A stretch of 64,000 nucleotides of DNA. Origin: Mycobacterium sp. DL592 (GTDB lineage: Bacteria > Actinomycetota > Actinomycetes > Mycobacteriales > Mycobacteriaceae). Below are positions 1 through 64,000 of the stretch, in pieces. The notes beneath the pieces were generated by a model, which made no database searches, had not been told where the DNA came from, and was given only the letters and a program-made list of their open reading frames with translations. Position numbers and translations under genes: made by a program. The DNA lies in assembly GCF_011694515.1 (NCBI RefSeq), contig NZ_CP050192.1:1251063-1315062 (forward strand), given 5' to 3'. How positions within the stretch are numbered: position 1 is the first letter of the stretch; each line of letters opens with the position of its first letter.

Positions 1-167
1 TGATGCCGGCCGACGGCGAGTTCGACGACCTCGGCATCGGCGGGTTCGCCGCGGCGGCGCTCGGCGAGCTGCTCGACACCGCCCGCGGCGACAGCGGGGA
101 GGCGGCCCAGGACGCCCAGGGCGCGCTGGGGCTGCTGCTGCGGCTGGCCGGGGGGACGGCGGCATGA
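1..167 (+). CDS. 3' end of a gene upstream of the SMC-like ATPase (probable metallophosphoesterase/SbcD-like nuclease), partial
   Basis: An open frame enters from the left edge and ends in TGA at 165-167. Its last bases form an ATGA overlap with the start of the ATPase gene at 164, so the two are translationally coupled. About 54 residues are visible, rich in Ala, Gly and Leu, with no diagnostic motif. The nuclease assignment is inference from context: in M. tuberculosis the ATPase homologue Rv1278 follows Rv1277, a calcineurin-like phosphoesterase, and SbcD/SbcC-like pairs are usually encoded this way. Confidence 0.55.
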   Translation, partial: MPADGEFDDLGIGGFAAAALGELLDTARGDSGEAAQDAQGALGLLLRLAGGTAA

Positions 168-2785
168 AACTGCATCGGCTCGTCCTGACCAACTATCGCG
201 GAATCACCCACCGCGAGATCGACTTTCCCGACCACGGTGTCGTCGTGGTCTGCGGCGCCAACGAGATCGGCAAGACTTCAATGATCGAGGCGCTCGATCT
301 GCTGTTGGAGTCCAAGGACCGTTCGACCAAGAAGGACGTCAAGCAGGTCAAGCCCACCCACGCCGATGTCGGCTCCGAGGTGTCAGCCGAGATCAGCACG
401 GGCCCATACCGATTCGTCTACACCAAGTGCTTCCACAAGCGGCCCAAGACCGAGTTGACCATCCTCGAGCCGCGCCGCGAACAGCTCACCGGTGACGAGG
501 CACACGACCGGGTGCTGGCGATGCTGGCCGAGACAGTGGATACCGAGCTGTGGCACGCCCAGCGGGTGTTGCAGGCCGGGTCGACGGCGGCGGTGGATTT
601 GTCCGGGTGTGACGCGCTGTCGCGGGCACTGGATGTGGCCGCCGGCGATGCGACCGACACCCCGGACGCGTCAGGGGCCGACTCGCTGCTCATCGAACGC
701 ATCGATGCCGAATACGCCCGGTACTTCACCGCGACCGGCAAGCCGACCGGTGAATGGGGTTCTGCCATCGGCCAATTGAAGGCCGCCAACGATGAGGTGG
801 CCCGCTGTGCGGCGGCGATGGCCGAGGTCGACGAGCGGGTGGCCCGTCACGCCGAGTTGGCCGAACAGCTGGCAGCCCTCTCGGGCCAGCGGGACGCCGT
901 CACGCAGCGCTGCGCGGTCGCCGACGCCGCGGCCGCGGCACTGACTGAACTGCGGACCCAACTCGACAACGCCACCCTGGTCGCCAGGGCGGCAGCCGCC
1001 ACCAGTGCGGCGTCGGCGGCGGCGCAGGCCGAGCGATCCCGGTTGTGCAGCGAGGTCGAGGCCCGCGCCGCGCGGATCGCTGAGCTGGACGCCGAGGTGG
1101 CCGCTGCGCTCGACGCCGCGGCGACGGCACGCGAGGCCGCCGAGATCGCTGCTGCCGCAGCGGCGGCGTCAGCAGCCGAGGTGGACGCGGCACAGGCCTT
1201 GCTGGAGACGGCGCAGCGGGTGGTGGCCACGCTGGCCGGCCGCGAGCAGGCCGATCGGCTCGCCGCCCAGATCGCCCGGATCGACAGTGCGCAAGCCGAA
1301 CTCGGCCAGATCGACGCACAGCTCGCCCGCATCACGCTGACCGTCGAGGTAATGGCCGATATCGAGTCGGCGGCGGCTCTGGTGCAGCGCTGCGAGGCCC
1401 AGCTTGCCTCGACTGCCACCACCGTCGAGTTCACCGCGGCTGCCGAGCTGGAACTGACCGTCGACGGCGAGGTGGTGCGGCTCGCCGCGGGGCAGCGCTG
1501 GACGCCGCCGGTGTCCGCCGCGACCACCGTCGAGCTGCCCGGCCTGCTCAGCATCCGCGTCGACCCGGGTGCGACCACCGCCGGAATCCAGGAGAAAGTC
1601 GTTGCCGCGCAAGGGCTCCTCGCTGAAGCTCTGCAGCAGGGCGGTGCCACTGATCTGGACGGCGCCCGCAATATCGACCGGTGCCGCCGCGAGTTGATCA
1701 GCAGCCGCGATCAGGCGTCGGCCACGGTGAGCGCTCTGCTTGGCGGGGAGGACGTCGAGCAGCTGCGGTGCCGGCTGGCTAGCTTGCGGGCCGGGTTTGA
1801 TCCGACGGTTGCCGTCGACCGCGACACCGCACATGCTGCGCTCACCGCTGCCGAGCAAGCCCTGGCTACGGCGAGGGTGCAAGCCGGTACCGATGCGCGG
1901 GTCGCTGCCGAAGCCCAGGCTCAGCGGGTCGCGAAGTCCACTGCCGCAACTGTTCTCACGGCAAAGGCCGCCGACGCCGCCGCGGAGCTGGGCACGTTGG
2001 GCGAGCGGCTGGCCGGACTGCGGGCAGCGACCGGCGACGACGAGGTGGCCGCGCAGGCCGCCGCCGATGCCGAGGCCAAGCGGTTGGCGGAGGCCGCGGC
2101 CGCGCAGCTGACCGAACGCTATGCGGCAGCCGACCCGGCGGCCGTTGCGGCCGAGCAGGCCGCGGCGGGCAGTGCGGCAGCGACACTGCAGCGCGACACC
2201 GACGAGATCGCGCGCGCGCTGAACGATCTCACCGTCGAACTCGGCGTCATCGGCAGCGAAGGCCGCCAAGGCAGCCTCGACGCCGCGCAGGCCGCGCTGC
2301 AGCACGCCCGCGCCGAGCATGACCGGGTCTCGCAGCGGGCCCGGTCGGCACATCTATTGCGGTCGGTGATGACGCGGCACCGCGACGACACCCGCCAGCG
2401 GTACGTCGAACCGTTCCGTAAGGAGATCGAGCGGCTCGGTAAGCCCGTCTTCGGCCCGACGTTCGAAGTCGAGGTCGACAGCGCCCTGCGGATCTGCAAC
2501 CGCACGCTCGACGGCTGCACGGTGCCCTACGACTCGCTGTCCGGCGGCGCCAAGGAGCAGCTAGGCATACTGGCCCGGCTGGCCGGCGCCGCGCTGGTGG
2601 CCAAGGAGGACACCGTGCCGGTGATCATCGACGACGCACTCGGGTTCACCGATCCGCAGCGGCTGACGAAGATGGGCGCGGTGTTCGACACCGTCGGCAA
2701 CCACGGGCAGGTCATCGTGCTGACATGCACGCCGGCGCGCTATCTCGGCGTGCAAGAGGCACACCTCATCGAACTGAGTGCTTGA
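164..2785 (+). CDS. SMC/SbcC/RecN-like AAA ATPase (Rv1278 homologue)
   Basis: The 873-residue protein is built like SbcC/YhaN ATPases. The N-terminal half-domain carries Walker A GANEIGKT at residues 31-38. A very long Ala/Glu/Arg-rich region, probably coiled coil, spans about residues 190-740. The C-terminal half-domain has the ABC signature LSGGAKEQ near residue 792, followed by a Walker B-like VPVIIDDALGF. Such proteins pair with a phosphoesterase nuclease to process DNA ends or structures; the preceding gene overlaps by 4 bp and is the likely partner. Length and organisation match M. tuberculosis Rv1278 (about 875 aa). The exact substrate is unknown. Convergent with the acyltransferase gene, 3 bp away. 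Confidence 0.85.
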   Translation: MKLHRLVLTNYRGITHREIDFPDHGVVVVCGANEIGKTSMIEALDLLLESKDRSTKKDVKQVKPTHADVGSEVSAEISTGPYRFVYTKCFHKRPKTELTILEPRREQLTGDEAHDRVLAMLAETVDTELWHAQRVLQAGSTAAVDLSGCDALSRALDVAAGDATDTPDASGADSLLIERIDAEYARYFTATGKPTGEWGSAIGQLKAANDEVARCAAAMAEVDERVARHAELAEQLAALSGQRDAVTQRCAVADAAAAALTELRTQLDNATLVARAAAATSAASAAAQAERSRLCSEVEARAARIAELDAEVAAALDAAATAREAAEIAAAAAAASAAEVDAAQALLETAQRVVATLAGREQADRLAAQIARIDSAQAELGQIDAQLARITLTVEVMADIESAAALVQRCEAQLASTATTVEFTAAAELELTVDGEVVRLAAGQRWTPPVSAATTVELPGLLSIRVDPGATTAGIQEKVVAAQGLLAEALQQGGATDLDGARNIDRCRRELISSRDQASATVSALLGGEDVEQLRCRLASLRAGFDPTVAVDRDTAHAALTAAEQALATARVQAGTDARVAAEAQAQRVAKSTAATVLTAKAADAAAELGTLGERLAGLRAATGDDEVAAQAAADAEAKRLAEAAAAQLTERYAAADPAAVAAEQAAAGSAAATLQRDTDEIARALNDLTVELGVIGSEGRQGSLDAAQAALQHARAEHDRVSQRARSAHLLRSVMTRHRDDTRQRYVEPFRKEIERLGKPVFGPTFEVEVDSALRICNRTLDGCTVPYDSLSGGAKEQLGILARLAGAALVAKEDTVPVIIDDALGFTDPQRLTKMGAVFDTVGNHGQVIVLTCTPARYLGVQEAHLIELSA

Positions 2786-2788
2786 GCG

Positions 2789-4153
2789 TCAGTCGCTCAG
2801 CGCCAGCACCTCGTCGAAGCCTGCGACCAGGCAGTCGGCGAACTCCTCGAAGTCCGGGATCGCGCCGGTGTCGACGTCGATTCCCAGCGAGCAGGTGTCG
2901 ACGTAGGTCAGCAGCGTCACGTTGACCGCCGAGCCGACGGTCGGGCCGAACGCGTACTGCATGCGCACCTTCGCTCCGCCGAGGTACACCTGCACCGGAA
3001 CGCCCGGAACGTCGCTGCACAGGAAGTCCACGTGGCGCAGCACCGAACCGATGTACCAGCGCGGCATCAGGTTCAGTGCACCGGCGATCAGCTGGGTGTA
3101 GGGCAACGACTTCTCGGTGCGTACCTTCACCGTGCGCTCGCGGATCTCGCTGATCCGCTGCGCCGGGTCGGCCACCCCGGCCGGAATGTCGAAGCGCATC
3201 AACCCGATTCGGTTGCCGCCCATGCCGTCGTCCTCGGTGCGCAGGCTGATCGGCATCGTCAGGTGCAGCTCACCCACCGGCACACCGTGCTTTTCGTGGT
3301 AGCGGCGCAGCCCACCGGCCACCCCGGCCACGAAGGCGTCGTTCAGCGAGCCGCCGCTGCGGTGGGCGGCTTCACGCAGTGCCGGCAGCGACACCTCGTG
3401 GACACCGAGTTTGCGCACCAGGGTGCGGTCCTTCATCAGTGCGGAGCCGGTCTCGGTCACCGGGCGCACGGTGCGGTACACCGAGGCAGCCAGTTCGCTC
3501 GCCGCGGCGGCGGTCTGCAGCGGACGCCGAATCGTGTTGAACACCAAGCGGGGAACGGTTTTCACGGTCTCGGTGACCGCCTTGCCGAGGAGGCCGGCGT
3601 CGTAGCGCACGGCGTCGCGGTATCCCTCCAGCAGCTGCGGCGAGGTCCACACCGGCTCGTCGGGCACCGAGTCGATGGCGCGCGGCTCCTCGGTGAGGTC
3701 GAACAGCGTCATCGCGATCTGCACGCCACCGACGCCGTCGGTCAGGGCGTGGTGGAACTTGCACAACACCGCCGCCCCGCCGTCGTCGAGCCCGTCGATC
3801 AGGGTGGCCTTCCACATCGGCCTGGCCCGGTCGAAGTCGTCCATCGCGGCCAGCCGCGCCATCTCCAGCACGCCGTCGAGGTTGCCGGGTTGCGGCGCCG
3901 ACACCCTGCGCATGTGGAAATCCAGATCGAAGTCCGGTGCCCATTCCCATCGCGGGGGCGCCGGCGGCAAGGTTTCGACCACCCGCTGGCGGAACATCGG
4001 CAGGTTGCGGCTGACGATGTCGAACCGCTCCCTGACCAGATCCCAATCCGGTGACCGGTCGAGGAGGATCACCGTCACCACGGTGGATCTCAGCCGCGGG
4101 TCGGACTCCATCGACCACGTGAACGCGTCGGTACTGCGCATGAATTCAGTCAT
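2789..4153 (-). CDS. WS/DGAT family wax ester synthase / diacylglycerol acyltransferase
   Basis: This family moves acyl groups from acyl-CoA to diacylglycerol or fatty alcohol to make storage lipid. The catalytic motif HHALTDG (HHxxxDG) lies at about residues 134-140. The N-terminus (MTEFMRSTDAF) and C-terminal DUF1298 region (NVTLLTYVDTCSLGIDVD) are also typical. I chose the ATG at 4153 because a GGAG lies six bases upstream; a GTG at 4168 is in frame but would place that GGAG inside the gene. The protein is 454 aa, the usual family length. It is monocistronic and convergent with the ATPase. Mycobacteria carry many paralogues, so the precise substrate cannot be given. Confidence 0.9.
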   Translation of the reverse strand: MTEFMRSTDAFTWSMESDPRLRSTVVTVILLDRSPDWDLVRERFDIVSRNLPMFRQRVVETLPPAPPRWEWAPDFDLDFHMRRVSAPQPGNLDGVLEMARLAAMDDFDRARPMWKATLIDGLDDGGAAVLCKFHHALTDGVGGVQIAMTLFDLTEEPRAIDSVPDEPVWTSPQLLEGYRDAVRYDAGLLGKAVTETVKTVPRLVFNTIRRPLQTAAAASELAASVYRTVRPVTETGSALMKDRTLVRKLGVHEVSLPALREAAHRSGGSLNDAFVAGVAGGLRRYHEKHGVPVGELHLTMPISLRTEDDGMGGNRIGLMRFDIPAGVADPAQRISEIRERTVKVRTEKSLPYTQLIAGALNLMPRWYIGSVLRHVDFLCSDVPGVPVQVYLGGAKVRMQYAFGPTVGSAVNVTLLTYVDTCSLGIDVDTGAIPDFEEFADCLVAGFDEVLALSD

Positions 4154-4263
4154 TGTGTGCTCCGCCACAAACGTACGACGGCGGTCACACCGCGCAGAAG
4201 ATCACGCAGGCAACTCGGGACTTTGTCCCCTAACGAAGGTGCCCGATGGCGCGGGCACCGACG

Positions 4264-5622
4264 TCAGCCGGCGGCCTGCAACCGTCGGCCGACGTTCGAC
4301 TCGTCGGCCGTGCCCAGCCCGAGGTGGTCGCGCAGCGTCGTCCCGGTGTACTCAGTGCGGAACAGGCCCCTGCGCTGCAGCACCGGCACCACCGCGTCGA
4401 CGAAGTCGTTGAAGGTGCCCGGCGTCGAAGCCGAGGACACCATGAACCCGTCGGCCTCCCCGGCCAGGAATGACTCCTCGATCTGGTCTGCCACCTGCTC
4501 GGCGGTGCCGACGAACTGCGGCAGCAGCACCCCCTGGGCGTACCAGGCGCCGACGTCGCGCAATGTCAGGCTGTCCCGGTTGGCCACCCGGCGCACCGCG
4601 TCGAAAAGCCCTTGGGTTCCACTGACTTGGACGTCCTCGACCGGGGCGTCGAGGTCGTAGCCGGAGAAGTCGTGGTCGGTGTGCACCGACAGGGTGATCA
4701 GTCCGGAGATCGGATCGGCCAGCTCGTTGTGGAAGGCCTGCTTCTCCCGCGCGATCGACTCGGTCTCGCCGATGAACGGGATGAACGCCGGGAAGATCAG
4801 CACCGTGTCGGGGTTGCGGCCGAAGTTCACCGCACGAGACTTGATGTCGTCGTAGTAGGCGCGTCTGCCCTCCGGTGTCGGGTCGATCTCGAAGATCGCC
4901 TCGGCCCACCGCGCCGCGAAGTCCCTGCCGGTATTCGACGAGCCGGCCTGGATCAGCACCGGGCGGCCCTGCGGCGAATGCGGGACGTTGAGCGGTCCGC
5001 GGGTGCGGAAGTAGGTGCCGTCATGGTCGACGTGCCGGATCCGCTCCGGGTCGGCGAACACCCCGGACTGCTTGTCGAGCACCAGCGCGTCGGGCTCCCA
5101 GCTCGACCACAGCTCCAGGGTCGTGCGGACAAACTCGTCGGCCCGCTCATAGCGGAACTCGTGGTCGAGGTGGTTGTCGTGGCCGAAGTTCTGCGCCTCG
5201 CTCTGCGTCAGCGACGTCACGATGTTCCACGCCACCCGGCCGCGGGTGATGTGGTCGAGGCTGGCGAAGATGCGGGCCAGCTCGTAGGGGTGAAAGTAGG
5301 TGGCGGACTTGGTGATTGCCAGTCCCAGCTTGGTGGTGACGGCGGCGATGCTGGCGGCCACGATGGACGGGTCGAGCGTGGCGGTCGCCTGGGTGCCGCG
5401 GCGCAGCGGCTCGGCGATACCGTCGCCGTAGCGCACCGGCGCCGCGAGCAGGTCGGCGAAGAACAGGAAGTCGAACTTGCCGCGCTCGAGGATCCGCCCG
5501 ATCCGGTGGTAGTACTCCGGGGTCAGGAATGCCGGGTCGCTGGCGGGATGCCGCCAGGCGGCGTGGGAGTGGGTGACCTGGGAGGCGATCTGAAATCCGC
5601 CCAGGTGCAGTTGCCGGGTCAT
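4264..5622 (-). CDS. FMNH2-dependent monooxygenase of the NtaA/SnaA/DszA (SoxA) family
   Basis: A 452-aa flavin monooxygenase of the luciferase superfamily. Features of the NtaA/SnaA/DszA branch include the opening LHLGGFQIASQVTHSHAAWRHP, the segment ARIFASLDHITRGRVAWNIVTS and PVLIQAGSSNTGRDFAAR. These enzymes use FMNH2 and O2 to oxidise organosulfur compounds or chelating amines. The start at ATG 5622 is preceded by AGAGGA; longer in-frame openings lack support. It lies downstream of a DszC/SfnB-like gene on the same strand, 71 bp apart, with a large hairpin between them. No flavin reductase or sulfonate transporter is adjacent, so reduced flavin must come from elsewhere. Role in sulfur scavenging is inferred. 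Confidence 0.85.
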   Translation of the reverse strand: MTRQLHLGGFQIASQVTHSHAAWRHPASDPAFLTPEYYHRIGRILERGKFDFLFFADLLAAPVRYGDGIAEPLRRGTQATATLDPSIVAASIAAVTTKLGLAITKSATYFHPYELARIFASLDHITRGRVAWNIVTSLTQSEAQNFGHDNHLDHEFRYERADEFVRTTLELWSSWEPDALVLDKQSGVFADPERIRHVDHDGTYFRTRGPLNVPHSPQGRPVLIQAGSSNTGRDFAARWAEAIFEIDPTPEGRRAYYDDIKSRAVNFGRNPDTVLIFPAFIPFIGETESIAREKQAFHNELADPISGLITLSVHTDHDFSGYDLDAPVEDVQVSGTQGLFDAVRRVANRDSLTLRDVGAWYAQGVLLPQFVGTAEQVADQIEESFLAGEADGFMVSSASTPGTFNDFVDAVVPVLQRRGLFRTEYTGTTLRDHLGLGTADESNVGRRLQAAG

Positions 5623-5640
5623 GGTCGTGTCCTCTCGTGC

Positions 5641-5689
5641 GATTTCGGCGCGGTTGTCGCCGTCAGGCGACGACAACCGCGCCGAAATC
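5641..5689 (-). repeat. Perfect 19-bp inverted repeat between two co-directional genes
   Basis: GATTTCGGCGCGGTTGTCG at 5641-5659 is repeated inverted at 5671-5689 with an 11-nt loop. It starts four bases after the stop codon of the DszC/SfnB-like gene and ends about 19 bp before the monooxygenase start. There is no T-tract on the transcribed side, so it would be a U-less mycobacterial-type terminator, a processing or stability hairpin, or a dispersed intergenic palindrome. It could lower expression of the downstream gene relative to the upstream one. Confidence 0.7.
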
Positions 5690-5693
5690 CCTG

Positions 5694-6905
5694 TCAGAAG
5701 TAGGCGTTGGCGGGCACAGGCGTGCCGTGCAACAGGTTCTGGCCGATCACCCTCGCCTTGTAGGCCACCGGGTTGTGCAGCGTGATGGTGCGAACGTTGC
5801 GCCAATGCCGGTCGAGGTTGCGCTGACGGCTCGCCGCGCTGGCTCCGCCGAGTTCCAGCAGCCGGGTGGCCGCCACCGGGGCGACGTCGTCGAGGTGCAC
5901 CTTGACCTTGGCCACCTTCAGCTGTGCCTCGGTCGCCAGGTCGGCGTCGGGCACCCCGTCGCGCTCGGAGTCGGTGGCCGCCTCGATGGCCGCGGCCGCG
6001 TCGAGCACCGCCGCTCGCGCGACGTAGGCCGTGCTGGCCAGCTCGCCGAGCAGCCGCTGATAGAGCGGATCATCCACCGGCGCCTCGGCCAGGGCGTGGC
6101 TGAAGCTGCGGGTCCGCGACCGCAACAGCTCCACGCCGTCGTCCACCACGGTCTGCAGCACGCCGGCCACCACTGCGTGGATGTAGAGCTGCAACGAGGC
6201 GTACTGCACGGTGGGCTGCGGTTCGGCGTCGTACGGGGAGTCCGACAGCACTTCGTCGGGTGACACGTCGACGCTGTTCAGGATCGTCGTGCCGGTCCCG
6301 GTGCGGCGCTGCCCGAATCCGTCCCAATCGTCGACCAGTCGCACGCCCTCGCGATCGGCAGGAATGACGACGGTGGCCACCGAGTCGTGATCGGTAGTGG
6401 CAGCCACGGTCAGGTAGTCGGCAAACAGCGTGCCGGTGCTGTAGTACTTCTCGCCGGTCAGCCGGAAGCCGCCGGGGATCGGCAACAGCCGGGTGTTGAA
6501 CACCAGGCTTCCGACGGCGTTGGTCCCCTTCTCGCTGAACGCGTTGCCGAAGATCTTGCCCTCGGCGACCTTGGCCAGCCATTGCCGCGACCTTGGATCA
6601 GGGAGAGTCCGCAGCCGCTCCTCGACGAACCAGAAGTGTGTCCGGAAGATATGCGCCACAATGGGATCGGCTGCGGCGACGTCGATGATCGTGGAAAATA
6701 ATTGACGCACAGTAAAATCCGCGCCGCCGAGCTCAGCGGGCAGGCGCAGTGTGCCGAATCCGGCGCTCTTCAGTGCATCGACTTGGTCAAAAGGATTCTC
6801 GTCATTGAGATCTCGGTCTTTGGCGCCGGACCGGATGTTGGCGAGCAATGCGGTGAACTCCGGGGTTCCGGGTAGCAGGCGGTTGAGGGGTTCGACTGTG
6901 GTCAT
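5694..6905 (-). CDS. Acyl-CoA dehydrogenase-fold flavin monooxygenase (DszC/SfnB-like)
   Basis: A 403-aa protein of the acyl-CoA dehydrogenase fold, in the group that includes DszC and SfnB, which act as FMNH2-dependent monooxygenases or in sulfur acquisition rather than beta-oxidation. Visible features are the segment KSAGFGTLRLPAELGG, a central NAFSEKGTNAVGS and the C-terminal LLELGGASAASRQRNLDRHWRN. The start at ATG 6905 follows ACGGGGAC. It is the first gene of a probable two-gene unit with the NtaA/DszA-type monooxygenase. It diverges from the hydrolase at 7025, so the 119-bp gap should hold both promoters. Substrate unknown; an organosulfur compound is likely by family and partner. Confidence 0.82.
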   Translation of the reverse strand: MTTVEPLNRLLPGTPEFTALLANIRSGAKDRDLNDENPFDQVDALKSAGFGTLRLPAELGGADFTVRQLFSTIIDVAAADPIVAHIFRTHFWFVEERLRTLPDPRSRQWLAKVAEGKIFGNAFSEKGTNAVGSLVFNTRLLPIPGGFRLTGEKYYSTGTLFADYLTVAATTDHDSVATVVIPADREGVRLVDDWDGFGQRRTGTGTTILNSVDVSPDEVLSDSPYDAEPQPTVQYASLQLYIHAVVAGVLQTVVDDGVELLRSRTRSFSHALAEAPVDDPLYQRLLGELASTAYVARAAVLDAAAAIEAATDSERDGVPDADLATEAQLKVAKVKVHLDDVAPVAATRLLELGGASAASRQRNLDRHWRNVRTITLHNPVAYKARVIGQNLLHGTPVPANAYF

Positions 6906-7024
6906 GTCCCCGTTGTACCGACGGGGCAGGCGGTGGGGCACTGCTTTGGATCACCCCGAACCGAACCGCGCATTCCATTACCCAGCGCGGCAAGGCAGAA
7001 TCGAGGCATGCGAGGCCGCCACGG

Positions 7025-8287
7025 ATGACGCTCAACGAGAAGCGCCGCCGTGCCCACGAGAAACTCGCCGCACTGCCGGGGGTGCGACCGGTTCGCCGCC
7101 CGGTGACACCGGCCGGAACCGAGGAGTTCGACCTCTACTACGTGCGCACCGGCCGCAAGACCAAGCATCCGGTCGTCATCATCCCTGGTGGGCCGGGTGC
7201 GGCCTCGATCGCGCTCTACCGCGGGCTGCGCAGGCGTGCCGCCGCCGAGGGACTCGACGTGATCATGATCGAGCACCGCGGTGTCGGCATGTCCCGCCAC
7301 GACGACTCCGGTGCCGACCTGCCGCCCGAGGCGCTGACCGTCGATCAGGTTGTCGACGACGTCGCCGCGGCCCTCGACGACGCCCAGGTCGACAGCGCCA
7401 TCATCTACGGGACCTCCTACGGCACCTACATCGCCGCCGGGGTCGGAGTCCGTCACCCGAACCGGGTGCACGCCATGATTCTGGACTCACCACTGCTGGC
7501 CGGGGACGATATCGAGGTGGTGCGCCGGGCCCTGCGCAACGTGCTGTGGCACGGTGAGGAACCCGAGACCAGGGACCTCGCGAGCAAGGTGCGCCGGCTG
7601 GTCGACGACGGTGTCATGACCCCGACCGCCGCCCAGCTGGCTGCGGCGGTGTACGGCTTCGGTGGTGCGCCGCTGTTGGACCGGCAGCTCGACCTGCTCC
7701 TGCAGGGGCGGCGGCTGCTGTGGTCCGGGATGGGCCGGGTCGCGGAGCTGATGGTCGGCCGAAAAGCGCCGTACCGCAACGAATCCGATCTTGTGGGACG
7801 CATCGCCTACCGTGAGCTGAACTATGCGGGCACCCCCGACGGCGGGCCGCTGGACCCTGCGCTGGCGATGCGGGACTTCGCCTCCGGTGATGTCGAATTC
7901 GAGGCCGAACCATTCGACCTCGTTGCCGAGATGCCGAAATTCTGCTGGCCCACTGTCGTCGTCTCCGGCGGCCGGGACCTGACCACACCGCCGGAGGTCG
8001 CCGACCGGGTCGCCGGCCTGATTCCGGGGTCGGTGCTGGTCCGGCTGCCCACCACGGGGCACAGCGTGCTGGACAGCAAGGAACGCGCGGCGTTGCGCAT
8101 CGCATCGGTGGTCTCGGCCGGCCGAACCGCCAGCCTGCTCGGTGAGGCCGCAGCGCTGGACGCGATGCCCGCACCGCCCGCGCTGCGCCTGATGGTGTCG
8201 GCCATCGGGACCGCGGCGCGGATCGAGGCGGCGTTACCCGAGGTGGTACCGAAGCTGGTGGGTAAGGACCCGCGCGCTACTTCGTGA
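7025..8287 (+). CDS. Alpha/beta hydrolase (proline iminopeptidase-like)
   Basis: A 420-aa alpha/beta hydrolase. The oxyanion motif IIPGGPG is near residues 52-58. The nucleophile is Ser131 in GTSYGT, with likely acid Asp318 in VVSGGRD and likely base His346 in PTTGHS. The HRGVGMS segment resembles the HGRG[VI]G motif of the prolyl aminopeptidase group. The substrate is not predictable. It starts at an ATG preceded by a GAGG-like site and overlaps the 3' end of the oppA-like gene by 11 bp in convergent orientation. No close homologue at the equivalent M. tuberculosis locus is recalled, so this belongs to the accessory block. Confidence 0.8.
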   Translation: MTLNEKRRRAHEKLAALPGVRPVRRPVTPAGTEEFDLYYVRTGRKTKHPVVIIPGGPGAASIALYRGLRRRAAAEGLDVIMIEHRGVGMSRHDDSGADLPPEALTVDQVVDDVAAALDDAQVDSAIIYGTSYGTYIAAGVGVRHPNRVHAMILDSPLLAGDDIEVVRRALRNVLWHGEEPETRDLASKVRRLVDDGVMTPTAAQLAAAVYGFGGAPLLDRQLDLLLQGRRLLWSGMGRVAELMVGRKAPYRNESDLVGRIAYRELNYAGTPDGGPLDPALAMRDFASGDVEFEAEPFDLVAEMPKFCWPTVVVSGGRDLTTPPEVADRVAGLIPGSVLVRLPTTGHSVLDSKERAALRIASVVSAGRTASLLGEAAALDAMPAPPALRLMVSAIGTAARIEAALPEVVPKLVGKDPRATS

Positions 8288-9992
8288 AGCCGATGGCGCT
8301 GTAGTTCAGGTCGCCGAGGCCGGCCGGTCCGAAGTTGGCCAGGTTGCTGCGCACCGCGACGTTGCCTGCGGACTGGAACAGCGGCAGGCTGAACACCTCG
8401 CCGAAGATCAGCTTGTCGACATCATTGGCCAGCGCACGGGCCTTGTCCGGGTCGAGTTCGTCGAGCACTTCCTCGACCTTGGCGTCGATCTCGGGGCTGC
8501 TGATCTTGCCGAAGTTACTCTCGGCGCCCGTGGTGTAGATCTGGTTGAGGCAGCACAGTGCGAATGCGTCACCGACCCAGGAGAACTGGGTGATGTCGAA
8601 GTCGCCGACGTTGACGTAGTTGGTGAAGAAGCCGTTGCCGGGTTTGGCGTCGATCTCCAGCTTCACCCCGATCTGGGCCAGGCTGTTCTGCGCGACAAGC
8701 GCGACCTGGCGGGTGGTCTGGGCGTCGTAGAGCACGTCGCGGATCACCAGTTGCTTGCCGTCCTTCTCGCGGAATTGGCCGTTGAGTTTCCAGCCGAGGG
8801 CGTCGAGTTCGGCCTTGGCCTTCGCCGGGTCGTAGGCCACCACGGCGCTGTTGTCCTGGTAGCCCTTCTGCCCGGCGACGAAGATGTGGTTGTTCAGCGG
8901 CACCGGCTTGTCGACCAGGCCGCGCTGGGTCACGTCGGCGATGGCCTGGCGGTCGATGCCCTTGGCGACGGCCAGCCGTAACGCCTTGTCCGACAAGATC
9001 GAACCCGGCGCGCCGTTGAAGGTGAAGTGATACCAGCTCAATCCGGGGGTGCGGCGAACCGAGATCCCCGCAGTACGCCGCGCGATCGTCAGCTCGTCCA
9101 GCGAGCCGAGCCCGGTGGCGTCGATGGTGTTGTTCTGCAGAGCCGGGATGCGCGCCGCATCGTCGAGCACCAGGTAGGTGATCGAATCGAGCAGCGGCGG
9201 GGTGCCCCACCATTTGGGGTTGCGGGTCAACACGATTCGCTGCGCGGTGCGGTCCAGGGTGGAGACCATGAAGGGGCCCGCCGATGGCCCGGGACCGTTG
9301 AGCTGACCCTTGTTGAACACCTCCGGGCTGGCGGTCATCGACTTCGGCAGGAGCATCGTGTTGCCGGCGAACATGCCGCGCCAGTCGGCGTACGGCTTGG
9401 CGAAGGTGATGACCGCCTGCCGGTCGTCGACGCCGCGGGTGACCGAGCCGACCCGGTCACTGCCGTTGGGGGCGGCGATCGCGAACGCCTTGTCCTTGCC
9501 GCTGGTGGCGTTGATCTGGGAGGCGATGTCCTCCCAGGTGATCGCTGTGCCGTCCGACCACGTCGCCTTCGGGTTGATCGTGTAGGTGACCACCTGCGGG
9601 TTGGTCGAGGTGAGTTCGACGCTGGTGAAGTAGTCGGTGTTGACCTTCATCGACCCGTCGGCGGCGATGACGAACGCCCTGGGCAGGGTGGGCTTGAGCA
9701 GGCTGCCGGTGTCGGCTTCGTTGCCGTCGATGTTGAGGGTGTTGAAGTTCGACGGGAACGACGACAGCGCCAGGCGAAGATTGCCGCCGTTGCGCAGGGT
9801 GGCCGGGTCCTGCGGGTTGATGTCGCTGGTGGTGCCCAGCTCGGCGTTGCCGCCTGCCGACGGGACGTCTTGCTTACCGCCCGAGCAGCCGGAGACCACC
9901 AATGTCAGGGCCGTCCCCACCGCGAGCAGGCGCATAATCGCGTTCCGCCGGCCTGTCGAGTGCGATTTTGAGTCTGTTCGCGCGTGAGTCAC
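8277..9992 (-). CDS. oppA: Oligopeptide ABC transporter substrate-binding lipoprotein (OppA-like, family 5)
   Basis: A 571-aa solute-binding protein of SBP family 5. The N-terminus has a basic stretch, a hydrophobic core and a lipobox VSGC with Cys36, so it is a membrane-anchored exported lipoprotein. Family features include YTINPKATWSDGTAITWED and GPGPSAGPFMVS. It starts with GTG at 9992, 11 bp after the stop of the ATPase gene, and is the last gene of an oppB-oppC-oppD-oppA operon as in M. tuberculosis Rv1283c-Rv1280c. It would capture peptides for import across the plasma membrane. An internal ATG at 9935 would still keep the signal peptide. Confidence 0.9.
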   Translation of the reverse strand: MTHARTDSKSHSTGRRNAIMRLLAVGTALTLVVSGCSGGKQDVPSAGGNAELGTTSDINPQDPATLRNGGNLRLALSSFPSNFNTLNIDGNEADTGSLLKPTLPRAFVIAADGSMKVNTDYFTSVELTSTNPQVVTYTINPKATWSDGTAITWEDIASQINATSGKDKAFAIAAPNGSDRVGSVTRGVDDRQAVITFAKPYADWRGMFAGNTMLLPKSMTASPEVFNKGQLNGPGPSAGPFMVSTLDRTAQRIVLTRNPKWWGTPPLLDSITYLVLDDAARIPALQNNTIDATGLGSLDELTIARRTAGISVRRTPGLSWYHFTFNGAPGSILSDKALRLAVAKGIDRQAIADVTQRGLVDKPVPLNNHIFVAGQKGYQDNSAVVAYDPAKAKAELDALGWKLNGQFREKDGKQLVIRDVLYDAQTTRQVALVAQNSLAQIGVKLEIDAKPGNGFFTNYVNVGDFDITQFSWVGDAFALCCLNQIYTTGAESNFGKISSPEIDAKVEEVLDELDPDKARALANDVDKLIFGEVFSLPLFQSAGNVAVRSNLANFGPAGLGDLNYSAIGFTK

Positions 9993-10002
9993 GCAAACGA
10001 TG

Positions 10003-11844
10003 CTAGCGGCGAGTCGGATCCGGTTGCGGGATAGCGGCCAGCAACTTCCTGGTGTACTCGTGCTGAGGGTTGCCGAAGATGTCGTCGGCGTCGCCGTATT
10101 CGACGATCGCGCCGCGGTACATCACCGCCACCCGGTGGGCCAGGTGCTTGACCACCGACAGGTCGTGGGAGACGAACAGATACGACAGGTGGAACTGCCG
10201 TTGCAGATCCAGCAGCAGGTTGATGATGCCGGCCTGGATCGACACGTCGAGCGCCGACACCGGTTCATCCAGGGCCAGAATCTTGGGCTGCAAGGCCAGC
10301 GCGCGGGCGATACCGATGCGCTGCTTCTGCCCGCCGGAGAACTCCTGGGCGTAGCGGCTGGCGTCGGCGCGGCCCAGGCCGACGATCTCCAGCAGTTCGC
10401 CCACCCGGGTGTCGATGCTGCTCTTATTGAAACCGTTGGCCTGCAACGGTTCCGCCAACAGATCGAACACCGGTAGCCGCGGGTCCAGGGAGGCGACGGG
10501 ATCCTGGAACACCACCTGAAGGTCTCGGCGCAGCTCACGACGACGGGCGGTGGTCAGGTCGGCGACGTTGTTGCCGAGCACCTCGATGGTGCCGGCCTGC
10601 GGTGCGTGCAGTTCCAGGATCTCGTGCAGCGTGGTCGATTTCCCCGACCCGGATTCGCCGACGATCCCGACGGTGCGCCCGCGCTGCAGGTCGAAGCTGA
10701 TCCCGTCGACCGCGCGGACCTCGCCGATGGTGCGGCGGAACACCACACCTTTGGTCAGCCGATAGGTCTTGCTCAGATCGCGCACGCTGATCACGATCTC
10801 GGGTTCGGCGTCGTCGTCGACGGCAACGGGCTGGGTCGACACGCCGTAGATATCGGCGGCGCTGCGGCCTTCGACGAGTTCGGTGCGGATGCAGGCCGCC
10901 GAATGCCCGTCGGCGACAGTGGCCAGCGCGGGCTCGGCGGCCCGGCAGTCGTCGACGGCCAGCGGGCAGCGCGGGGCGAAGGGGCACCCAGGTGGCAGGT
11001 GCACCAGCGACGGGGGAGCGCCCGGGATCGGCACCAGCCGTGAACCCTGCGGGGCGTCCAGTCGCGGAACCGAGCCCAAAAGCCCTGCGGTGTAGGGCAT
11101 TCGACGATCGCGGTAGAGATCGTCGACGTCGGCCACCTCGACGGCGCGCCCGGCGTACATCACCAGTGCGCGGTCGGCGAACTCGGCCACCACACCCAGG
11201 TCGTGGGTGATGATCAGCACCCCGGCGCCGGTGACGTCACGCGCGGTCTTGAGCACCTCGAGAATCTGGGCCTGCACGGTGACGTCGAGTGCGGTGGTGG
11301 GCTCGTCGCAGATCAGCAGGTCGGGGTCGTTGGCGATGGCGATCGCGATGACGACGCGCTGGCGTTCCCCGCCGGACAGTTCGTGCGGGAAAGCCCGGGC
11401 CCGCTGGCCAGGCTGGGCGATGCCCACCAGTTCCAGAAGCTCCACGGCCCGCGCCCGGGCCGCCTGCTTGGACACCTGCGGGTTGTGCACCCGGATCGCC
11501 TCGGCGATCTGGTCGCCGACGGTGTAGACCGGGGTCAGTGCCGACATCGGGTCCTGGAACACGGTGCCGATCCGCTTGCCACGGACCTGCGACATGTCGG
11601 CGTCGGGCAGGCCGAGCAGTTCCTGGCCGCCCAGGCGCACCGAACCGGACACCTCGGCGTACTCGGGCAGCAGCCCGATGACGGCCATGGCCGCCGCCGA
11701 CTTGCCCGAACCGGATTCGCCGACCATCGCCACCACCTCGCCGGCGGCCACCTGGTAGCTCAGCCCGCGCACCGCCTTGAGGTCCTCGCCGTCGGTGGGG
11801 AAGCGCACGCTCAGGTCGCTGACGTCCAGCAGCGGCCCGGTCAT
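10003..11844 (-). CDS. oppD: Oligopeptide ABC transporter, fused double ATPase (OppD-OppF type)
   Basis: The 613-aa protein contains two complete ABC ATPase domains fused in one chain. The first has Walker [11 protein letters not shown] and signature LSGGERQR with [11 protein letters not shown]. The second has Walker [11 protein letters not shown] and signature FSGGQKQR with [12 protein letters not shown] peptide-transporter C-terminal motif ([13 protein letters not shown]) lies between the domains. It energises OppB/OppC. ATG 11844 overlaps the oppC stop by 4 bp (ATGA), so translation is coupled. Open frame extends upstream of 11844 but lies within oppC in another frame. Size agrees with Rv1281c (about 612 aa). 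Confidence 0.94.
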
Positions 11845-12758
11845 GTCCGCTTCTTCTTCCGGTGCCGCAGGTTCGCACTGCCCGGGTCCAGCGCGTCGCG
11901 CAGGCCGTCGCCGGTCAGGTTGGCGCACACCAGGATCAGCACCAGCACGCCGGCGGGGAACAGGAACACCCACGGGAACGTCGTGGCAGACTTGGTGCCG
12001 TCGGCGATCAGGGTGCCCAGCGAGACATCCGGTGGCTGGACACCGAAACCCAGGAAGCTCAAACCGGTTTCGGCCAGGATGGCCACCCCGACGTTCAGGG
12101 CGGTGTCGATGATCAGGATCGAGGCCACGTTGGGCACGATGTGGCGGGTGATGATCCGCCAGCTCGGAACGCCCATATACCGCGCGGCCTGGACGAATTC
12201 GCGCTCCCGCAGGCTCATCGTCAGACCGCGCACCATCCGTGAGCTCACCATCCAGCTGAATCCGGCGAGCAGCACGATCAACAGCGCGACATTGGCGGAG
12301 TTCTTGGTGCGCGGGGTGATGATCGCGATGAGGATGAAACTGGGCACCACCAGCAGCAGGTCGACGAACCACATCAGGGCCCGGTCGCGCCAGCCGCCGA
12401 AGTAGCCGGCGACCGAGCCCACCGTCGCAGCGATCGCCGTGGAGATCACCGCCACGCACAGGCCGATCAGCATCGACTTCTGCATACCGCGCAGGATCTG
12501 GGCGAACAGGTCCTGGCCGAGGGCGTTGGTGCCGAACCAGTGCTCGGGGCTCGGCGGTGACTGCAGGGCGTAGAAGTCCAGATCGGTGTAGGACCACGCC
12601 AGCAGCGGCGGCAGCGCGTAGCAGCCGACGAACAGCAGCGCCAGCACCACCAGGGATCCCATGGCCAGCCGGTTGCGCGCGAAGCGGCGCAAGACCAGAG
12701 TGCGCCGCGAGGCGAACTCCTCGGGCTTGACGCCGGTTTGCGCGGTGGTGTCGGTCAT
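11841..12758 (-). CDS. oppC: Oligopeptide ABC transporter permease (OppC-like)
   Basis: A 305-aa BPD-type inner-membrane permease with an N-terminal OppC_N segment, several hydrophobic helices and the EAA-type loop [20 protein letters not shown] that contacts the ATPase. ATG 12758 overlaps the oppB stop by 4 bp. Together with OppB it forms the peptide channel. The C-terminus is very basic (RHRKKKRT). Confidence 0.93.
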
Positions 12759-13732
12759 GTCACCCGCACCCTCGGGTCGAGGATCGCATAGAAGACGTCG
12801 GAGAGCAGTCCCGCCAACAGCACCACCGCGCCGGAGAATACGGTGATCGCCGCGACGATGTTGGTGTCCTGGGTGGCGATGCCCTGCACCACCCACTCAC
12901 CCATGCCGTGCCAGCCGAAGATCTTCTCCACGAACACCGCACCGGTGACCAACCCCGCGACACCGTAGGCGAACAGCGTCGCCATCGGGATCAAGGCGGT
13001 GCGCAGACCGTGCTTGAACAACGCCTGCCGACGGGTGAGGCCCTTGGCCCGCGCCGTGCGGATGAAGTCCTGACCCAGCACGTCAAGCATCGCATTGCGT
13101 TGGTAGCGGCTGTATCCGGCGATCGCGGCCAGCGCCAGCGTGGTGGTGGGCAGGATCAGGTGCTGCAGCCGGTCGACCAACTGATTCCAGGGACCGCCGA
13201 CGGCATCCGGTGAGGTCTCCCCGGTGTAGGAGAAAAGCTGAACGCCCAGAACGGAATTCACGTTCAGCGCCGCCAGGATAAGCAGGTTGGCGATCACGAA
13301 CGTCGGCGTGCTGATCACCAGCAGCGACAGGAAGGTGATGACGCGGTCCGATAATCGGTACTGGCGGATCGCACCCCACGCCCCGACCACCACTCCGATC
13401 ACCGTGCCCAGTACCGAGCCGATCACCAGCAACCGCAGGCTCACCCCGATGCGCCGCCACAACTCGTCGGACACCGGCTGACCGTTGACCGTGGTGCCGA
13501 AGTCGCCCTGCACCGCCCCGGCGACCCAGTGGGCGTAGCGCAGCGGAATCGGCTTGTCGAGGTCCAGCTCGGCGGCCTTGGCGTCGATGACCGCCTGCGG
13601 CGGGCGCGGATTGCGCTGCAACAGGCTGTTGAGCGGCGCGAACGTCAGCGAGGTCAGGGTGAACGTCAGGAACGAGGCCAGTGCCAGCAACACCAGATAG
13701 TTGAGCAGGCGGCGCGCCAGGAATCGCGTCAT
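12755..13732 (-). CDS. oppB: Oligopeptide ABC transporter permease (OppB-like)
   Basis: A 325-aa permease starting [20 protein letters not shown], the typical OppB first helix. It has the periplasmic [12 protein letters not shown] segment and the EAA loop [20 protein letters not shown]. It is the first gene of the opp operon and equals the length I recall for Rv1283c. The start at ATG 13732 is chosen because the family N-terminus begins there; 43 further codons upstream are open but unlike the family. The promoter should lie in 13733-13909. Confidence 0.93.
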
Positions 13733-13909
13733 CGGACGCCGTCCGCCGCAGGGTGCATGCAGCACAGGGTAGGAGATGGTGGGTCGGAAATGCCGGAAGG
13801 GTGGTCTAGCCACGGACTGCGATCGGTCTCGGAGCGCTTCGCCCGATTCCGCCGCGGACATATTGCGCCGGTTCCGTACCGTTCCACTGCGCTGAATCTC
13901 GTTGATTGC

Positions 13910-14353
13910 CTAGGACTCTGTGATGGAGTTGAGCAGGGCGCAGGCCCGGGCGATCGTGGCGCGGTCTGCCGGGGCCAGCTCATCGAGGTGGCTCTCCAGC
14001 CACGCATTGCGCTGGTTTCGGGTTGCGACCGCAAGCTCGGTGCCCTCGGCGGTGACGCGGAGCAGGATCTTTCGGCCGTCATCGGGGTCGGGGGTGCGGA
14101 TCGCGTAACCGGCCGAGGTCAGCCTGTTCACGATCTGACTCATGGATGCGGGCGCCACCCGGTCGTGAGTGCTGAGTTGGGTCAGTGTCTGAGGTCCGTA
14201 CTTGTACAGACGGACAAGCACTTCCAGGGCGGCGTCCCCGAGACCTCCTTCCGGCCGTTCGGTGCGGAAGCGTCGGTACAGCCGCGCCACCGTCGATCGC
14301 ACCTGAGCGCCGAGAGTCGGCTCATCTGCATCGTCCGGCGGTTGCGCACTCAT
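13910..14353 (-). CDS. MarR-family transcriptional regulator
   Basis: A 147-aa winged-helix regulator. The recognition region RVAPASMSQIVNRLTSAGYAIR is followed by the wing DPDDGRKILLRVT, the MarR hallmark DxRxxxxxLT. It is divergent from the LLM oxidoreductase gene at 14597. Two copies of a 12-bp element sit 5 and 29 bp upstream of its start codon, so autoregulation and control of the neighbour are likely. Confidence 0.88.
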   Translation of the reverse strand: MSAQPPDDADEPTLGAQVRSTVARLYRRFRTERPEGGLGDAALEVLVRLYKYGPQTLTQLSTHDRVAPASMSQIVNRLTSAGYAIRTPDPDDGRKILLRVTAEGTELAVATRNQRNAWLESHLDELAPADRATIARACALLNSITES

Positions 14354-14357
14354 ATTG

Positions 14358-14398
14358 TTTAGGGTACCTTAAGACTATATCTTTAGGGTACCTAAAAG
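14358..14398. promoter_or_regulatory. Duplicated partly palindromic element, likely MarR operator
   Basis: TTTAGGGTACCT occurs at 14358-14369 and again at 14382-14393. Each copy is centred on GGTACC and flanked by TTTA/TAAA-like arms, giving near-palindromic half-site pairs 24 bp apart. They lie between the divergent marR and LLM genes in a short AT-rich stretch. Binding by the adjacent MarR protein is inference. Confidence 0.6.
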
Positions 14399-14596
14399 AA
14401 CTGGTGCGGAGGTGGGCGGACATGGCCGATGTCCGCCGACCCGCGGTAGAGCGGGGCACTCATGCCGATTGCCGATGATCTGCACATCCCGGTCGGCTGG
14501 TCCGCGGCATTGGTCAGTGCGCTTTGCCTGGCCAGCGAAAGCCGTTGTTGCCGAGTCAATCCCATCGCACGGCATTTCGAACACGAAAGGAACATC

Positions 14597-15472
14597 ATGC
14601 AATTAGGAATCCACTTCATCGACTTCCTGCCCGGAGCACCCGAGAAGCTCGGGCCGACGTTGGCCGCCGCGGCAAGGACCGCCGACCAGATGGGTGCGGC
14701 GATGTTCACCATGGCCGACCACTTCTTCCAGATGGAGGGCATCGGGCAGGCACGAGATCCATTCCTGGAGGGCTACACGTCGCTCGGCTTCCTGGCCGGG
14801 CAGACCGAACAGATCGACCTGGGCCTTCTGGTGACCGGCGTGACCTATCGCCACCCCGGAATCCTCGCCAAGACCGTCACCACACTGGACGTCCTGTCGC
14901 AGGGAAGGGCGATGCTCGGCCTCGGCGCAGCCTGGTATGAGCGCGAGCATCTGGCCATGGGCGTCCCGTACCCGCCGGTGGCCCAGCGTTTCGAGATGCT
15001 CGAAGAAACACTGCAGATCTGTGAACAGATGTGGAGCGACGACGAGGGCCCTTATGAGGGCCGGCACTACCGGCTCGCCGAGACTATCTGCCAACCGCCA
15101 CCTATCCGGCGCCCCCCGATTCTGATCGGCGGCGACGGCGAGAGGAAAACCCTGAGGCTGGTCGCCGAGCACGGTGACATCTGGAACAGCTTGACGCCGA
15201 CCCCGGCGGATTTCGCGCAGAAATACGCTGTGCTGCAGAAGCATTGCGAGACCGTCGGCCGGGACCCCGCTGAGATCAGCACCACCGTGAGTATCGGTGC
15301 GCAGTTCGACCCATTCGCCGACACCGGGGCATTCCTGCGTGAGTTGGCGAAGTTCGCCGCCGCGGGGGCGGGGCTGGCCAATATGGGCCCGCTGCCGGGC
15401 AATCCGGACCCGGTGGGATTCATCGCCCGACTCGGCGAGGAGATTGTCCCCAAGTTGGCGTCGATCGGCTGA
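14597..15472 (+). CDS. LLM-class F420-dependent oxidoreductase
   Basis: A 291-aa luciferase-like TIM-barrel oxidoreductase. Family features are the opening MQLGIHFIDF, a TMADHFFQ segment, GLLVTGVTYRHPGILAKTV, LGLGAAWYEREH and RPPILIGGDGERKTLRLVAEHGD. Mycobacterial members of this group usually use F420. The ATG at 14597 is preceded by GAAAGG. The gene diverges from the marR gene and is probably controlled by it. Substrate unknown. Confidence 0.85.
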   Translation: MQLGIHFIDFLPGAPEKLGPTLAAAARTADQMGAAMFTMADHFFQMEGIGQARDPFLEGYTSLGFLAGQTEQIDLGLLVTGVTYRHPGILAKTVTTLDVLSQGRAMLGLGAAWYEREHLAMGVPYPPVAQRFEMLEETLQICEQMWSDDEGPYEGRHYRLAETICQPPPIRRPPILIGGDGERKTLRLVAEHGDIWNSLTPTPADFAQKYAVLQKHCETVGRDPAEISTTVSIGAQFDPFADTGAFLRELAKFAAAGAGLANMGPLPGNPDPVGFIARLGEEIVPKLASIG

Positions 15473-15629
15473 CAGGGCGTCGAGTTGACAGGTCCCTGGC
15501 CTGCCGCTCAGCCCATGACTGGGTATCGCGAGGTTTCGGCTGCACAGCTCCCGGTTAACCAATTGCCAGCCGACTGGCCGGGAAGCCGGTCTGTGGAACT
15601 ACCGACCAAGACCGATTGGAAGTGTCGAT

Positions 15630-15872
15630 ATGCCCAACATCAAAACGCTGTCCGCCGTGGTCGGCGGCGGTGCGATCGTGGCCATGGGGGCGCTGGCCAT
15701 GGCGGTAACCGAGCCCGGCGGCACCATCGTGTCCGACCCCGGAACGTTCACCTCGCCGGTCACCTCCGAGATGACCACCGGGGAAACCACCAAGTCCACG
15801 GCGGTCGAGCCGACGGTGACCGCACCGTCGGCGTCGCCTCCGGTCACCGCGACGACCCCGGCAGCGCCGTAA
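15630..15872 (+). CDS. Small exported or membrane-anchored protein, unknown function
   Basis: Eighty residues. The N-terminus MPNIKTLSAVVGGGAIVAMG with ALAMAV following is a signal peptide or single membrane helix. The rest is a low-complexity Thr/Ser/Pro/Val tail (TEMTTGETTKSTAVEP-like) with no Cys. I recall similar short mycobacterial proteins that start MPNIKTLSAVVG, but no function is known to me. It is convergent with the monooxygenase operon; only 4 bp separate the two stops. Confidence 0.65.
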   Translation: MPNIKTLSAVVGGGAIVAMGALAMAVTEPGGTIVSDPGTFTSPVTSEMTTGETTKSTAVEPTVTAPSASPPVTATTPAAP

Positions 15873-15876
15873 CGCC

Positions 15877-16884
15877 TCAGCCGCTCCAGGATTCGGTGAA
15901 CGCAGCAATCGACGTGCTCACCCGGTTGCGCACCGAATCGGCGTCCAGCGGCGACGGGGCATCGGCGAATGTCGCTGCCAGCCCGTCGACCGCCCGCTGG
16001 GCCAGCGGGCGCCACGCCTGCGCCCAGCCCTCGATCACGTCACGGTTGGCGGGGTTCTGCGCCAGCGCATAGCGGGCCAGCGCGGCACTCCAGGCCTGAT
16101 TGCGGGTGGTGTCCACCCGGGACTCCTGCAGCAGTGCCGCCGTCAACCCGTCCCCGTTGGCGCTGGCCAGGTCGACGAACGCCTCCTTGAGCAGGGCGTC
16201 CAGCGTCGGCTTGACCACCAGGTTCAGCGCGGTGAACGCCTCACCCCAGTCGTAAGCCAGCAGCAGCCGCTCCAGCACCTCGCGGGCCGGCTGCCAGGCC
16301 TCGTCGAGCTCCCAGATGCGCCGGGTGGCTTCGGTGTTGGCCAGCTGGGTGCCGTGGCTCAGAGACAGGGACTTGGCCCGGTAGGCAATCCACTGCAGCG
16401 CCCGCAACTCGTCGGCGGCGCCGAAGAACGCCGCGTTGGTGATGTAGGCGCTCGGTCCGAGCTGGCCCACGTATAGCGAGGTGATCTGCAGGACGTGCAG
16501 GGCGAAACGGGCCGGCAGGTAAACCCGTTCAAGCACCGCCACCCACGCCGGGTCGAGCTTGGCGTCGTGGTCGAGGGCCTCGTAGTGGTCGACCACACCC
16601 TCGGCGTACACCTCCCGGTCGTGCTGCAGGGCGATGTAGCGGCGGTAGTTCAGCGCGGCAGGGTCGCGGAAACCCTCCCAGTCAGGTGCCTGCAGCGGGG
16701 AACCCTCGCGGTGTTTGAGGTACCACTGGTTGATCTCGCTGCCCGGGTCGAGATCGAACGGCGCCGGGGTGCGGTTGAAGTGGTAGTGGAAGTTGCCGGT
16801 GACGGCCTCGTACTCGGTGGGCTTGCGGCGGGTGTCCCCGACGACGCTCCAGGTCTTGAGCCGGCGGGGTGCGGCGGAAGTCAT
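15877..16884 (-). CDS. Toluene-4-monooxygenase-type diiron monooxygenase, hydroxylase beta subunit (TmoE-like)
   Basis: A 335-aa ferritin-like protein with the beta-subunit pattern: LKTWSVVGDTRRKPTEYE at the N-terminus, YLKHREGSPLQAPDWEGFRDP, and DPAWVAVLERVYLPARFALHVLQ. It lacks iron-ligand ExxH pairs, as expected for the beta subunit that scaffolds the hydroxylase. ATG 16884 lies 2 bp after the effector gene stop. It is the last gene of an A-B-C-D-E operon. In toluene, alkene and isoprene monooxygenases the next gene encodes the NADH reductase (F), which is absent here. Confidence 0.9.
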   Translation of the reverse strand: MTSAAPRRLKTWSVVGDTRRKPTEYEAVTGNFHYHFNRTPAPFDLDPGSEINQWYLKHREGSPLQAPDWEGFRDPAALNYRRYIALQHDREVYAEGVVDHYEALDHDAKLDPAWVAVLERVYLPARFALHVLQITSLYVGQLGPSAYITNAAFFGAADELRALQWIAYRAKSLSLSHGTQLANTEATRRIWELDEAWQPAREVLERLLLAYDWGEAFTALNLVVKPTLDALLKEAFVDLASANGDGLTAALLQESRVDTTRNQAWSAALARYALAQNPANRDVIEGWAQAWRPLAQRAVDGLAATFADAPSPLDADSVRNRVSTSIAAFTESWSG

Positions 16885-16886
16885 TG

Positions 16887-17192
16887 CTAGTCCTCTCGTT
16901 CCAGAAACCAGTGCAGTTCGTCGTCGCCGACGTAGCGCATCCGGCCGGCGAACCCGGCGATGGCCGGCTCCAGGGAGGCCAGCGGAAGAGCTTGTCCGGC
17001 AGCCTGTTCCAGGCTGGCCCGGGTGACGCGCAGGAACCACGGGGCGTGGATCCGGACGTAGCCGGCGTGGTCGTCGACGGTGATCTCGGCGTCCGGGTTG
17101 TCGACGGCGATCGCCTCGGTCAGGGCGTCGACGATGTCGGGGTCGAAGCCGCGCACGATCGGGCCGACGAGCTTGACCTCGGTGCTTGTCAT
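16887..17192 (-). CDS. Diiron monooxygenase effector/coupling protein (TmoD-like)
   Basis: A 101-aa MmoB/DmpM-family effector. These small cofactor-less proteins bind the hydroxylase and couple O2 activation to substrate oxidation. The segment VDNPDAEITVDDHAGYVRI matches the family. Its ATG overlaps the Rieske gene stop by 4 bp (ATGA), so production should be coupled. Confidence 0.88.
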   Translation of the reverse strand: MTSTEVKLVGPIVRGFDPDIVDALTEAIAVDNPDAEITVDDHAGYVRIHAPWFLRVTRASLEQAAGQALPLASLEPAIAGFAGRMRYVGDDELHWFLERED

Positions 17193-17521
17193 GTGTTGTC
17201 TCCATTCAGAAGTACCGCGATCTGGTCGCCGTCGCGGCGCACCGGATAGCTGCGTAGCCGGCAGCCGGGCGGGTTCACGCCGTCGCCGGTGGTTAGGTCG
17301 AACTCCCAGCTGTGCGCCGAGCAGGTCAGGACGTCGTCGACGACCTCGCCGTCACCGAGTGGGAAGCCGGCGTGTGGGCAGGTGCCCTCGTAGGCGCGGA
17401 TCTCGCCGGTGCGTAAGTGCGCCAACAGGATCGGTTGATCGCCGGCGTAGAACTCGCCGACCTCGCCTTCCCACAGGTCGTCGACGGTGGCCACCGGCGT
17501 CCAGGCCAGCGTCTCACCCAT
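17189..17521 (-). CDS. Rieske [2Fe-2S] ferredoxin of the diiron monooxygenase (TmoC-like)
   Basis: A 110-aa Rieske protein with both cluster-binding boxes: Cys48-Pro-His50 (CPHAGFPLGDG) and Cys67-Ser-Ala-His70 (CSAHSWEFD). It carries electrons from a reductase to the hydroxylase; a Rieske component is the mark of the T4MO/alkene/isoprene monooxygenase group. ATG 17521 overlaps the preceding gene by 8 bp. Confidence 0.93.
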   Translation of the reverse strand: MGETLAWTPVATVDDLWEGEVGEFYAGDQPILLAHLRTGEIRAYEGTCPHAGFPLGDGEVVDDVLTCSAHSWEFDLTTGDGVNPPGCRLRSYPVRRDGDQIAVLLNGDNT

Positions 17522-17759
17522 AGAAGGCCTCGACGTGGTCGAGCGGCGCTACTCCGGCAGCGCCGATCGCCAGTGCGGGGTCCAGCACGGAACCGTTGTG
17601 CCGCAACCGGATCGGGGCGTCCCTGCGGGCTACTCGGCGGCCGACGACGTGGTGGGCGATCTGCTGGCTCACCGATTCCACGGAGTCGCCGTCGTCCACC
17701 GGGATGAGCAGTTCCAGGATGTCGCCCTCGAACAGGGCGGTCAGGGGCAGAAGTGCCAT
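17514..17759 (-). CDS. Diiron monooxygenase hydroxylase gamma subunit (TmoB-like)
   Basis: An 81-aa ubiquitin-fold subunit starting MALLPLTALFEGDILELLIPVDD, typical of TmoB. It ends LDHVEAFYG. The start at ATG 17759 is 11 bp after the alpha-subunit stop; an in-frame start ten codons earlier would overlap that gene and lacks support. Confidence 0.87.
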   Translation of the reverse strand: MALLPLTALFEGDILELLIPVDDGDSVESVSQQIAHHVVGRRVARRDAPIRLRHNGSVLDPALAIGAAGVAPLDHVEAFYG

Positions 17760-17770
17760 GTCGATTCCTC

Positions 17771-19288
17771 CTAGCTCTTCTTGGCCCACGCGTAGTCGTC
17801 GGCGTCGCGGCCCTGTTCCTCCGGCGACAGGCCGAAGTACTCCAGCACCGTGCCGAGGTCAGGCGGGCTGATCTCACCGGTGTCTGATGTCGCCGGTCCA
17901 ACGGCTCCGGCGAGCACCCGGTCGATCAGCGACTGGTGGCCGGCGAAGCGCTCGGGGCGCTGGGTGAAGATCCACCGGCACGGCTCGGAGCAGAACAGAT
18001 ACTTGCGGCCGTCGTGGACGTGGGTCAGCGGCGCGGGGTCGGTATGTGCTCCCCGAATGACGCCGGCAGCCCGCACGATCGGCAGCTGGCACAGGTTGCA
18101 GGTGATCGGCAGTGTCTCGGGCAGCGTCGCGGCGATGTCCCCGTTGCGGACGTTCTCGGTGATGACGTCCCAGTGCTTGCCGAAGTCGCGGTTCCAGCCG
18201 GGGTACTTCTCCTCGAGCCACAGCCGCTCCTCGGCTGACACCCCGGCGTCGGGGTTCCACCACACCGTCGGGCGGTAGTTCCACACCCCGAGGTGGATCG
18301 CGTGGTGATACCACGTCAGCTCGTCGATGAATTCCTGCCAATACCAGGGGTAGTCGAGGCCGAAGTCGCGGAACTGGTCGGCGAACTGCTTGACCACCCA
18401 GTCCTCGATGAACTCCTTGAAGCTCATCCGCCGGCTCTCCAGCGGGGTGTAGTAGTCCATCGACAGTCCGGTCAGCAGCGCGAAGATCCGCCAGGACCGC
18501 CAGAACATGTGGTCGATCAGGAACTGGCCCCACTCCTTCTCGCCGTTCTCGATGAGCACCTTGATGGTGGGCTCGCCCTGCTGGGCGTGGCGGGCCTCAT
18601 CGGTCTGGATCGAGGAGATCAGCGCGCCGAACTCCAGGTCGCCGACGTCGATGGCATCGGCGGCCATGCCAAGGAACTGCAGATTGGTGAACCCGGTCTC
18701 GAGGGTGAACGTCAGCTGCAGTGCGATCGAGGTGGCGTCGTTGGCGACGAACATGTCGTCGAACAGATAGCGCACCGCGAGCACGATCCAGTCGTTGGTG
18801 TGAAATGCCTTGAGCGCCCAGTCACCCCGGGGTTCCTTGTCGAGCAGACCGTAGGGGAAGAACGCCTGGATCTGTCCGTGCCGAACCTCGTCGAGCGTGC
18901 CGAAGGTCGCGGTGTTGCGCCAGGCGGCGGCCCGGCCGAACCGGCCCATCCGGGCCTCACCGATGGAGGCGAGGTACTCGGGCATGGTGATCGCCCCGTA
19001 GTGCGCGACGATCACCGACTTCCAGCCGGGGTCCAGGGAATCGAAGAGCTTGGAGCGCCCGATGGCGTTCTTCAGTGAGTAGGTGGTGGTGTCTTTGGTG
19101 ACCTGGTTGTGGACGTACTCGCGGTAGCCGATCTTGTAGGGCTCGTCCCATTTGAGCCAGCCCTCGGCCGATACGCGGTGCGAGCCGGAGAGCGCCTCGG
19201 GGAACGCCTCCTCCTCGGTGACGTAGCGGAACGTCCAGTTGGTGTCGCGAGCCAGGTCGTACCAGTCGCTGCGGGAAAGTTTGGGCAT
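17771..19288 (-). CDS. Toluene-4-monooxygenase-type hydroxylase alpha subunit (TmoA-like)
   Basis: A 505-aa catalytic subunit of a soluble diiron monooxygenase. Every iron ligand known for T4MO is present, at the same numbering: Glu104, Glu134, His137 (DEVRH), Glu197, Glu231 and His234 (DEARH). The active-site Thr201 (ETGFT) is also kept. The C-terminus has CNLC and FCSEPC cysteine pairs, absent from T4MO as I recall it but resembling a zinc site in phenol hydroxylases and actinobacterial alkene/isoprene enzymes. It should oxidise an alkene or aromatic. It is the first gene of the minus-strand operon A-B-C-D-E; divergent from carbonic anhydrase with a 135-bp shared upstream region. Confidence 0.94.
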   Translation of the reverse strand: MPKLSRSDWYDLARDTNWTFRYVTEEEAFPEALSGSHRVSAEGWLKWDEPYKIGYREYVHNQVTKDTTTYSLKNAIGRSKLFDSLDPGWKSVIVAHYGAITMPEYLASIGEARMGRFGRAAAWRNTATFGTLDEVRHGQIQAFFPYGLLDKEPRGDWALKAFHTNDWIVLAVRYLFDDMFVANDATSIALQLTFTLETGFTNLQFLGMAADAIDVGDLEFGALISSIQTDEARHAQQGEPTIKVLIENGEKEWGQFLIDHMFWRSWRIFALLTGLSMDYYTPLESRRMSFKEFIEDWVVKQFADQFRDFGLDYPWYWQEFIDELTWYHHAIHLGVWNYRPTVWWNPDAGVSAEERLWLEEKYPGWNRDFGKHWDVITENVRNGDIAATLPETLPITCNLCQLPIVRAAGVIRGAHTDPAPLTHVHDGRKYLFCSEPCRWIFTQRPERFAGHQSLIDRVLAGAVGPATSDTGEISPPDLGTVLEYFGLSPEEQGRDADDYAWAKKS

Positions 19289-19423
19289 GAGACGTAGGCT
19301 CCGTCAGATGCCGAGGAATCCTAACTATTGAAATCGCGGTGATTCTCACTGGTGATGCCGAGCCGAATCCGGTTCTACGATCCACCCGGAATGTTGTGTG
19401 CAACCCGAATGAGGAGGGACCCG

Positions 19424-19915
19424 GTGACCGTCACCGACGAATACCTGGCCAACAACGTCGAGTACGCCAAGACCTTCACCGGTCCGCTGCCACTGCCGCC
19501 GAGCAAGCATGTCGCGGTGGTCGCGTGCATGGATGCGCGCCTGGACGTCTACCGGATTCTGGGTCTGAACGACGGTGAGGCGCATGTGATCCGCAATGCC
19601 GGCGGGGTGGTCACCGATGACGAGATCCGCTCGCTGGCGATCAGCCAGCGGCTGCTGGGCACCAAGGAGATCATCCTCATCCACCACACCGACTGCGGCA
19701 TGCTGACGTTCACCGACGACGCGTTCAAGCGCGACCTGCAGGACGAGACCGGCATCAAGCCGGAGTGGGCGGCCGAGGCGTTCCCGGACGTGGAAGAGGA
19801 TGTGCGCCAGTCGTTGCGCCGTATCGAGCTCAGCCCGTTCGTCACCAAGCACGAGTCGCTGCGCGGGTTCGTCTTCGATGTCGCGACCGGCAAGCTCAAC
19901 GAGGTCGTTCTCTGA
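19424..19915 (+). CDS. canA: Beta-carbonic anhydrase (Rv1284/CanA-like)
   Basis: A 163-aa zinc enzyme that interconverts CO2 and bicarbonate. Zinc ligands Cys35, His88 and Cys91 (VACMDARLD and HHTDCGML) and the Asp37-Arg39 dyad are all present. Sequence and length closely match M. tuberculosis Rv1284 as I remember it. The GTG start at 19424 is chosen because GAGGAGGG sits at 19411-19418 and the family N-terminus [12 protein letters not shown] begins there; an upstream ATG at 19352 is unlikely. The next gene begins at its stop codon. Confidence 0.93.
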
Positions 19916-20511
19916 GGCACGGCGAGGAACGCCACCGCAGCCTCGACTCCAAGATCGTCGGGGCGCTGGACCGCATCGGCGATGCGCTGCATGTGCTGGC
20001 CCGGCGCGCGGCCGAAGCCAACGACCTCTCGAGCACCCAGTTGCGGGTGCTCACCTGGTTGTACGTCGGGCCGCCGCCGGCTGCCCGCAGCACCACGCTG
20101 GCCCGCGAGCTCAACGTGTCCGATCCCACGGTCAGTGACGCCATCGGGACGCTGGCCCGTAAGGGTTTGATCACCCGTCAGCGCGATCCGTCCGACCGGC
20201 GCAGCCACGAGCTGATCCTGACCGCCGCCGGTCGCAAGGTGGCCGCCTCGGTGCATCGCTGGACCGCACCAGCCGAGATCGCCACCTCGAAGCTGGACCG
20301 GGTCGACAGCGAGCAGCTGCTGGACAGCCTGATCACGGTGCTGGGGCAGTTGCACGAGGCGGGCCTGCTGCCGGTGAGCCGGGCGTGCAGTACGTGCGCG
20401 CATCTCGGGGTGGGGGAGGGACCGCGCGACTATCGCTGTCTGTTCTACGACACCCCGATGGCTGTTTCGGATCTGCGAGTGGACTGCGCCGACCACGTCG
20501 CCGCGGGCTAG
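19912..20511 (+). CDS. MarR-like winged-helix regulator with C-terminal four-cysteine motif
   Basis: About 199 aa. The N-terminal part is a MarR domain ([33 protein letters not shown], then wing [15 protein letters not shown]). The C-terminal 45 residues carry CX2CX13CX15C ([24 protein letters not shown]), suggesting a metal, Fe-S or redox-sensing extension. The start is uncertain: no ATG, GTG or TTG lies between the carbonic anhydrase stop and the MarR fold. A CTG at 19912 would give a CTGA overlap with the canA stop; a GTG about 90 bp further on would cut into helix 1. A role in sulfur or redox control of neighbouring genes is inference. Confidence 0.75.
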
Positions 20512-20520
20512 GCATCGATT

Positions 20521-20567
20521 CTGCGCCCAGATCGCGCTCGCAGCTGATTAGGGCGATCTGTGCGCAG
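20521..20567 (+). terminator. Long inverted repeat after the MarR gene (terminator-like or dispersed palindrome)
   Basis: CTGCGCCCAGATCGC at 20521-20535 pairs with GCGATCTGTGCGCAG at 20553-20567, 14 of 15 positions, around a 17-nt loop. It lies 10 bp after the MarR stop and upstream of the cysD promoter. No T-tract follows. It could end the canA-marR transcript. Related CTGCGCACAGATCGC-like palindromes are, from memory, scattered in mycobacterial intergenic regions. Confidence 0.6.
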
Positions 20568-20596
20568 ACTCGGCGTAGCTGAGTCGCGCAGAACCC

Positions 20597-20625
20597 TTGA
20601 CTTCAGACTTTCCGCTCACTAGATT
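20597..20625 (+). promoter_or_regulatory. Predicted sigma-A promoter of the cysD operon
   Basis: TTGACT at 20597-20602, a 17-bp spacer and TAGATT at 20620-20625 give a good -35/-10 match. It lies about 50 bp upstream of the cysD ATG. CTAG repeats at 20619-20622 and 20631-20634 flank the -10 and might form part of an operator; this is speculative. Confidence 0.6.
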
Positions 20626-20677
20626 CCCGACTAGCTTTGTAATTCTGGTCAAACCTACCAACTTTACGAGGAAACTA

Positions 20678-21607
20678 ATGGCAAGTCCGGTGGTCGAACG
20701 CCCCAAGCCGGGGCAGTACGAGCTGAGCCATCTGAGGTCGCTGGAAGCTGAGGCGATCCACATCATCCGCGAGGTCGCAGCCGAGTTCGAACGGCCGGTG
20801 CTGCTGTTCTCCGGCGGCAAGGACTCGATCGTCATGCTGCACCTGGCCAGCAAGGCGTTCGCGCCGGGCCGGCTGCCGTTCCCGGTGATGCACGTCGACA
20901 CCGGCCACAACTTCGACGAGGTGATCTCCACCCGCGACCAGCTGGTCGAGCACTACGGCGTGCGACTGGTGGTGGCCAGCGTGGAAGAGGACATCGAGGC
21001 CGGCCGGGTCGTGGACAACGGCCCGTCACGCAACCCGCTGCAGACCGTCACGCTGCTGCGTGCCATCCGCGAGAACAAGTTCGACGCCGCCTTCGGCGGG
21101 GCGCGGCGCGACGAGGAGAAGGCCCGCGCCAAGGAGCGGGTGTTCAGCTTCCGCGACGAGTGGGGTCAGTGGGACCCGAAGGCGCAGCGGCCCGAACTGT
21201 GGAACCTCTACAACGGCCGGCACCGCAAGGGTGAGCACATCCGGGTGTTCCCGCTGTCGAACTGGACCGAGTACGACATCTGGGCCTACATCGGCGCCGA
21301 GGACATCCCGCTGCCGGCGATCTACTACGCGCACACCCGACCGGTGTTCCAGCGCGACGGAATGCTTTTGGCCGTCCACGAATTCATGCAGCCGGCCGCC
21401 GGCGAAGAGGTCTTCGAAACCTCGGTGCGGTTCCGCACCGTGGGCGACGTGACGTGCACCGGTTGCGTGGAGTCGACGGCCTCGACCGTCGAGGACGTGA
21501 TCGCCGAGACCGCGGTGTCGCGGCTGACCGAACGTGGCGCCACCCGCGCCGACGACCGAATTTCCGAAGCCGGTATGGAAGACCGCAAGCGGGAGGGCTA
21601 CTTCTGA
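20678..21607 (+). CDS. cysD: Sulfate adenylyltransferase subunit 2
   Basis: A 309-aa ATP sulfurylase small subunit that forms APS from sulfate and ATP. The PP-loop SGGKDS lies at residues 45-50, and FGGARRDEEKARAKERVFSFRDEWGQWDPK is the typical central region (given here only as the family landmark). ATG 20678 is preceded by ACGAGGA. The stop overlaps the cysNC start by one base (TGATG). It is the first gene of a sulfate assimilation operon and homologous to Rv1285. Confidence 0.95.
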   Translation: MASPVVERPKPGQYELSHLRSLEAEAIHIIREVAAEFERPVLLFSGGKDSIVMLHLASKAFAPGRLPFPVMHVDTGHNFDEVISTRDQLVEHYGVRLVVASVEEDIEAGRVVDNGPSRNPLQTVTLLRAIRENKFDAAFGGARRDEEKARAKERVFSFRDEWGQWDPKAQRPELWNLYNGRHRKGEHIRVFPLSNWTEYDIWAYIGAEDIPLPAIYYAHTRPVFQRDGMLLAVHEFMQPAAGEEVFETSVRFRTVGDVTCTGCVESTASTVEDVIAETAVSRLTERGATRADDRISEAGMEDRKREGYF

Positions 21608-23457
21608 TGGCAACGCTACTGAGAATCGCCACTGCCGGATCTGTCGACGACGGCAAGTCCACCCTGATTGGCCGTCTGCTGTACGACTCGAAGGCTGTGA
21701 TGGAGGACCAGCTCGCGGCCGTCGAGCGGACCTCGCGGGAGCGCGGTAACGACTACACCGATCTCGCCTTGGTGACTGACGGCCTGCGCTCCGAGCGCGA
21801 ACAGGGCATCACCATCGACGTGGCTTACCGCTACTTCGCCACGCCCAAGCGGAAATTCATCATCGCCGACACCCCGGGCCACATCCAGTACACCCGCAAC
21901 ATGGTGACCGGAACCTCGACCGCCCAGCTGGTGATCGTGCTCGTCGACGCCCGCCACGGCCTGCTCGAGCAGTCCCGCAGGCACGCGTTCCTGGCCTCGC
22001 TGCTCGGTGTGCAGCACGTGGTGCTCGCCGTCAACAAGATGGACCTGATCGACTGGGACCGCGAACGATTCGAGTGGATCCGCGACGAGTTCCACGCCTT
22101 CGCCGCCCGCTTGGACATCCAGGACGTGACCACCATCCCGATGTCGGCGCTCAACGGCGACAACGTGGTGACCAAGTCGGACAAGGCGCCGTGGTACGAC
22201 GGCCCGCCACTGCTGAGCCACCTCGAGGACGTCTACGTCGCAGGCGATCGCAACCTGGTCGACGTGCGATTCCCGGTGCAGTACGTGATCCGTCCGCAGA
22301 CCGTCGAGCACGCCGACCATCGCAGCTATGCCGGCACGGTAGCCGGCGGTGTGCTCCGCCCTGGCGACGAGATCGTGGTGCTGCCCAGCGGAAAAACCAG
22401 CACCATCACCGCGATTGACGGTCCGACCGGTCCGGTGGACGAGGCGTTCCCCCCGATGGCGGTCTCGATCAGCCTGGCCGACGACATCGACATCTCCCGC
22501 GGTGACCTGCTGGCACGTCCGCAGAACCAGCCGGTCGTCACCAGTGAGTTCGACGCGACGGTGTGCTGGATGGCTGATGACGCCGCACTCGAGCCGGGCC
22601 GCGACTACATCATCAAGCAGACCACCCGCACCACCCGGGCGCGGGTGGTTGCGCTGGACTACCGCCTTGATGTCAACACCCTGCACCGCGACAAGAGTGC
22701 AACGGCGTTGAAGCTCAACGAACTCGGCCGTGTCACCTTGCGTACCCAGGTGCCGCTGCTGCTCGACGAGTACTCGCGCAACTCGGCCACCGGCTCGTTC
22801 ATCCTGATCGACCCGGACAACAACGTGACGGTGGCCGCGGGCATGGTCCGCGACACCGCACCCGTCGCGACCCGCACCGCGTCGCCGAACACGGTGCGCC
22901 ACCAGTCGCTGGTGAGCGCCGGCGACCGGCTTACCAAGGGCCGCACCCTGTGGTTCACCGGCCTGTCCGGCTCGGGCAAGTCATCGGTGGCGGTCCTGGT
23001 GGAGCAGAAACTGCTCGAACATGGTTGGCCCGCATACATTCTCGACGGTGACAACCTGCGCCACGGCCTCAACGCCGACCTCGGGTTCTCGATGGCCGAC
23101 CGCGCCGAGAACCTGCGCCGGCTCGCCCACATCGCCACGCTGATGGCCGATGCCGGCCTGACGGTGCTGGTACCGGTGATCAGCCCGCTCGAGGAACATC
23201 GCGAACTGGCCCGCAAGGTGCACGCGGACCAGGGGGTGGAGTTCCTGGAGATCTTCGTCGACACCCCGCTGGAGGACTGCGAGAAGCGCGACCCGAAAGG
23301 CTTGTACGCCAAGGCTCGTGCGGGGGAGATCACTCACTTCACCGGTATCGACAGCCCGTATCAGCGGCCGAAGAACCCGGACCTGCGGCTGACCCCGGAT
23401 TACGGGCCCGAGGAGCTGGCCGATCAGGTGATCGAGGCGCTCGAGGCTCGGCGGTGA
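21607..23457 (+). CDS. cysN: Bifunctional sulfate adenylyltransferase subunit 1 / adenylylsulfate kinase
   Basis: A 616-aa fusion. The N-terminal GTPase (CysN) has the P-loop GSVDDGKS at 11-18, DTPGH and NKMD motifs; its GTP hydrolysis drives APS formation by CysD. The C-terminal APS kinase (CysC) has P-loop GLSGSGKSS at about 452-460 and ILDGDNLRHGLN, producing PAPS. This is the same fusion as M. tuberculosis Rv1286. Starts at ATG 21607 overlapping the cysD stop, and its own stop overlaps the next gene (GTGA). Confidence 0.95.
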   Translation: MATLLRIATAGSVDDGKSTLIGRLLYDSKAVMEDQLAAVERTSRERGNDYTDLALVTDGLRSEREQGITIDVAYRYFATPKRKFIIADTPGHIQYTRNMVTGTSTAQLVIVLVDARHGLLEQSRRHAFLASLLGVQHVVLAVNKMDLIDWDRERFEWIRDEFHAFAARLDIQDVTTIPMSALNGDNVVTKSDKAPWYDGPPLLSHLEDVYVAGDRNLVDVRFPVQYVIRPQTVEHADHRSYAGTVAGGVLRPGDEIVVLPSGKTSTITAIDGPTGPVDEAFPPMAVSISLADDIDISRGDLLARPQNQPVVTSEFDATVCWMADDAALEPGRDYIIKQTTRTTRARVVALDYRLDVNTLHRDKSATALKLNELGRVTLRTQVPLLLDEYSRNSATGSFILIDPDNNVTVAAGMVRDTAPVATRTASPNTVRHQSLVSAGDRLTKGRTLWFTGLSGSGKSSVAVLVEQKLLEHGWPAYILDGDNLRHGLNADLGFSMADRAENLRRLAHIATLMADAGLTVLVPVISPLEEHRELARKVHADQGVEFLEIFVDTPLEDCEKRDPKGLYAKARAGEITHFTGIDSPYQRPKNPDLRLTPDYGPEELADQVIEALEARR

Positions 23458-24182
23458 GCGATCATCAGCTGGCTGCGCAGCTGGCCACCGAAGCCGGTGA
23501 GCTGCTGCTCGCGGTCCGGGCGGAGTTGGCCGAGGCCAGCGGTGCTGAACGAAAAGCCGCGGGGGACAAGCGCTCTCACGACTATCTGATGGAGGCGCTG
23601 GCCAAGGCGCGGCCCGCCGACGCGGTGCTGTCCGAGGAAGGCGCCGACGATCCGGTGCGGCTGCGCAGTGAGCGGGTGTGGATCGTCGACCCGCTGGACG
23701 GCACCCGGGAGTTCTCCGAACTCGACCGGGACGACTGGGCGGTCCATGTCGCGCTGTGGCAAGCCGGTGAGTTGATCGCCGGTGCGGTGGCGCTTCCCGC
23801 GCAGGGCGTCACCCTGTCCACCCCCACGGTCGCGGCCCCGCCCGCCGGACCGCAGTCGCCGCGGGTGGTGGTCTCGCGGACCCGCCCGCCCGCCGTTGCG
23901 CTGCAGGTGCGCGACGCTCTCGGCGGCACGCTGGTCGAGATGGGTTCGGCCGGAGCGAAGGTCGCCGCCGTGGTGCAGGGCCGCGCCGATGTCTACGTGC
24001 ACGCCGGCGGACAGTACGAGTGGGACTCGGCGGCCCCGGTCGCGGTGGCCCGGGCGGCGGGGTTGCACACTTCGCGTATCGACGGCTCACCGCTGCTGTA
24101 CAACCGGCCGGATCCGCTGTTGCCTGACCTGGTGGTGTGCCGGCCGGAGTTCGCCGAGGCGGTACTGGCCGTCACGAAGTAG
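23454..24182 (+). CDS. cysQ: 3'(2'),5'-bisphosphate nucleotidase, CysQ-like
   Basis: A 242-aa member of the inositol monophosphatase/CysQ superfamily. Metal-binding motifs are SEEG (60-63), DPLDGTREF (79-87) and the C-terminal EWDSAAP. CysQ removes PAP and PAPS that build up during sulfate assimilation. GTG at 23454 overlaps the cysNC stop by 4 bp, so it belongs to the operon. The M. tuberculosis CysQ I recall (Rv2131c) is elsewhere in that genome, so linkage to cysNC here is a difference. Confidence 0.85.
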   Translation: MSDHQLAAQLATEAGELLLAVRAELAEASGAERKAAGDKRSHDYLMEALAKARPADAVLSEEGADDPVRLRSERVWIVDPLDGTREFSELDRDDWAVHVALWQAGELIAGAVALPAQGVTLSTPTVAAPPAGPQSPRVVVSRTRPPAVALQVRDALGGTLVEMGSAGAKVAAVVQGRADVYVHAGGQYEWDSAAPVAVARAAGLHTSRIDGSPLLYNRPDPLLPDLVVCRPEFAEAVLAVTK

Positions 24183-24191
24183 CGTGGCGGC

Positions 24192-24791
24192 ATGACTGAA
24201 CCCACCACCTTGCGCGCGATGTCCGGCCTGCCCGTGGAGCCGGTGAGCCTCGCCGACTCGACGCTGGTTCTCATCGACTGCCAGAACACCTACACAGAAG
24301 GTGTGATGGAACTCGAGGGGGTGCAGGCCGCACTCGACGAGACGGCGGCGCTGTTGGCGCGGGCGCGGGCGGCGGGGATCCCGGTCATCCACATCCAGCA
24401 CGACGACGGACCCGGCTCGCTGTACGACATCACCGGACACAGCGGTGCCATCGTTGACCGGGTCGCCCCGCGTGACGGCGAGCCGGTGGTGGTGAAGAAC
24501 TACCCCAACTCCTTCGTCGAGACCGACCTCGACGACCGGCTCAAGGCCATCGGCGCCGAGAACGTGGTGATCGCCGGCTTCATGACGCATATGTGCGTGA
24601 ACTCAACCGCCAGGGGAGCCTTCAACCTCGGCTACGCCCCGACCGTGGTCGCGTCGGCCACCGCGACCCGCGCCCTGCCGGGCCCCACTGGTGCGCCGGT
24701 GACGGCCCAGGCGCTGCAGACGGCGAGCTTGGCGGCGCTGGCCGACCTGTTCGCCGTCGTCGTTCCGGACGCCGCCGCCATCCCTGACTGA
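24192..24791 (+). CDS. Isochorismatase-family cysteine hydrolase
   Basis: A 199-aa cysteine hydrolase with the catalytic triad Asp29 (LIDCQN), Lys102 (VVKNYPNSF) and Cys135 (FMTHMCVNSTA). Members hydrolyse amides or enol ethers, such as nicotinamide. The substrate is not predictable. It starts 9 bp after cysQ and is probably the last gene of the cysD operon. Confidence 0.85.
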   Translation: MTEPTTLRAMSGLPVEPVSLADSTLVLIDCQNTYTEGVMELEGVQAALDETAALLARARAAGIPVIHIQHDDGPGSLYDITGHSGAIVDRVAPRDGEPVVVKNYPNSFVETDLDDRLKAIGAENVVIAGFMTHMCVNSTARGAFNLGYAPTVVASATATRALPGPTGAPVTAQALQTASLAALADLFAVVVPDAAAIPD

Positions 24792-24884
24792 ACGCCCTCA
24801 GGCGTGTGTGAATCAGCTGTGAGAAGCGGCCGGATCGGCCGAGAAACCTGAGAAAACCGACCTCCAGTCGGATCGTGCGACGCC

Positions 24885-24898
24885 GGGACCTTGGTCCT
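24885..24898. promoter_or_regulatory. DosR-box-like element upstream of exported protein 1
   Basis: GGGACCTTGGTCCT is close to the GGGACTWWAGTCCC core known for the hypoxia regulator DosR. It lies 231 bp upstream of the start codon, further than most DosR sites. Tentative. Confidence 0.35.
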
Positions 24899-24929
24899 TA
24901 ATTTTGGGGACACCGGCATTATTGTTAGC

Positions 24930-24945
24930 TGTGATGCGCATCACG
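24930..24945. promoter_or_regulatory. CRP/FNR-type palindrome
   Basis: TGTGATGCGCATCACG contains the perfect palindrome GTGATGCGCATCAC and fits the cAMP-receptor consensus TGTGA-N6-TCACA except for one base. A cAMP-dependent regulator of the Rv3676/Crp type is the natural candidate. It is 172 bp upstream of the start of exported protein 1. Confidence 0.5.
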
Positions 24946-25055
24946 GGCGCGATGGCCTGGTGAAATGTGCTGTTTCGCTTTACAAGGAGTTAACCAACAA
25001 TTGGGGCTCTGGCGAAACAAAAAGAATTTCCCTAAAAAACGTCAATATTGGCTTC

Positions 25056-25074
25056 CACTTAGGTTTTTCTCAGG
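25056..25074 (+). promoter_or_regulatory. 19-bp tandem repeat box (MprA-box-like), copy 1
   Basis: CACTTAGG-N3-TTCTCAGG: two 8-bp direct repeats, 11-bp period, just upstream of exported protein 1. TAGCTT follows directly. The same arrangement precedes the next two exported-protein genes. OmpR-class response regulators bind such repeats; the size and spacing match the MprA box as I remember it. Confidence 0.6.
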
Positions 25075-25116
25075 TAGCTTGTCAATTGACAGTGCAGTCA
25101 CCTACGGGAGGAAATC

Positions 25117-26226
25117 ATGCAAATCTCACTTCGATCACACTTGATCGCGGGTACTGCCGCGGTCGTAGGGGCGAGCGCCATCGCGATGACCCCCGTCGTT
25201 GCGCAGCACGATCTCGCGCTGCCGGCCATCCAGTCTCCGGCCGCTTCGGCCGCGGTTCAGCTGGCCGGCTTTGACAGCCCGATCACCGAGCTGCTCTTGA
25301 GCGTGGGCCTGACCAACCAGTTCGTCTTCGGGAATACGGGACCCGTAGCGCTGCCCGCGCCGTGGAGCGGCTCGCTGTCGGCCTCCGGTCTGATTCCGCA
25401 GATCATCACCGACGCGCTTCCGGTCGTCCGGCAGCTGGGCTTCAACGGATCCGACTACCTCTACCAGTCGGTCAAGGGCCTCGGTACCAGCGCCGTCGCG
25501 CTGAGTGAAGGTGTGTGGAACGCGGCAGGTCAGTTGGCCTCGCTCAACATCCAGGGCGCGATCAACACGTTGGTGACCGCGGTTCAGTTCGCGGGCCAGA
25601 ACGCCCTGGCGGCCGGCAACTACGTGTTGCAGGGTGTCATCACCCGGGCGACCGCGGTGGTCAACAACCTGGTGCCGATCCTGAGCGCACTGCCGCAGGT
25701 CATCATCAACCAGGGCCTGGTCGTGGCGGGTAGCGTGGTGAAGATCGTCAACGACGCCGTCGCCGCGCTGAGCGCGCCGAACCCAGTCGAGGGCGTCTGG
25801 AACGCGGTGGTCGACGGACTGCTCGGTCCCACGGGTATCCCGGGTGTTCTCAACGCTCTGACCATTGGGCCCGGCGTTTTGGCACCGGCTCCGATCTCGG
25901 CATTCGTGCCGAGCGTCCGCACGGTGGTCTCGAGCGTGGTGCAGGCCGTGAAGACAGGTCTCGCCACGCCCAACCCGGCACCGCCGCCGGCGACCGCGGT
26001 CAGCTCTGCTGCTCCGTCGGCCTCCTCGCTGCGTGCCGCGGCTGCTGAGACCTCGACACCGGCTGTCGTGAACACCAAGTCCAACGACAGCACCAGTGGT
26101 GGCAGCGCCACCGCCGGTGACCACAACGGTGGTTCGTCCGCCGGGTCGAACGAAGGCTCGGGCTCGGGTGGTGGCAAGAGCACCGGTGGCTCGGCGCGCG
26201 CTGCCCACAAGGCCGCGGCCGGCTAG
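25117..26226 (+). CDS. Exported mycobacterial protein of unknown function (paralogue 1)
   Basis: A 369-aa protein. MQISLRSHLIAGTAAVVGAS is a signal peptide n/h region, with probable cleavage after VVAQ. The middle 250 residues are hydrophobic-amphipathic and rich in Ala, Val, Asn and Leu. The last 85 residues are a Ser/Gly/Ala-rich disordered tail ending KSTGGSARAAHKAAAG. It shares its N-terminus, a core LTIGPGVLAPAP..VPSVRTVV block and a KSTG-S-RAAH tail with the next gene. ATG 25117 follows GGGAGGAAATC. Probably cell-envelope located; I do not know a function. A strong UUCG hairpin follows. Confidence 0.75.
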   Translation: MQISLRSHLIAGTAAVVGASAIAMTPVVAQHDLALPAIQSPAASAAVQLAGFDSPITELLLSVGLTNQFVFGNTGPVALPAPWSGSLSASGLIPQIITDALPVVRQLGFNGSDYLYQSVKGLGTSAVALSEGVWNAAGQLASLNIQGAINTLVTAVQFAGQNALAAGNYVLQGVITRATAVVNNLVPILSALPQVIINQGLVVAGSVVKIVNDAVAALSAPNPVEGVWNAVVDGLLGPTGIPGVLNALTIGPGVLAPAPISAFVPSVRTVVSSVVQAVKTGLATPNPAPPPATAVSSAAPSASSLRAAAAETSTPAVVNTKSNDSTSGGSATAGDHNGGSSAGSNEGSGSGGGKSTGGSARAAHKAAAG

Positions 26227-26252
26227 TCCTCTGAGTAAATCTCTGGGCTGAC

Positions 26253-26286
26253 AGGTGCCCCTCCTTCTTCGGAAGGAGGGGCACCT
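26253..26286 (+). terminator. Strong hairpin with UUCG tetraloop, intrinsic-terminator-like
   Basis: AGGTGCCCCTCCTTC at 26253-26267 pairs perfectly with 26272-26286 around a TTCG loop. A CT-rich stretch follows (CTCTTTCT), so termination is plausible. The same stem recurs after the next paralogue. Confidence 0.8.
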
Positions 26287-26312
26287 CTCTTTCTGGGGTC
26301 TGCCTGGGGTAC

Positions 26313-26326
26313 GGGCCCTTGGTCCC
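26313..26326. promoter_or_regulatory. DosR-box-like element upstream of exported protein 2
   Basis: GGGCCCTTGGTCCC, followed by GCAA, resembles the GGGAC-N4-GTCCC-SAA form of DosR boxes. It lies 127 bp upstream of the start codon at 26453. It matches the element before paralogue 1 (24885-24898) at 12 of 14 positions. Confidence 0.35.
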
Positions 26327-26385
26327 GCAAATCCGGTGCCATTTGCGGTAAAGAATTTGACTCCAAGACGTCAATACCGAGCCTC

Positions 26386-26404
26386 TTCTCAGGCTCGTCT
26401 CAGG
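26386..26404 (+). promoter_or_regulatory. 19-bp tandem repeat box (MprA-box-like), copy 2
   Basis: TTCTCAGG-N3-GTCTCAGG, followed by TAGGTT. The 35 bp upstream also resemble copy 1 (AAAGAATTT and ACGTCAATA at nearly the same offsets), so the whole promoter seems to have been duplicated with the gene. Confidence 0.65.
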
Positions 26405-26452
26405 TAGGTTCAGGCACTGACGGGATCGTCAAAACGAGGGGGAAGATTGTCC

Positions 26453-27622
26453 ATGGACATCTCATTGCGTTCGCAACTGACCGCCGGCGTCACAATGGTC
26501 GCAGCCACCGCGATCGCCATCACACCGATCACCCAGCCCAGCCTGCTGTCCTCGGTGGATCACGGCGCAGCGCAGGCCACCTCGGTCGCACTCGCCGCGC
26601 TGACCAACCCGTTCAACGCCGTCGCCGAGGTCGTCGAGGACGTCAACACCAACGTCTTCTATAACGGGGCATGGGACGCGCCGTGGAACACATTGCCCTC
26701 CCTCGGCGACTACGCCTACGCCGGCTATCAGGGCATCCTGCCCGATTTCGCTTTCTGGCCGCTGCCCCTGGCGCAGACCGTCGTGACAAACCTGTCGGGA
26801 TACGCATGGGCCGGTATCCGCGGCGTCGGTGACCTCGCCAACAAGAGCCTGCAGGCGGTGTGGAACACCCCGTTCGCGCTGGTGGACGCAGCCCAGCTGT
26901 TGATCGCGGGCGATCCGAACGCGGCGCTGGCAGTGATCCAGAGCCAGATCGTCCTGCCGTTGCAGAAGGGCATCAACTCCGCCCTGAACTCGGCCAACTA
27001 CATCGTCAGCAATCTCATCGAGAACGCCGGCATCGTCGCCAGCGCCATCCCGACGTTGGTGAGCAATCTGGTCGGGGTGACGGTCGGCGGGGCGTCCTAC
27101 CTCGTCAACCAGGCGATCGCCACGGTGACCACGGCGTTCGGGCAGCTGACCAGCGGTCAGTTCGGGGCTGCCTGGGACACCGCGGTCAACGGATTCCTGG
27201 GTCGCAACGGCACTCTGGGCTACCTGGAGAAGCTCACGATCGGACCCGGTGTCGTCACGACCGATCCCAGCAATCCGGTGATCCCGAGCCTGCGGGCCGT
27301 CGTCACCCAGGGCACCCGTCAGCTGGCCGACAGCTTCTACAACCCGACCTATAACCCTGCGGCCGGACCGTTCCAGCCGGCGGCAGCGGCCACGCCGACG
27401 GCACCGACGGCATCGGCGCTGCGCGCTTCGGCCGCCGCCGAACCGGCTCACACCAACGCGGTCACCGATGTGGCCAAGCCGGGCGACAGCGCGACGCCTC
27501 GCGACTCCAGCCCCGCCGGTTCGACCTCGTCGGATACCGGCTCGGCGCAGGGCGGCGCCAAGAGCACCGGCGTCAGCAAGCGTGCCGCCCACCATGCCCC
27601 GGTAGGAAAATCGGCCGCGTAG
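26453..27622 (+). CDS. Exported mycobacterial protein of unknown function (paralogue 2)
   Basis: A 389-aa protein. The N-terminus MDISLRSQLTAGVTMVAATA is a signal peptide start very similar to paralogue 1. It is followed by a Trp/Tyr-containing helical body (WDAPWNTLPSLGDYAYAGYQ) and a disordered tail ending KSTGVSKRAAHHAPVGKSAA. The conserved LTIGPGVV block is present. I chose ATG 26453 over an in-frame TTG at 26447 because of the match to paralogue 1 and a GAGGGGGAAG site 8 bp upstream. Function unknown; envelope or extracellular location is likely. Confidence 0.75.
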   Translation: MDISLRSQLTAGVTMVAATAIAITPITQPSLLSSVDHGAAQATSVALAALTNPFNAVAEVVEDVNTNVFYNGAWDAPWNTLPSLGDYAYAGYQGILPDFAFWPLPLAQTVVTNLSGYAWAGIRGVGDLANKSLQAVWNTPFALVDAAQLLIAGDPNAALAVIQSQIVLPLQKGINSALNSANYIVSNLIENAGIVASAIPTLVSNLVGVTVGGASYLVNQAIATVTTAFGQLTSGQFGAAWDTAVNGFLGRNGTLGYLEKLTIGPGVVTTDPSNPVIPSLRAVVTQGTRQLADSFYNPTYNPAAGPFQPAAAATPTAPTASALRASAAAEPAHTNAVTDVAKPGDSATPRDSSPAGSTSSDTGSAQGGAKSTGVSKRAAHHAPVGKSAA

Positions 27623-27637
27623 TTCGCCCGGCCGAAC

Positions 27638-27669
27638 GGTGCCCCTCCTTCCCCGGAAGGAGGGGCACC
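27638..27669 (+). terminator. Hairpin terminator-like repeat of the one after paralogue 1
   Basis: GGTGCCCCTCCTTC at 27638-27651 pairs with GAAGGAGGGGCACC at 27656-27669, loop CCCG. The 14-bp stem is identical to the core of the hairpin at 26253-26286. TTGCTGTT follows. Confidence 0.75.
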
Positions 27670-27726
27670 TTGCTGTTAGGCCGCGAAGGAGCACTTTCCA
27701 CAGTAAAGGGCGGGTGGCGAGTGGCT

Positions 27727-27745
27727 TTCTCAGTTTCCTCTCAGG
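27727..27745 (+). promoter_or_regulatory. 19-bp tandem repeat box (MprA-box-like), copy 3
   Basis: TTCTCAGT-N3-CTCTCAGG, followed by TATTGT. Same 8-3-8 layout and similar distance to the start codon as copies 1 and 2. Sequence around the box is otherwise unlike the first two promoters. Confidence 0.6.
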
Positions 27746-27785
27746 TATTGTTAAGGCTTCGTCTCGGAACAAGGTGGTGGATTCA

Positions 27786-28802
27786 GTGCGGCGGGGTATC
27801 GGTGCGATCGTCACCACCGCGGTGGCTCTCGTCGGCGCCGCCGTCGTCGTCGCCAACCCCGTCTCCGTCCCGCAATCCGACGTCCGGGTTCCCGCCGTCG
27901 AACTCTCCGCAGGCACCAGCTCCTCGGCAACCACGCTGGATCAGGCCTACATCAACGCGATCGCCCTCGACCCCACCGATACCGGCCCCGCCAGTGCGCT
28001 GAAGCGGATGCTCGCCGAACTGGTCACCCACGCGACCCTGCTCGGTGGCCGGGCGGTCGAGGAGGTCTTCGACGCGCGCACCACGATCTCCGCCGGTGCA
28101 GTGCCCCCGACACCGACGGCTGCCTGGCTGCCGTACCCGCCCGTCGAGGTGGCGCCGGCCCGCGCGCTCAGCGGACCGGCCCCGGCCGGTCTTCCCGCGG
28201 TCCCCGAGTCCGCCGGCGAGATCGATCCGGTACTGCGACAGGCGCTCACCTCGCTGGCCGACGATGTCGGCTACGTCGGCGGGCAGGTCGTCGTCGCCGC
28301 AGTCGCCACCAGCGCGTTGGTGTCCGCGGAACCCAAGCTCATCGTCGACACGATCACCGCTCTGGGCTACGGGGATCTGCGGACCGCGGTGATCACCGCC
28401 ATCACCGCGGTATCGGCACCGGTCGTGGCGCCGCTGATCGTCGCCGACGCAGTCAACACCGTTGTGCGCAACGGGCTCGTCCCAATGTCGACGCCCCAGT
28501 CGCAGGACAGTGCCGCCACGTCGGATCCGGTGTCCCGCCCGGCCACCGCCACTGGGTTGCGCCGCCACACGGCCGCCGACATCAAAGCTGCCGCCGCAAC
28601 GAGCGCGACCAACGGTGCCACCGATCTGAGCGACGGCAACAAGGCGCCGCCGCACACCGGTGTGAAGCCCGCGGCGCTGCGGACCAAGCTCACCGCGGCG
28701 GCCCAATCCGCCCGAGCCTCTGCCGATCGTTTCGGGACTGCCGTCGGCAAGGCCCTGAGCCCGCACGCCACGGCCGAATCGGCCACGTCAGCCGCCAACT
28801 GA
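27786..28802 (+). CDS. Exported protein of unknown function (third member of the set)
   Basis: A protein of about 338 aa with a signal peptide (RRGIGAIVTTAVALVGAAVV) and a Pro/Ala-rich body, no Cys and no known domain visible to me. Helical stretches at about 195-240 (AVITAITAVSAPVVAPLIVADAV) resemble the helices of the two preceding genes, but the similarity is weak. GTG 27786 is chosen because GGTGG precedes it and because it gives a leader length like the other two genes; GTG 27774 and 27777 are possible. It shares the tandem box with the other two genes, which is the main reason to group them. Confidence 0.6.
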   Translation: MRRGIGAIVTTAVALVGAAVVVANPVSVPQSDVRVPAVELSAGTSSSATTLDQAYINAIALDPTDTGPASALKRMLAELVTHATLLGGRAVEEVFDARTTISAGAVPPTPTAAWLPYPPVEVAPARALSGPAPAGLPAVPESAGEIDPVLRQALTSLADDVGYVGGQVVVAAVATSALVSAEPKLIVDTITALGYGDLRTAVITAITAVSAPVVAPLIVADAVNTVVRNGLVPMSTPQSQDSAATSDPVSRPATATGLRRHTAADIKAAAATSATNGATDLSDGNKAPPHTGVKPAALRTKLTAAAQSARASADRFGTAVGKALSPHATAESATSAAN

Positions 28803-28846
28803 GCACCTGAGCCGATTGTCACCACCGCGGTGGCAGAATTCGCGGC

Positions 28847-29329
28847 ATGCGCATGTCGGCTAAAGCGGAGTACGCCGTTCGCGCTATGACACAGCTGGCC
28901 TCGGTCGAGACCGGAGTTCTGGTCAAGACCGAGGACCTGGCCAGGGCCCAGGGGATTCCCGCCCAGTTCCTCGTCGACATTCTGTCTGCCCTGCGCACCG
29001 ATCGGCTGGTCCGCAGCCACCGCGGCCGCGACGGCGGCTACGAACTGGCCCGCCCGGCCGACGAGATCAGCGTGGCCGACGTCCTGAGATGTATCGACGG
29101 CCCACTGGCCAGCGTGCGCGACATCGGTCTCGGCGACCTGCCCTACACCGGGCCGACGAAAGCGCTGACCGACGTGTGGCGCGCATTGCGGGCCAGCATG
29201 CGCTCGGTGCTCGAAGAGACCAGTCTGGCCGACGTGGCCGCCGGAACGCTTCCCGAGCACGTCGCCACCATGGCCCGCGACTACCTCAAGCAGGAGAACC
29301 GGCGCGGACACAACAGCGGGGTGTCGTAG
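28847..29329 (+). CDS. Rrf2-family transcriptional regulator (Rv1287 homologue)
   Basis: A 160-aa Rrf2 winged-helix protein. [14 protein letters not shown] and the recognition helix region [35 protein letters not shown] (family signature, abbreviated here) are typical. It has only one cysteine (LRCIDG), so it lacks the three-Cys Fe-S site of IscR and is closer to CymR-like sulfur regulators. In M. tuberculosis Rv1287 directly follows cysNC; here four genes intervene. It starts 5 bp upstream of, and is probably co-transcribed with, the TDT transporter gene. Confidence 0.88.
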
Positions 29330-29334
29330 CTCTG

Positions 29335-30456
29335 ATGGCCACCCAAACCCGTGTCGAGAAGCTGGGCAATATCGGGCCGAACTGGTTCGCGTCGGTGATG
29401 GGCACCGGCATCGTGGCGACCGCCGGGGCCACGCTTCCTATCCACGTCCGCGGACTGCAGGTCTTCACCGAGGTGGTGTGGGTGATCGCGGCCGTGCTGC
29501 TGGCCGTGCTGCTCGCGGTGGTGGGTGGGCACTGGTTGCGGCATCCGACCACGGCGCGCACCCACGCCCGCAATCCGCAGATGGCCCACTTCTACGGCGC
29601 GGCGCCGATGGCGCTGATGACAGTGGGCTCCGGTGCGCTGCTGTCCGGCCACGCCGTGATCGGACAACGGCTGGCCGTCGACCTGGCCTGGGTGTTGTGG
29701 ACCGCCGGCACCATCGGCGGTCTGTTCACCGCGGTGAGTATCCCGTTCCTGATGTTCACCCAGCACAACGTCGAACCCGACGCCGCGTTCGGCGGCTGGC
29801 TGATGCCGATCGTGCCGCCCATGGTCTCGGCGGCCGCCGGTGCGCTGCTGATACCGCACATGGCGCCGGGCACCGGGCGCACCACCATGTTCTACGGCTG
29901 CTATGCGCTGTTCGGGCTGTCACTGGTGGCGGCGTTCATCATCATCTCGATGATCTGGAGCAGGCTCGCGCTCTACGGAACCTCGGGCACCACACGGGTC
30001 CCCACGTTGTGGATCGTGCTCGGCCCGCTGGGCCAATCCATCACGGCGGCAGGACTTTTGGGCATCAACGCAAGCTTGGCCGTCGGCCCCGAACTGGCCG
30101 GCAACTTCAACGCGTTCGCGATCCTGTTCGGGGTGCCGGTGTGGGGATTCGCCGTGCTGTGGATCGCCCTGGCCGCCGCGCTGACGGTGCGCACGCTGAT
30201 GCGCGGAATGCCGTTCGCGCTGACCTGGTGGAGCCTGACGTTCCCGGTGGGCACCTTCGTCACCGGCACCACCCAGCTCGCCGTGCACACCTCGCTGCCG
30301 GCGTTCAAGATCGCCGCGGCGCTGGCGTATGCGGGGCTGCTGTGTACGTGGCTGCTGGTGGCGGTGCGCACCACCCGCGGCAGCGTGCGCGGCAACCTGC
30401 TGAGCCCGCCGCCGAACCCCGGCCCGGTGCGGGCCAGCAAGGACCCCGTCGCCTGA
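29335..30456 (+). CDS. TDT-family transporter (TehA/SLAC1/Ssu1-like)
   Basis: A 373-aa polytopic membrane protein with about ten hydrophobic helices. NIGPNWFASVMGTGIVA at the start and the FGVPVWGFAVLWIALA and WWSLTFPVGTFVTGT segments are characteristic of the tellurite-resistance/dicarboxylate transporter family, which includes sulfite exporters. ATG 29335 is 5 bp after the Rrf2 gene. Linkage to an Rrf2 regulator and sulfate assimilation genes makes sulfite or another small anion the favoured substrate, but this is inference. Confidence 0.85.
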   Translation: MATQTRVEKLGNIGPNWFASVMGTGIVATAGATLPIHVRGLQVFTEVVWVIAAVLLAVLLAVVGGHWLRHPTTARTHARNPQMAHFYGAAPMALMTVGSGALLSGHAVIGQRLAVDLAWVLWTAGTIGGLFTAVSIPFLMFTQHNVEPDAAFGGWLMPIVPPMVSAAAGALLIPHMAPGTGRTTMFYGCYALFGLSLVAAFIIISMIWSRLALYGTSGTTRVPTLWIVLGPLGQSITAAGLLGINASLAVGPELAGNFNAFAILFGVPVWGFAVLWIALAAALTVRTLMRGMPFALTWWSLTFPVGTFVTGTTQLAVHTSLPAFKIAAALAYAGLLCTWLLVAVRTTRGSVRGNLLSPPPNPGPVRASKDPVA

Positions 30457-30463
30457 CCCCCGA

Positions 30464-30877
30464 TCACTTTCGGGCGGTCAGCTCCAGTGCGATGTTGTCG
30501 GGGTCACGAAACTCCAGAATGTAGGAAGGGCCGATGTCCTTGACCGGTTCATGGGCAATCCCCAGCTCGTCGAGATGCGCTGCCGCGTGGTCCAAGTCAG
30601 CCTTGCTGGACACCCCGAAGGCAATGTGGTCCAGGCCCACGTGGTCGGTGTCGAAGGTGCCGGTCCCGACCGGGCGCAACCCCAGCAGTGCCTCGCCCAT
30701 GTCGTAGATGATGCCGCCGAACAGAAACCACAGCCGTTCCCGGGTGGCGGCGTCTGCGTCGGGCAGCAGCTCGGCGTACACCGGCCACCCGAAGACGCTG
30801 TCGTAGAAGCGTCGCGACCGGTCGATGTCGGTGACCGTGAGGCGCACATGAGCAATAGCGGTGGTGCTGATGGCCAT
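30464..30877 (-). CDS. VOC (glyoxalase/dioxygenase) superfamily protein
   Basis: A 137-aa protein with two beta-alpha-beta-beta-beta modules: VRLTVTDIDRSRRFYDSVFGWPVY and HVGLDHIAFGVSSKADLDHA. The C-terminal EFRDPDNIALELT is typical. Likely metal ligands are His10 near the N-terminus, a mid-chain His, and the Glu of ALELT. Substrate unknown. It ends 7 bp from the convergent TDT transporter gene and diverges from the next gene. Confidence 0.82.
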   Translation of the reverse strand: MAISTTAIAHVRLTVTDIDRSRRFYDSVFGWPVYAELLPDADAATRERLWFLFGGIIYDMGEALLGLRPVGTGTFDTDHVGLDHIAFGVSSKADLDHAAAHLDELGIAHEPVKDIGPSYILEFRDPDNIALELTARK

Positions 30878-30943
30878 GCCGACATCGTGCCACTAGCCGG
30901 GATCGGCGTGGCGGCCGTCGCCGGGCGTGCCAGAATCGCGAAC

Positions 30944-31837
30944 GTGCAGATTGGCATGACGCTGCCGGTGATGGAGCCGGACCTCGACGCAGACATCTTG
31001 AAGCGCTGGGCCAAGGCCGTCGACGAGGGGCCGTTCTCCTCGCTGTGCTGGGGCGAGCGCATCGCGTTCGGCAACCCTGACTCACTGACACTGCTGGGTG
31101 CACTGTCCGCGTGGACCGACCGGGTGCCGTTGGTCACCACGGTGGTGGTGCCGCAACTACACGACCCGGTGATGCTGGCCAAGCAGCTGGCCACCGGCGA
31201 CATGCTGTGCGGTGGACGGCTGACCGTGGGCATCGGCGTCGGCGGCCGCGAGGAGGACTACCGCGCGGTGGGGGCGGACCCCAAGACCCAGACCATGCGT
31301 GAGATGGCCGAGCGGGTGGCGGTGATGCAGCGGATCTGGTCGGGGGAGAAGATCACCGAGTCGGTGCTGCCGGTCGGCCCGCGGCCCGCACAACACGGCG
31401 GCCCGCGGCTGCTCGTCGGCACCATCGGACCCAAGACGATCCGCAGCGCCGTGCCGTGGGCCGACGGACTGGCCGGAATCACCCTCGACCTCGACCTCGA
31501 CAAGCAGGACCAGCTGTTCGACGTGGCTCGCACCGCGTGGGCGCAGGCCGGCAAGCCCGAACCCCATCTGGCGACCTCGTTCTGGTTCGCGCTCGGTGAC
31601 GGCGACGCCCCGCGCACCCAGGTGCACAAGCACCTTCGGCACTACATGAACTGGATCCCGGCCGAGTACGTCGACGCGATGGCCCCCACCACCGGCTGGG
31701 CCGGCACCGACGAGGAACTCGTCGCGACACTGAAGGGGTTCGCCTCGATCGGCACCACCGAGGTGCACCTGATCCCCACCAGCTCCGACATCGACCAACT
31801 GCGTCGGGTGGCCGACCTGGTCTCCGACGTCGGCTGA
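30944..31837 (+). CDS. LLM-class flavin/F420-dependent oxidoreductase
   Basis: A 297-aa luciferase-like oxidoreductase with VQIGMTLPVMEPDLD at the N-terminus, VPLVTTVVVPQLHDPVMLAKQLAT and LTVGIGVGGREEDYRA. It resembles mycobacterial F420-dependent enzymes. I chose GTG 30944, which gives the family N-terminus; ATG 30956 would start four residues later. It lies 15 bp before the lactate monooxygenase gene, so an operon is likely. Confidence 0.82.
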   Translation: MQIGMTLPVMEPDLDADILKRWAKAVDEGPFSSLCWGERIAFGNPDSLTLLGALSAWTDRVPLVTTVVVPQLHDPVMLAKQLATGDMLCGGRLTVGIGVGGREEDYRAVGADPKTQTMREMAERVAVMQRIWSGEKITESVLPVGPRPAQHGGPRLLVGTIGPKTIRSAVPWADGLAGITLDLDLDKQDQLFDVARTAWAQAGKPEPHLATSFWFALGDGDAPRTQVHKHLRHYMNWIPAEYVDAMAPTTGWAGTDEELVATLKGFASIGTTEVHLIPTSSDIDQLRRVADLVSDVG

Positions 31838-31852
31838 AACGAGGCACCCGCG

Positions 31853-33022
31853 ATGACCCAGCCCTACGGCAACTATCAGATCGAGATCTACTTCCAGGGC
31901 CTCACCGGGGTGCTTCCCAGCCTGCCGATGACATTCGGCGAGCTCGAATCTCGCGCGCAGCAAGCACTTTCGCCGTCAGTGTGGTCCTATGTCGCCGGCG
32001 GGGCCGGTGATGAACGGACCCAGAACATCAATGCCACCGCGTTCAACCAGTGGGGCCTGATCCCGCGAATGCTGGTCGGCGCCACCGAACGCGACATGTC
32101 GGTGGAACTATGGGGGCGACGCTGGCCCACCCCGCTGTTCATGGCCCCCATCGGGGTGATCGGGCTGTGCACCCAGGACCAGCACGGTGACCTCGCCGCG
32201 GCGCGGGCCGCCGCCCGCACCGGTGTTCCGCTGTGCGTCTCCACGCTCACCATGGATCCGCTGGAGGACGTCGCCGCCGAATTCGGCGCCACCCCAGGGC
32301 TTTTCCAGCTGTACACCCCGACCGACCGGGAGCTCGCCGAAAGCTTCGTGCACCGCGCCGAGGCCGCCGGCTACGCCGGCATCGTGGTCACCCTGGACAC
32401 CTGGATTCCCGGCTGGCGCCCACGCGACCTGGCGACCGCCAACTTCCCGCAACTGCGCGGCAAGTGCCTGGCCAACTACATCAGCGACCCGCACTTTCGC
32501 GCCAAGGTCGACGCCGACCTCGACGCCGACCCGCGCAACGCCGTGATGCACTGGGTCAGCGTGTTCGGAAACTCGTTGACCTGGAACGACTTACCGTGGT
32601 TGCGGTCGCTGACGAAGCTGCCGCTGATCCTCAAGGGCATCTGCCATCCCGATGACGCCCGGCGCGCCATCGACGCCGGGGTCGACGGCATCTACTGCTC
32701 CAACCACGGCGGCCGCCAGGCCAACGGCGGGGTGCCGGCCATCGACTGCCTGCCCGACGTGGTGGCCGCTGCCGGTGAGGTCCCCGTGCTGTTCGACTCC
32801 GGCGTGCGGTCGGGTGCCGATGTCATCAAGGCGCTGGCGCTGGGTGCCAAAGCCGTCGGGATCGGCCGGCCCTACGCCTACGGCGCGGCGCTGGCGGGCA
32901 CCGACGGGATCGTGCATGTGCTGCGGTCCATGCTGGCCGAGGCCGACCTGATCATGGCCATCGACGGCTACCCGACGCTGGCCGACCTGACGCACGAAGC
33001 GCTGCGCGCCGTGCGACAGTAG
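31853..33022 (+). CDS. Lactate 2-monooxygenase-like FMN-dependent alpha-hydroxy acid oxidase
   Basis: A 389-aa FMN TIM-barrel enzyme very like M. smegmatis lactate 2-monooxygenase as I recall it: [46 protein letters not shown] and the catalytic His285 in YCSNHGGRQ. That enzyme turns lactate and O2 into acetate and CO2. A different small 2-hydroxy acid is possible. It is followed 4 bp later by an FMN split-barrel gene. Confidence 0.88.
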
Positions 33023-33026
33023 GGGC

Positions 33027-33701
33027 ATGGCGCAACCCTCGACACAGGTCACCCGTCTGGCGGAGAAGCAGAACACCTCCCGTGCCCGCCTCGACGAGTT
33101 GCTCGACAGTACCCCGCTGGCCACCATCGCCCTGATCCGCGAGGGCCACCCGGTGATACTTCCTATCGGATGTGCCCGCATCGGCGACGAACTGGTGATC
33201 CACGGATCAACCGGCTCGCCCTGGTTGCGGCAGCTCGCCGACGGCGCCCAAGCCGCGGTGTCGGTGACCGCACTGGACGGAGTTCTGGTGGCGCGCAGTG
33301 GTTTCGAATCGTCCTTCCAGTTCCGCAGCGCGGTGCTGTTCGGGACGTTCGAGGTGGTTCCCGAGGCGGACAAGGTGACCTACCTGGAGACGCTCACCGA
33401 TACCTTCATCCCCGGCCGGGTGGCCGAGTTGCGGCCCAGCAACCGCAAGGAGCTCGCCGCGACCCTGGTGTTGCGGATGGCGATCGGCCAGGACAACTGG
33501 TCACTGAAAATCGGCGACGGCTGGCCCGAGGATCCCGACGAGGACGTCGCCGCCGGGGCGTGGGCCGGAATCGTCCCGCTGACAACGGTTTACGGTGAAC
33601 CACGGCGGGCTCCGGACTGTGCCGTCGACACCCCGATCCCGCCCTCGGTCAAGGCGATGGTGGGGGAGCTGTCGAACCGGCCTGGGCGGCAGATCCCCTA
33701 G
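33027..33701 (+). CDS. Pyridoxamine 5'-phosphate oxidase-like FMN split-barrel protein
   Basis: A 224-aa flavin-reductase/PNPOx-fold protein (FMN-binding 'flavin-nucleotide-binding' type). The segments TSRARLDELLDSTPLATIALIREGHPVILPIGC and ELVIHGSTGSPWLRQLADG are family landmarks. Function in mycobacteria is uncertain; related proteins bind FMN, F420 or haem. It begins 4 bp after the lactate monooxygenase gene and overlaps the 3' end of the MFS frame by about 50 bp in convergent orientation. Confidence 0.78.
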   Translation: MAQPSTQVTRLAEKQNTSRARLDELLDSTPLATIALIREGHPVILPIGCARIGDELVIHGSTGSPWLRQLADGAQAAVSVTALDGVLVARSGFESSFQFRSAVLFGTFEVVPEADKVTYLETLTDTFIPGRVAELRPSNRKELAATLVLRMAIGQDNWSLKIGDGWPEDPDEDVAAGAWAGIVPLTTVYGEPRRAPDCAVDTPIPPSVKAMVGELSNRPGRQIP

Positions 33702-35089
33702 ACGCCGCGGTCGGCCGCAGCACCGCACTGAACGCCAGGGCGATCACGCCGATGCCGACGCAGGTCCACAACGCCGCCTGGTACGTCGAGTCCGTGCCCG
33801 AGCCAACCATGGGCCCGGCCCAGGCGAATCCCAGGGAGAAGCCAATTCCGTAGGCGGCGTTGGCAATACCGGGAAGCGCACCGGGTTCCTCCTCGGAGGC
33901 CTGCAGCACCCCCAGTGAACTCAGCGGCGTCAGTGTCACCGCGAAGCAGGTGAACCCGAAGATCACCATCAGCGCCGCCACCGCGTACTTGTGGCCGGCG
34001 AACACCGCCATCAGCGCGACCAGCACGGTCGAGGCTGCCACCCCGGCCCGCAGTACCGTGACGAACCCGACGCGCACCGCCAGCCGGCCGATCAGCGGTG
34101 CGGTGAGCACTTGCACGATCGCACCCGGGGTGAGGAACAGCAGCGCCGTCGTCGTCGCATTGAGGCCGAATCCGGAGTCGGGATCCTCGGCCAAGCTGGG
34201 TATGACGAATCCGTTGATCACCATGAACGAGCCCATCACCAGCACGGTGACCACGAGCAACGGCCACGCTTCGCGCGTGCGCATGTAGGCGATCTCGACC
34301 ACGGGGTCGTCGGTGCGGCGCGTGGAGATCAGCAGTCCGACGAACGCGACGGCGGTGATCGCCAGCCATGCCAGGGCTGGGGTGGAGTTCCAGCCGTCGT
34401 GTCCGCCGTTGGGACAGGAACAGTGTGACGCCGCCGACTGTCATCGCGATCAGTGCCCCGCCGATCCAGTCCATCCGGCCTGACCTGCGGTCCTCGGACT
34501 GGTCGGTGGGTACGGCTCGCCACACCAGGGCGAGCGCAATGACGCCGACGACCAGGATCAGACCGAAGATGGACCGGTAGCCCCACACGTCGGTCATCAC
34601 TCCGCCGAGGAATGCGTCACCGCCGGCGACGCCGCCGTTGATCGACGCCATCACCCCGCAGCACAGGCCGAACGTCGTTCCGCTGACTCGCGCCCGCAGA
34701 ATCAGGAATGCCAACCCGTAGGTGATGTTCGCCGTGCCCTGCAGGAATCGCCCGACGATCACGATGGGCAGCGACGTGCTCAGGCACAGCACGGTGCCGA
34801 TGCACACCACGACGAGAATGCCGATCAGCACCCGCTTTCGGCCGATGTAGTCGCTCCAGCGGATTAATACCACGTTGGCGATCGCCCCGGCCAGATAGAA
34901 CGGTGTCGAGATGGCCGCGAACGCGCCGGGGCCCAGCGTCTCGTTGATGTCGCGGACCGCTGGGGCCAGCATGGTGGCGTTCAGCGAGAACGACATGACC
35001 GCGAAAACCAGTGCCGCGACGAGGAATGCGATCTGGCGAGGGGTCAGCGTATCGATCTCAGAGGTAGCCGGTGCGGGTTGGTGGCTCAC
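33649..35089 (-). pseudogene. MFS transporter interrupted by a one-base frameshift
   Basis: The N-terminal half (about 225 aa, from ATG 35089) encodes MSHQPAPATSEIDTLTPRQI and six to seven helices, with MFS motif A-like SDYIGRKRVLIG. The frame breaks at a GGG run at 34411-34413. Removing one base there joins LFLSN to GGHDGWNSTPALAWLAITAVAF, and the second half continues to the stop at 33649-33651. The rejoined protein would be about 480 aa, like drug-proton antiporters. Either a recent inactivating mutation or a sequencing error in a short homopolymer. Confidence 0.8.
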
Positions 35090-35149
35090 GGCTTGCTCTC
35101 CTCAGGCCAGGGGCACCCTCAGCCCGGCGGCTGGGGAGATCGTATGCGA

Positions 35150-35299
35150 TCAGCGGCGATTCCACGGTCTGAGCAGTGTCCGCCACATCTTGCGAAAGCC
35201 CTCGGGGAACACCACGTCCTCACCGCGCTCGGCTTCCAGGCGCGCTCTTTCGCGCTCCTCGAAGCTCTTGCGGCGGGCGTCGTCGTCGTCGGTGGCCAT
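35150..35299 (-). CDS. Small acidic-basic protein, 49 aa, unknown function
   Basis: ATG 35299 to TGA 35150 encodes 49 residues: an acidic start (MATDDDDARR), a charged helix (KSFEERERARLEAERGED) and an aromatic-basic end (MWRTLLRPWNRR). The codon choice is ordinary for this genome and the composition looks like a real amphipathic peptide. It sits between the P450 and MFS genes, in the same orientation as both. No Shine-Dalgarno is clear. No function known. Confidence 0.5.
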   Translation of the reverse strand: MATDDDDARRKSFEERERARLEAERGEDVVFPEGFRKMWRTLLRPWNRR

Positions 35300-35342
35300 C
35301 GTTTGTCACGCTAGCCGATGACGTGGTCGGTGGGTCGGGGAA

Positions 35343-36518
35343 TCACCAGGTGACGAGAAGCGGCACCAAGCCGTGCGACAGCGAGTGGAAACCGGTGCCC
35401 ATGACCGAGAGGTCACCAGCCAGTGCAAGGCGGGGAAACCTCGGAATCAATTGGGAGAAAACAATTTTCAGCTCCATTCGGGCCAGAGCCGCGCCGATGC
35501 AGTAGTGCGCGCCGTAGCCGAAGCCGACGTGGGCGGCCCCGGTCCGGAACAGATCGGCCCGGTAGGGGTCCGGGAAGGCGGCGGGGTCGTGGTTGGCCGA
35601 GCCGGGGTCGAGCAGGACCAGATCGCCGGCCCGGATGGTCACCGCGCCGACTTCGATGTCGTCGCGCGCGTAGCGGGGCACCCCGATCCCGCCGGGCATC
35701 CCGGCTCGCAACAGCTCCTCGACGGCCTTGGGGATCAGCCCCGGGGAGTCCAGCAGCAGCTGCCACTGGTCGCGATCGCTGAGCAGCAGCAGCGACTGCA
35801 GCCAGATCTGCATCACCGTGGTTTCGTGCCCGGCGAACAACAGCTGCATCCCCAGCGTGGCGACCTCGAGGTCGGACAGGTCCGGCTCGTCGCACAACCG
35901 GGAGATGACGTCGTCGCCCGGGTCGTTGCGCTTGGCCGCCACCAGCTCCATGCCGTAACCCAACAGTGAGACAAGGCCGTTCTCCGACACCGCGTCGTCG
36001 GGGGAGAAGGCGGCTTCTTCAACCCAGAGTCGGAAGCGGTCCCGGTCGGAATAGGGCACGCCGAGCAGATCGCAGATGACCAGCACGGGGAACGGCTGGG
36101 CCAGGCTGGTGAGCAGGTCGGCGGGCGGACCGTGACGTTCCATGTCGTCGAGCAGGGCGGCGCACTGCCGCTCGAGCTTGGGTTGCAGTTCCCGCATGTG
36201 CTTGGGGGAGAAGTGCGGCTGCAGCAGCTGCCGCATGCGGGCGTGGTCGGCGGGTTCGGTGTCGAAGTCGCCGATCGGTCCGCCGAAGAGCGCCGATGTC
36301 CGGCTGCGCGGCGCATTGGCGGGGTCGCGATGGGTGCGGCCAAGGCGGTCGTCGTCCATCAACCGGCGCACTTCGGCGTACCCGGTGACGAGCCAGGCCT
36401 CGTCGCCGACCACGGTCAGTACCTTGTGGATCGGACCGCGGGCCTGCAGAGCCTTCAGTTCCTCGGACGACCGCAGCGGATGGTCCTGGCGGAATGGCAG
36501 CTGTACGGATGCGGTCAT
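35343..36518 (-). CDS. Cytochrome P450
   Basis: A 391-aa soluble bacterial P450. It has the I-helix AGHETT, the K-helix EELLR and the haem loop FGYGAHYCIGAALARME with the cysteine ligand. The start MTASVQLPFRQDHPL at ATG 36518 is typical of short class I P450s. No ferredoxin gene is adjacent. Substrate unknown. The family within the P450 nomenclature cannot be assigned by eye. Confidence 0.92.
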   Translation of the reverse strand: MTASVQLPFRQDHPLRSSEELKALQARGPIHKVLTVVGDEAWLVTGYAEVRRLMDDDRLGRTHRDPANAPRSRTSALFGGPIGDFDTEPADHARMRQLLQPHFSPKHMRELQPKLERQCAALLDDMERHGPPADLLTSLAQPFPVLVICDLLGVPYSDRDRFRLWVEEAAFSPDDAVSENGLVSLLGYGMELVAAKRNDPGDDVISRLCDEPDLSDLEVATLGMQLLFAGHETTVMQIWLQSLLLLSDRDQWQLLLDSPGLIPKAVEELLRAGMPGGIGVPRYARDDIEVGAVTIRAGDLVLLDPGSANHDPAAFPDPYRADLFRTGAAHVGFGYGAHYCIGAALARMELKIVFSQLIPRFPRLALAGDLSVMGTGFHSLSHGLVPLLVTW

Positions 36519-36713
36519 GTGTGTCCTTCGGTGACGACGTCAGGGACCTGTGCTCGACGGTAGAACACGGACAAGACTTTTGGAACTGCCAGTCTCGTTT
36601 CGCTGGTGGCGGAGAAATCTGTCGGTCGCGTGATTTTCCGCCCTGAGAATTCGCTGTGATGCTTAACTGGCGCGCATCCAACACATCGCAAGGTTTTTCA
36701 TAGGGAAGGTCAC

Positions 36714-37082
36714 GTGCCGATGACGCCTGCACGCTGGTTCCGAAGTGCCGTCGTCGCCGCGGGCCTGATCACCGCCGTCCCACTGGCGCTGGCCGCAACG
36801 GCGGCAGCCGATCCGATTACCGACGCGCTTGCTACTACGCCATGTAGCTACGCACAGGTCACCGCCGCGCTCAAGGCGCAGGCGCCGTCGCTGAGTCTGC
36901 AGCTCGCCTACCGGCCGGATATGCAGGCCAACCTGCAGCAATTCCTGGCGCTGCCGGTGGATCAGCGCCAGCAGCAGATCGCCCAGCAGCAGTCGACGGT
37001 GGATCCCCAGACCGAGGCCATGCTCGCGGCGGTCGTCGGTCCAGCGGTCACCAAAGTCGCAAACACCTGTATGAACTACTGA
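36714..37082 (+). CDS. Exported haemophore-like protein (mycobacterial haem-binding family)
   Basis: A 122-aa protein with a signal peptide (FRSAVVAAGLITAVPLALAA, cleavage near AAADP). The mature part is helical, Gln/Ala-rich, with two cysteines (Cys44 and Cys119) that could form a disulfide. This layout matches the small mycobacterial haemophore family typified by Rv0203. GTG 36714 is used (AGGGAAGG upstream); ATG 36720 is equally possible. Divergent from the P450 gene and followed by a hairpin. Confidence 0.7.
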   Translation: MPMTPARWFRSAVVAAGLITAVPLALAATAAADPITDALATTPCSYAQVTAALKAQAPSLSLQLAYRPDMQANLQQFLALPVDQRQQQIAQQQSTVDPQTEAMLAAVVGPAVTKVANTCMNY

Positions 37083-37104
37083 CGCGCGCCACCGCGGCGG
37101 GGTC

Positions 37105-37127
37105 GGTGATTTCTTACGGAAATCACC
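37105..37127 (+). terminator. Hairpin downstream of the haemophore-like gene
   Basis: GGTGATTTC at 37105-37113 pairs with GAAATCACC at 37119-37127, loop TTACG. Flanking GTC/GAC could lengthen the stem with a bulge. A short CGTTTT follows at 37135-37141. It lies 22 bp after the stop. Confidence 0.65.
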
Positions 37128-37211
37128 CCGACATGCGTTTTCAGCAACACGTAAGTCTGGTTACGGGGTACCGTGATTCACAGGGTTACCGGCTGGTAAG
37201 GGGGGCCGGGA

Positions 37212-37226
37212 TAAGAACGTGTTCTA
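37212..37226. promoter_or_regulatory. Palindrome AAGAACGTGTTCTAA, possible TetR-type lipid regulator site
   Basis: AGAAC-GT-GTTCT is a dyad 43 bp upstream of the PfaD-like start. It fits the AACnnGTT core of the mycobacterial KstR operator, with one outer base differing. Regulation by KstR itself is only a guess. Confidence 0.35.
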
Positions 37227-37268
37227 AAACGGCCTCACGCTCACGTTAATTGGTTAAAGTGCGTCACC

Positions 37269-38879
37269 ATGCGTGCGTCCTTGGCTAACTCGCGTCCGGC
37301 GGATGCCGCGTCCACTTCTTTGCTCGATCGGCACGATGTCGCCGAGGCACTCGCCGCTATCCGCAGGCCAGTGGCCGTGGTCGGGTCAGCACACGGGCCC
37401 CGGGCCGTCGTGCTCGACGACTCGGGTTTGCTCACACCGGAGATCATGGGCCAGGACGTGCTGGCTGTCCTGCCGCCGATCTATCCCGAATGGCTCGGCG
37501 AGCGCAGCTTCACGGCCACCCACGGAGTCCGCTTCCCGTATGTGATCGGCGAGATGGCGCGCGGCATCGCCACCCCGCGGATGACCATCGAAGGCGTGCG
37601 GGCCGGGGTGATGGCCTTCTACGGCAGTGCCGGGCTGGACCTGCCGACCATCGAAGCGGGCGTGCGTGAGATCCAGGATGCGCTCGGACCCGATTCGGGC
37701 GGCTGGGGTGCGAACCTCATCCACAACCTGCACAACGATGCCGTGGAGATGGCCACGGTCGATCTGTTCCATCGGCTCGGAGTTCGCTACGTTTCAGCCT
37801 CGGCGTTCATGAGGCTCACCCCGGCAATCGTGTACTACGCGGTGAAGGGTCTTCGTCGCGGACCGGACGGACAGATCGTGCGCGCCGGCCACATCTTCGG
37901 CAAAGTGTCGCGCGACGAGGTGGCCCGGCAATTCCTCTCTCCTGCACCCGAAGCCATGCTCAGTGCCCTGGTGGCCCAGGGCCGCATCACCGCCGAGGAG
38001 GCACAGCTCGCCGCCGGCATCCCGATCGCTGAGGACATCACCGCCGAGGCGGACTCCGGCGGGCACACCGACAATCGTGCGCTGACGGTCTTGCTGCCCG
38101 GACTGATCGCGCTGCGCGACGAGATCGCCGCGGCTCACGGATATTCGGTGCTGCCCCGGGTGGGCGCGGCCGGAGGGCTGGGAACCCCGGCGTCGGTGGC
38201 GGCCGCGTTCGCCGCAGGCGCGGCCTACGTCCTGACCGGGTCGGTGAATCAGTCCGCGGTGGAAAGCGGTCTGGCCGCCGACGCGCGCAGCCTGCTCGCC
38301 CAGGCCGAGGCCACCGACGTGACAATGGCCCCGGCCTCGGACATGTTCGAGATGGGTGTGACGGTGCAGGTGCTCAAGCGCGGCACCATGTTCGCCCAGC
38401 GCGGCCAGCGGCTGTCGGACTTCTACCGTCGCTACGGCTCCTTCGAGGAAGCCCCCGCCGACGAGGTGCGCAACCTCGAGACCACCGTGCTCGGCCGTAC
38501 CGTCGACGACATCTGGCAGGAGACCGAGGCCTTCTTCTCCCGCAGCGACCCGGCGCAGGCCGAACGTGGTCGCACCGACCCCAAACACCGGATGGCTCTG
38601 GTCTTCCGCTGGTATCTGTTCATGGGTTCGCAGTGGGCCCGCGACGGCATCACCGAACGGCGTGCCGACTACCAGATCTGGTGCGGCCCGGCGATGGGTG
38701 GCTTCAACGAATGGGTGCGGGGCAGTTTCCTGGAACCGGTGCAGGCGCGCACTGTGCGTCAGATCGCGCTGAACCTGCTCGAGGGTGCCGCCACCGTCAC
38801 GCGTGCCGGCCAGTTGCGCACCGCCGGCATCCAGATGCCCCCGTCCGCCTTCGATTACCGTCCCCGCCCACTCGGATAA
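37269..38879 (+). CDS. pfaD: PfaD-like trans-acting enoylreductase of a PUFA-synthase-type system
   Basis: A 536-aa FMN TIM-barrel enoylreductase of the PfaD/FabK-like class. Landmarks are HGVRFPYVIGEMARGIATPRM, WGANLIHNLHNDAVEM, RYVSASAFM, the LPRVGAAGGLGTPASVAAAFAAGA phosphate-binding region and ASDMFEMGVTVQVLKRGTMF. In PUFA synthases it reduces the enoyl intermediate in trans. It is the first gene of a three-gene set with two megasynthases on the same strand; the next gene starts 42 bp later. The C-terminal WYLFMGSQWARDGITERRADYQIWCGP block is also typical (shown abbreviated). Confidence 0.9.
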   Translation: MRASLANSRPADAASTSLLDRHDVAEALAAIRRPVAVVGSAHGPRAVVLDDSGLLTPEIMGQDVLAVLPPIYPEWLGERSFTATHGVRFPYVIGEMARGIATPRMTIEGVRAGVMAFYGSAGLDLPTIEAGVREIQDALGPDSGGWGANLIHNLHNDAVEMATVDLFHRLGVRYVSASAFMRLTPAIVYYAVKGLRRGPDGQIVRAGHIFGKVSRDEVARQFLSPAPEAMLSALVAQGRITAEEAQLAAGIPIAEDITAEADSGGHTDNRALTVLLPGLIALRDEIAAAHGYSVLPRVGAAGGLGTPASVAAAFAAGAAYVLTGSVNQSAVESGLAADARSLLAQAEATDVTMAPASDMFEMGVTVQVLKRGTMFAQRGQRLSDFYRRYGSFEEAPADEVRNLETTVLGRTVDDIWQETEAFFSRSDPAQAERGRTDPKHRMALVFRWYLFMGSQWARDGITERRADYQIWCGPAMGGFNEWVRGSFLEPVQARTVRQIALNLLEGAATVTRAGQLRTAGIQMPPSAFDYRPRPLG

Positions 38880-38921
38880 CTCACTCACCCGTTTCGTCCA
38901 TCTCCTCGGATAAAAGGTGTC

Positions 38922-41900
38922 ATGACAGACCAGCAGCAGAACCCCGTCTCGATTCCCGTCGCCGTCGTAGGTATGACAGCCATCTATCCGGGAGAGCCGG
39001 GACTGGACGGTTTCTGGCGCACCATCACCGGTGGCCGCGACGCCATCGGGGACGTGCCGCCGTCCCACTGGCTGATCGACGACTACTACGACCCGGATCC
39101 CAAGGCCACCGACCGGACCTACTGCAAGCGCGGCGGGTTCATCGAGCCGGTGCAGTTCGATCCGGTGAAGTTCGGCTTGCCGCCCAACGCGCTGCCGTCC
39201 ACCGACTCCGCCCAGCTGCTGGCCCTCATCGCCGCGCGCAAGGTGCTCGACGAGGCCATGCGCTCCGGTGTGGAGGTCGACCTCGACCGCGTCGACATCG
39301 TTCTCGGCGTCGCCTCCACCACCGAACTCGTCGTCCAGATGGGCTCGCGGATGCAGCGCCCGATCTGGCGCAAGGCGCTGCTCGAGAACGGGCTGTCCGA
39401 AGCGGAGGCCGACGAGATCTGCGGCGACATCGCCGACTCCTACCCGTCCTGGCAGGAGAGCACCTTCCCCGGTCTGCTCGGCAACGTCGTCGCCGGCCGG
39501 GTCGCCAACCGGTTGGACCTCGGTGGCAGCAACTTCGTCGTCGACGCCGCCTGCGCCAGCTCGCTGTCCGCGCTGCAGGCCGCTCTGCACCGGCTGTATC
39601 TGCACGAGTCCGACCTGGTGCTGACCGGCGGAGTCGACGCGCTCAACGACGTGATGATGTACATGTGCTTCTCCAAGACGCCGGCGTTCTCGCCGACGGG
39701 TGACTGCCGGCCGTTCTCCGATGCCGCCGACGGCACCATCATCGGCGAGGGTGTGGGCATGCTGGCGCTCAAGCGTCTCAGCGACGCCGAGCGCGACGGC
39801 GACCATATCCACGCGGTGATCCGCGGTCTCGGCTCGTCCTCGGACGGCCGTGCCTCCAGCGTCTACGCCCCGCGCTCGGAAGGTCAGGCCAAGGCGCTGC
39901 GCCGCGCGTACGAGCGCGCCGGTTACGCCCCGGAGACCGTCGAGCTCCTCGAAGCCCACGGCACCGCCACCAAGGCCGGTGACGTCGCCGAGTTCGCTGG
40001 CCTCAAGCAGGTGTTCACCGACTCCTCGGCCCGGATCGCGCTGGGCTCGGTCAAGTCCCAGATCGGCCACACCAAAGCCGCCGCGGGTGCGGCTGGCCTC
40101 ATCAAAGCTATTCTGTCGCTGCAGCATTCGACGCTGCCCGGCACGCTGAAGGTGGACCGCCCGAACCCCGCGATGGGCTTGGAGGAAACCCCCTTCTACG
40201 TCAACGCGCAGACCCGCCCGTGGGTGCGACCCGGCGACCAGCCGCGCCGGGCGGCGGTCAGCTCGTTCGGCTTCGGCGGCTCCAACTTCCACGTGACGAT
40301 CGAGGAGTACACCGGCGAGCACCGGGCCAAGCGGCTGCGAGCCCTGCCCAGCGAACTGGTGGTGCTCAGCGCCGCCTCCGGGGCCGAGCTGGCCACGCGG
40401 GCCGCCGACATCGCGGCCGCCGCGCGGACCGGCGAGAGCCTGGCCCGCATCGCCTACGAATCTGCCCGCGACTTCGACGCCGCGCACAACGCCCGTGCCG
40501 GTCTGGTCGCCGCCGACGTGACGGCGCTGGCGGCGCTGGCCGACAAGCTGAACAAGGCGCTCGCCGACGGCACCGCCGCCACGCTCAAGGACGCCAACAT
40601 CTCGGTCGGATTCGGCCCCGCCCGCGAGGGCAAGACCGCCTTCCTGTTCCCGGGTCAGGGCAGCCAGTACGTCGGGATGGGGGCCGACCTCGCGCTGGCC
40701 TTCCCGGCCGCCGTCGCGGTGTGGGATTCCCTGGACGGCGACCTCGCCGATCTGCACCGCGTGGTGTTCCCCGAGCCGGCCTTCGATTCGGCCACCTCGG
40801 ATGCCCAGCGCGCCGAGCTGACCGCCATGCAGAACGCCCAGCCAGCGATCGCCACCACCAGCCTGGCCCAGCTCGCCCTGCTCGACGCGCTCGGGGTACG
40901 CGCCGAGGCGGCGGCCGGGCACAGCTTCGGCGAGGTCACCGCACTGGCGGCCGCGGGCGTCCTGCCCACGCAGCGCCTCGTCGACACCGCGCGCACCCGC
41001 GGGGTGCTGATGGCCGAGGCGGGCCAGGGTCAGGACGGCGCGATGCTGGCGGTGACCGCCAGCGCCGCCGATGTCCGGGCCCTGCTGGACAGCCAGCCGG
41101 AGGCGGCCGCTTCGCTGGTGATCGCTAACGACAACGCGCCCGGCCAGGTGGTGCTGGCCGGCCCGGCCGCCGATATCGCCTGGGCGGAATCCGCCGCGAA
41201 GGCGGCGGGCTGGACGTCGGTGCGGCTGCCGGTGGCGTCGGCGTTCCACTCGCCGATCGTGGCCGCGGCCTCCCAGCCGTTGACGGCTTACCTCCAGACG
41301 ATGGAGTTCGGCCAGGCGCAGTTCCCCGTCTACGCCAATGCGACCGCGCAGACCTACGCCGGTGGGGTCGCCGAGCAGCTCGGCGACCAGGTACGCCAGC
41401 CGGTGCGCTTCCGCGAAATGATCGAAGCGATGGCGCGCGACGGTGTCACCCGCTTCATCGAGGTCGGGCCGAGCCGGGTGCTGACCAAGCTGGTCGATCA
41501 GATCCTCGATGGCACACCGCATCTCGCGGTCGCACTCGATGACCCCAAGGCGGGTGGCCTGCGTGGCTGGCATCGCGGTCTGGCGGCGCTGGCCGCCGAC
41601 GGCGTGCGGCTGAACCTGGCCGCCCTCTACGACGACTACGACGAGCCGGCCAAGCATGTGCCGGCGCCCAAGCATGCGGTTCTGGTAGGAGGAGCCAACG
41701 TTGGAAAGCCTTATCCGCCTCTGGACGGCAAGGTCACGATCAAGCCGAAGCGCACTCGCGTGAGCGCGCCCCAGCCGAGCGTGCCGCAGCCGGTGGCCGC
41801 CACACCCGCGCCCGCCCCGGCCGCTGCCCACAACGGTGTACCGGCACCGACTCCTGCGGCAGCGGCGGTCCAGACGATGGCCGCCCCGCCTTCGGTGCCG

Positions 41901-44900
41901 CCGCGCAACGGTGCGCCCGAACCCGCACCGGCGGTGCAGACGGCACCGGCGCCCGCACCGGTTCTGCCGCGCACCGCGACGCCGACCCCAGCCGCCGCCC
42001 AGGCCCCGTTGTCCAGCGACGCCTGGAGCATCATCGACCGCATCCAGCAGGAGACCGCCCAGCAGCACGAGCGGTATCTCGGCGCGGTGGCCAACACCCA
42101 CAAGGCATTCCTGGAGATGTCGGCGCAGATGATGGCCGAGATCGTCGGCGAGCGCTCCGGCGGCCAGCAGGCACTGACGCCCGCACCCGTGGTCGTCCAC
42201 GCATCTGAGCAGGTGGTGCACACGGTGCACACCATCGCCGAGCCACCCGCCGCGGTCGCCGCGCCGGCGCCGGTGGTTGCGCCCGCTCCGGTGGCCGCGC
42301 CCGCTGCAGCCGCGCCCGCACCCGCACTCGCCCCCGCGGCACCGGCGCCGGCACCTGCGGCGCCAGCCCCGGCGGCACCGTCGGTGGACGCCGGTCAGGT
42401 CGTGCTGGCGATCGTCTCGGAGAAGACCGGTTATCCGGCCGACATGCTCGGGCTCGAGATGGAGATGGAGTCCGAGCTCGGGATCGATTCGATCAAGCAG
42501 GTCGAGATCCTGGCGGCGTTGCAGGCGAAGTTCCCTGGCGCTCCGGAGATTCCGGCTTCGGAGTTGTCGAACCTGCGGACCCTGCAGGATGTGGTGGATT
42601 CGGTCGCCGACTTCGCCTCGGCGGCTCCCGCTGCCGCTGCGCCCGCCGCGGTTGCCGCCCCGGCCGCCCCCGCGGTGGATGCCGGTGAAGTGGTGCTGGG
42701 CATCGTCTCGGAGAAGACGGGCTATCCGGCGGACATGCTGGGCCTGGACATGGAGATGGAGTCCGAGCTCGGGATCGATTCGATCAAGCAGGTCGAGATC
42801 CTGGCCGCACTGCAGGCGAAGTTCCCTGGCGCTCCCGAGATTCCGGCCTCGGAGTTGTCAAACCTGCGCACCTTGCAGGACGTCGTCGACTCGATCGCCG
42901 GCTTCGCCTCCGGTGGTGCAAGCGCCCCCACGGCGCCGGCCGCACCGGTCGCAGCCCCCGCCGCGGCCGCCCCGGTCTCCACCCAGGACGCCGGTGAGGT
43001 TGTGCTCGCGATCGTCTCGGAGAAGACGGGCTATCCCGCGGACATGCTGGGCCTGGACATGGAGATGGAGTCCGAGCTCGGCATCGATTCGATCAAGCAG
43101 GTCGAGATCCTGGCCGCACTGCAGGCCAAGTTCCCCGGCACACCTGAGATCCCGGCCTCCGAGCTGGCGAACCTGCGCACCTTGCAGGACGTCGTCGACT
43201 CGGTCTCCGGCGCGACGTCCGGTGGTGGCTCCGAACCCGATGCGCCCGTGCACCATTCGGCCCCGGCAACGGTGCCCGCGGGTGGCCTGGACTGCACTGA
43301 GGCGGCCATGCGGGAAGTCCCGCCGACCGGGTTCGCCATGGCGGGCCTGCGCGACGGCGAGGTCTTCATCACCCGGGAGAACGCGGCCTTCGCCGAGGAT
43401 CTCGAACGCGTGATGATCAGCCACGGCATCAAGGCCCGCTCTGTGGACGTCGTGCCGCACGAAGCGGCCGCGGTCATCAGCCTGGCGGCCCTCGGGCCCG
43501 TCGGCTCGCCGCAAGACTGCGTCGAGACGCACCTGCGGGCATTCCACGCCGCGCGCAGTGTCGCCAAGAGCTCCTCGCGCTCAAGGCTTTTCGTGACCAT
43601 CCAGTCCACCGGGGCGCGCTTCGCCGAAGCGGACACCCCGGTCGGTGTCGCCAGCATCGCCAAGACCGCGGCCTGGGAGTGGCCCAACGCCTCGGTGCGC
43701 GCCATCGACATCGAAACCCTGGACCCCGAACGCATCGTCGCCGAACTGCTCGCAGGCGGCAGCGGTGTGGAGGTCGCGCTGCGCAACGACGGCACCCGGC
43801 TGGTCGTCGTCGACGACGTCGACGCCGAGCCCACCGGCGAGACCATCAGCGTCCCCGCCGACGGCGTCGTGGTGGTCACCGGCGGTGCACGCGGTGTGAC
43901 CGCACAGTCCGCCCTGGCGTTGGCGGCACGGCACGGGCTGCGCCTGGCACTGCTGGGCCGCACCGCACTGCGGGAGGTCGCCGCCGACGAGCCGACGGGT
44001 ACCACCGCCACGGAGATCGCGACGGCGCTGGCCGCTGCGGCACGCTCCCGCGGCGAGGCGCTGAGCTTGCCGCAGGCCCGGGCCCAGGCCGAACGTCTAC
44101 TCGCCGAACGCGAAGTCCGCGCCACCCTGAGTGCCGCTGAGCGCCAAGGCACCCCGGCCAGGTACTTCGCCGCTGACATCAACGACACGGAGTCGCTGCG
44201 GACCGTCCTCGACGAGGTGCGCAGCACCGTCGGGCCGATCGTCGGCATCGTCCACGGTGCGGGCGTGCTGGCCGATCGGCGCCTGGAGGACCTCGACGAC
44301 GAGCAGTTCGTGCGGGTGTTCAACACCAAGGTGCTCGGGGCCGAGGCGCTGCTGGCGTCGACCGCGTCGGATGATTTGCGATTCATCTCGCTGTTCTCCT
44401 CCATCGCCGCCCGCGCCGGTAACCCCGGCCAGTGCGCCTACGCCGCGGCCAATGCGGTGTTGGAGTCGATCGCGGCACGCGAGGCGGCCCGTCGCGGTGA
44501 CGCGTGCGTGGTGCGTGCCTTCGGCTGGGGCCCGTGGGACGGCGGCATGGTCGACGCCACCCTCAAGAGCCGGTTCCTGGAATCCGGGGTCGGCGTGATC
44601 CCGATCGACGAGGGTGCGCACTTCTTCGCCGAGCACGCCCTGCGGCGCTCGCCGGCGACGGCGATCGTGGTGGCCGCCCCAGCAGAGGGACGTCTGCGTG
44701 CGGCCCGGCTGGACTGGGACGTGTCCACCGACAACCTGCCGGTGCTCGCCGACCATCAGGTCCGCGGCCGGGTCGTGGTTCCGGTGGTGATCGTGCTCGA
44801 CGCGATGTTGCGTGCGGTGCGTGGACTGGTGCCGGATGCCTCCCCGGTGATCCGCGACTTCCAGGTGCTCTCCGGTGTCACGTTCGCCGAATGCGAGCAG

Positions 44901-45482
44901 CAGGCACTGACCCTGGACTTCGAGCCGACCGGGTCGGCCTACACCGTCAGTGTGCAGGACCCGGAGGGTCGCAAGCGCTACCGGGCTGTTCTGGAGACCG
45001 AATCGCAGCCTGCACCAAGCATTTCGGTGCCGCACGCCTCCGGTGAGCAGTGGCCGTTCGGTGTCGGCGAGATCTACGGCGGCCCGCTGTTCCACGGCCC
45101 CCGTTTCGCCGCGATCGAGCAACTCGACGCGGTCGGGCCCGCCGGGGCCGGTGCGACGCTGAAGGGCCTCGACGAGCTCGGCTGGCCCGAAGGGGACTGG
45201 GCGATCGATCCCGTCAGTGTCGACGGCGGCCTGCAACTGGGCATCCTGTGGGCGAGTGCGCACGGGCGGCCGCTGGTCCTGCCGGTGCGCATCGGGCGTG
45301 CGGTCTTCCATCAGCCGTTCGGTGAGGGTGGCAGCCTGCGCTGCCGCATCGCCGCCAAGCCGGTCAACGACAAGCGGGTCGACTTCGACATCGCGCTGGA
45401 GACCGCCGACGGCACGCTGGTCGCCGAACTCGAGGCTGTCGAGTTCTACGTCGCAGGCACTGGGGCGGACACGACGGCGTGA
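38922..45482 (+). CDS. pfaA: PfaA-like multidomain synthase: KS-AT-ACP-ACP-ACP-KR-DH
   Basis: A 2186-aa iterative type I synthase. The ketosynthase spans about 12-460, with Cys211 in DAACASS, EAHGTATKAGD and the IGHTKAAAGAAG histidines. The acyltransferase has Ser668 in GHSFGE. A Pro/Ala linker is followed by three near-identical acyl carrier proteins with phosphopantetheine serines at 1190, 1287 and 1390 (LGIDSIKQVEIL). The ketoreductase covers about 1650-1920 (VVTGGARGVTAQSAL, IVHGAGVLADRR). The C-terminus is a hot-dog dehydratase with His1945 in DHQVRGRVVVP (HxxxGxxxxP). Tandem ACPs are the hallmark of PUFA synthases. Its stop overlaps the next gene (GTGA). A PPTase must activate the ACPs; none is in the window. 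Confidence 0.92.
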   Translation: MTDQQQNPVSIPVAVVGMTAIYPGEPGLDGFWRTITGGRDAIGDVPPSHWLIDDYYDPDPKATDRTYCKRGGFIEPVQFDPVKFGLPPNALPSTDSAQLLALIAARKVLDEAMRSGVEVDLDRVDIVLGVASTTELVVQMGSRMQRPIWRKALLENGLSEAEADEICGDIADSYPSWQESTFPGLLGNVVAGRVANRLDLGGSNFVVDAACASSLSALQAALHRLYLHESDLVLTGGVDALNDVMMYMCFSKTPAFSPTGDCRPFSDAADGTIIGEGVGMLALKRLSDAERDGDHIHAVIRGLGSSSDGRASSVYAPRSEGQAKALRRAYERAGYAPETVELLEAHGTATKAGDVAEFAGLKQVFTDSSARIALGSVKSQIGHTKAAAGAAGLIKAILSLQHSTLPGTLKVDRPNPAMGLEETPFYVNAQTRPWVRPGDQPRRAAVSSFGFGGSNFHVTIEEYTGEHRAKRLRALPSELVVLSAASGAELATRAADIAAAARTGESLARIAYESARDFDAAHNARAGLVAADVTALAALADKLNKALADGTAATLKDANISVGFGPAREGKTAFLFPGQGSQYVGMGADLALAFPAAVAVWDSLDGDLADLHRVVFPEPAFDSATSDAQRAELTAMQNAQPAIATTSLAQLALLDALGVRAEAAAGHSFGEVTALAAAGVLPTQRLVDTARTRGVLMAEAGQGQDGAMLAVTASAADVRALLDSQPEAAASLVIANDNAPGQVVLAGPAADIAWAESAAKAAGWTSVRLPVASAFHSPIVAAASQPLTAYLQTMEFGQAQFPVYANATAQTYAGGVAEQLGDQVRQPVRFREMIEAMARDGVTRFIEVGPSRVLTKLVDQILDGTPHLAVALDDPKAGGLRGWHRGLAALAADGVRLNLAALYDDYDEPAKHVPAPKHAVLVGGANVGKPYPPLDGKVTIKPKRTRVSAPQPSVPQPVAATPAPAPAAAHNGVPAPTPAAAAVQTMAAPPSVPPRNGAPEPAPAVQTAPAPAPVLPRTATPTPAAAQAPLSSDAWSIIDRIQQETAQQHERYLGAVANTHKAFLEMSAQMMAEIVGERSGGQQALTPAPVVVHASEQVVHTVHTIAEPPAAVAAPAPVVAPAPVAAPAAAAPAPALAPAAPAPAPAAPAPAAPSVDAGQVVLAIVSEKTGYPADMLGLEMEMESELGIDSIKQVEILAALQAKFPGAPEIPASELSNLRTLQDVVDSVADFASAAPAAAAPAAVAAPAAPAVDAGEVVLGIVSEKTGYPADMLGLDMEMESELGIDSIKQVEILAALQAKFPGAPEIPASELSNLRTLQDVVDSIAGFASGGASAPTAPAAPVAAPAAAAPVSTQDAGEVVLAIVSEKTGYPADMLGLDMEMESELGIDSIKQVEILAALQAKFPGTPEIPASELANLRTLQDVVDSVSGATSGGGSEPDAPVHHSAPATVPAGGLDCTEAAMREVPPTGFAMAGLRDGEVFITRENAAFAEDLERVMISHGIKARSVDVVPHEAAAVISLAALGPVGSPQDCVETHLRAFHAARSVAKSSSRSRLFVTIQSTGARFAEADTPVGVASIAKTAAWEWPNASVRAIDIETLDPERIVAELLAGGSGVEVALRNDGTRLVVVDDVDAEPTGETISVPADGVVVVTGGARGVTAQSALALAARHGLRLALLGRTALREVAADEPTGTTATEIATALAAAARSRGEALSLPQARAQAERLLAEREVRATLSAAERQGTPARYFAADINDTESLRTVLDEVRSTVGPIVGIVHGAGVLADRRLEDLDDEQFVRVFNTKVLGAEALLASTASDDLRFISLFSSIAARAGNPGQCAYAAANAVLESIAAREAARRGDACVVRAFGWGPWDGGMVDATLKSRFLESGVGVIPIDEGAHFFAEHALRRSPATAIVVAAPAEGRLRAARLDWDVSTDNLPVLADHQVRGRVVVPVVIVLDAMLRAVRGLVPDASPVIRDFQVLSGVTFAECEQQALTLDFEPTGSAYTVSVQDPEGRKRYRAVLETESQPAPSISVPHASGEQWPFGVGEIYGGPLFHGPRFAAIEQLDAVGPAGAGATLKGLDELGWPEGDWAIDPVSVDGGLQLGILWASAHGRPLVLPVRIGRAVFHQPFGEGGSLRCRIAAKPVNDKRVDFDIALETADGTLVAELEAVEFYVAGTGADTTA
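42380..43230 (+). repeat. Three tandem ACP-coding repeats inside the PfaA-like gene
   Basis: Three copies of an approximately 290-310-bp unit encode ACPs separated by Ala/Pro linkers. The core DNA, including GAGTCCGAGCTCGG at about 42469, 42760 and 43070, is almost unchanged between copies. Copies 2 and 3 are most alike. Such repeats can gain or lose units by recombination, and can also collapse in short-read assembly. Confidence 0.85.
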
Positions 45483-48400
45483 GTGGTTTCGAACCTGTCG
45501 CCATCGTCGGGCGCAGCTGCATCCTGCCCGGTGCCGCCACACCGGAGGCGCTGTACGACGCGACCCTCAACGGCCGCTGCCTGCTGACGCCCACCCGGCC
45601 CGAACACTGGCGGGGCGTGGACCCGGCGGCCCTGCTGGCCAGCGAACAGCCCGGCCTCCGGGTGTCCTCGGCCACCGGTGGCTACATCGACGTATCGCCG
45701 GACCTCAGTGCGATCGCGGCGCGGATCACCGATTTCGACCGCCTGGACCCGATCTCGCACTGGCTGGCCTACTGCGCTCAGCAGGCTCTCGGTGCTCCGT
45801 CGGCAGCACCGCGGACCGGGCTCATCGTCGGTAACCTGTCCTACCCGTCGGCGGGCAACACCGAGTTCGTCGAGGGCGTCTGGAACGGGAACGGCCACAC
45901 CGATCCGCGCAACCGCTTCTCCTCGGGGCTGCCGGTGCACCTGGTGGCCGGTGCGATGGGGCTGACCGGACCGGCCTTCGCGCTGGACGCGGCGTGCGCG
46001 TCATCGCTGTATGCGATCAAGCTCGCCTGCGACGCGCTGCACGACGGCGACGCCGACGTGATGCTCGCGGGCGGCGTCAACGGCGCCGACGATCTGTTCC
46101 TGCATCTGGGTTTCACTGCGCTGCAGGCACTTAGCCCCTCGGGCCGGTCGCGGCCGTTCCACACCGATGCCGACGGTCTGGTTCCGGCGGCAGGCGCGGC
46201 GCTGGTCGCCCTTAAACGCCTCGAGGACGCCGAGCAGGCCGGGGACCGGATACTCGGGGTGATCCTGGGCGTCGGCCTGTCCAACGACGGGCGCCAGAGC
46301 GGCTTCCTGGCCCCTGCGGTCGGGGGGCAGACCCGGGCGATGACGGCCGCCCTGGAGCAGGCGGGCCTGACCCCGTCGGATATCGACTACCTGGACTGCC
46401 ACGCGACCGGCACACCGCTGGGTGATGCCACCGAGTTGCAGAGCATCTTCGCCGCCTACGGCGAGGTGCCGCTGCGGCTCGGGGCGCTCAAGGGCAACCT
46501 CGGTCACACCATCACCGTCTCCGGTGCGGCCAGCCTGATCAACGTGCTCTCGGCGATGCAGGCCGGCACCATCGCGCCTGCCCTGTGCGAGAAACCCACT
46601 GCGGCGCTGGCCGATACACCGTTCACATTGGCGACCACCCCGATGCCGTGGGACGGCGCGGTCAAGCGGGCCGCGGTCAGCAACTTCGGCTTCGGCGGCA
46701 ACAACGCCCACCTGATCGTCGAGAGCTATGTGCCCTCGCGCCGCGCGGCGGTGCGCCCGTCGGCGCCCTCGGGTGACATCGTGATCTGCGGGCTGGGTGT
46801 GGTGACCGGCGACGCGCGTGATGTCGAGACATTCCGGCGCCGGGCGCTGGGTCCCGAGGCGCAGCCGACCCCGCTGGACACGGTGGAGCTCGACCTTGTG
46901 CGCCTTGGCTTTCCGCCCAGTGAACTCAAGTCCAGCCTCAGCCAGCAGACCACGATGCTGGCCGCCGCCGGGCACGCGCTCGAGCAGGTGGGTACCGACC
47001 CGGAGCGCACCGGTGTCATCGTCGGAATGGGCTGCGACGCCACGATCGCGCGTCAGCGGCTTCGCGTTCTGCACGCCGACGACCAGGACTGGCTGACCGC
47101 CAACAGCGAGGCGGCGCCGCGTCTGACCGCCGACGGCGTGGTCGGCACCATGCCCAACATCCCGGCGAATCGCATTCACGCACAACGGGATTTCCGCGGC
47201 TGGGGGTTCACCGTCTCCAGCGAGGAGCTCTCGGCCATCACCGCTCTGCGGATCGGTGTGCGCGCACTGCGGCGCGGTGAACTCGACGCCGTGGTGGCAG
47301 GGGCGGTGGACATGTGCTGCGAGCCGGCGCACGAGCGGGCCGCCGACGCGGTCGGCGCCGGGGGATGGGAGCCGCACGGTGATGCCGCGGTGGCGTTCGT
47401 CCTCAAGCGGCGCGCCGACGCCGAGGCCGCCGGTGACGACATCATTGCCGTCATCGACACCGACGGGGCGCTGGGCGCTCCGGAGCCCAATATCGGCGCC
47501 GAACGTTTCGGGCGCACCCATGCGGCCAGCGCGGCGATCGAAATCGCTTCGCGTGCAGAGGCATTGCGCGCCCGGGTCCGGGTAGACCAGAACGGGGCGC
47601 AACCCGCTCCCGGTGGCACCCAGACCTCGATCTGGCTGGAGTCGCTGGGCGGGCGTGCCGACGGTGTCACGTTGTCGGCGGTTGGCCATCGGCCCCGCCC
47701 GCTGGCGCTCGGTGCGGTACCGCTGTGCGAGCGCTACGCGGGTGCGAGCCGTGACGAGGTCATCGGCCGGATGAAGCGCCGCGAGCCGGGCGGAAGCGGC
47801 CCGGTGCGGTGCTCGGTGGTGGCCGATAACGACACTTCGCTGGATACGCTGCGCACGGCGGCGGTCGAACGCCTGGAGCGTGGTGAGTCGCCGGTGATTC
47901 CCGGTGTCGCTTTCGCCGAGGGACCGACGACCGGGGAACTGGCGTTCATGTTCACCGGGGCGGCGGCGGCCTACCCGGGGGCCGGGCGAGATCTGTTCCT
48001 GGCGTGGCCCGAACTCGGTGATGCGCTGGCGGCCCGGCTGTCCGGGGTCGGCGATCTGGCGCGCCCGCTGTACGGCGCCGGGATCACCACCCTCGATCCC
48101 CGCACCCAGCTGACCGGCTGCGCGCTGGTCTGCCAGGCACATGCGGAGTTCTCTCGCACCGTGCTCGGGCTGGCGCCGACCGCGGCCATCGGACTTTCGT
48201 CGGGGGAGACAAATTCGCTTCTGGCATTTGGGGTCTGGCGTGATCTCGAGGAGATGCTCGGCGAGATCGAAGCATCCGGCATGTACGGCGAGCAGCTGAC
48301 CGGAAGCTGCCGGGTGGCGGCCACCGACTGGGGTCTGGGTGAGCAGGCGGCACCGTGGGAGTGCTGGCGCATCAACGCACCCCGGGATCGGGTCGAGGCC

Positions 48401-50179
48401 GCGCTGGCCCGCGAGCCGCGCGCGTACATGACGATCGTCCAGGCACCCGACGACTGCGTGATCGGCGGCGATCCCGCGGCATGCAAGCGGGTGATCGACG
48501 CTGTCGAGGGAGCCGGTGCGATACCGCTGGGCCTGGACATGGTGATCCACTGCAGCGCCATGGATCCGTTCGCCGACACCTGGCGGGCCATCCACACCCG
48601 GCAGGCGCACGTCGCGCCGGGAGTGCGGTTTTACACCAACGCCGGCAACCGGGCGTATGTGCCGACCAGTGAGGCCGCCGCGGCGGCGATCACCCAGCAG
48701 GCCGTCGAACCCATCGACTTCCCCGCGACGATCCTGCAGGCCTGGGAAGACGGCGTGCGGGTGTTCGTCGAGCACGGCCCGCGCGCCATTCTCACCGGGG
48801 CGATCCCGAAGATCCTCGGCGACCGCCCGCATGTGGCGGTGGCGCTGGATCCGCAGGAACGCCGAGGACTACGGGCACTCGCCGAGTCGGTGTCCAAACT
48901 GTGGGTGCACGGCCTGCCGGTGCGCGTCGATGCCTTCGACGCACGACTGGAGCAACTGCGCAGTCAATCAGCCCCGGCGACAGCGGATATCGCCCGCAAG
49001 GTGACGCTGCCCGCCCACTGGCCCGACGTGGTGGCGGTCTCCCACGAACCAGCTCAACCTGCATCCGAGAACGGGAGCACCCCAATGCCGGAACCAGACC
49101 ATGGAACTCTGCAGACGATGCAGGCGGCGCCGGCGTATCCGACGCCGCTGGTGATCCCGCAGCGCGAGGTCGTCGTCACCGCGACGGAGGTCGTCCCCGC
49201 GCGCGGTCAGACGGCGCCGGGCACGGTCGGCGACCGGACGGCCGTGGCGCTGAGCCTGGTCGAGTCCGTGGGCCAGGCCCATGCGGCGTTCGTCGAGCAG
49301 CAAGCCGAAGCGCACGAGTCGTTCCTGAGGATGCGCGGCGAGATGCTGGCGATGGCGGCGGGCCGGCGCGGTCCGGTCACCGTGGATGCCCCGGCGTCGC
49401 CGGTGGCGTTGACGTCGTCGCCGCAACCCGTTGCCGCACCGGTGAATCCGCCGCGCACGGCCGTCGCGGCGGCCCCGGCACCCGCGGCCGTACCTCCGCC
49501 GGCCCAGGCCGCACCTGCGGCTCCAGTGACGCCGCCACCCCCGCCGCCGGGCCCTGTCTCCTACACCTGCTGTGGTGGAGACGTAGCCGTTGCCGCCGTT
49601 GCCGAACAACACACCGCCGGGCTTGCCGTCCGGGCTGTCCGCAGTTCCGTTGGCGCCGTTGCCGATCAGCAGCGTCCCGAACACCACCACGGAGAAGCCG
49701 TTGGTAGTCGCGCCCGCCATCGTCGTGTTCGAGCCGAATGCCAGCCCGTTGCCGAAGTTGTAGGCGATGCCGTCAGCACCGTTGCCTCCGACGGTCGTGC
49801 CGCCGCTGCCGCCCGCCCCGCCTGCGCCACCGATCGCGTTGCCCGGCCCGCCGAAGGGGTAGTAGCCCATGATGGCCATACCGCCCTGGCCGCCGTCGCC
49901 GCCGGTGACGGTGCCTGCGCCGCCGGCCCCGCCCGCGCCGCCGATCACGTTGCCGTAGCCGATGCTCAGTGCGATACCGCCGGTGCCGCCCTTGCCGCCG
50001 ATGACGCCTGCGCCGCCGGTTCCGCCTGCCCCGCCGACCTGGTCGTCGTAACCGCCGGTGCCGCCATTGCCGCCGGTGCTGCTCGCGCTGGCGCCGCCGT
50101 CGCCGCCGACGCCCGCGCTACCGAGGTAGCCGCCGTTCCCGCCGCTCCCGCCGGTGCCGCCGACGCCGGTGGTCGCTGA
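45479..50179 (+). CDS. PfaC-like synthase KS-CLF-AT, truncated and fused to antisense PGRS sequence
   Basis: GTG 45479 overlaps the previous stop by 4 bp. Residues 1-425 are a ketosynthase with Cys173 (DAACASS) and CHATGTPLGD. Residues about 440-740 are a chain-length-factor-like KS that lacks the active Cys (VSSEELSAI). About 820-1160 is an acyltransferase with Ser907 in GLSSGE. A linker follows with ALSLVESVGQAHAAFVEQQ, similar to the PfaA linker. From about residue 1358 (base 49,555) the frame is the reverse complement of a PGRS repeat gene and encodes an artificial Ala-rich tail. PUFA synthases of this kind continue with two dehydratases, missing here, so the complex is probably inactive unless these lie elsewhere. 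Confidence 0.85.
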   Translation: MSGFEPVAIVGRSCILPGAATPEALYDATLNGRCLLTPTRPEHWRGVDPAALLASEQPGLRVSSATGGYIDVSPDLSAIAARITDFDRLDPISHWLAYCAQQALGAPSAAPRTGLIVGNLSYPSAGNTEFVEGVWNGNGHTDPRNRFSSGLPVHLVAGAMGLTGPAFALDAACASSLYAIKLACDALHDGDADVMLAGGVNGADDLFLHLGFTALQALSPSGRSRPFHTDADGLVPAAGAALVALKRLEDAEQAGDRILGVILGVGLSNDGRQSGFLAPAVGGQTRAMTAALEQAGLTPSDIDYLDCHATGTPLGDATELQSIFAAYGEVPLRLGALKGNLGHTITVSGAASLINVLSAMQAGTIAPALCEKPTAALADTPFTLATTPMPWDGAVKRAAVSNFGFGGNNAHLIVESYVPSRRAAVRPSAPSGDIVICGLGVVTGDARDVETFRRRALGPEAQPTPLDTVELDLVRLGFPPSELKSSLSQQTTMLAAAGHALEQVGTDPERTGVIVGMGCDATIARQRLRVLHADDQDWLTANSEAAPRLTADGVVGTMPNIPANRIHAQRDFRGWGFTVSSEELSAITALRIGVRALRRGELDAVVAGAVDMCCEPAHERAADAVGAGGWEPHGDAAVAFVLKRRADAEAAGDDIIAVIDTDGALGAPEPNIGAERFGRTHAASAAIEIASRAEALRARVRVDQNGAQPAPGGTQTSIWLESLGGRADGVTLSAVGHRPRPLALGAVPLCERYAGASRDEVIGRMKRREPGGSGPVRCSVVADNDTSLDTLRTAAVERLERGESPVIPGVAFAEGPTTGELAFMFTGAAAAYPGAGRDLFLAWPELGDALAARLSGVGDLARPLYGAGITTLDPRTQLTGCALVCQAHAEFSRTVLGLAPTAAIGLSSGETNSLLAFGVWRDLEEMLGEIEASGMYGEQLTGSCRVAATDWGLGEQAAPWECWRINAPRDRVEAALAREPRAYMTIVQAPDDCVIGGDPAACKRVIDAVEGAGAIPLGLDMVIHCSAMDPFADTWRAIHTRQAHVAPGVRFYTNAGNRAYVPTSEAAAAAITQQAVEPIDFPATILQAWEDGVRVFVEHGPRAILTGAIPKILGDRPHVAVALDPQERRGLRALAESVSKLWVHGLPVRVDAFDARLEQLRSQSAPATADIARKVTLPAHWPDVVAVSHEPAQPASENGSTPMPEPDHGTLQTMQAAPAYPTPLVIPQREVVVTATEVVPARGQTAPGTVGDRTAVALSLVESVGQAHAAFVEQQAEAHESFLRMRGEMLAMAAGRRGPVTVDAPASPVALTSSPQPVAAPVNPPRTAVAAAPAPAAVPPPAQAAPAAPVTPPPPPPGPVSYTCCGGDVAVAAVAEQHTAGLAVRAVRSSVGAVADQQRPEHHHGEAVGSRARHRRVRAECQPVAEVVGDAVSTVASDGRAAAAARPACATDRVARPAEGVVAHDGHTALAAVAAGDGACAAGPARAADHVAVADAQCDTAGAALAADDACAAGSACPADLVVVTAGAAIAAGAARAGAAVAADARATEVAAVPAAPAGAADAGGR

Positions 50180-51136
50180 CCCGCCGGTTCCACCTGCCCC
50201 GCCGTTGCCGGTGAACAGTCCGCCCGCGCCGCCTGAACCGCCGCTGCCGCCGGTCTCGAGGTCGACGGCGGTGGACCCGCCGTTGCCGCCTTTGCCGCCG
50301 TTGCCGAACCAGACCGCCGAGCCGCCGTTGCCGCCGGCCTTGCCGGCCTGGCCGGTTCCGCCATTGCCGCCGTTGCCGATGATCCCGGAGGTGCCGCCGT
50401 TGCCGCTGCCCCAGCCGCTGCCGCCGTTGCCGTAGAGGAAGCCGGCATTGCCGCCATTACAGCTGCCGGATGCCGCGGTGCAGTCACCGGCCACCGTGCC
50501 GTAGCTGTAGCCGTTGCCGATCAGCAGGCCCGCATTCGGATGATCGGCGGTGCCGTCGCTGACCAACAACGCCATGAAGTCGCTGAGCGCGCCGGTCCAG
50601 GGGAACAGCGAGGGCAATGTGGGCAGCACGGGGATCGCCGAGGCCGCAACGGTCGTCTTGGCGACGGCAGCGGCTGCGGGCGCGGCTGCAGCCGGCGTGG
50701 CTGTGGCGCTCAGCGTGGCGGCAGCGGCCGGCGCGGCATCTGCGGCAGCGGGGGAGACGGTGGTGGTGGTGGTGCTGGCAGCCGCCACCGGATCAATCGT
50801 GGTGGTGGCAGTATTGGCTGTCGACGACCGGCCGGTGGACGTGGCCGCGGCCGGAGAACTGCTGGAAGACTTGGGTTTCGAGGTTGTGGTGCCCGTGTGC
50901 GGACGGGCTGAGCCGGTGGACTTGGAGGTCGACGCTGACGCTGCGCTGTCGGTTGAGCCGGCGGCGTCGTTCGACGGGGCCGCGTTAGCGACCCCGGTGG
51001 CCCCGGCTAGGGACGCGCAGACACCGACGGTGAGCGCGCCGGCACCAAGCCAGGTGGACAGCTCGCCGTGCGGGCGGGAAGCGCGGTGGCGCGCACGAGA
51101 ACGCTCCTCACGTGCCGCACGATGTTTTGCTGTCAC
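48968..51136 (-). CDS. PGRS-like glycine-rich exported protein, 3' end lost and fused to antisense pfaC
   Basis: The GTG at 51136 opens a frame with a basic N-terminus and a signal peptide (WLGAGALTVGVCASLAGA), then a Ser/Thr/Ala-rich region to about residue 165. About 330 residues of GGxGGx and GNGG repeats follow (from about 195), like the repeat domain of PE_PGRS proteins but without a PE domain. At about residue 525 (base 49,560) the repeats stop at GNGYVSTTAG. The last 197 residues are antisense to the PfaC-like gene and Arg-rich, so they are not native. The protein would be surface or cell-wall located. Function unknown. Confidence 0.7.
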   Translation of the reverse strand: MTAKHRAAREERSRARHRASRPHGELSTWLGAGALTVGVCASLAGATGVANAAPSNDAAGSTDSAASASTSKSTGSARPHTGTTTSKPKSSSSSPAAATSTGRSSTANTATTTIDPVAAASTTTTTVSPAAADAAPAAAATLSATATPAAAAPAAAAVAKTTVAASAIPVLPTLPSLFPWTGALSDFMALLVSDGTADHPNAGLLIGNGYSYGTVAGDCTAASGSCNGGNAGFLYGNGGSGWGSGNGGTSGIIGNGGNGGTGQAGKAGGNGGSAVWFGNGGKGGNGGSTAVDLETGGSGGSGGAGGLFTGNGGAGGTGGSATTGVGGTGGSGGNGGYLGSAGVGGDGGASASSTGGNGGTGGYDDQVGGAGGTGGAGVIGGKGGTGGIALSIGYGNVIGGAGGAGGAGTVTGGDGGQGGMAIMGYYPFGGPGNAIGGAGGAGGSGGTTVGGNGADGIAYNFGNGLAFGSNTTMAGATTNGFSVVVFGTLLIGNGANGTADSPDGKPGGVLFGNGGNGYVSTTAGVGDRARRRGWRRHWSRRCGLGRRRYGRGCRGRRDGRARRIHRCGNGLRRRRQRHRRRRGIHGDRTAPARRHRQHLAAHPQERLVRFGLLLDERRMGLAHGLDQAQRHGRPVADRARRRLTARGDDLRRGDDDLALRDHQRRRIRRRRLHRLQSSMVWFRHWGAPVLGCRLSWFVGDRHHVGPVGGQRHLAGDIRCRRG

Positions 51137-51350
51137 TGTTCGTTTCCCGGTCCCCTGTTACCCCGGTCACAGATCGTAGCAAAGCAAGCTGGCGGCTCCA
51201 GCAAATGCCTGGTCAGGCCGTCGGATGCCGAGTGTCGTTGTGCCGATACATACCTTCGGTCGGTTATCCCGGGCCGGGCAAGCTCGGTGTTCGTCCCTGG
51301 AGTCGCGCCCTGTGCCCATCCCGGTAATTCCCGTCCGCTGTCTGCACCGG

Positions 51351-52487
51351 CTACTTCCGGTGCCGCCCGCCGCCGCCGGTGGAGCCCGAGGAGGAGTCGG
51401 ACGCCTTCGCTTGCCGGGCCGTCCCACCGCTGGTCTTCGCCGCGTGCTTGGGACCCGTGGCCTCGGAGGAATCGGCCGACGTGGTCGTCGCTGCGGCGCT
51501 CGTTGCGTTATTGCCTCCGGTCGCGGCCGACGGCCGGCCGACGGCGAATCCGTTGATGTTGAAGCCAGGGCCACCCGCGGCGACCGTGGCACCGTTCTGC
51601 CCGACCGATCCCGCCAGCGCTGCAGCGCCCGGGCCGGCGCTGACGGTGTTGCCATTGCCCTGGGCATTGAAGGCGCCGAGCAATATCGACGGCGTGGCCG
51701 AATTTCCGGCAGCCACCGTGGTGTTATTGCCGTTGATGTTGACGGCGCCGGTGAGGATTCCCGCCGAGGAGACGTTGTTGTTACCGGTATCGCCCGAGAT
51801 ATTGAGTGCGGCGGAGGCGATTCCACCGGCTGCGGTGGTCTGCTGGCCGTTGTTGTTGGGCAGGAAGCCGATCGCGATGTTCAGGCCGCCGACCGTCGAC
51901 GTGGTGCCCGGCCCCAGTTGCAGGGAGAAGTTCAACAACCCGGCCGCGCCGGTGGTCTGGCCGCCGGATCCCAGCGGATTGACACCGGCGGAGTAATTGA
52001 GGAAACCGAGGGTCGACGACGTGCCCTGGCCCAGCTGGTAGGAGAAGTTGAGGACGCCGATGGCGCCGGCCTCCGCGTTTCCGTTGCCGGTGTTCTGGCT
52101 GATGACAAGGTTCAGGGCGCCCCAGTTGGAGGCAGTGCCCGCCCCGATTTGCAGTGCGGTGGAGAAGAAGGAGGTGATGGCCCCGGCCGAGGCGCTGTCA
52201 CCGAGGGCCGCCGCCCAGGTGAACGCACTCAAGACCGTGGTGGCGCTGGCGCCGTCACCGATCGCGATCGCCCCGTTCAGAAGGCCGCCCGCGCTCGCCG
52301 TCGCGCCGTTGCCGATCCCGATGGCGAAGGTCGTCAGGTTGCTCGTGCAGCCGTTGCCGTTGCCGATCCCGAATGCCGAGAAGCAGTTGGCGTTGGCGGC
52401 TGGGGCTGCACTGAGTGTCCCGGCGCCGAGCGCACCGGAGACCAGTGCCCCGAGCAACACGCCGCCTTTGACTCGAGCCTGATGCAT
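51351..52487 (-). CDS. Exported Gly/Asn/Ala-rich repeat protein, unknown function
   Basis: A 378-aa protein. MHQARVKGGVLLGALVSGAL is a signal peptide, cleaved near SAAPAANA. Two cysteines follow (NCFSAFGIGNGNGCTS), probably a disulfide loop. Then come repeated beta-like units of 20-25 residues with GNG, LNFSYQLGQGTSST and LNFSLQLGPGTTST, which could form a beta-solenoid. The tail is disordered and ends SSGSTGGGGRHRK. ATG 52487. It resembles mycobacterial secreted proteins of unknown function; same strand as the PGRS fragment, 214 bp upstream of it. Confidence 0.7.
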   Translation of the reverse strand: MHQARVKGGVLLGALVSGALGAGTLSAAPAANANCFSAFGIGNGNGCTSNLTTFAIGIGNGATASAGGLLNGAIAIGDGASATTVLSAFTWAAALGDSASAGAITSFFSTALQIGAGTASNWGALNLVISQNTGNGNAEAGAIGVLNFSYQLGQGTSSTLGFLNYSAGVNPLGSGGQTTGAAGLLNFSLQLGPGTTSTVGGLNIAIGFLPNNNGQQTTAAGGIASAALNISGDTGNNNVSSAGILTGAVNINGNNTTVAAGNSATPSILLGAFNAQGNGNTVSAGPGAAALAGSVGQNGATVAAGGPGFNINGFAVGRPSAATGGNNATSAAATTTSADSSEATGPKHAAKTSGGTARQAKASDSSSGSTGGGGRHRK

Positions 52488-52744
52488 CGGCGTACCTCAA
52501 TGTTCGTCGGTGTCTTTGCCGGTAAGGACCGTACCTCTCCCCGGCGTGAGGCAGAAAGAGTTTCGGCCAACTCTTTGCCACATTCATAGCTGGCGCACAC
52601 ATGATGCCGGTGAGCTGCGGCAGCTCAGCGTGGTGGCCGGTTGCGGCATCCCGGCGACACGCAAGGCCGTGTCCTCGATGCTCTGGTGCACGATCGATAG
52701 CCGGGTATGGGTGCCGGGCGATCTGAAGCCGTTCGAACGCTGAG

Positions 52745-52817
52745 TGCCCCCGGCAGGATTCGAACCTGCGGCCTTCTGCTCCGGAGGCAGACGCTCTATC
52801 CCCTGAGCTACGGGGGC
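52745..52817 (-). tRNA. tRNA-Arg (anticodon CCG)
   Basis: The reverse strand folds as a 73-nt cloverleaf: acceptor GCCCCCG/CGGGGGC with discriminator A, D-arm GCTCAGGGGATAGAGC, anticodon stem TCTGC/GCAGA with loop CTCCGGA (anticodon CCG, reads CGG), and T-arm with GGTTCGAATCC. The 3' CCA is not encoded. It lies 140 bp from argS, divergent from it. Confidence 0.95.
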
Positions 52818-52957
52818 GCATCGAGATGACATGCGCCGTTTGGGCCTGCATAGCCTAACTCATCTCGGCGCTGCCCCACCAAGGCCCGCCCCGAGAGCGC
52901 AGCGACCCGGGATGCAGGTGCAGGCTCTGACCACGTCAGACCATAGGATGGACCCCC

Positions 52958-54610
52958 GTGACCCCCGCCGACCTCGCCGAGCTGCTGAAGAACACCGCCG
53001 CCGCGGTGCTGGCCGCGCATGGCCTCGACACCGCCGCGCTTCCCGCGGTCGTGACCGTCGAGCGCCCGCGCAACCCCGAGCATGGCGATTACGCGACGAA
53101 TCTGGCGCTGCAGGTCGCCAAGAAGGTCGGCGCAAACCCCCGGGAACTGGCCGGATGGCTGGCCGCTGCGCTCACCGAAGCCGACGGGATCGCCTCGGCC
53201 GAGGTCGCCGGGCCGGGCTTTGTGAACCTGCGCATCGAGGCCTCGGCCCAGGGCCTCATCGTCCGCAACGTCCTCGACGCCGGTGCCGGATACGGCCATT
53301 CCGGGCTGCTGCAGGGCCAGAGGATCAACCTCGAGTTCGTTTCGGCCAACCCCACCGGCCCCATCCACATCGGTGGCACCCGGTGGGCGGCCGTCGGCGA
53401 TGCGCTCGGTCGCCTACTGTCCACCCAGGGCGGCGACGTGGTCCGGGAGTACTACTTCAACGATCACGGCGCGCAGATCGACCGGTTCACCAAGTCGCTG
53501 ATCGCCGCCGCCAAAGGCGAACCGGCCCCTGCCGACGGCTATGCCGGCGCCTACATCAACGACATCGCAGACCAGATCCTGGCCAAGGCCCCCGACGCAC
53601 TGAGCTTGACCGGCGGGGAGCAGCAGGAGACGTTCCGGTCCATCGGCGTGGACCTGATGTTCGACCACATCAAGAAGTCCCTGCACGAGTTCGGCACCGA
53701 CTTCGACGTCTACACCCACGAAGACTCCATGCACACCAGCGGACGCGTGGACCAGGCGATCGCCAAGCTCCGGGAGAACGGCGCCATCTACGAAAAGGAT
53801 GGCGCAACCTGGCTTCGCACAACGGAATTCGGTGACGACAAGGACCGCGTCGTCATCAAGAGCGACGGCCAGCCCGCCTATATCGCCGGCGACCTGGCCT
53901 ACTACCTGGACAAGCGCCAGCGCGGCTTCGATCTGTGCATCTACATGCTGGGTGCCGACCACCACGGCTACATCGCGCGGTTGAAGGCGGCTGCCGCCGC
54001 GCTCGGTGACGACCCGGACACCGTCGAGGTGCTGATCGGCCAGATGGTGAACCTCGTCCGCGACGGGCAACCCGTGCGGATGAGCAAGCGGGCCGGCACG
54101 GTGATCACCCTCGACGACCTCGTCGAGGCCATCGGAGTCGACGCCGCGCGATACGCACTGATCCGCTCCTCGGTGGACAGCCCGATCGACATCGACCTGC
54201 AGCTGTGGTCCTCGGCGTCCAGCGAAAACCCGGTCTACTACGTGCAATACGCCCACGCCCGGCTCTCGGCACTGGCCCGCAACGCCGCCGAACTCGGCCT
54301 GGCGCCCGACACCGCACACCTGGATCTGCTCACCCATGACAAAGAGGGCACCCTGATCCGCAACCTGGGCGAGTTCACCCGGGTGCTCGAGTCCGCGGCC
54401 TCGCTGCGCGAACCGCACCGGGTGTGCCGTTACCTCGAGGACCTGGCGGGGGACTACCACCGGTTCTACGACTCCTGCCGGGTGCTTCCCCAGGGCGACG
54501 AAGAACCCACCGACTTGCATCGAGCCCGGCTGGCGTTGTGCGACGCCACCCGCCAGGTGATCGGCAACGGGCTGGGCATCCTGGGCGTGTCCGCACCGGA
54601 GCGGATGTGA
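52958..54610 (+). CDS. argS: Arginyl-tRNA synthetase
   Basis: A 550-aa class I synthetase with the HIGH-type motif HIGG (137-140, in [13 protein letters not shown]) and the KMSKS-type MSKR (375-378), an N-terminal Add1 domain and C-terminal DALR anticodon-binding domain. GTG 52958 gives the length of Rv1292. Its stop overlaps the lysA start (GTGA), so the two are coupled. Confidence 0.97.
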
Positions 54611-56025
54611 ACGCTCACCCGGCCGGCCCACGGCACGCCGAGGAGATCCACCACGGCGGCGCGCCGCAGCGACCCGTCAGCGCCGCCGACGCCATGGCGT
54701 TGGCCCCGAAAGTGTGGCCGCACAACCTGATTCGCAGACCCGATGGCGAGGTGGTGATCGCCGGCGTGGCGGTGAGCGATCTGGCCGCCGAGTACGGCAC
54801 CCCACTGTTCGTCATCGACGAGGACGACTTCCGCAACCGTTGCCGGGAGATATCCGCGGCATTCGGTGGCGGTCACAACGTGCACTACGCGGCCAAGGCC
54901 TTCCTCTGCAGCGAGATCGCCCGCTGGGTCGCCGAGGAGGGCTTGTCCCTGGACGTCGCCAGCGGCGGCGAACTTGCGGTGGCCCTGCACGCAGGCTTCC
55001 CGGCCGAACGAATCGCGTTCCACGGCAACAACAAATCGGTCGACGAACTCACCGCCGCCGTCAAGGCTGGCGTCGGCCATATCGTGCTCGACTCGATGAC
55101 CGAGATCGACCGCCTGGACCTCATCGCCGGTGACGCCGGGGTGGTGCAGGACGTGCTCATCCGCATCACCGTCGGTGTGGAAGCCCACACCCACGAGTTC
55201 ATCGCCACCGCCCACGAGGACCAGAAGTTCGGCCTATCGCTGGCCAGTGGCGCCGCCATGACGGCGGTGCGCCGGGTGTTCGCCGCCGACCACCTGCGGC
55301 TGGTCGGCTTACACAGCCACATCGGCTCGCAGATCTTCGACGTCGCCGGATTCGAACTCGCCGCGCACCGCGTGATCGGCCTGCTGCGTGACGTGGTCGC
55401 CGAATTCGGCGTCGACAAGACCGCCCAGATCGCCACCGTCGACCTCGGTGGCGGCCTCGGCATTTCCTATCTGGCACAGGATGATCCGCCGCCGGTGCAG
55501 GACCTGGCGGCCAAACTCGGTGCGATCGTGCACAACGAGTCGGCGGCCGTCGGCCTGCCGTCACCGCGACTGGTCGTCGAGCCCGGACGTGCCATCGCCG
55601 GACCGGGCACCGTGACCCTCTATCAGGTGGGCACCGTCAAAGACGTGGCGATCAGTGCCGGCTCATCACGGCGCTACATCAGCGTCGACGGCGGCATGAG
55701 CGACAACATCCGCACGTCGCTCTACGGTGCCGAATACGACGTCCGGCTGGTCTCCCGGGGCAGCGATGCCCAGCCGGTGCTGGCCAGGATCGTAGGAAAG
55801 CATTGCGAGAGCGGCGATATCGTCGTTCGCGATGCCTGGGTGCCGGATGACGTACACCCAGGCGACCTGCTGGCGGTAGCCGCCACCGGCGCCTACTGCT
55901 ATTCGATGTCGAGTCGGTACAACCTGATCGGCCGCCCCGCGGTGGTGGCCGTGCGCGACGGGCGGGCTCGCCTGATCCTGCGCCGGGAGACCGTCGAAGA
56001 CTTGTTGAGTTTGGAAGTGAGGTAA
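54607..56025 (+). CDS. lysA: Diaminopimelate decarboxylase
   Basis: A 472-aa fold type III PLP enzyme that makes lysine from meso-DAP. The PLP lysine is Lys97 in HYAAKAF. The glycine-rich [11 protein letters not shown], the EPGRAI motif and the YDVRLVSRG region are present. The GTG at 54607 overlaps the argS stop by 4 bp. The homoserine dehydrogenase gene starts 2 bp after its stop. Confidence 0.97.
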
Positions 56026-56027
56026 CC

Positions 56028-57349
56028 ATGAGTACACCCGAAAAGGCCATCGGCATCGCGGTATTGGGGCTGGGTAACGTCGGCAGCGAGGTCGTGCGCA
56101 TCATCGAGGAGAGCGCCGTCGACCTGGCTGCGCGCATCGGTGCCCCGCTGGAGTTGCGGGGTGTGGCAGTGCGACGCGTCGCCGATGACCGCGGCGTGCC
56201 CGTCGGCCTGCTCACCGACAACGTCGAGGAGTTGGTGTCCCGCGACGACGTCGACATCGTCGTCGAGCTGATGGGCCCGGTCGAGCCGGCCCGCAAGGCG
56301 ATCCTGTCCGCTCTCGAGCAGGGCAAGTCCGTGGTGACCGCGAACAAGGCGCTGCTGGCGCAATCCACCGGCGAGCTCGCGCAGGCTGCCGAGCGCGCGC
56401 ACGTGGACCTCTACTTCGAAGCCGCCGTGGCCGGCGCCATCCCGGTGATCCGGCCGCTGACGCAGTCACTGGCCGGTGACTCGGTGCTGCGGGTGGCCGG
56501 CATCGTCAACGGCACCACCAACTACATCCTCTCCGAGATGGCCTCGACGGGAGCCGATTACGCCTCCGCGCTGGCCGATGCCAGCGCGCTGGGCTACGCC
56601 GAGGCCGACCCCACCGCCGACGTCGAGGGATACGACGCCGCCGCCAAGGCCGCGATCCTGGCGTCGATCGCGTTCCACACCCGGGTCACCGCCGACGACG
56701 TATACCGCGAGGGCATCACCAAGGTGAGCCCCGCGGACTTCGAAGCCGCCAAGGCGCTCGGCTGCACCATCAAGCTGTTGTCGATCTGCGAGCGAATCAC
56801 CACACCTGAAGGACAGCAACGGGTTTCGGCGCGCGTCTACCCGGCGCTGGTACCTCTGACTCATCCGCTGGCCACCGTCAACGGGGCGTTCAACGCGGTC
56901 GTGGTCGAGGCCGAAGCCGCCGGCCGGCTGATGTTCTACGGCCAGGGCGCCGGTGGTGCGCCGACCGCCTCGTCGGTGATGGGTGACGTCGTGATGGCGG
57001 CCCGTAACCGGGTACAGGGCGGCCGCGGACCGCGGGAATCCAAGTACGCCCAGCTGCCGATCGCCCCGATGGGCGTGATCTCGACCCGCTACTACGTGAG
57101 CATGACCGTCGCCGACCGGCCGGGCGTACTGGCCTCTGTCGCAGACGAATTCGGTAAGCGCGAAGTGAGTATCGCCGAGGTGCGCCAGGAAGGCCTCACC
57201 GACGAGGAGGGCCAGCCGTCCGGTGCGCGGATCGTGGTGGTCACCCACCGCGCCACTGATGCCGCGCTGTCGGAAACCGTCTCCGCGCTGGCCGATCTCG
57301 AAGCGGTGCAGAGCATCAACAGCGTGCTGCGATTGGAGGGAACCAGCGA

Positions 57350-57353
<4 letters not shown>
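56028..57353 (+). CDS. hom: Homoserine dehydrogenase
   Basis: A 441-aa enzyme of threonine/methionine synthesis. NAD(P)-binding GLGNVG at 14-19, TANKALLAQ and [14 protein letters not shown] are family marks. The C-terminus is an ACT domain ([18 protein letters not shown]), consistent with feedback control by threonine. This is Rv1294 (thrA) in M. tuberculosis. Its stop overlaps the thrC start (ATGA). Confidence 0.97.
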
Positions 57354-59384
<2,031 letters not shown>

Positions 59385-59409
59385 CATGGATACACGCCGG
59401 TGGCATTTC

Positions 59410-59659
59410 TTGCTTTCCGGCCGTAAAGAGGGATATTCTCGGTCCCGTCCAGGCAATCGCAGAGTCTTAACCTGCGCCGAGACTAGGACGACCACCAATT
59501 CTTCTCGTGTTCAAGTCGTTGACTGGCGGTTCGCCATGTGGCCGCGCATCCCGACGGTCACCGTTGGCGCTGAGATGACGGTGTGACTTCGCATTCAGCG
59601 AATCGGCTGAATGCCAGAACCCCTCGCACGATGAAACCGCGGGGTAAGAAAGGAAATCC
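59410..59659 (+). promoter_or_regulatory. rho promoter and long 5' leader
   Basis: TTGCTT at 59410-59415, 18-bp spacer and TATTCT at 59434-59439 form a probable promoter. That gives a leader of about 210 nt before the GTG at 59660. The leader contains a hairpin, CATTCAGC (59592-59599) with GCTGAATG (59606-59613). Rho genes are often autoregulated through their leader; this leader is a candidate for that. Confidence 0.55.
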
Positions 59660-61591
59660 GTGACCGATACGGACCTCATCACGGCTGGAGACAGCGCACC
59701 TCAACCGGATGCGCCCGCCGTGGTCTCACAACCTTCGTCGCCGCCTGAGCAGGCCGCCCGCACCGCGGACGCCGGCGCAACCGGGTCGCTCTCGACGATG
59801 GTTCTGCCCGAACTCCGGGCCCTGGCCAACCGCGTTGGCGTGAAGGGAACCTCTGGCATGCGCAAGGGCGACCTCATCGCCGCCATCCGGGAAGCCCAGA
59901 ACGGCGGCAACGGAAGCTCGCACACCGCCGCCAACGGCGCGCCCCAGGCCGCCGCCGAGCCGGCGGTGGAAGCCCGCCCCGCGGCCGACACCTCCGGCAA
60001 CACTGCCGAGAACACCGCCGAGAACGGCGCCCCCGAACAGCCGCGCCGTGAGCGCCGCACCGCCAACCGTGGCGCCGGGGCTCCCACCGAGAGCACCGAA
60101 CAGCAGAAGCCGGCCGAGTCCGGTACCGAGCAGGCGCAGGCTCCGGCCCAGAACAAGCCCGATAACCAGGGCGAGTCCCGCAACGAGAACAGGGCTGACA
60201 ACCGTCAGTCCAACCGCGAGTCGAATCGCGATTCGAACCGTGAGTCCAACCGTGAGTCGAACGACCAGGGTGGCGACGGCGGCAACCAGAACCGCGGCGG
60301 AGGCGGCGGCGATGACGACGGTGACCGTGGTGGCCGCCGTGGCCGCCGGTTCCGGGACCGCAGGCGCCGCGGTGAGCGCACCGGCGGCGAAGGCGGTGCC
60401 GGCGGCAACGAGGCCGAGTTGCGCGAGGACGACGTCGTGCAGCCGGTGGCCGGCATCCTCGACGTCCTGGACAACTACGCATTTGTGCGCACCTCCGGCT
60501 ACCTGGCCGGCCCCAACGACGTCTACGTCTCGATGAACATGGTTCGCAAGAACGGCCTGCGCCGCGGCGACGCGGTCACCGGCGCGGTGAGGGTGGCTAA
60601 AGAAGGCGATGGCGGCGGTCAGAATCAGCGGCAGAAGTTCAACCCGCTGGTCCGCCTCGACAGCGTCAACGGCGGCCCGGTCGACGCGGCCAAGAACCGC
60701 CCCGAGTTCAGCAAGCTGACCCCGCTCTACCCGAACCAGCGGCTGCGCCTGGAGACCACCAGCGAGCGGCTCACCACCCGCGTGATCGACCTGATCATGC
60801 CCATCGGCAAGGGCCAGCGCGCCCTGATCGTGTCCCCGCCGAAGGCCGGTAAGACCACGATCATGCAGGACATCGCCAACGCGATCACGAAGAACAACCC
60901 CGAGTGCCACCTGATGGTGGTGCTGGTCGACGAACGGCCCGAAGAGGTCACCGACATGCAGCGTTCGGTCAAGGGCGAGGTCATCGCCTCGACCTTCGAC
61001 CGGCCGCCGTCAGACCACACCCAGGCCGCCGAACTCGCGATCGAGCGGGCCAAGCGACTGGTCGAGCAGGGCAAGGACGTCGTCGTCCTGCTGGACTCCA
61101 TCACCCGGCTCGGACGCGCCTACAACAACGCCTCCCCGGCGTCGGGGCGCATCCTGTCCGGTGGTGTGGACTCCACCGCGCTGTACCCGCCCAAGCGGTT
61201 CCTGGGTGCGGCCCGCAACATCGAACACGGCGGCTCGCTGACCATCATCGCCACCGCCATGGTGGAGACCGGTTCGACCGGTGACACGGTGATCTTCGAG
61301 GAGTTCAAGGGCACCGGTAACGCCGAGCTCAAGCTCGACCGCAAGATCGCCGAGCGCCGGGTGTTCCCCGCGGTCGACGTCAACCCGTCGGGCACCCGCA
61401 AGGACGAGCTGCTGCTCTCGCCCGACGAGTTCTCGGTGGTGCACAAGCTGCGCCGGGTGCTGTCCGGGCTGGACTCACACCAGGCCATCGACCTGCTGAT
61501 GAGCCAGCTGCGGAAGACCAAGAACAACTACGAGTTCCTGGTGCAGGTCTCCAAGACCGCGCCGGGCATGGACAAGGACAACGTCGACTGA
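59660..61591 (+). CDS. rho: Transcription termination factor Rho
   Basis: A 643-aa hexameric RNA-dependent ATPase/translocase. Residues 34-72 are the helical N-terminal domain (LSTMVLPELRALANRVG). Residues about 75-255 are a long insertion, disordered and rich in Asn, Arg, Gly, Glu and Ser. The RNA-binding OSB domain starts near 258 (QPVAGILDVLDNYAFVRTSG). The ATPase core has Walker A SPPKAGKTT near 391-399, VDERPEEVTDM and LLDSITRLGRAYNNA. GTG 59660 follows AAGAAAGGAAAT. The insertion is a known trait of actinobacterial Rho. Confidence 0.97.
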   Translation: MTDTDLITAGDSAPQPDAPAVVSQPSSPPEQAARTADAGATGSLSTMVLPELRALANRVGVKGTSGMRKGDLIAAIREAQNGGNGSSHTAANGAPQAAAEPAVEARPAADTSGNTAENTAENGAPEQPRRERRTANRGAGAPTESTEQQKPAESGTEQAQAPAQNKPDNQGESRNENRADNRQSNRESNRDSNRESNRESNDQGGDGGNQNRGGGGGDDDGDRGGRRGRRFRDRRRRGERTGGEGGAGGNEAELREDDVVQPVAGILDVLDNYAFVRTSGYLAGPNDVYVSMNMVRKNGLRRGDAVTGAVRVAKEGDGGGQNQRQKFNPLVRLDSVNGGPVDAAKNRPEFSKLTPLYPNQRLRLETTSERLTTRVIDLIMPIGKGQRALIVSPPKAGKTTIMQDIANAITKNNPECHLMVVLVDERPEEVTDMQRSVKGEVIASTFDRPPSDHTQAAELAIERAKRLVEQGKDVVVLLDSITRLGRAYNNASPASGRILSGGVDSTALYPPKRFLGAARNIEHGGSLTIIATAMVETGSTGDTVIFEEFKGTGNAELKLDRKIAERRVFPAVDVNPSGTRKDELLLSPDEFSVVHKLRRVLSGLDSHQAIDLLMSQLRKTKNNYEFLVQVSKTAPGMDKDNVD

Positions 61592-61608
61592 CCTGGAGTT
61601 TCGGCCGG

Positions 61609-62376
61609 TTAGGGGCGTCGCAGGGCGTCCATACCCGGCGCCAGCAGGTCGTTCAACGCTGACCAGGGCACCGTGATCACCGGGGTGCCCGCGGTGAACT
61701 GATGGTCAGCGAAGTGGATTTCCAGGCCGGCCGGCGTGGGAATCCAGTTGTCGAAGTTCTCCAGCAGCGGTTTGTTGCCCGGATGGTTGGGCATCGGCGT
61801 GGCCGTGACGCCCATCGCCGGCGGCAACAACAGCTTGGTTTGCTCGGAGAGCCGGTTGAGGCCCTCCTGATCGTTGACGAAGAGTTCCTTGAGCGTGATC
61901 TGGCGCCCCGAGCGCGAGTCGATGACGACGTTGGTTACCGACCCGACGGAATGGTCGGCACCCTCGACGCTGAATTCACCGCTGATCAGCGCGGACACTG
62001 ACGTGGTGGCGAAGCGGATCTGCGGCGAGGTCTCGAATGTCCACCGCCCCTTGTCCGGCCGCGCGGCCGTCGTCTCGTCGAGTAGGCGCTGCGCGGCGTG
62101 GTGCACGGCGTCGTTGAACGCCGCACTGACCCGCGGATCACCGCCGGTCAGGGTGTCGATGGCCAGATCCCAGCGCCCGGCGCCGTCGGTGGTCGTGCCG
62201 GTCGAACTCGACCGGTCGACGGTGTACGCCTTCCCGTTCGAAACTCCGGTGTGCACCGGTGCCGCGGTAGCCGAAGAGGTCAACGGCAGATTCTGTTCCC
62301 AGTCGGTACCGCAGGCCACCAGCGCGGCTGCCAATGCCGTCGCCAGCACGACCACGCGGCGGCCGGCAAAGCTCAT
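61609..62376 (-). CDS. Exported lipoprotein with DUF3298/RsiV-like domain
   Basis: A 255-aa protein with signal peptide and lipobox LVACG (lipidated Cys22). The segment NVVIDSRSGRQITLKELFVNDQEGLNRLSEQ matches the DUF3298/RsiV-type domain of envelope proteins. Function in mycobacteria is unknown. Convergent with rho, whose stop is 17 bp away. In M. tuberculosis rho is followed by rpmE and prfA, so synteny ends here. Confidence 0.75.
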   Translation of the reverse strand: MSFAGRRVVVLATALAAALVACGTDWEQNLPLTSSATAAPVHTGVSNGKAYTVDRSSSTGTTTDGAGRWDLAIDTLTGGDPRVSAAFNDAVHHAAQRLLDETTAARPDKGRWTFETSPQIRFATTSVSALISGEFSVEGADHSVGSVTNVVIDSRSGRQITLKELFVNDQEGLNRLSEQTKLLLPPAMGVTATPMPNHPGNKPLLENFDNWIPTPAGLEIHFADHQFTAGTPVITVPWSALNDLLAPGMDALRRP

Positions 62377-62409
62377 GAGGGCATTCTGGCAGCTGTATTC
62401 GCCAGAACG

Positions 62410-62438
62410 AAATGACCTGGTAATTTGCTGTCATTTCA
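62410..62438. promoter_or_regulatory. 8-bp inverted repeat upstream of the lipoprotein gene
   Basis: GAAATGAC at 62410-62417 and GTCATTTC at 62431-62438 form a perfect dyad with a 13-bp spacer, 34 bp upstream of the lipoprotein start. It is a candidate operator; the binding protein is unknown. Confidence 0.4.
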
Positions 62439-62525
62439 CCAACGCTGCACATGATTCGTGATAGTGCTTGGCGCTCAGCTGCTTTCGCTATGGCCCATGG
62501 CGCACCAAATTTCACTGGTCAAGCA

Positions 62526-63191
62526 TCACCGCGCAGGTGGAGCCTGCAGTCCGGGCAACACGTATCGACGCATGTAGCGACGCACCGCCTCGTAGTCGTC
62601 GGCGTCCAGGGTGTCGCCGGGCACGGTGCCCAGGCTGATCTGCACCCGGGCCACCCACTCGGCGGCCTCGTCCAGGTCGGTGTCGGGGTGGATCTCGCCG
62701 CGCTCGCGCGCACTTTCGAGGTACGGGCGCCAGAAGTGGCCGAGGTCGGGCAACAACCCCTGCACGCCCGCGCCGGCGCAGGCAGCGAACTCGTCGGGCT
62801 CCTCGCGCCGCAGCTGCATCACCAGCGCCCCGGGGGTTTCGTGGGCGCTGCGGCCCAGCCGGACGCCGACGGTCAGCTGCTCCTCGAAACCGGGGAGGGC
62901 CGCCAGGGTCTGGTTGGACTCGTTCCAGAACGCCTCGTTGAGCCGAACGATCGCCGCCCCCAGCAGTGCCACCTTGTCCGGGTAGTGCCGGTAGAGCCAG
63001 CCGCGCGACACACCGGCCGCCTCGGCCACCTCCGACACGGTCGTCGCCCGGATGCCCTTGGCCCGCAGACAGACTTCGGCAGCGTCGATCAGTCGCTCCC
63101 GAACCGTCTTGGTGGCGGTCCGGCTGTCCGCGTCGGCGCGTGCGGTCACCCCGGCTTCTCCTTCGGCATGTGTGACGATGTGCTCCGCCAT
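62526..63191 (-). CDS. TetR-family transcriptional regulator
   Basis: A 221-aa TetR protein with the HTH at about 30-75 (RLIDAAEVCLRAKGIRATTVSEVAEAAGVSRGWLYRHYPDK, given as family landmark). The ligand domain is not diagnostic. It diverges from an acyl-CoA synthetase gene, which suggests it senses an acyl-CoA or related lipid and controls that gene. Confidence 0.88.
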   Translation of the reverse strand: MAEHIVTHAEGEAGVTARADADSRTATKTVRERLIDAAEVCLRAKGIRATTVSEVAEAAGVSRGWLYRHYPDKVALLGAAIVRLNEAFWNESNQTLAALPGFEEQLTVGVRLGRSAHETPGALVMQLRREEPDEFAACAGAGVQGLLPDLGHFWRPYLESARERGEIHPDTDLDEAAEWVARVQISLGTVPGDTLDADDYEAVRRYMRRYVLPGLQAPPAR

Positions 63192-63228
63192 CCTGTCAAA
63201 CCTGGTCCCGCCGCGTCCGGGACGCGGC

Positions 63229-63256
63229 AGTAGACAGATTCCTAATCCTGTTTACT
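63229..63256. promoter_or_regulatory. Inverted repeat between tetR and acyl-CoA synthetase, likely TetR operator
   Basis: AGTAGACAG at 63229-63237 and CTGTTTACT at 63248-63256 are inverted copies (8 of 9 positions) with a 10-bp spacer. The location between the divergent genes is typical of a TetR operator. Confidence 0.5.
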
Positions 63257-63324
63257 CTGAGCTTCTATTGTGACCTGTACCGCGCGCGCAATTGGCGGTA
63301 AAGCAACAACCCGACAGGAGTTCC

Positions 63325-64000
63325 ATGGCCGAGACGGTCCAGCAGCTGCTTCGTGAACGCCTCCACGAGACCACCCCCGCGGTCAAGTTCGGCGATCAGG
63401 TGTGGACCTGGCAGGCCCATCTCGACGAGGCGTCGCGGCAGGCGGCGGCTCTGATCGCGCTCGCCGACGCCGACCGCCCGCTGCACGTCGGAACCCTGCT
63501 GGGCAATACCCCCGCCATGCTCACCGCGATGGCCGCCGCCGGGCTGGGCGGCTACGTGCTCTGCGGGGTCAACAACACCCGCCGCGGCGAGGCGCTGGGA
63601 CGCGACATCGCCAAAGCCCACTGCCAGATCCTGCTGACCGATGCTGAGCACCGGGGCCTGCTCGACGGTTTCGACCTTGCTGGCGTGCGGGTGCTCGACG
63701 TCGACTCCGAGGAATGGCGGCGGTTGCTGGCCGACGCGGGGGAGCTGACTCCGCACCGCGAGGTCACCGCCACCGACACCTTCATGCTGATCTTCACCTC
63801 CGGCACCAGCGGCGAGCCCAAGGCCGTCCAGGTGGCCCACATGATGGTGCCGTTCGCCGGCGTGGCACTCGTCGACCGCTTCGAGATCACCGCCTCCGAC
63901 GTCTGTTACCTGTCGATGCCGCTGTTCCACTCCAACGCGCTGATGGCCGGGTGGGCGGTGGCACTGTCGGCGGGCGCGGCCATGGCGCCGGCCAGCTTCA
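63325..64000 (+). CDS. Fatty-acid-CoA ligase / AMP-dependent synthetase (FadD-like), partial
   Basis: The first 225 codons run off the right edge. The ATP/AMP motif FTSGTSGEPKAV (about 158-169) and MPLFHSNALMAGW are the adenylate-forming enzyme landmarks. ATG 63325 follows ACAGGAG. It would activate a carboxylic acid, probably a fatty acid, as CoA thioester; substrate unknown. Likely controlled by the divergent TetR protein. Confidence 0.88.
   Translation, partial: MAETVQQLLRERLHETTPAVKFGDQVWTWQAHLDEASRQAAALIALADADRPLHVGTLLGNTPAMLTAMAAAGLGGYVLCGVNNTRRGEALGRDIAKAHCQILLTDAEHRGLLDGFDLAGVRVLDVDSEEWRRLLADAGELTPHREVTATDTFMLIFTSGTSGEPKAVQVAHMMVPFAGVALVDRFEITASDVCYLSMPLFHSNALMAGWAVALSAGAAMAPASF

What the first reader, a model, noticed from the sequence alone, without database searches (positions are those of the whole stretch)
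49500..49620. Tail-to-tail fusion of a truncated PfaC-like PKS gene and a PGRS-type gene
Up to about 49,555 the plus strand reads as a KS-CLF-AT synthase with its interdomain linker. From about 49,560 the minus strand reads as PGRS glycine repeats. Neither gene has a native stop: each frame runs on through the antisense of the other (plus frame to 50179, minus frame to 48968). The simplest origin is a deletion joining two convergent genes, removing both 3' ends and whatever lay between, including the expected PfaC dehydratases. GTCTCC at 49556-49561 and GGAGAC at 49577-49582 form a short inverted repeat at the join. An assembly artefact between GC-rich repeats is the alternative.
Basis: partly seen in the sequence, partly recalled or inferred. 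Interest (0 to 1): 0.75.

Follow-up and report, generated by a model that had tools for sequence, protein, structure and literature searches.

The report
Deletion scar joining two convergent genes
In this mycobacterium the assembled genome lacks some 80,000 bases that relatives carry, most of a predicted lipopeptide gene cluster, and the break joins the stump of a fatty-acid synthase gene tail-to-tail with the stump of a glycine-repeat protein gene; it is most likely a real and recent deletion of a familiar kind.

Summary
PfaC is cut in its Pro-rich linker at about 49,561, and a minus-strand PGRS gene is cut at the same place; both frames run on antisense as stated. Of 29 related loci, 25 reach a stop codon and all 25 continue into FabA-like dehydratases (24 nearly complete, one frame-broken); four end with their contig. 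In the relative M26 the same flanks (pfaD-pfaA-pfaC on the left; PGRS genes, tRNA side and argS on the right) lie in the same order and strand, but about 82-84 kb apart. That interval holds sugar-nucleotide genes, two MmpL, MmpS, glycosyltransferases, acyltransferases, NRPS, PKS and an acyl-AMP ligase: the mycobacterial hybrid PKS-NRPS-PUFA cluster described in 2026, resembling a GPL locus in layout. No ortholog-level copy was found in the window's one-contig 5.10-Mb genome, though about 15 kb of the interval was not used as a query. The remaining pfa genes show no excess of unique substitutions, so the loss looks recent. The 6-bp inverted repeat is chance. Main caveat: no reads are available, and three relatives' draft contigs end in this very linker. 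Ordinary mechanism, useful natural null.

The parts
37269..38879 (+). pfaD, intact
   Evidence: NCBIfam TIGR02814 pfaD_fam, 595 bits, cut-off 449
38922..45482 (+). pfaA, intact (KS, AT, three ACP, KR, DH-like)
   Evidence: TIGR02813 1379 bits, cut-off 1010; Pfam domains
45479..49561 (+). pfaC remnant (fused PfaB/PfaC type: KS, CLF-like, AT-like, start of Pro-rich linker); dehydratase part missing
   Evidence: AT-like part only by a sub-threshold PfaB match (54 bits, cut-off 144.3)
49553..49584 (.). junction
   Evidence: CH28 pfaC homology ends at 49561; PGRS model match ends at 49562
49562..50179 (+). run-on of the pfaC frame, antisense to PGRS
   Evidence: no PfaC homology (0 of 761 dehydratase residues)
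49562..51136 (-). PGRS gene remnant; start of the protein looks like a signal peptide (by eye), no PE family found
48968..49561 (-). run-on of the PGRS frame, antisense to pfaC
51351..52487 (-). right flank: small secreted-looking protein gene, counterpart in M26 at 1092133-1093371
   Evidence: no Pfam or NCBIfam family
52744..52817 (-). right flank: tRNA-Arg(ccg)
52958..54610 (+). right flank: argS, 88% identical to M26
   Evidence: name by my reading of the protein

Best explanation
One deletion removed roughly 76-84 kb from an ancestral arrangement. Its left end lies in the Pro-rich linker of pfaC, its right end inside a PGRS gene near argS. Shown: both flanks are in the order and orientation of M26; searched parts of the interval have no ortholog-level copy in the assembly; both genes stop being homologous to their relatives at one point. 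Inferred: illegitimate, perhaps microhomology-aided joining of two GC-rich repeat tracts (proline codons and PGRS antisense), and a recent date. Inferred consequence: the Pfa synthase has lost its PfaC dehydratase/isomerase domains and its partner NRPS, PKS, ligase, sugar and MmpL genes, so the lipopeptide should no longer be made. The two run-on tails are antisense sequence, most likely without function.
For: Flank colinearity: window 2019-49407 matches M26 961008-1007449, and window 50965-57110 matches M26 1091763-1097999, same strand; further PGRS matches at 1089269-1089944 and 1091306-1091704. Relatives: 25 of 29 loci reach a stop, all 25 with dehydratase sequence, 24 with at least 754 of 761 residues (one, L017, is the query itself), L027 with 683; the other four end with their contig. 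M26 and the complete F4 chromosome share much of the interval, so it is ancestral. Own genome: no FabA-family match, while the same search rang in 9 of 14 control genomes; no match to the CH28 dehydratase part; longer matches (500 bases and up) to CH28 downstream DNA and to three 20-kb M26 pieces are only 65-75% identical, against 84-88% for most of the flanks. Genome in one contig, completeness 99.99; no N in the window or the 20 kb before it.
Against: No reads could be examined. Three of 29 relatives' contigs (L025, L028, L030) end in this linker at residues 1338-1353, so it is hard to assemble. The own-genome DNA searches scored only 40 of 188-764 first-look candidates each, and about 15 kb of the M26 interval (about 1015.5-1021.0 and 1081.0-1091.3 kb) was not used as a query. 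The right flank beside the PGRS gene is only 72-78% like M26, M26 has a one-base N gap there, and own PGRS found no tblastn match at 1e-10 in the F4 or CH28 counterpart stretches, so the right-hand end is less exact than the left.
Confidence: 0.87

Rival explanations
1. Assembly artefact: the interval exists in the organism but was dropped from the assembly, and two GC-rich ends were wrongly joined.
For: Three of 29 relatives' contigs break exactly in this linker; M26 has a gap base in its PGRS stretch; both sides are GC-rich repeats.
Against: It needs a false join and the loss of some 80 kb together, in a one-contig genome without N in this stretch. The two sides share no long repeat at the join.
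Confidence: 0.1
2. Rearrangement: the interval was moved elsewhere (inversion or translocation) and not lost.
For: The own genome has a PKS at 2608781-2614951 that is 72.7% identical over 6.2 kb to the PKS of the M26 interval.
Against: That identity is below the 84-88% of most flanks and fits a paralog; only scattered glycosyltransferase-like pieces (64-68%) accompany it. Dehydratases are absent.
Confidence: 0.02
3. Functional chimera: the fused frames are made as proteins and kept because they do something.
For: The pfa remnants are open and show no excess of unique changes. Functional fusions formed by deletions are reported in M. tuberculosis (PMC7671302, abstract and passages).
Against: The partners are on opposite strands, so each tail is antisense sequence. 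No protein like the fusion is among the 120 listed of 3852 hits. Such open runs are expected by composition. Recency alone explains the open frames.
Confidence: 0.01

Closest known systems
[quoted passage not shown] fortunisiensis TNTM28, Mycolicibacterium sp. CBMA 234; here L036 and L037)
   Same: The window keeps the pfa side (pfaD, pfaA, front of pfaC); the M26 interval has an NRPS, a PKS and an AMP-ligase, with a methyltransferase-family gene between NRPS and PKS
   Different: In the window the dehydratases, NRPS, PKS and ligase are gone
Deletion of the glycopeptidolipid (GPL) locus, e.g. 24.8 kb and 10 genes in M. massiliense Asan 50594 (PMC3878547)
   Same: Large deletion inside a cluster for a surface lipopeptide, with MmpL, glycosyltransferase and sugar genes
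   Different: Another, pfa-linked cluster with unknown product; larger; phenotype not known here
Deletion-born gene fusions in M. tuberculosis (PMC7671302)
   Same: Breakpoints inside two distant genes leave a fused frame
   Different: Here the genes converge, so each tail is antisense and not the partner's protein

Membership tests
Pfa-type PUFA synthase | PfaD and PfaA present | tested here: met
   TIGR02814 and TIGR02813 above cut-off
Pfa-type PUFA synthase | PfaC dehydratase/isomerase (FabA-like) domains | tested here: not met
   0 of 761 residues in the window protein; no FabA-family or CH28 dehydratase match in the own genome
Hybrid PKS-NRPS-PUFA cluster | PKS, NRPS and CoA-ligase genes linked to pfa genes | tested here: not met
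   Not beside the pfa genes in the window (searches show other genes); met in M26
Glycopeptidolipid locus | NRPS with MmpL/MmpS, glycosyltransferases and rml genes | tested here: inconclusive
   M26 interval has such families but no comparison with a known GPL locus was made; the window has lost them
PE_PGRS protein | PGRS repeats | tested here: met
   PF21526 above cut-off
PE_PGRS protein | N-terminal PE domain | tested here: not met
   Pfam scan reports PGRS only
Deletion-born protein fusion | Both genes on one strand with frame kept | tested here: not met
   Genes converge

The most novel reading that the evidence does not exclude
The Pro-rich pfaC linker and the flanking PGRS genes form a recurrent recombination pair that lets this group of mycobacteria delete the whole lipopeptide island in one step, a one-way switch of surface chemistry.
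Probability: 0.07. Interest if true: 0.6.

Novelty: new member of a known kind. Interest (0 to 1): 0.38.

Why it matters
It shows how a mycobacterium can lose most of a predicted surface-lipopeptide pathway in one step, at a locus for which the paper section I read names no product. The strain would be a natural null to compare with close relatives that keep the cluster. It also warns annotators that the two long frames across the join are not new proteins.

Tried and rejected
Inverted repeat as a signal: as common as chance. Promoter or terminator at the join: 0 found by consensus scan of 48900-51200. Translocation: see rivals. Old decay of the remnant: not supported. Changes found only in one of the three close strains, over 2647 gap-free columns of pfaD, pfaA and the front of pfaC in 10 genomes, number 7 in the window, 22 in CH28 and 26 in M26; it is a rough test, because aligned segments were cut by tblastn (M26 pfaA 1034 aa, BK086 pfaA 1216 aa) and dS reaches 1.08. 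Exact microhomology: not determinable without the parental right-hand sequence. Papers: five searches of the open-access library listed nothing that I recognised as this deletion; the organism's name is not known to me, so it could not be searched by name. I read section 7 of PMC13291983 in full and passages; of PMC3878547 the outline and abstract; of PMC7671302 abstract and passages, 12 of 26 places; of the others only the listing.

Full report
What is there. The window lies in a one-contig genome of 5,100,839 bases, completeness 99.99. Its relatives are mostly Mycobacterium and Mycolicibacterium. A pfaD-pfaA-pfaC set starts at 37269. The pfaC frame opens at 45479 and closes at 50179; the PGRS frame opens at 51136 on the minus strand and closes at 48968. 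Similarity to the CH28 pfaC gene is continuous at 84% up to 49561 and stops there. The PGRS model is matched up to the join, where it is cut at position 38 of 73. So both genes lose their homology at one point, within about 22 bases.

Chance. Long antisense frames are normal here (3936 nt in pfaA, 2865 nt in the pfaC remnant). The inverted repeat is ordinary: 57% of 400 random stretches have one, and 13 of 200 shuffles fold at least as well.

Relatives. One scan of genome contigs gave 29 loci, all examined (one search covered 28 and its output was cut). Twenty-five reach a stop codon, and all 25 contain dehydratase sequence: 24 have at least 754 of 761 residues (one of them, L017, is the query itself), and L027 (F4) has 683 and then a broken frame. 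L025, L028 and L030 end with their contig in the linker, and L044 at residue 766. L023 and L024 come from the same isolate, so the loci are not all independent. In the protein search five of the six nearest hits are 2139-2141 aa; the sixth, P0004, is 1686 aa but also runs past the linker. Not every listed hit is full length: P0015 (1353 aa, marked partial), P0070 (989), P0073 (1089, Gordonia amarae) and P0075 (1273) list no dehydratase family; I did not follow these up.

The missing interval. Window 2019-49407 matches M26 961008-1007449, and window 50965-57110 matches M26 1091763-1097999, same order and strand; the PGRS part matches two M26 PGRS stretches, at 1089269-1089944 and 1091306-1091704. 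Between the flanks lie about 82-84 kb. In the F4 chromosome the linker (about 1557.9 kb) and a PGRS frame (1633.5-1635.0 kb) are about 76 kb apart, and much of the interval aligns with M26; that this F4 frame is the counterpart I judge by eye, as tblastn of the own PGRS protein found nothing there at 1e-10. Ten proteins or parts of proteins of the M26 interval were scanned with Pfam, nine with a match: MmpL, MmpS-type membrane protein, EryCIII-like glycosyltransferase, acyltransferase-3 with SGNH, a 4175-aa NRPS, a metal-dependent hydrolase, a PEMT-type methyltransferase, an AMP-ligase and a KS-AT-DH PKS. The sugar-nucleotide genes after pfaC, the second MmpL, the smaller NRPS and the further acyltransferases I name from their sequence by eye. 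[quoted passage not shown]

Is it elsewhere in the genome? No FabA-family match and no match to the CH28 dehydratase part. CH28 downstream DNA (7.9 kb) and three 20-kb pieces of the M26 interval gave longer matches (500 bases and up) only at 65-75% identity, against 84-88% for most of the flanks. Shorter matches reach up to 95% over a few dozen bases. Each of these DNA searches scored 40 candidates of 188-764, and about 15 kb of the interval was not searched (M26 about 1015.5-1021.0 and 1081.0-1091.3 kb). A PKS at 2.61 Mb is 72.7% like the one of the interval and most likely a paralog.

Age. The remnants have fewer strain-specific amino-acid changes than the same genes in CH28 and M26 (7, 22 and 26 in 2647 columns). 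dN/dS of window against CH28 or M26 is 0.06-0.20; CH28 against M26 gives 0.09-0.16. The genes were under constraint until recently. This is a rough test.

Mechanism and consequence (inference). Both ends are GC-rich repeat tracts, so illegitimate or microhomology-aided joining is likely, but the parental right-hand end is unknown. Without PfaC dehydratases and without the NRPS, PKS, ligase, sugar and export genes, the pathway should be dead. By analogy with GPL-locus deletion in M. massiliense (PMC3878547, abstract), a change of surface and colony form is expected.

Doubt. Three of the 29 relatives' contigs break exactly in this linker, so the spot is hard to assemble; reads are needed. I hold a real deletion at 0.87 and an artefact at 0.10. 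The mended counts did not change these odds.

Noticed in passing
L025, L028, L030: contig ends at PfaC residues 1338-1353: Three draft genomes break in the same Pro-rich linker, so it is a weak spot for assemblies.
   Followed up: partly
L027 (M. litorale F4), pfaC after about residue 1800: The pfaC frame breaks within the dehydratases and stops at 1946 aa: a mutation or a sequencing error.
   Followed up: no
F4 chromosome 1636700-1655000 (L095, L096): Some 18 kb of genes between the PGRS neighbour and argS that do not align with M26 and look like an integrated element (by eye).
   Followed up: no
L100 (own genome 2608781-2614951): A second PKS, 72.7% identical to the PKS of the missing interval, with glycosyltransferase-like pieces nearby.
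   Followed up: partly
L068 6178-14951 (M26): Four similar acyltransferase-3 genes in a row; one was scanned (AT3 with SGNH), the others judged by eye.
   Followed up: no
L043 (Caulobacteraceae MAG): A PfaC 58% identical to the window's, with the full dehydratase part, outside the Actinomycetota; horizontal transfer or mis-binning.
   Followed up: no
P0073 (Gordonia amarae): A 1089-aa relative, 69% identical, on a 5.29-Mb contig with no dehydratase family listed: possibly a split or truncated PfaC.
   Followed up: no
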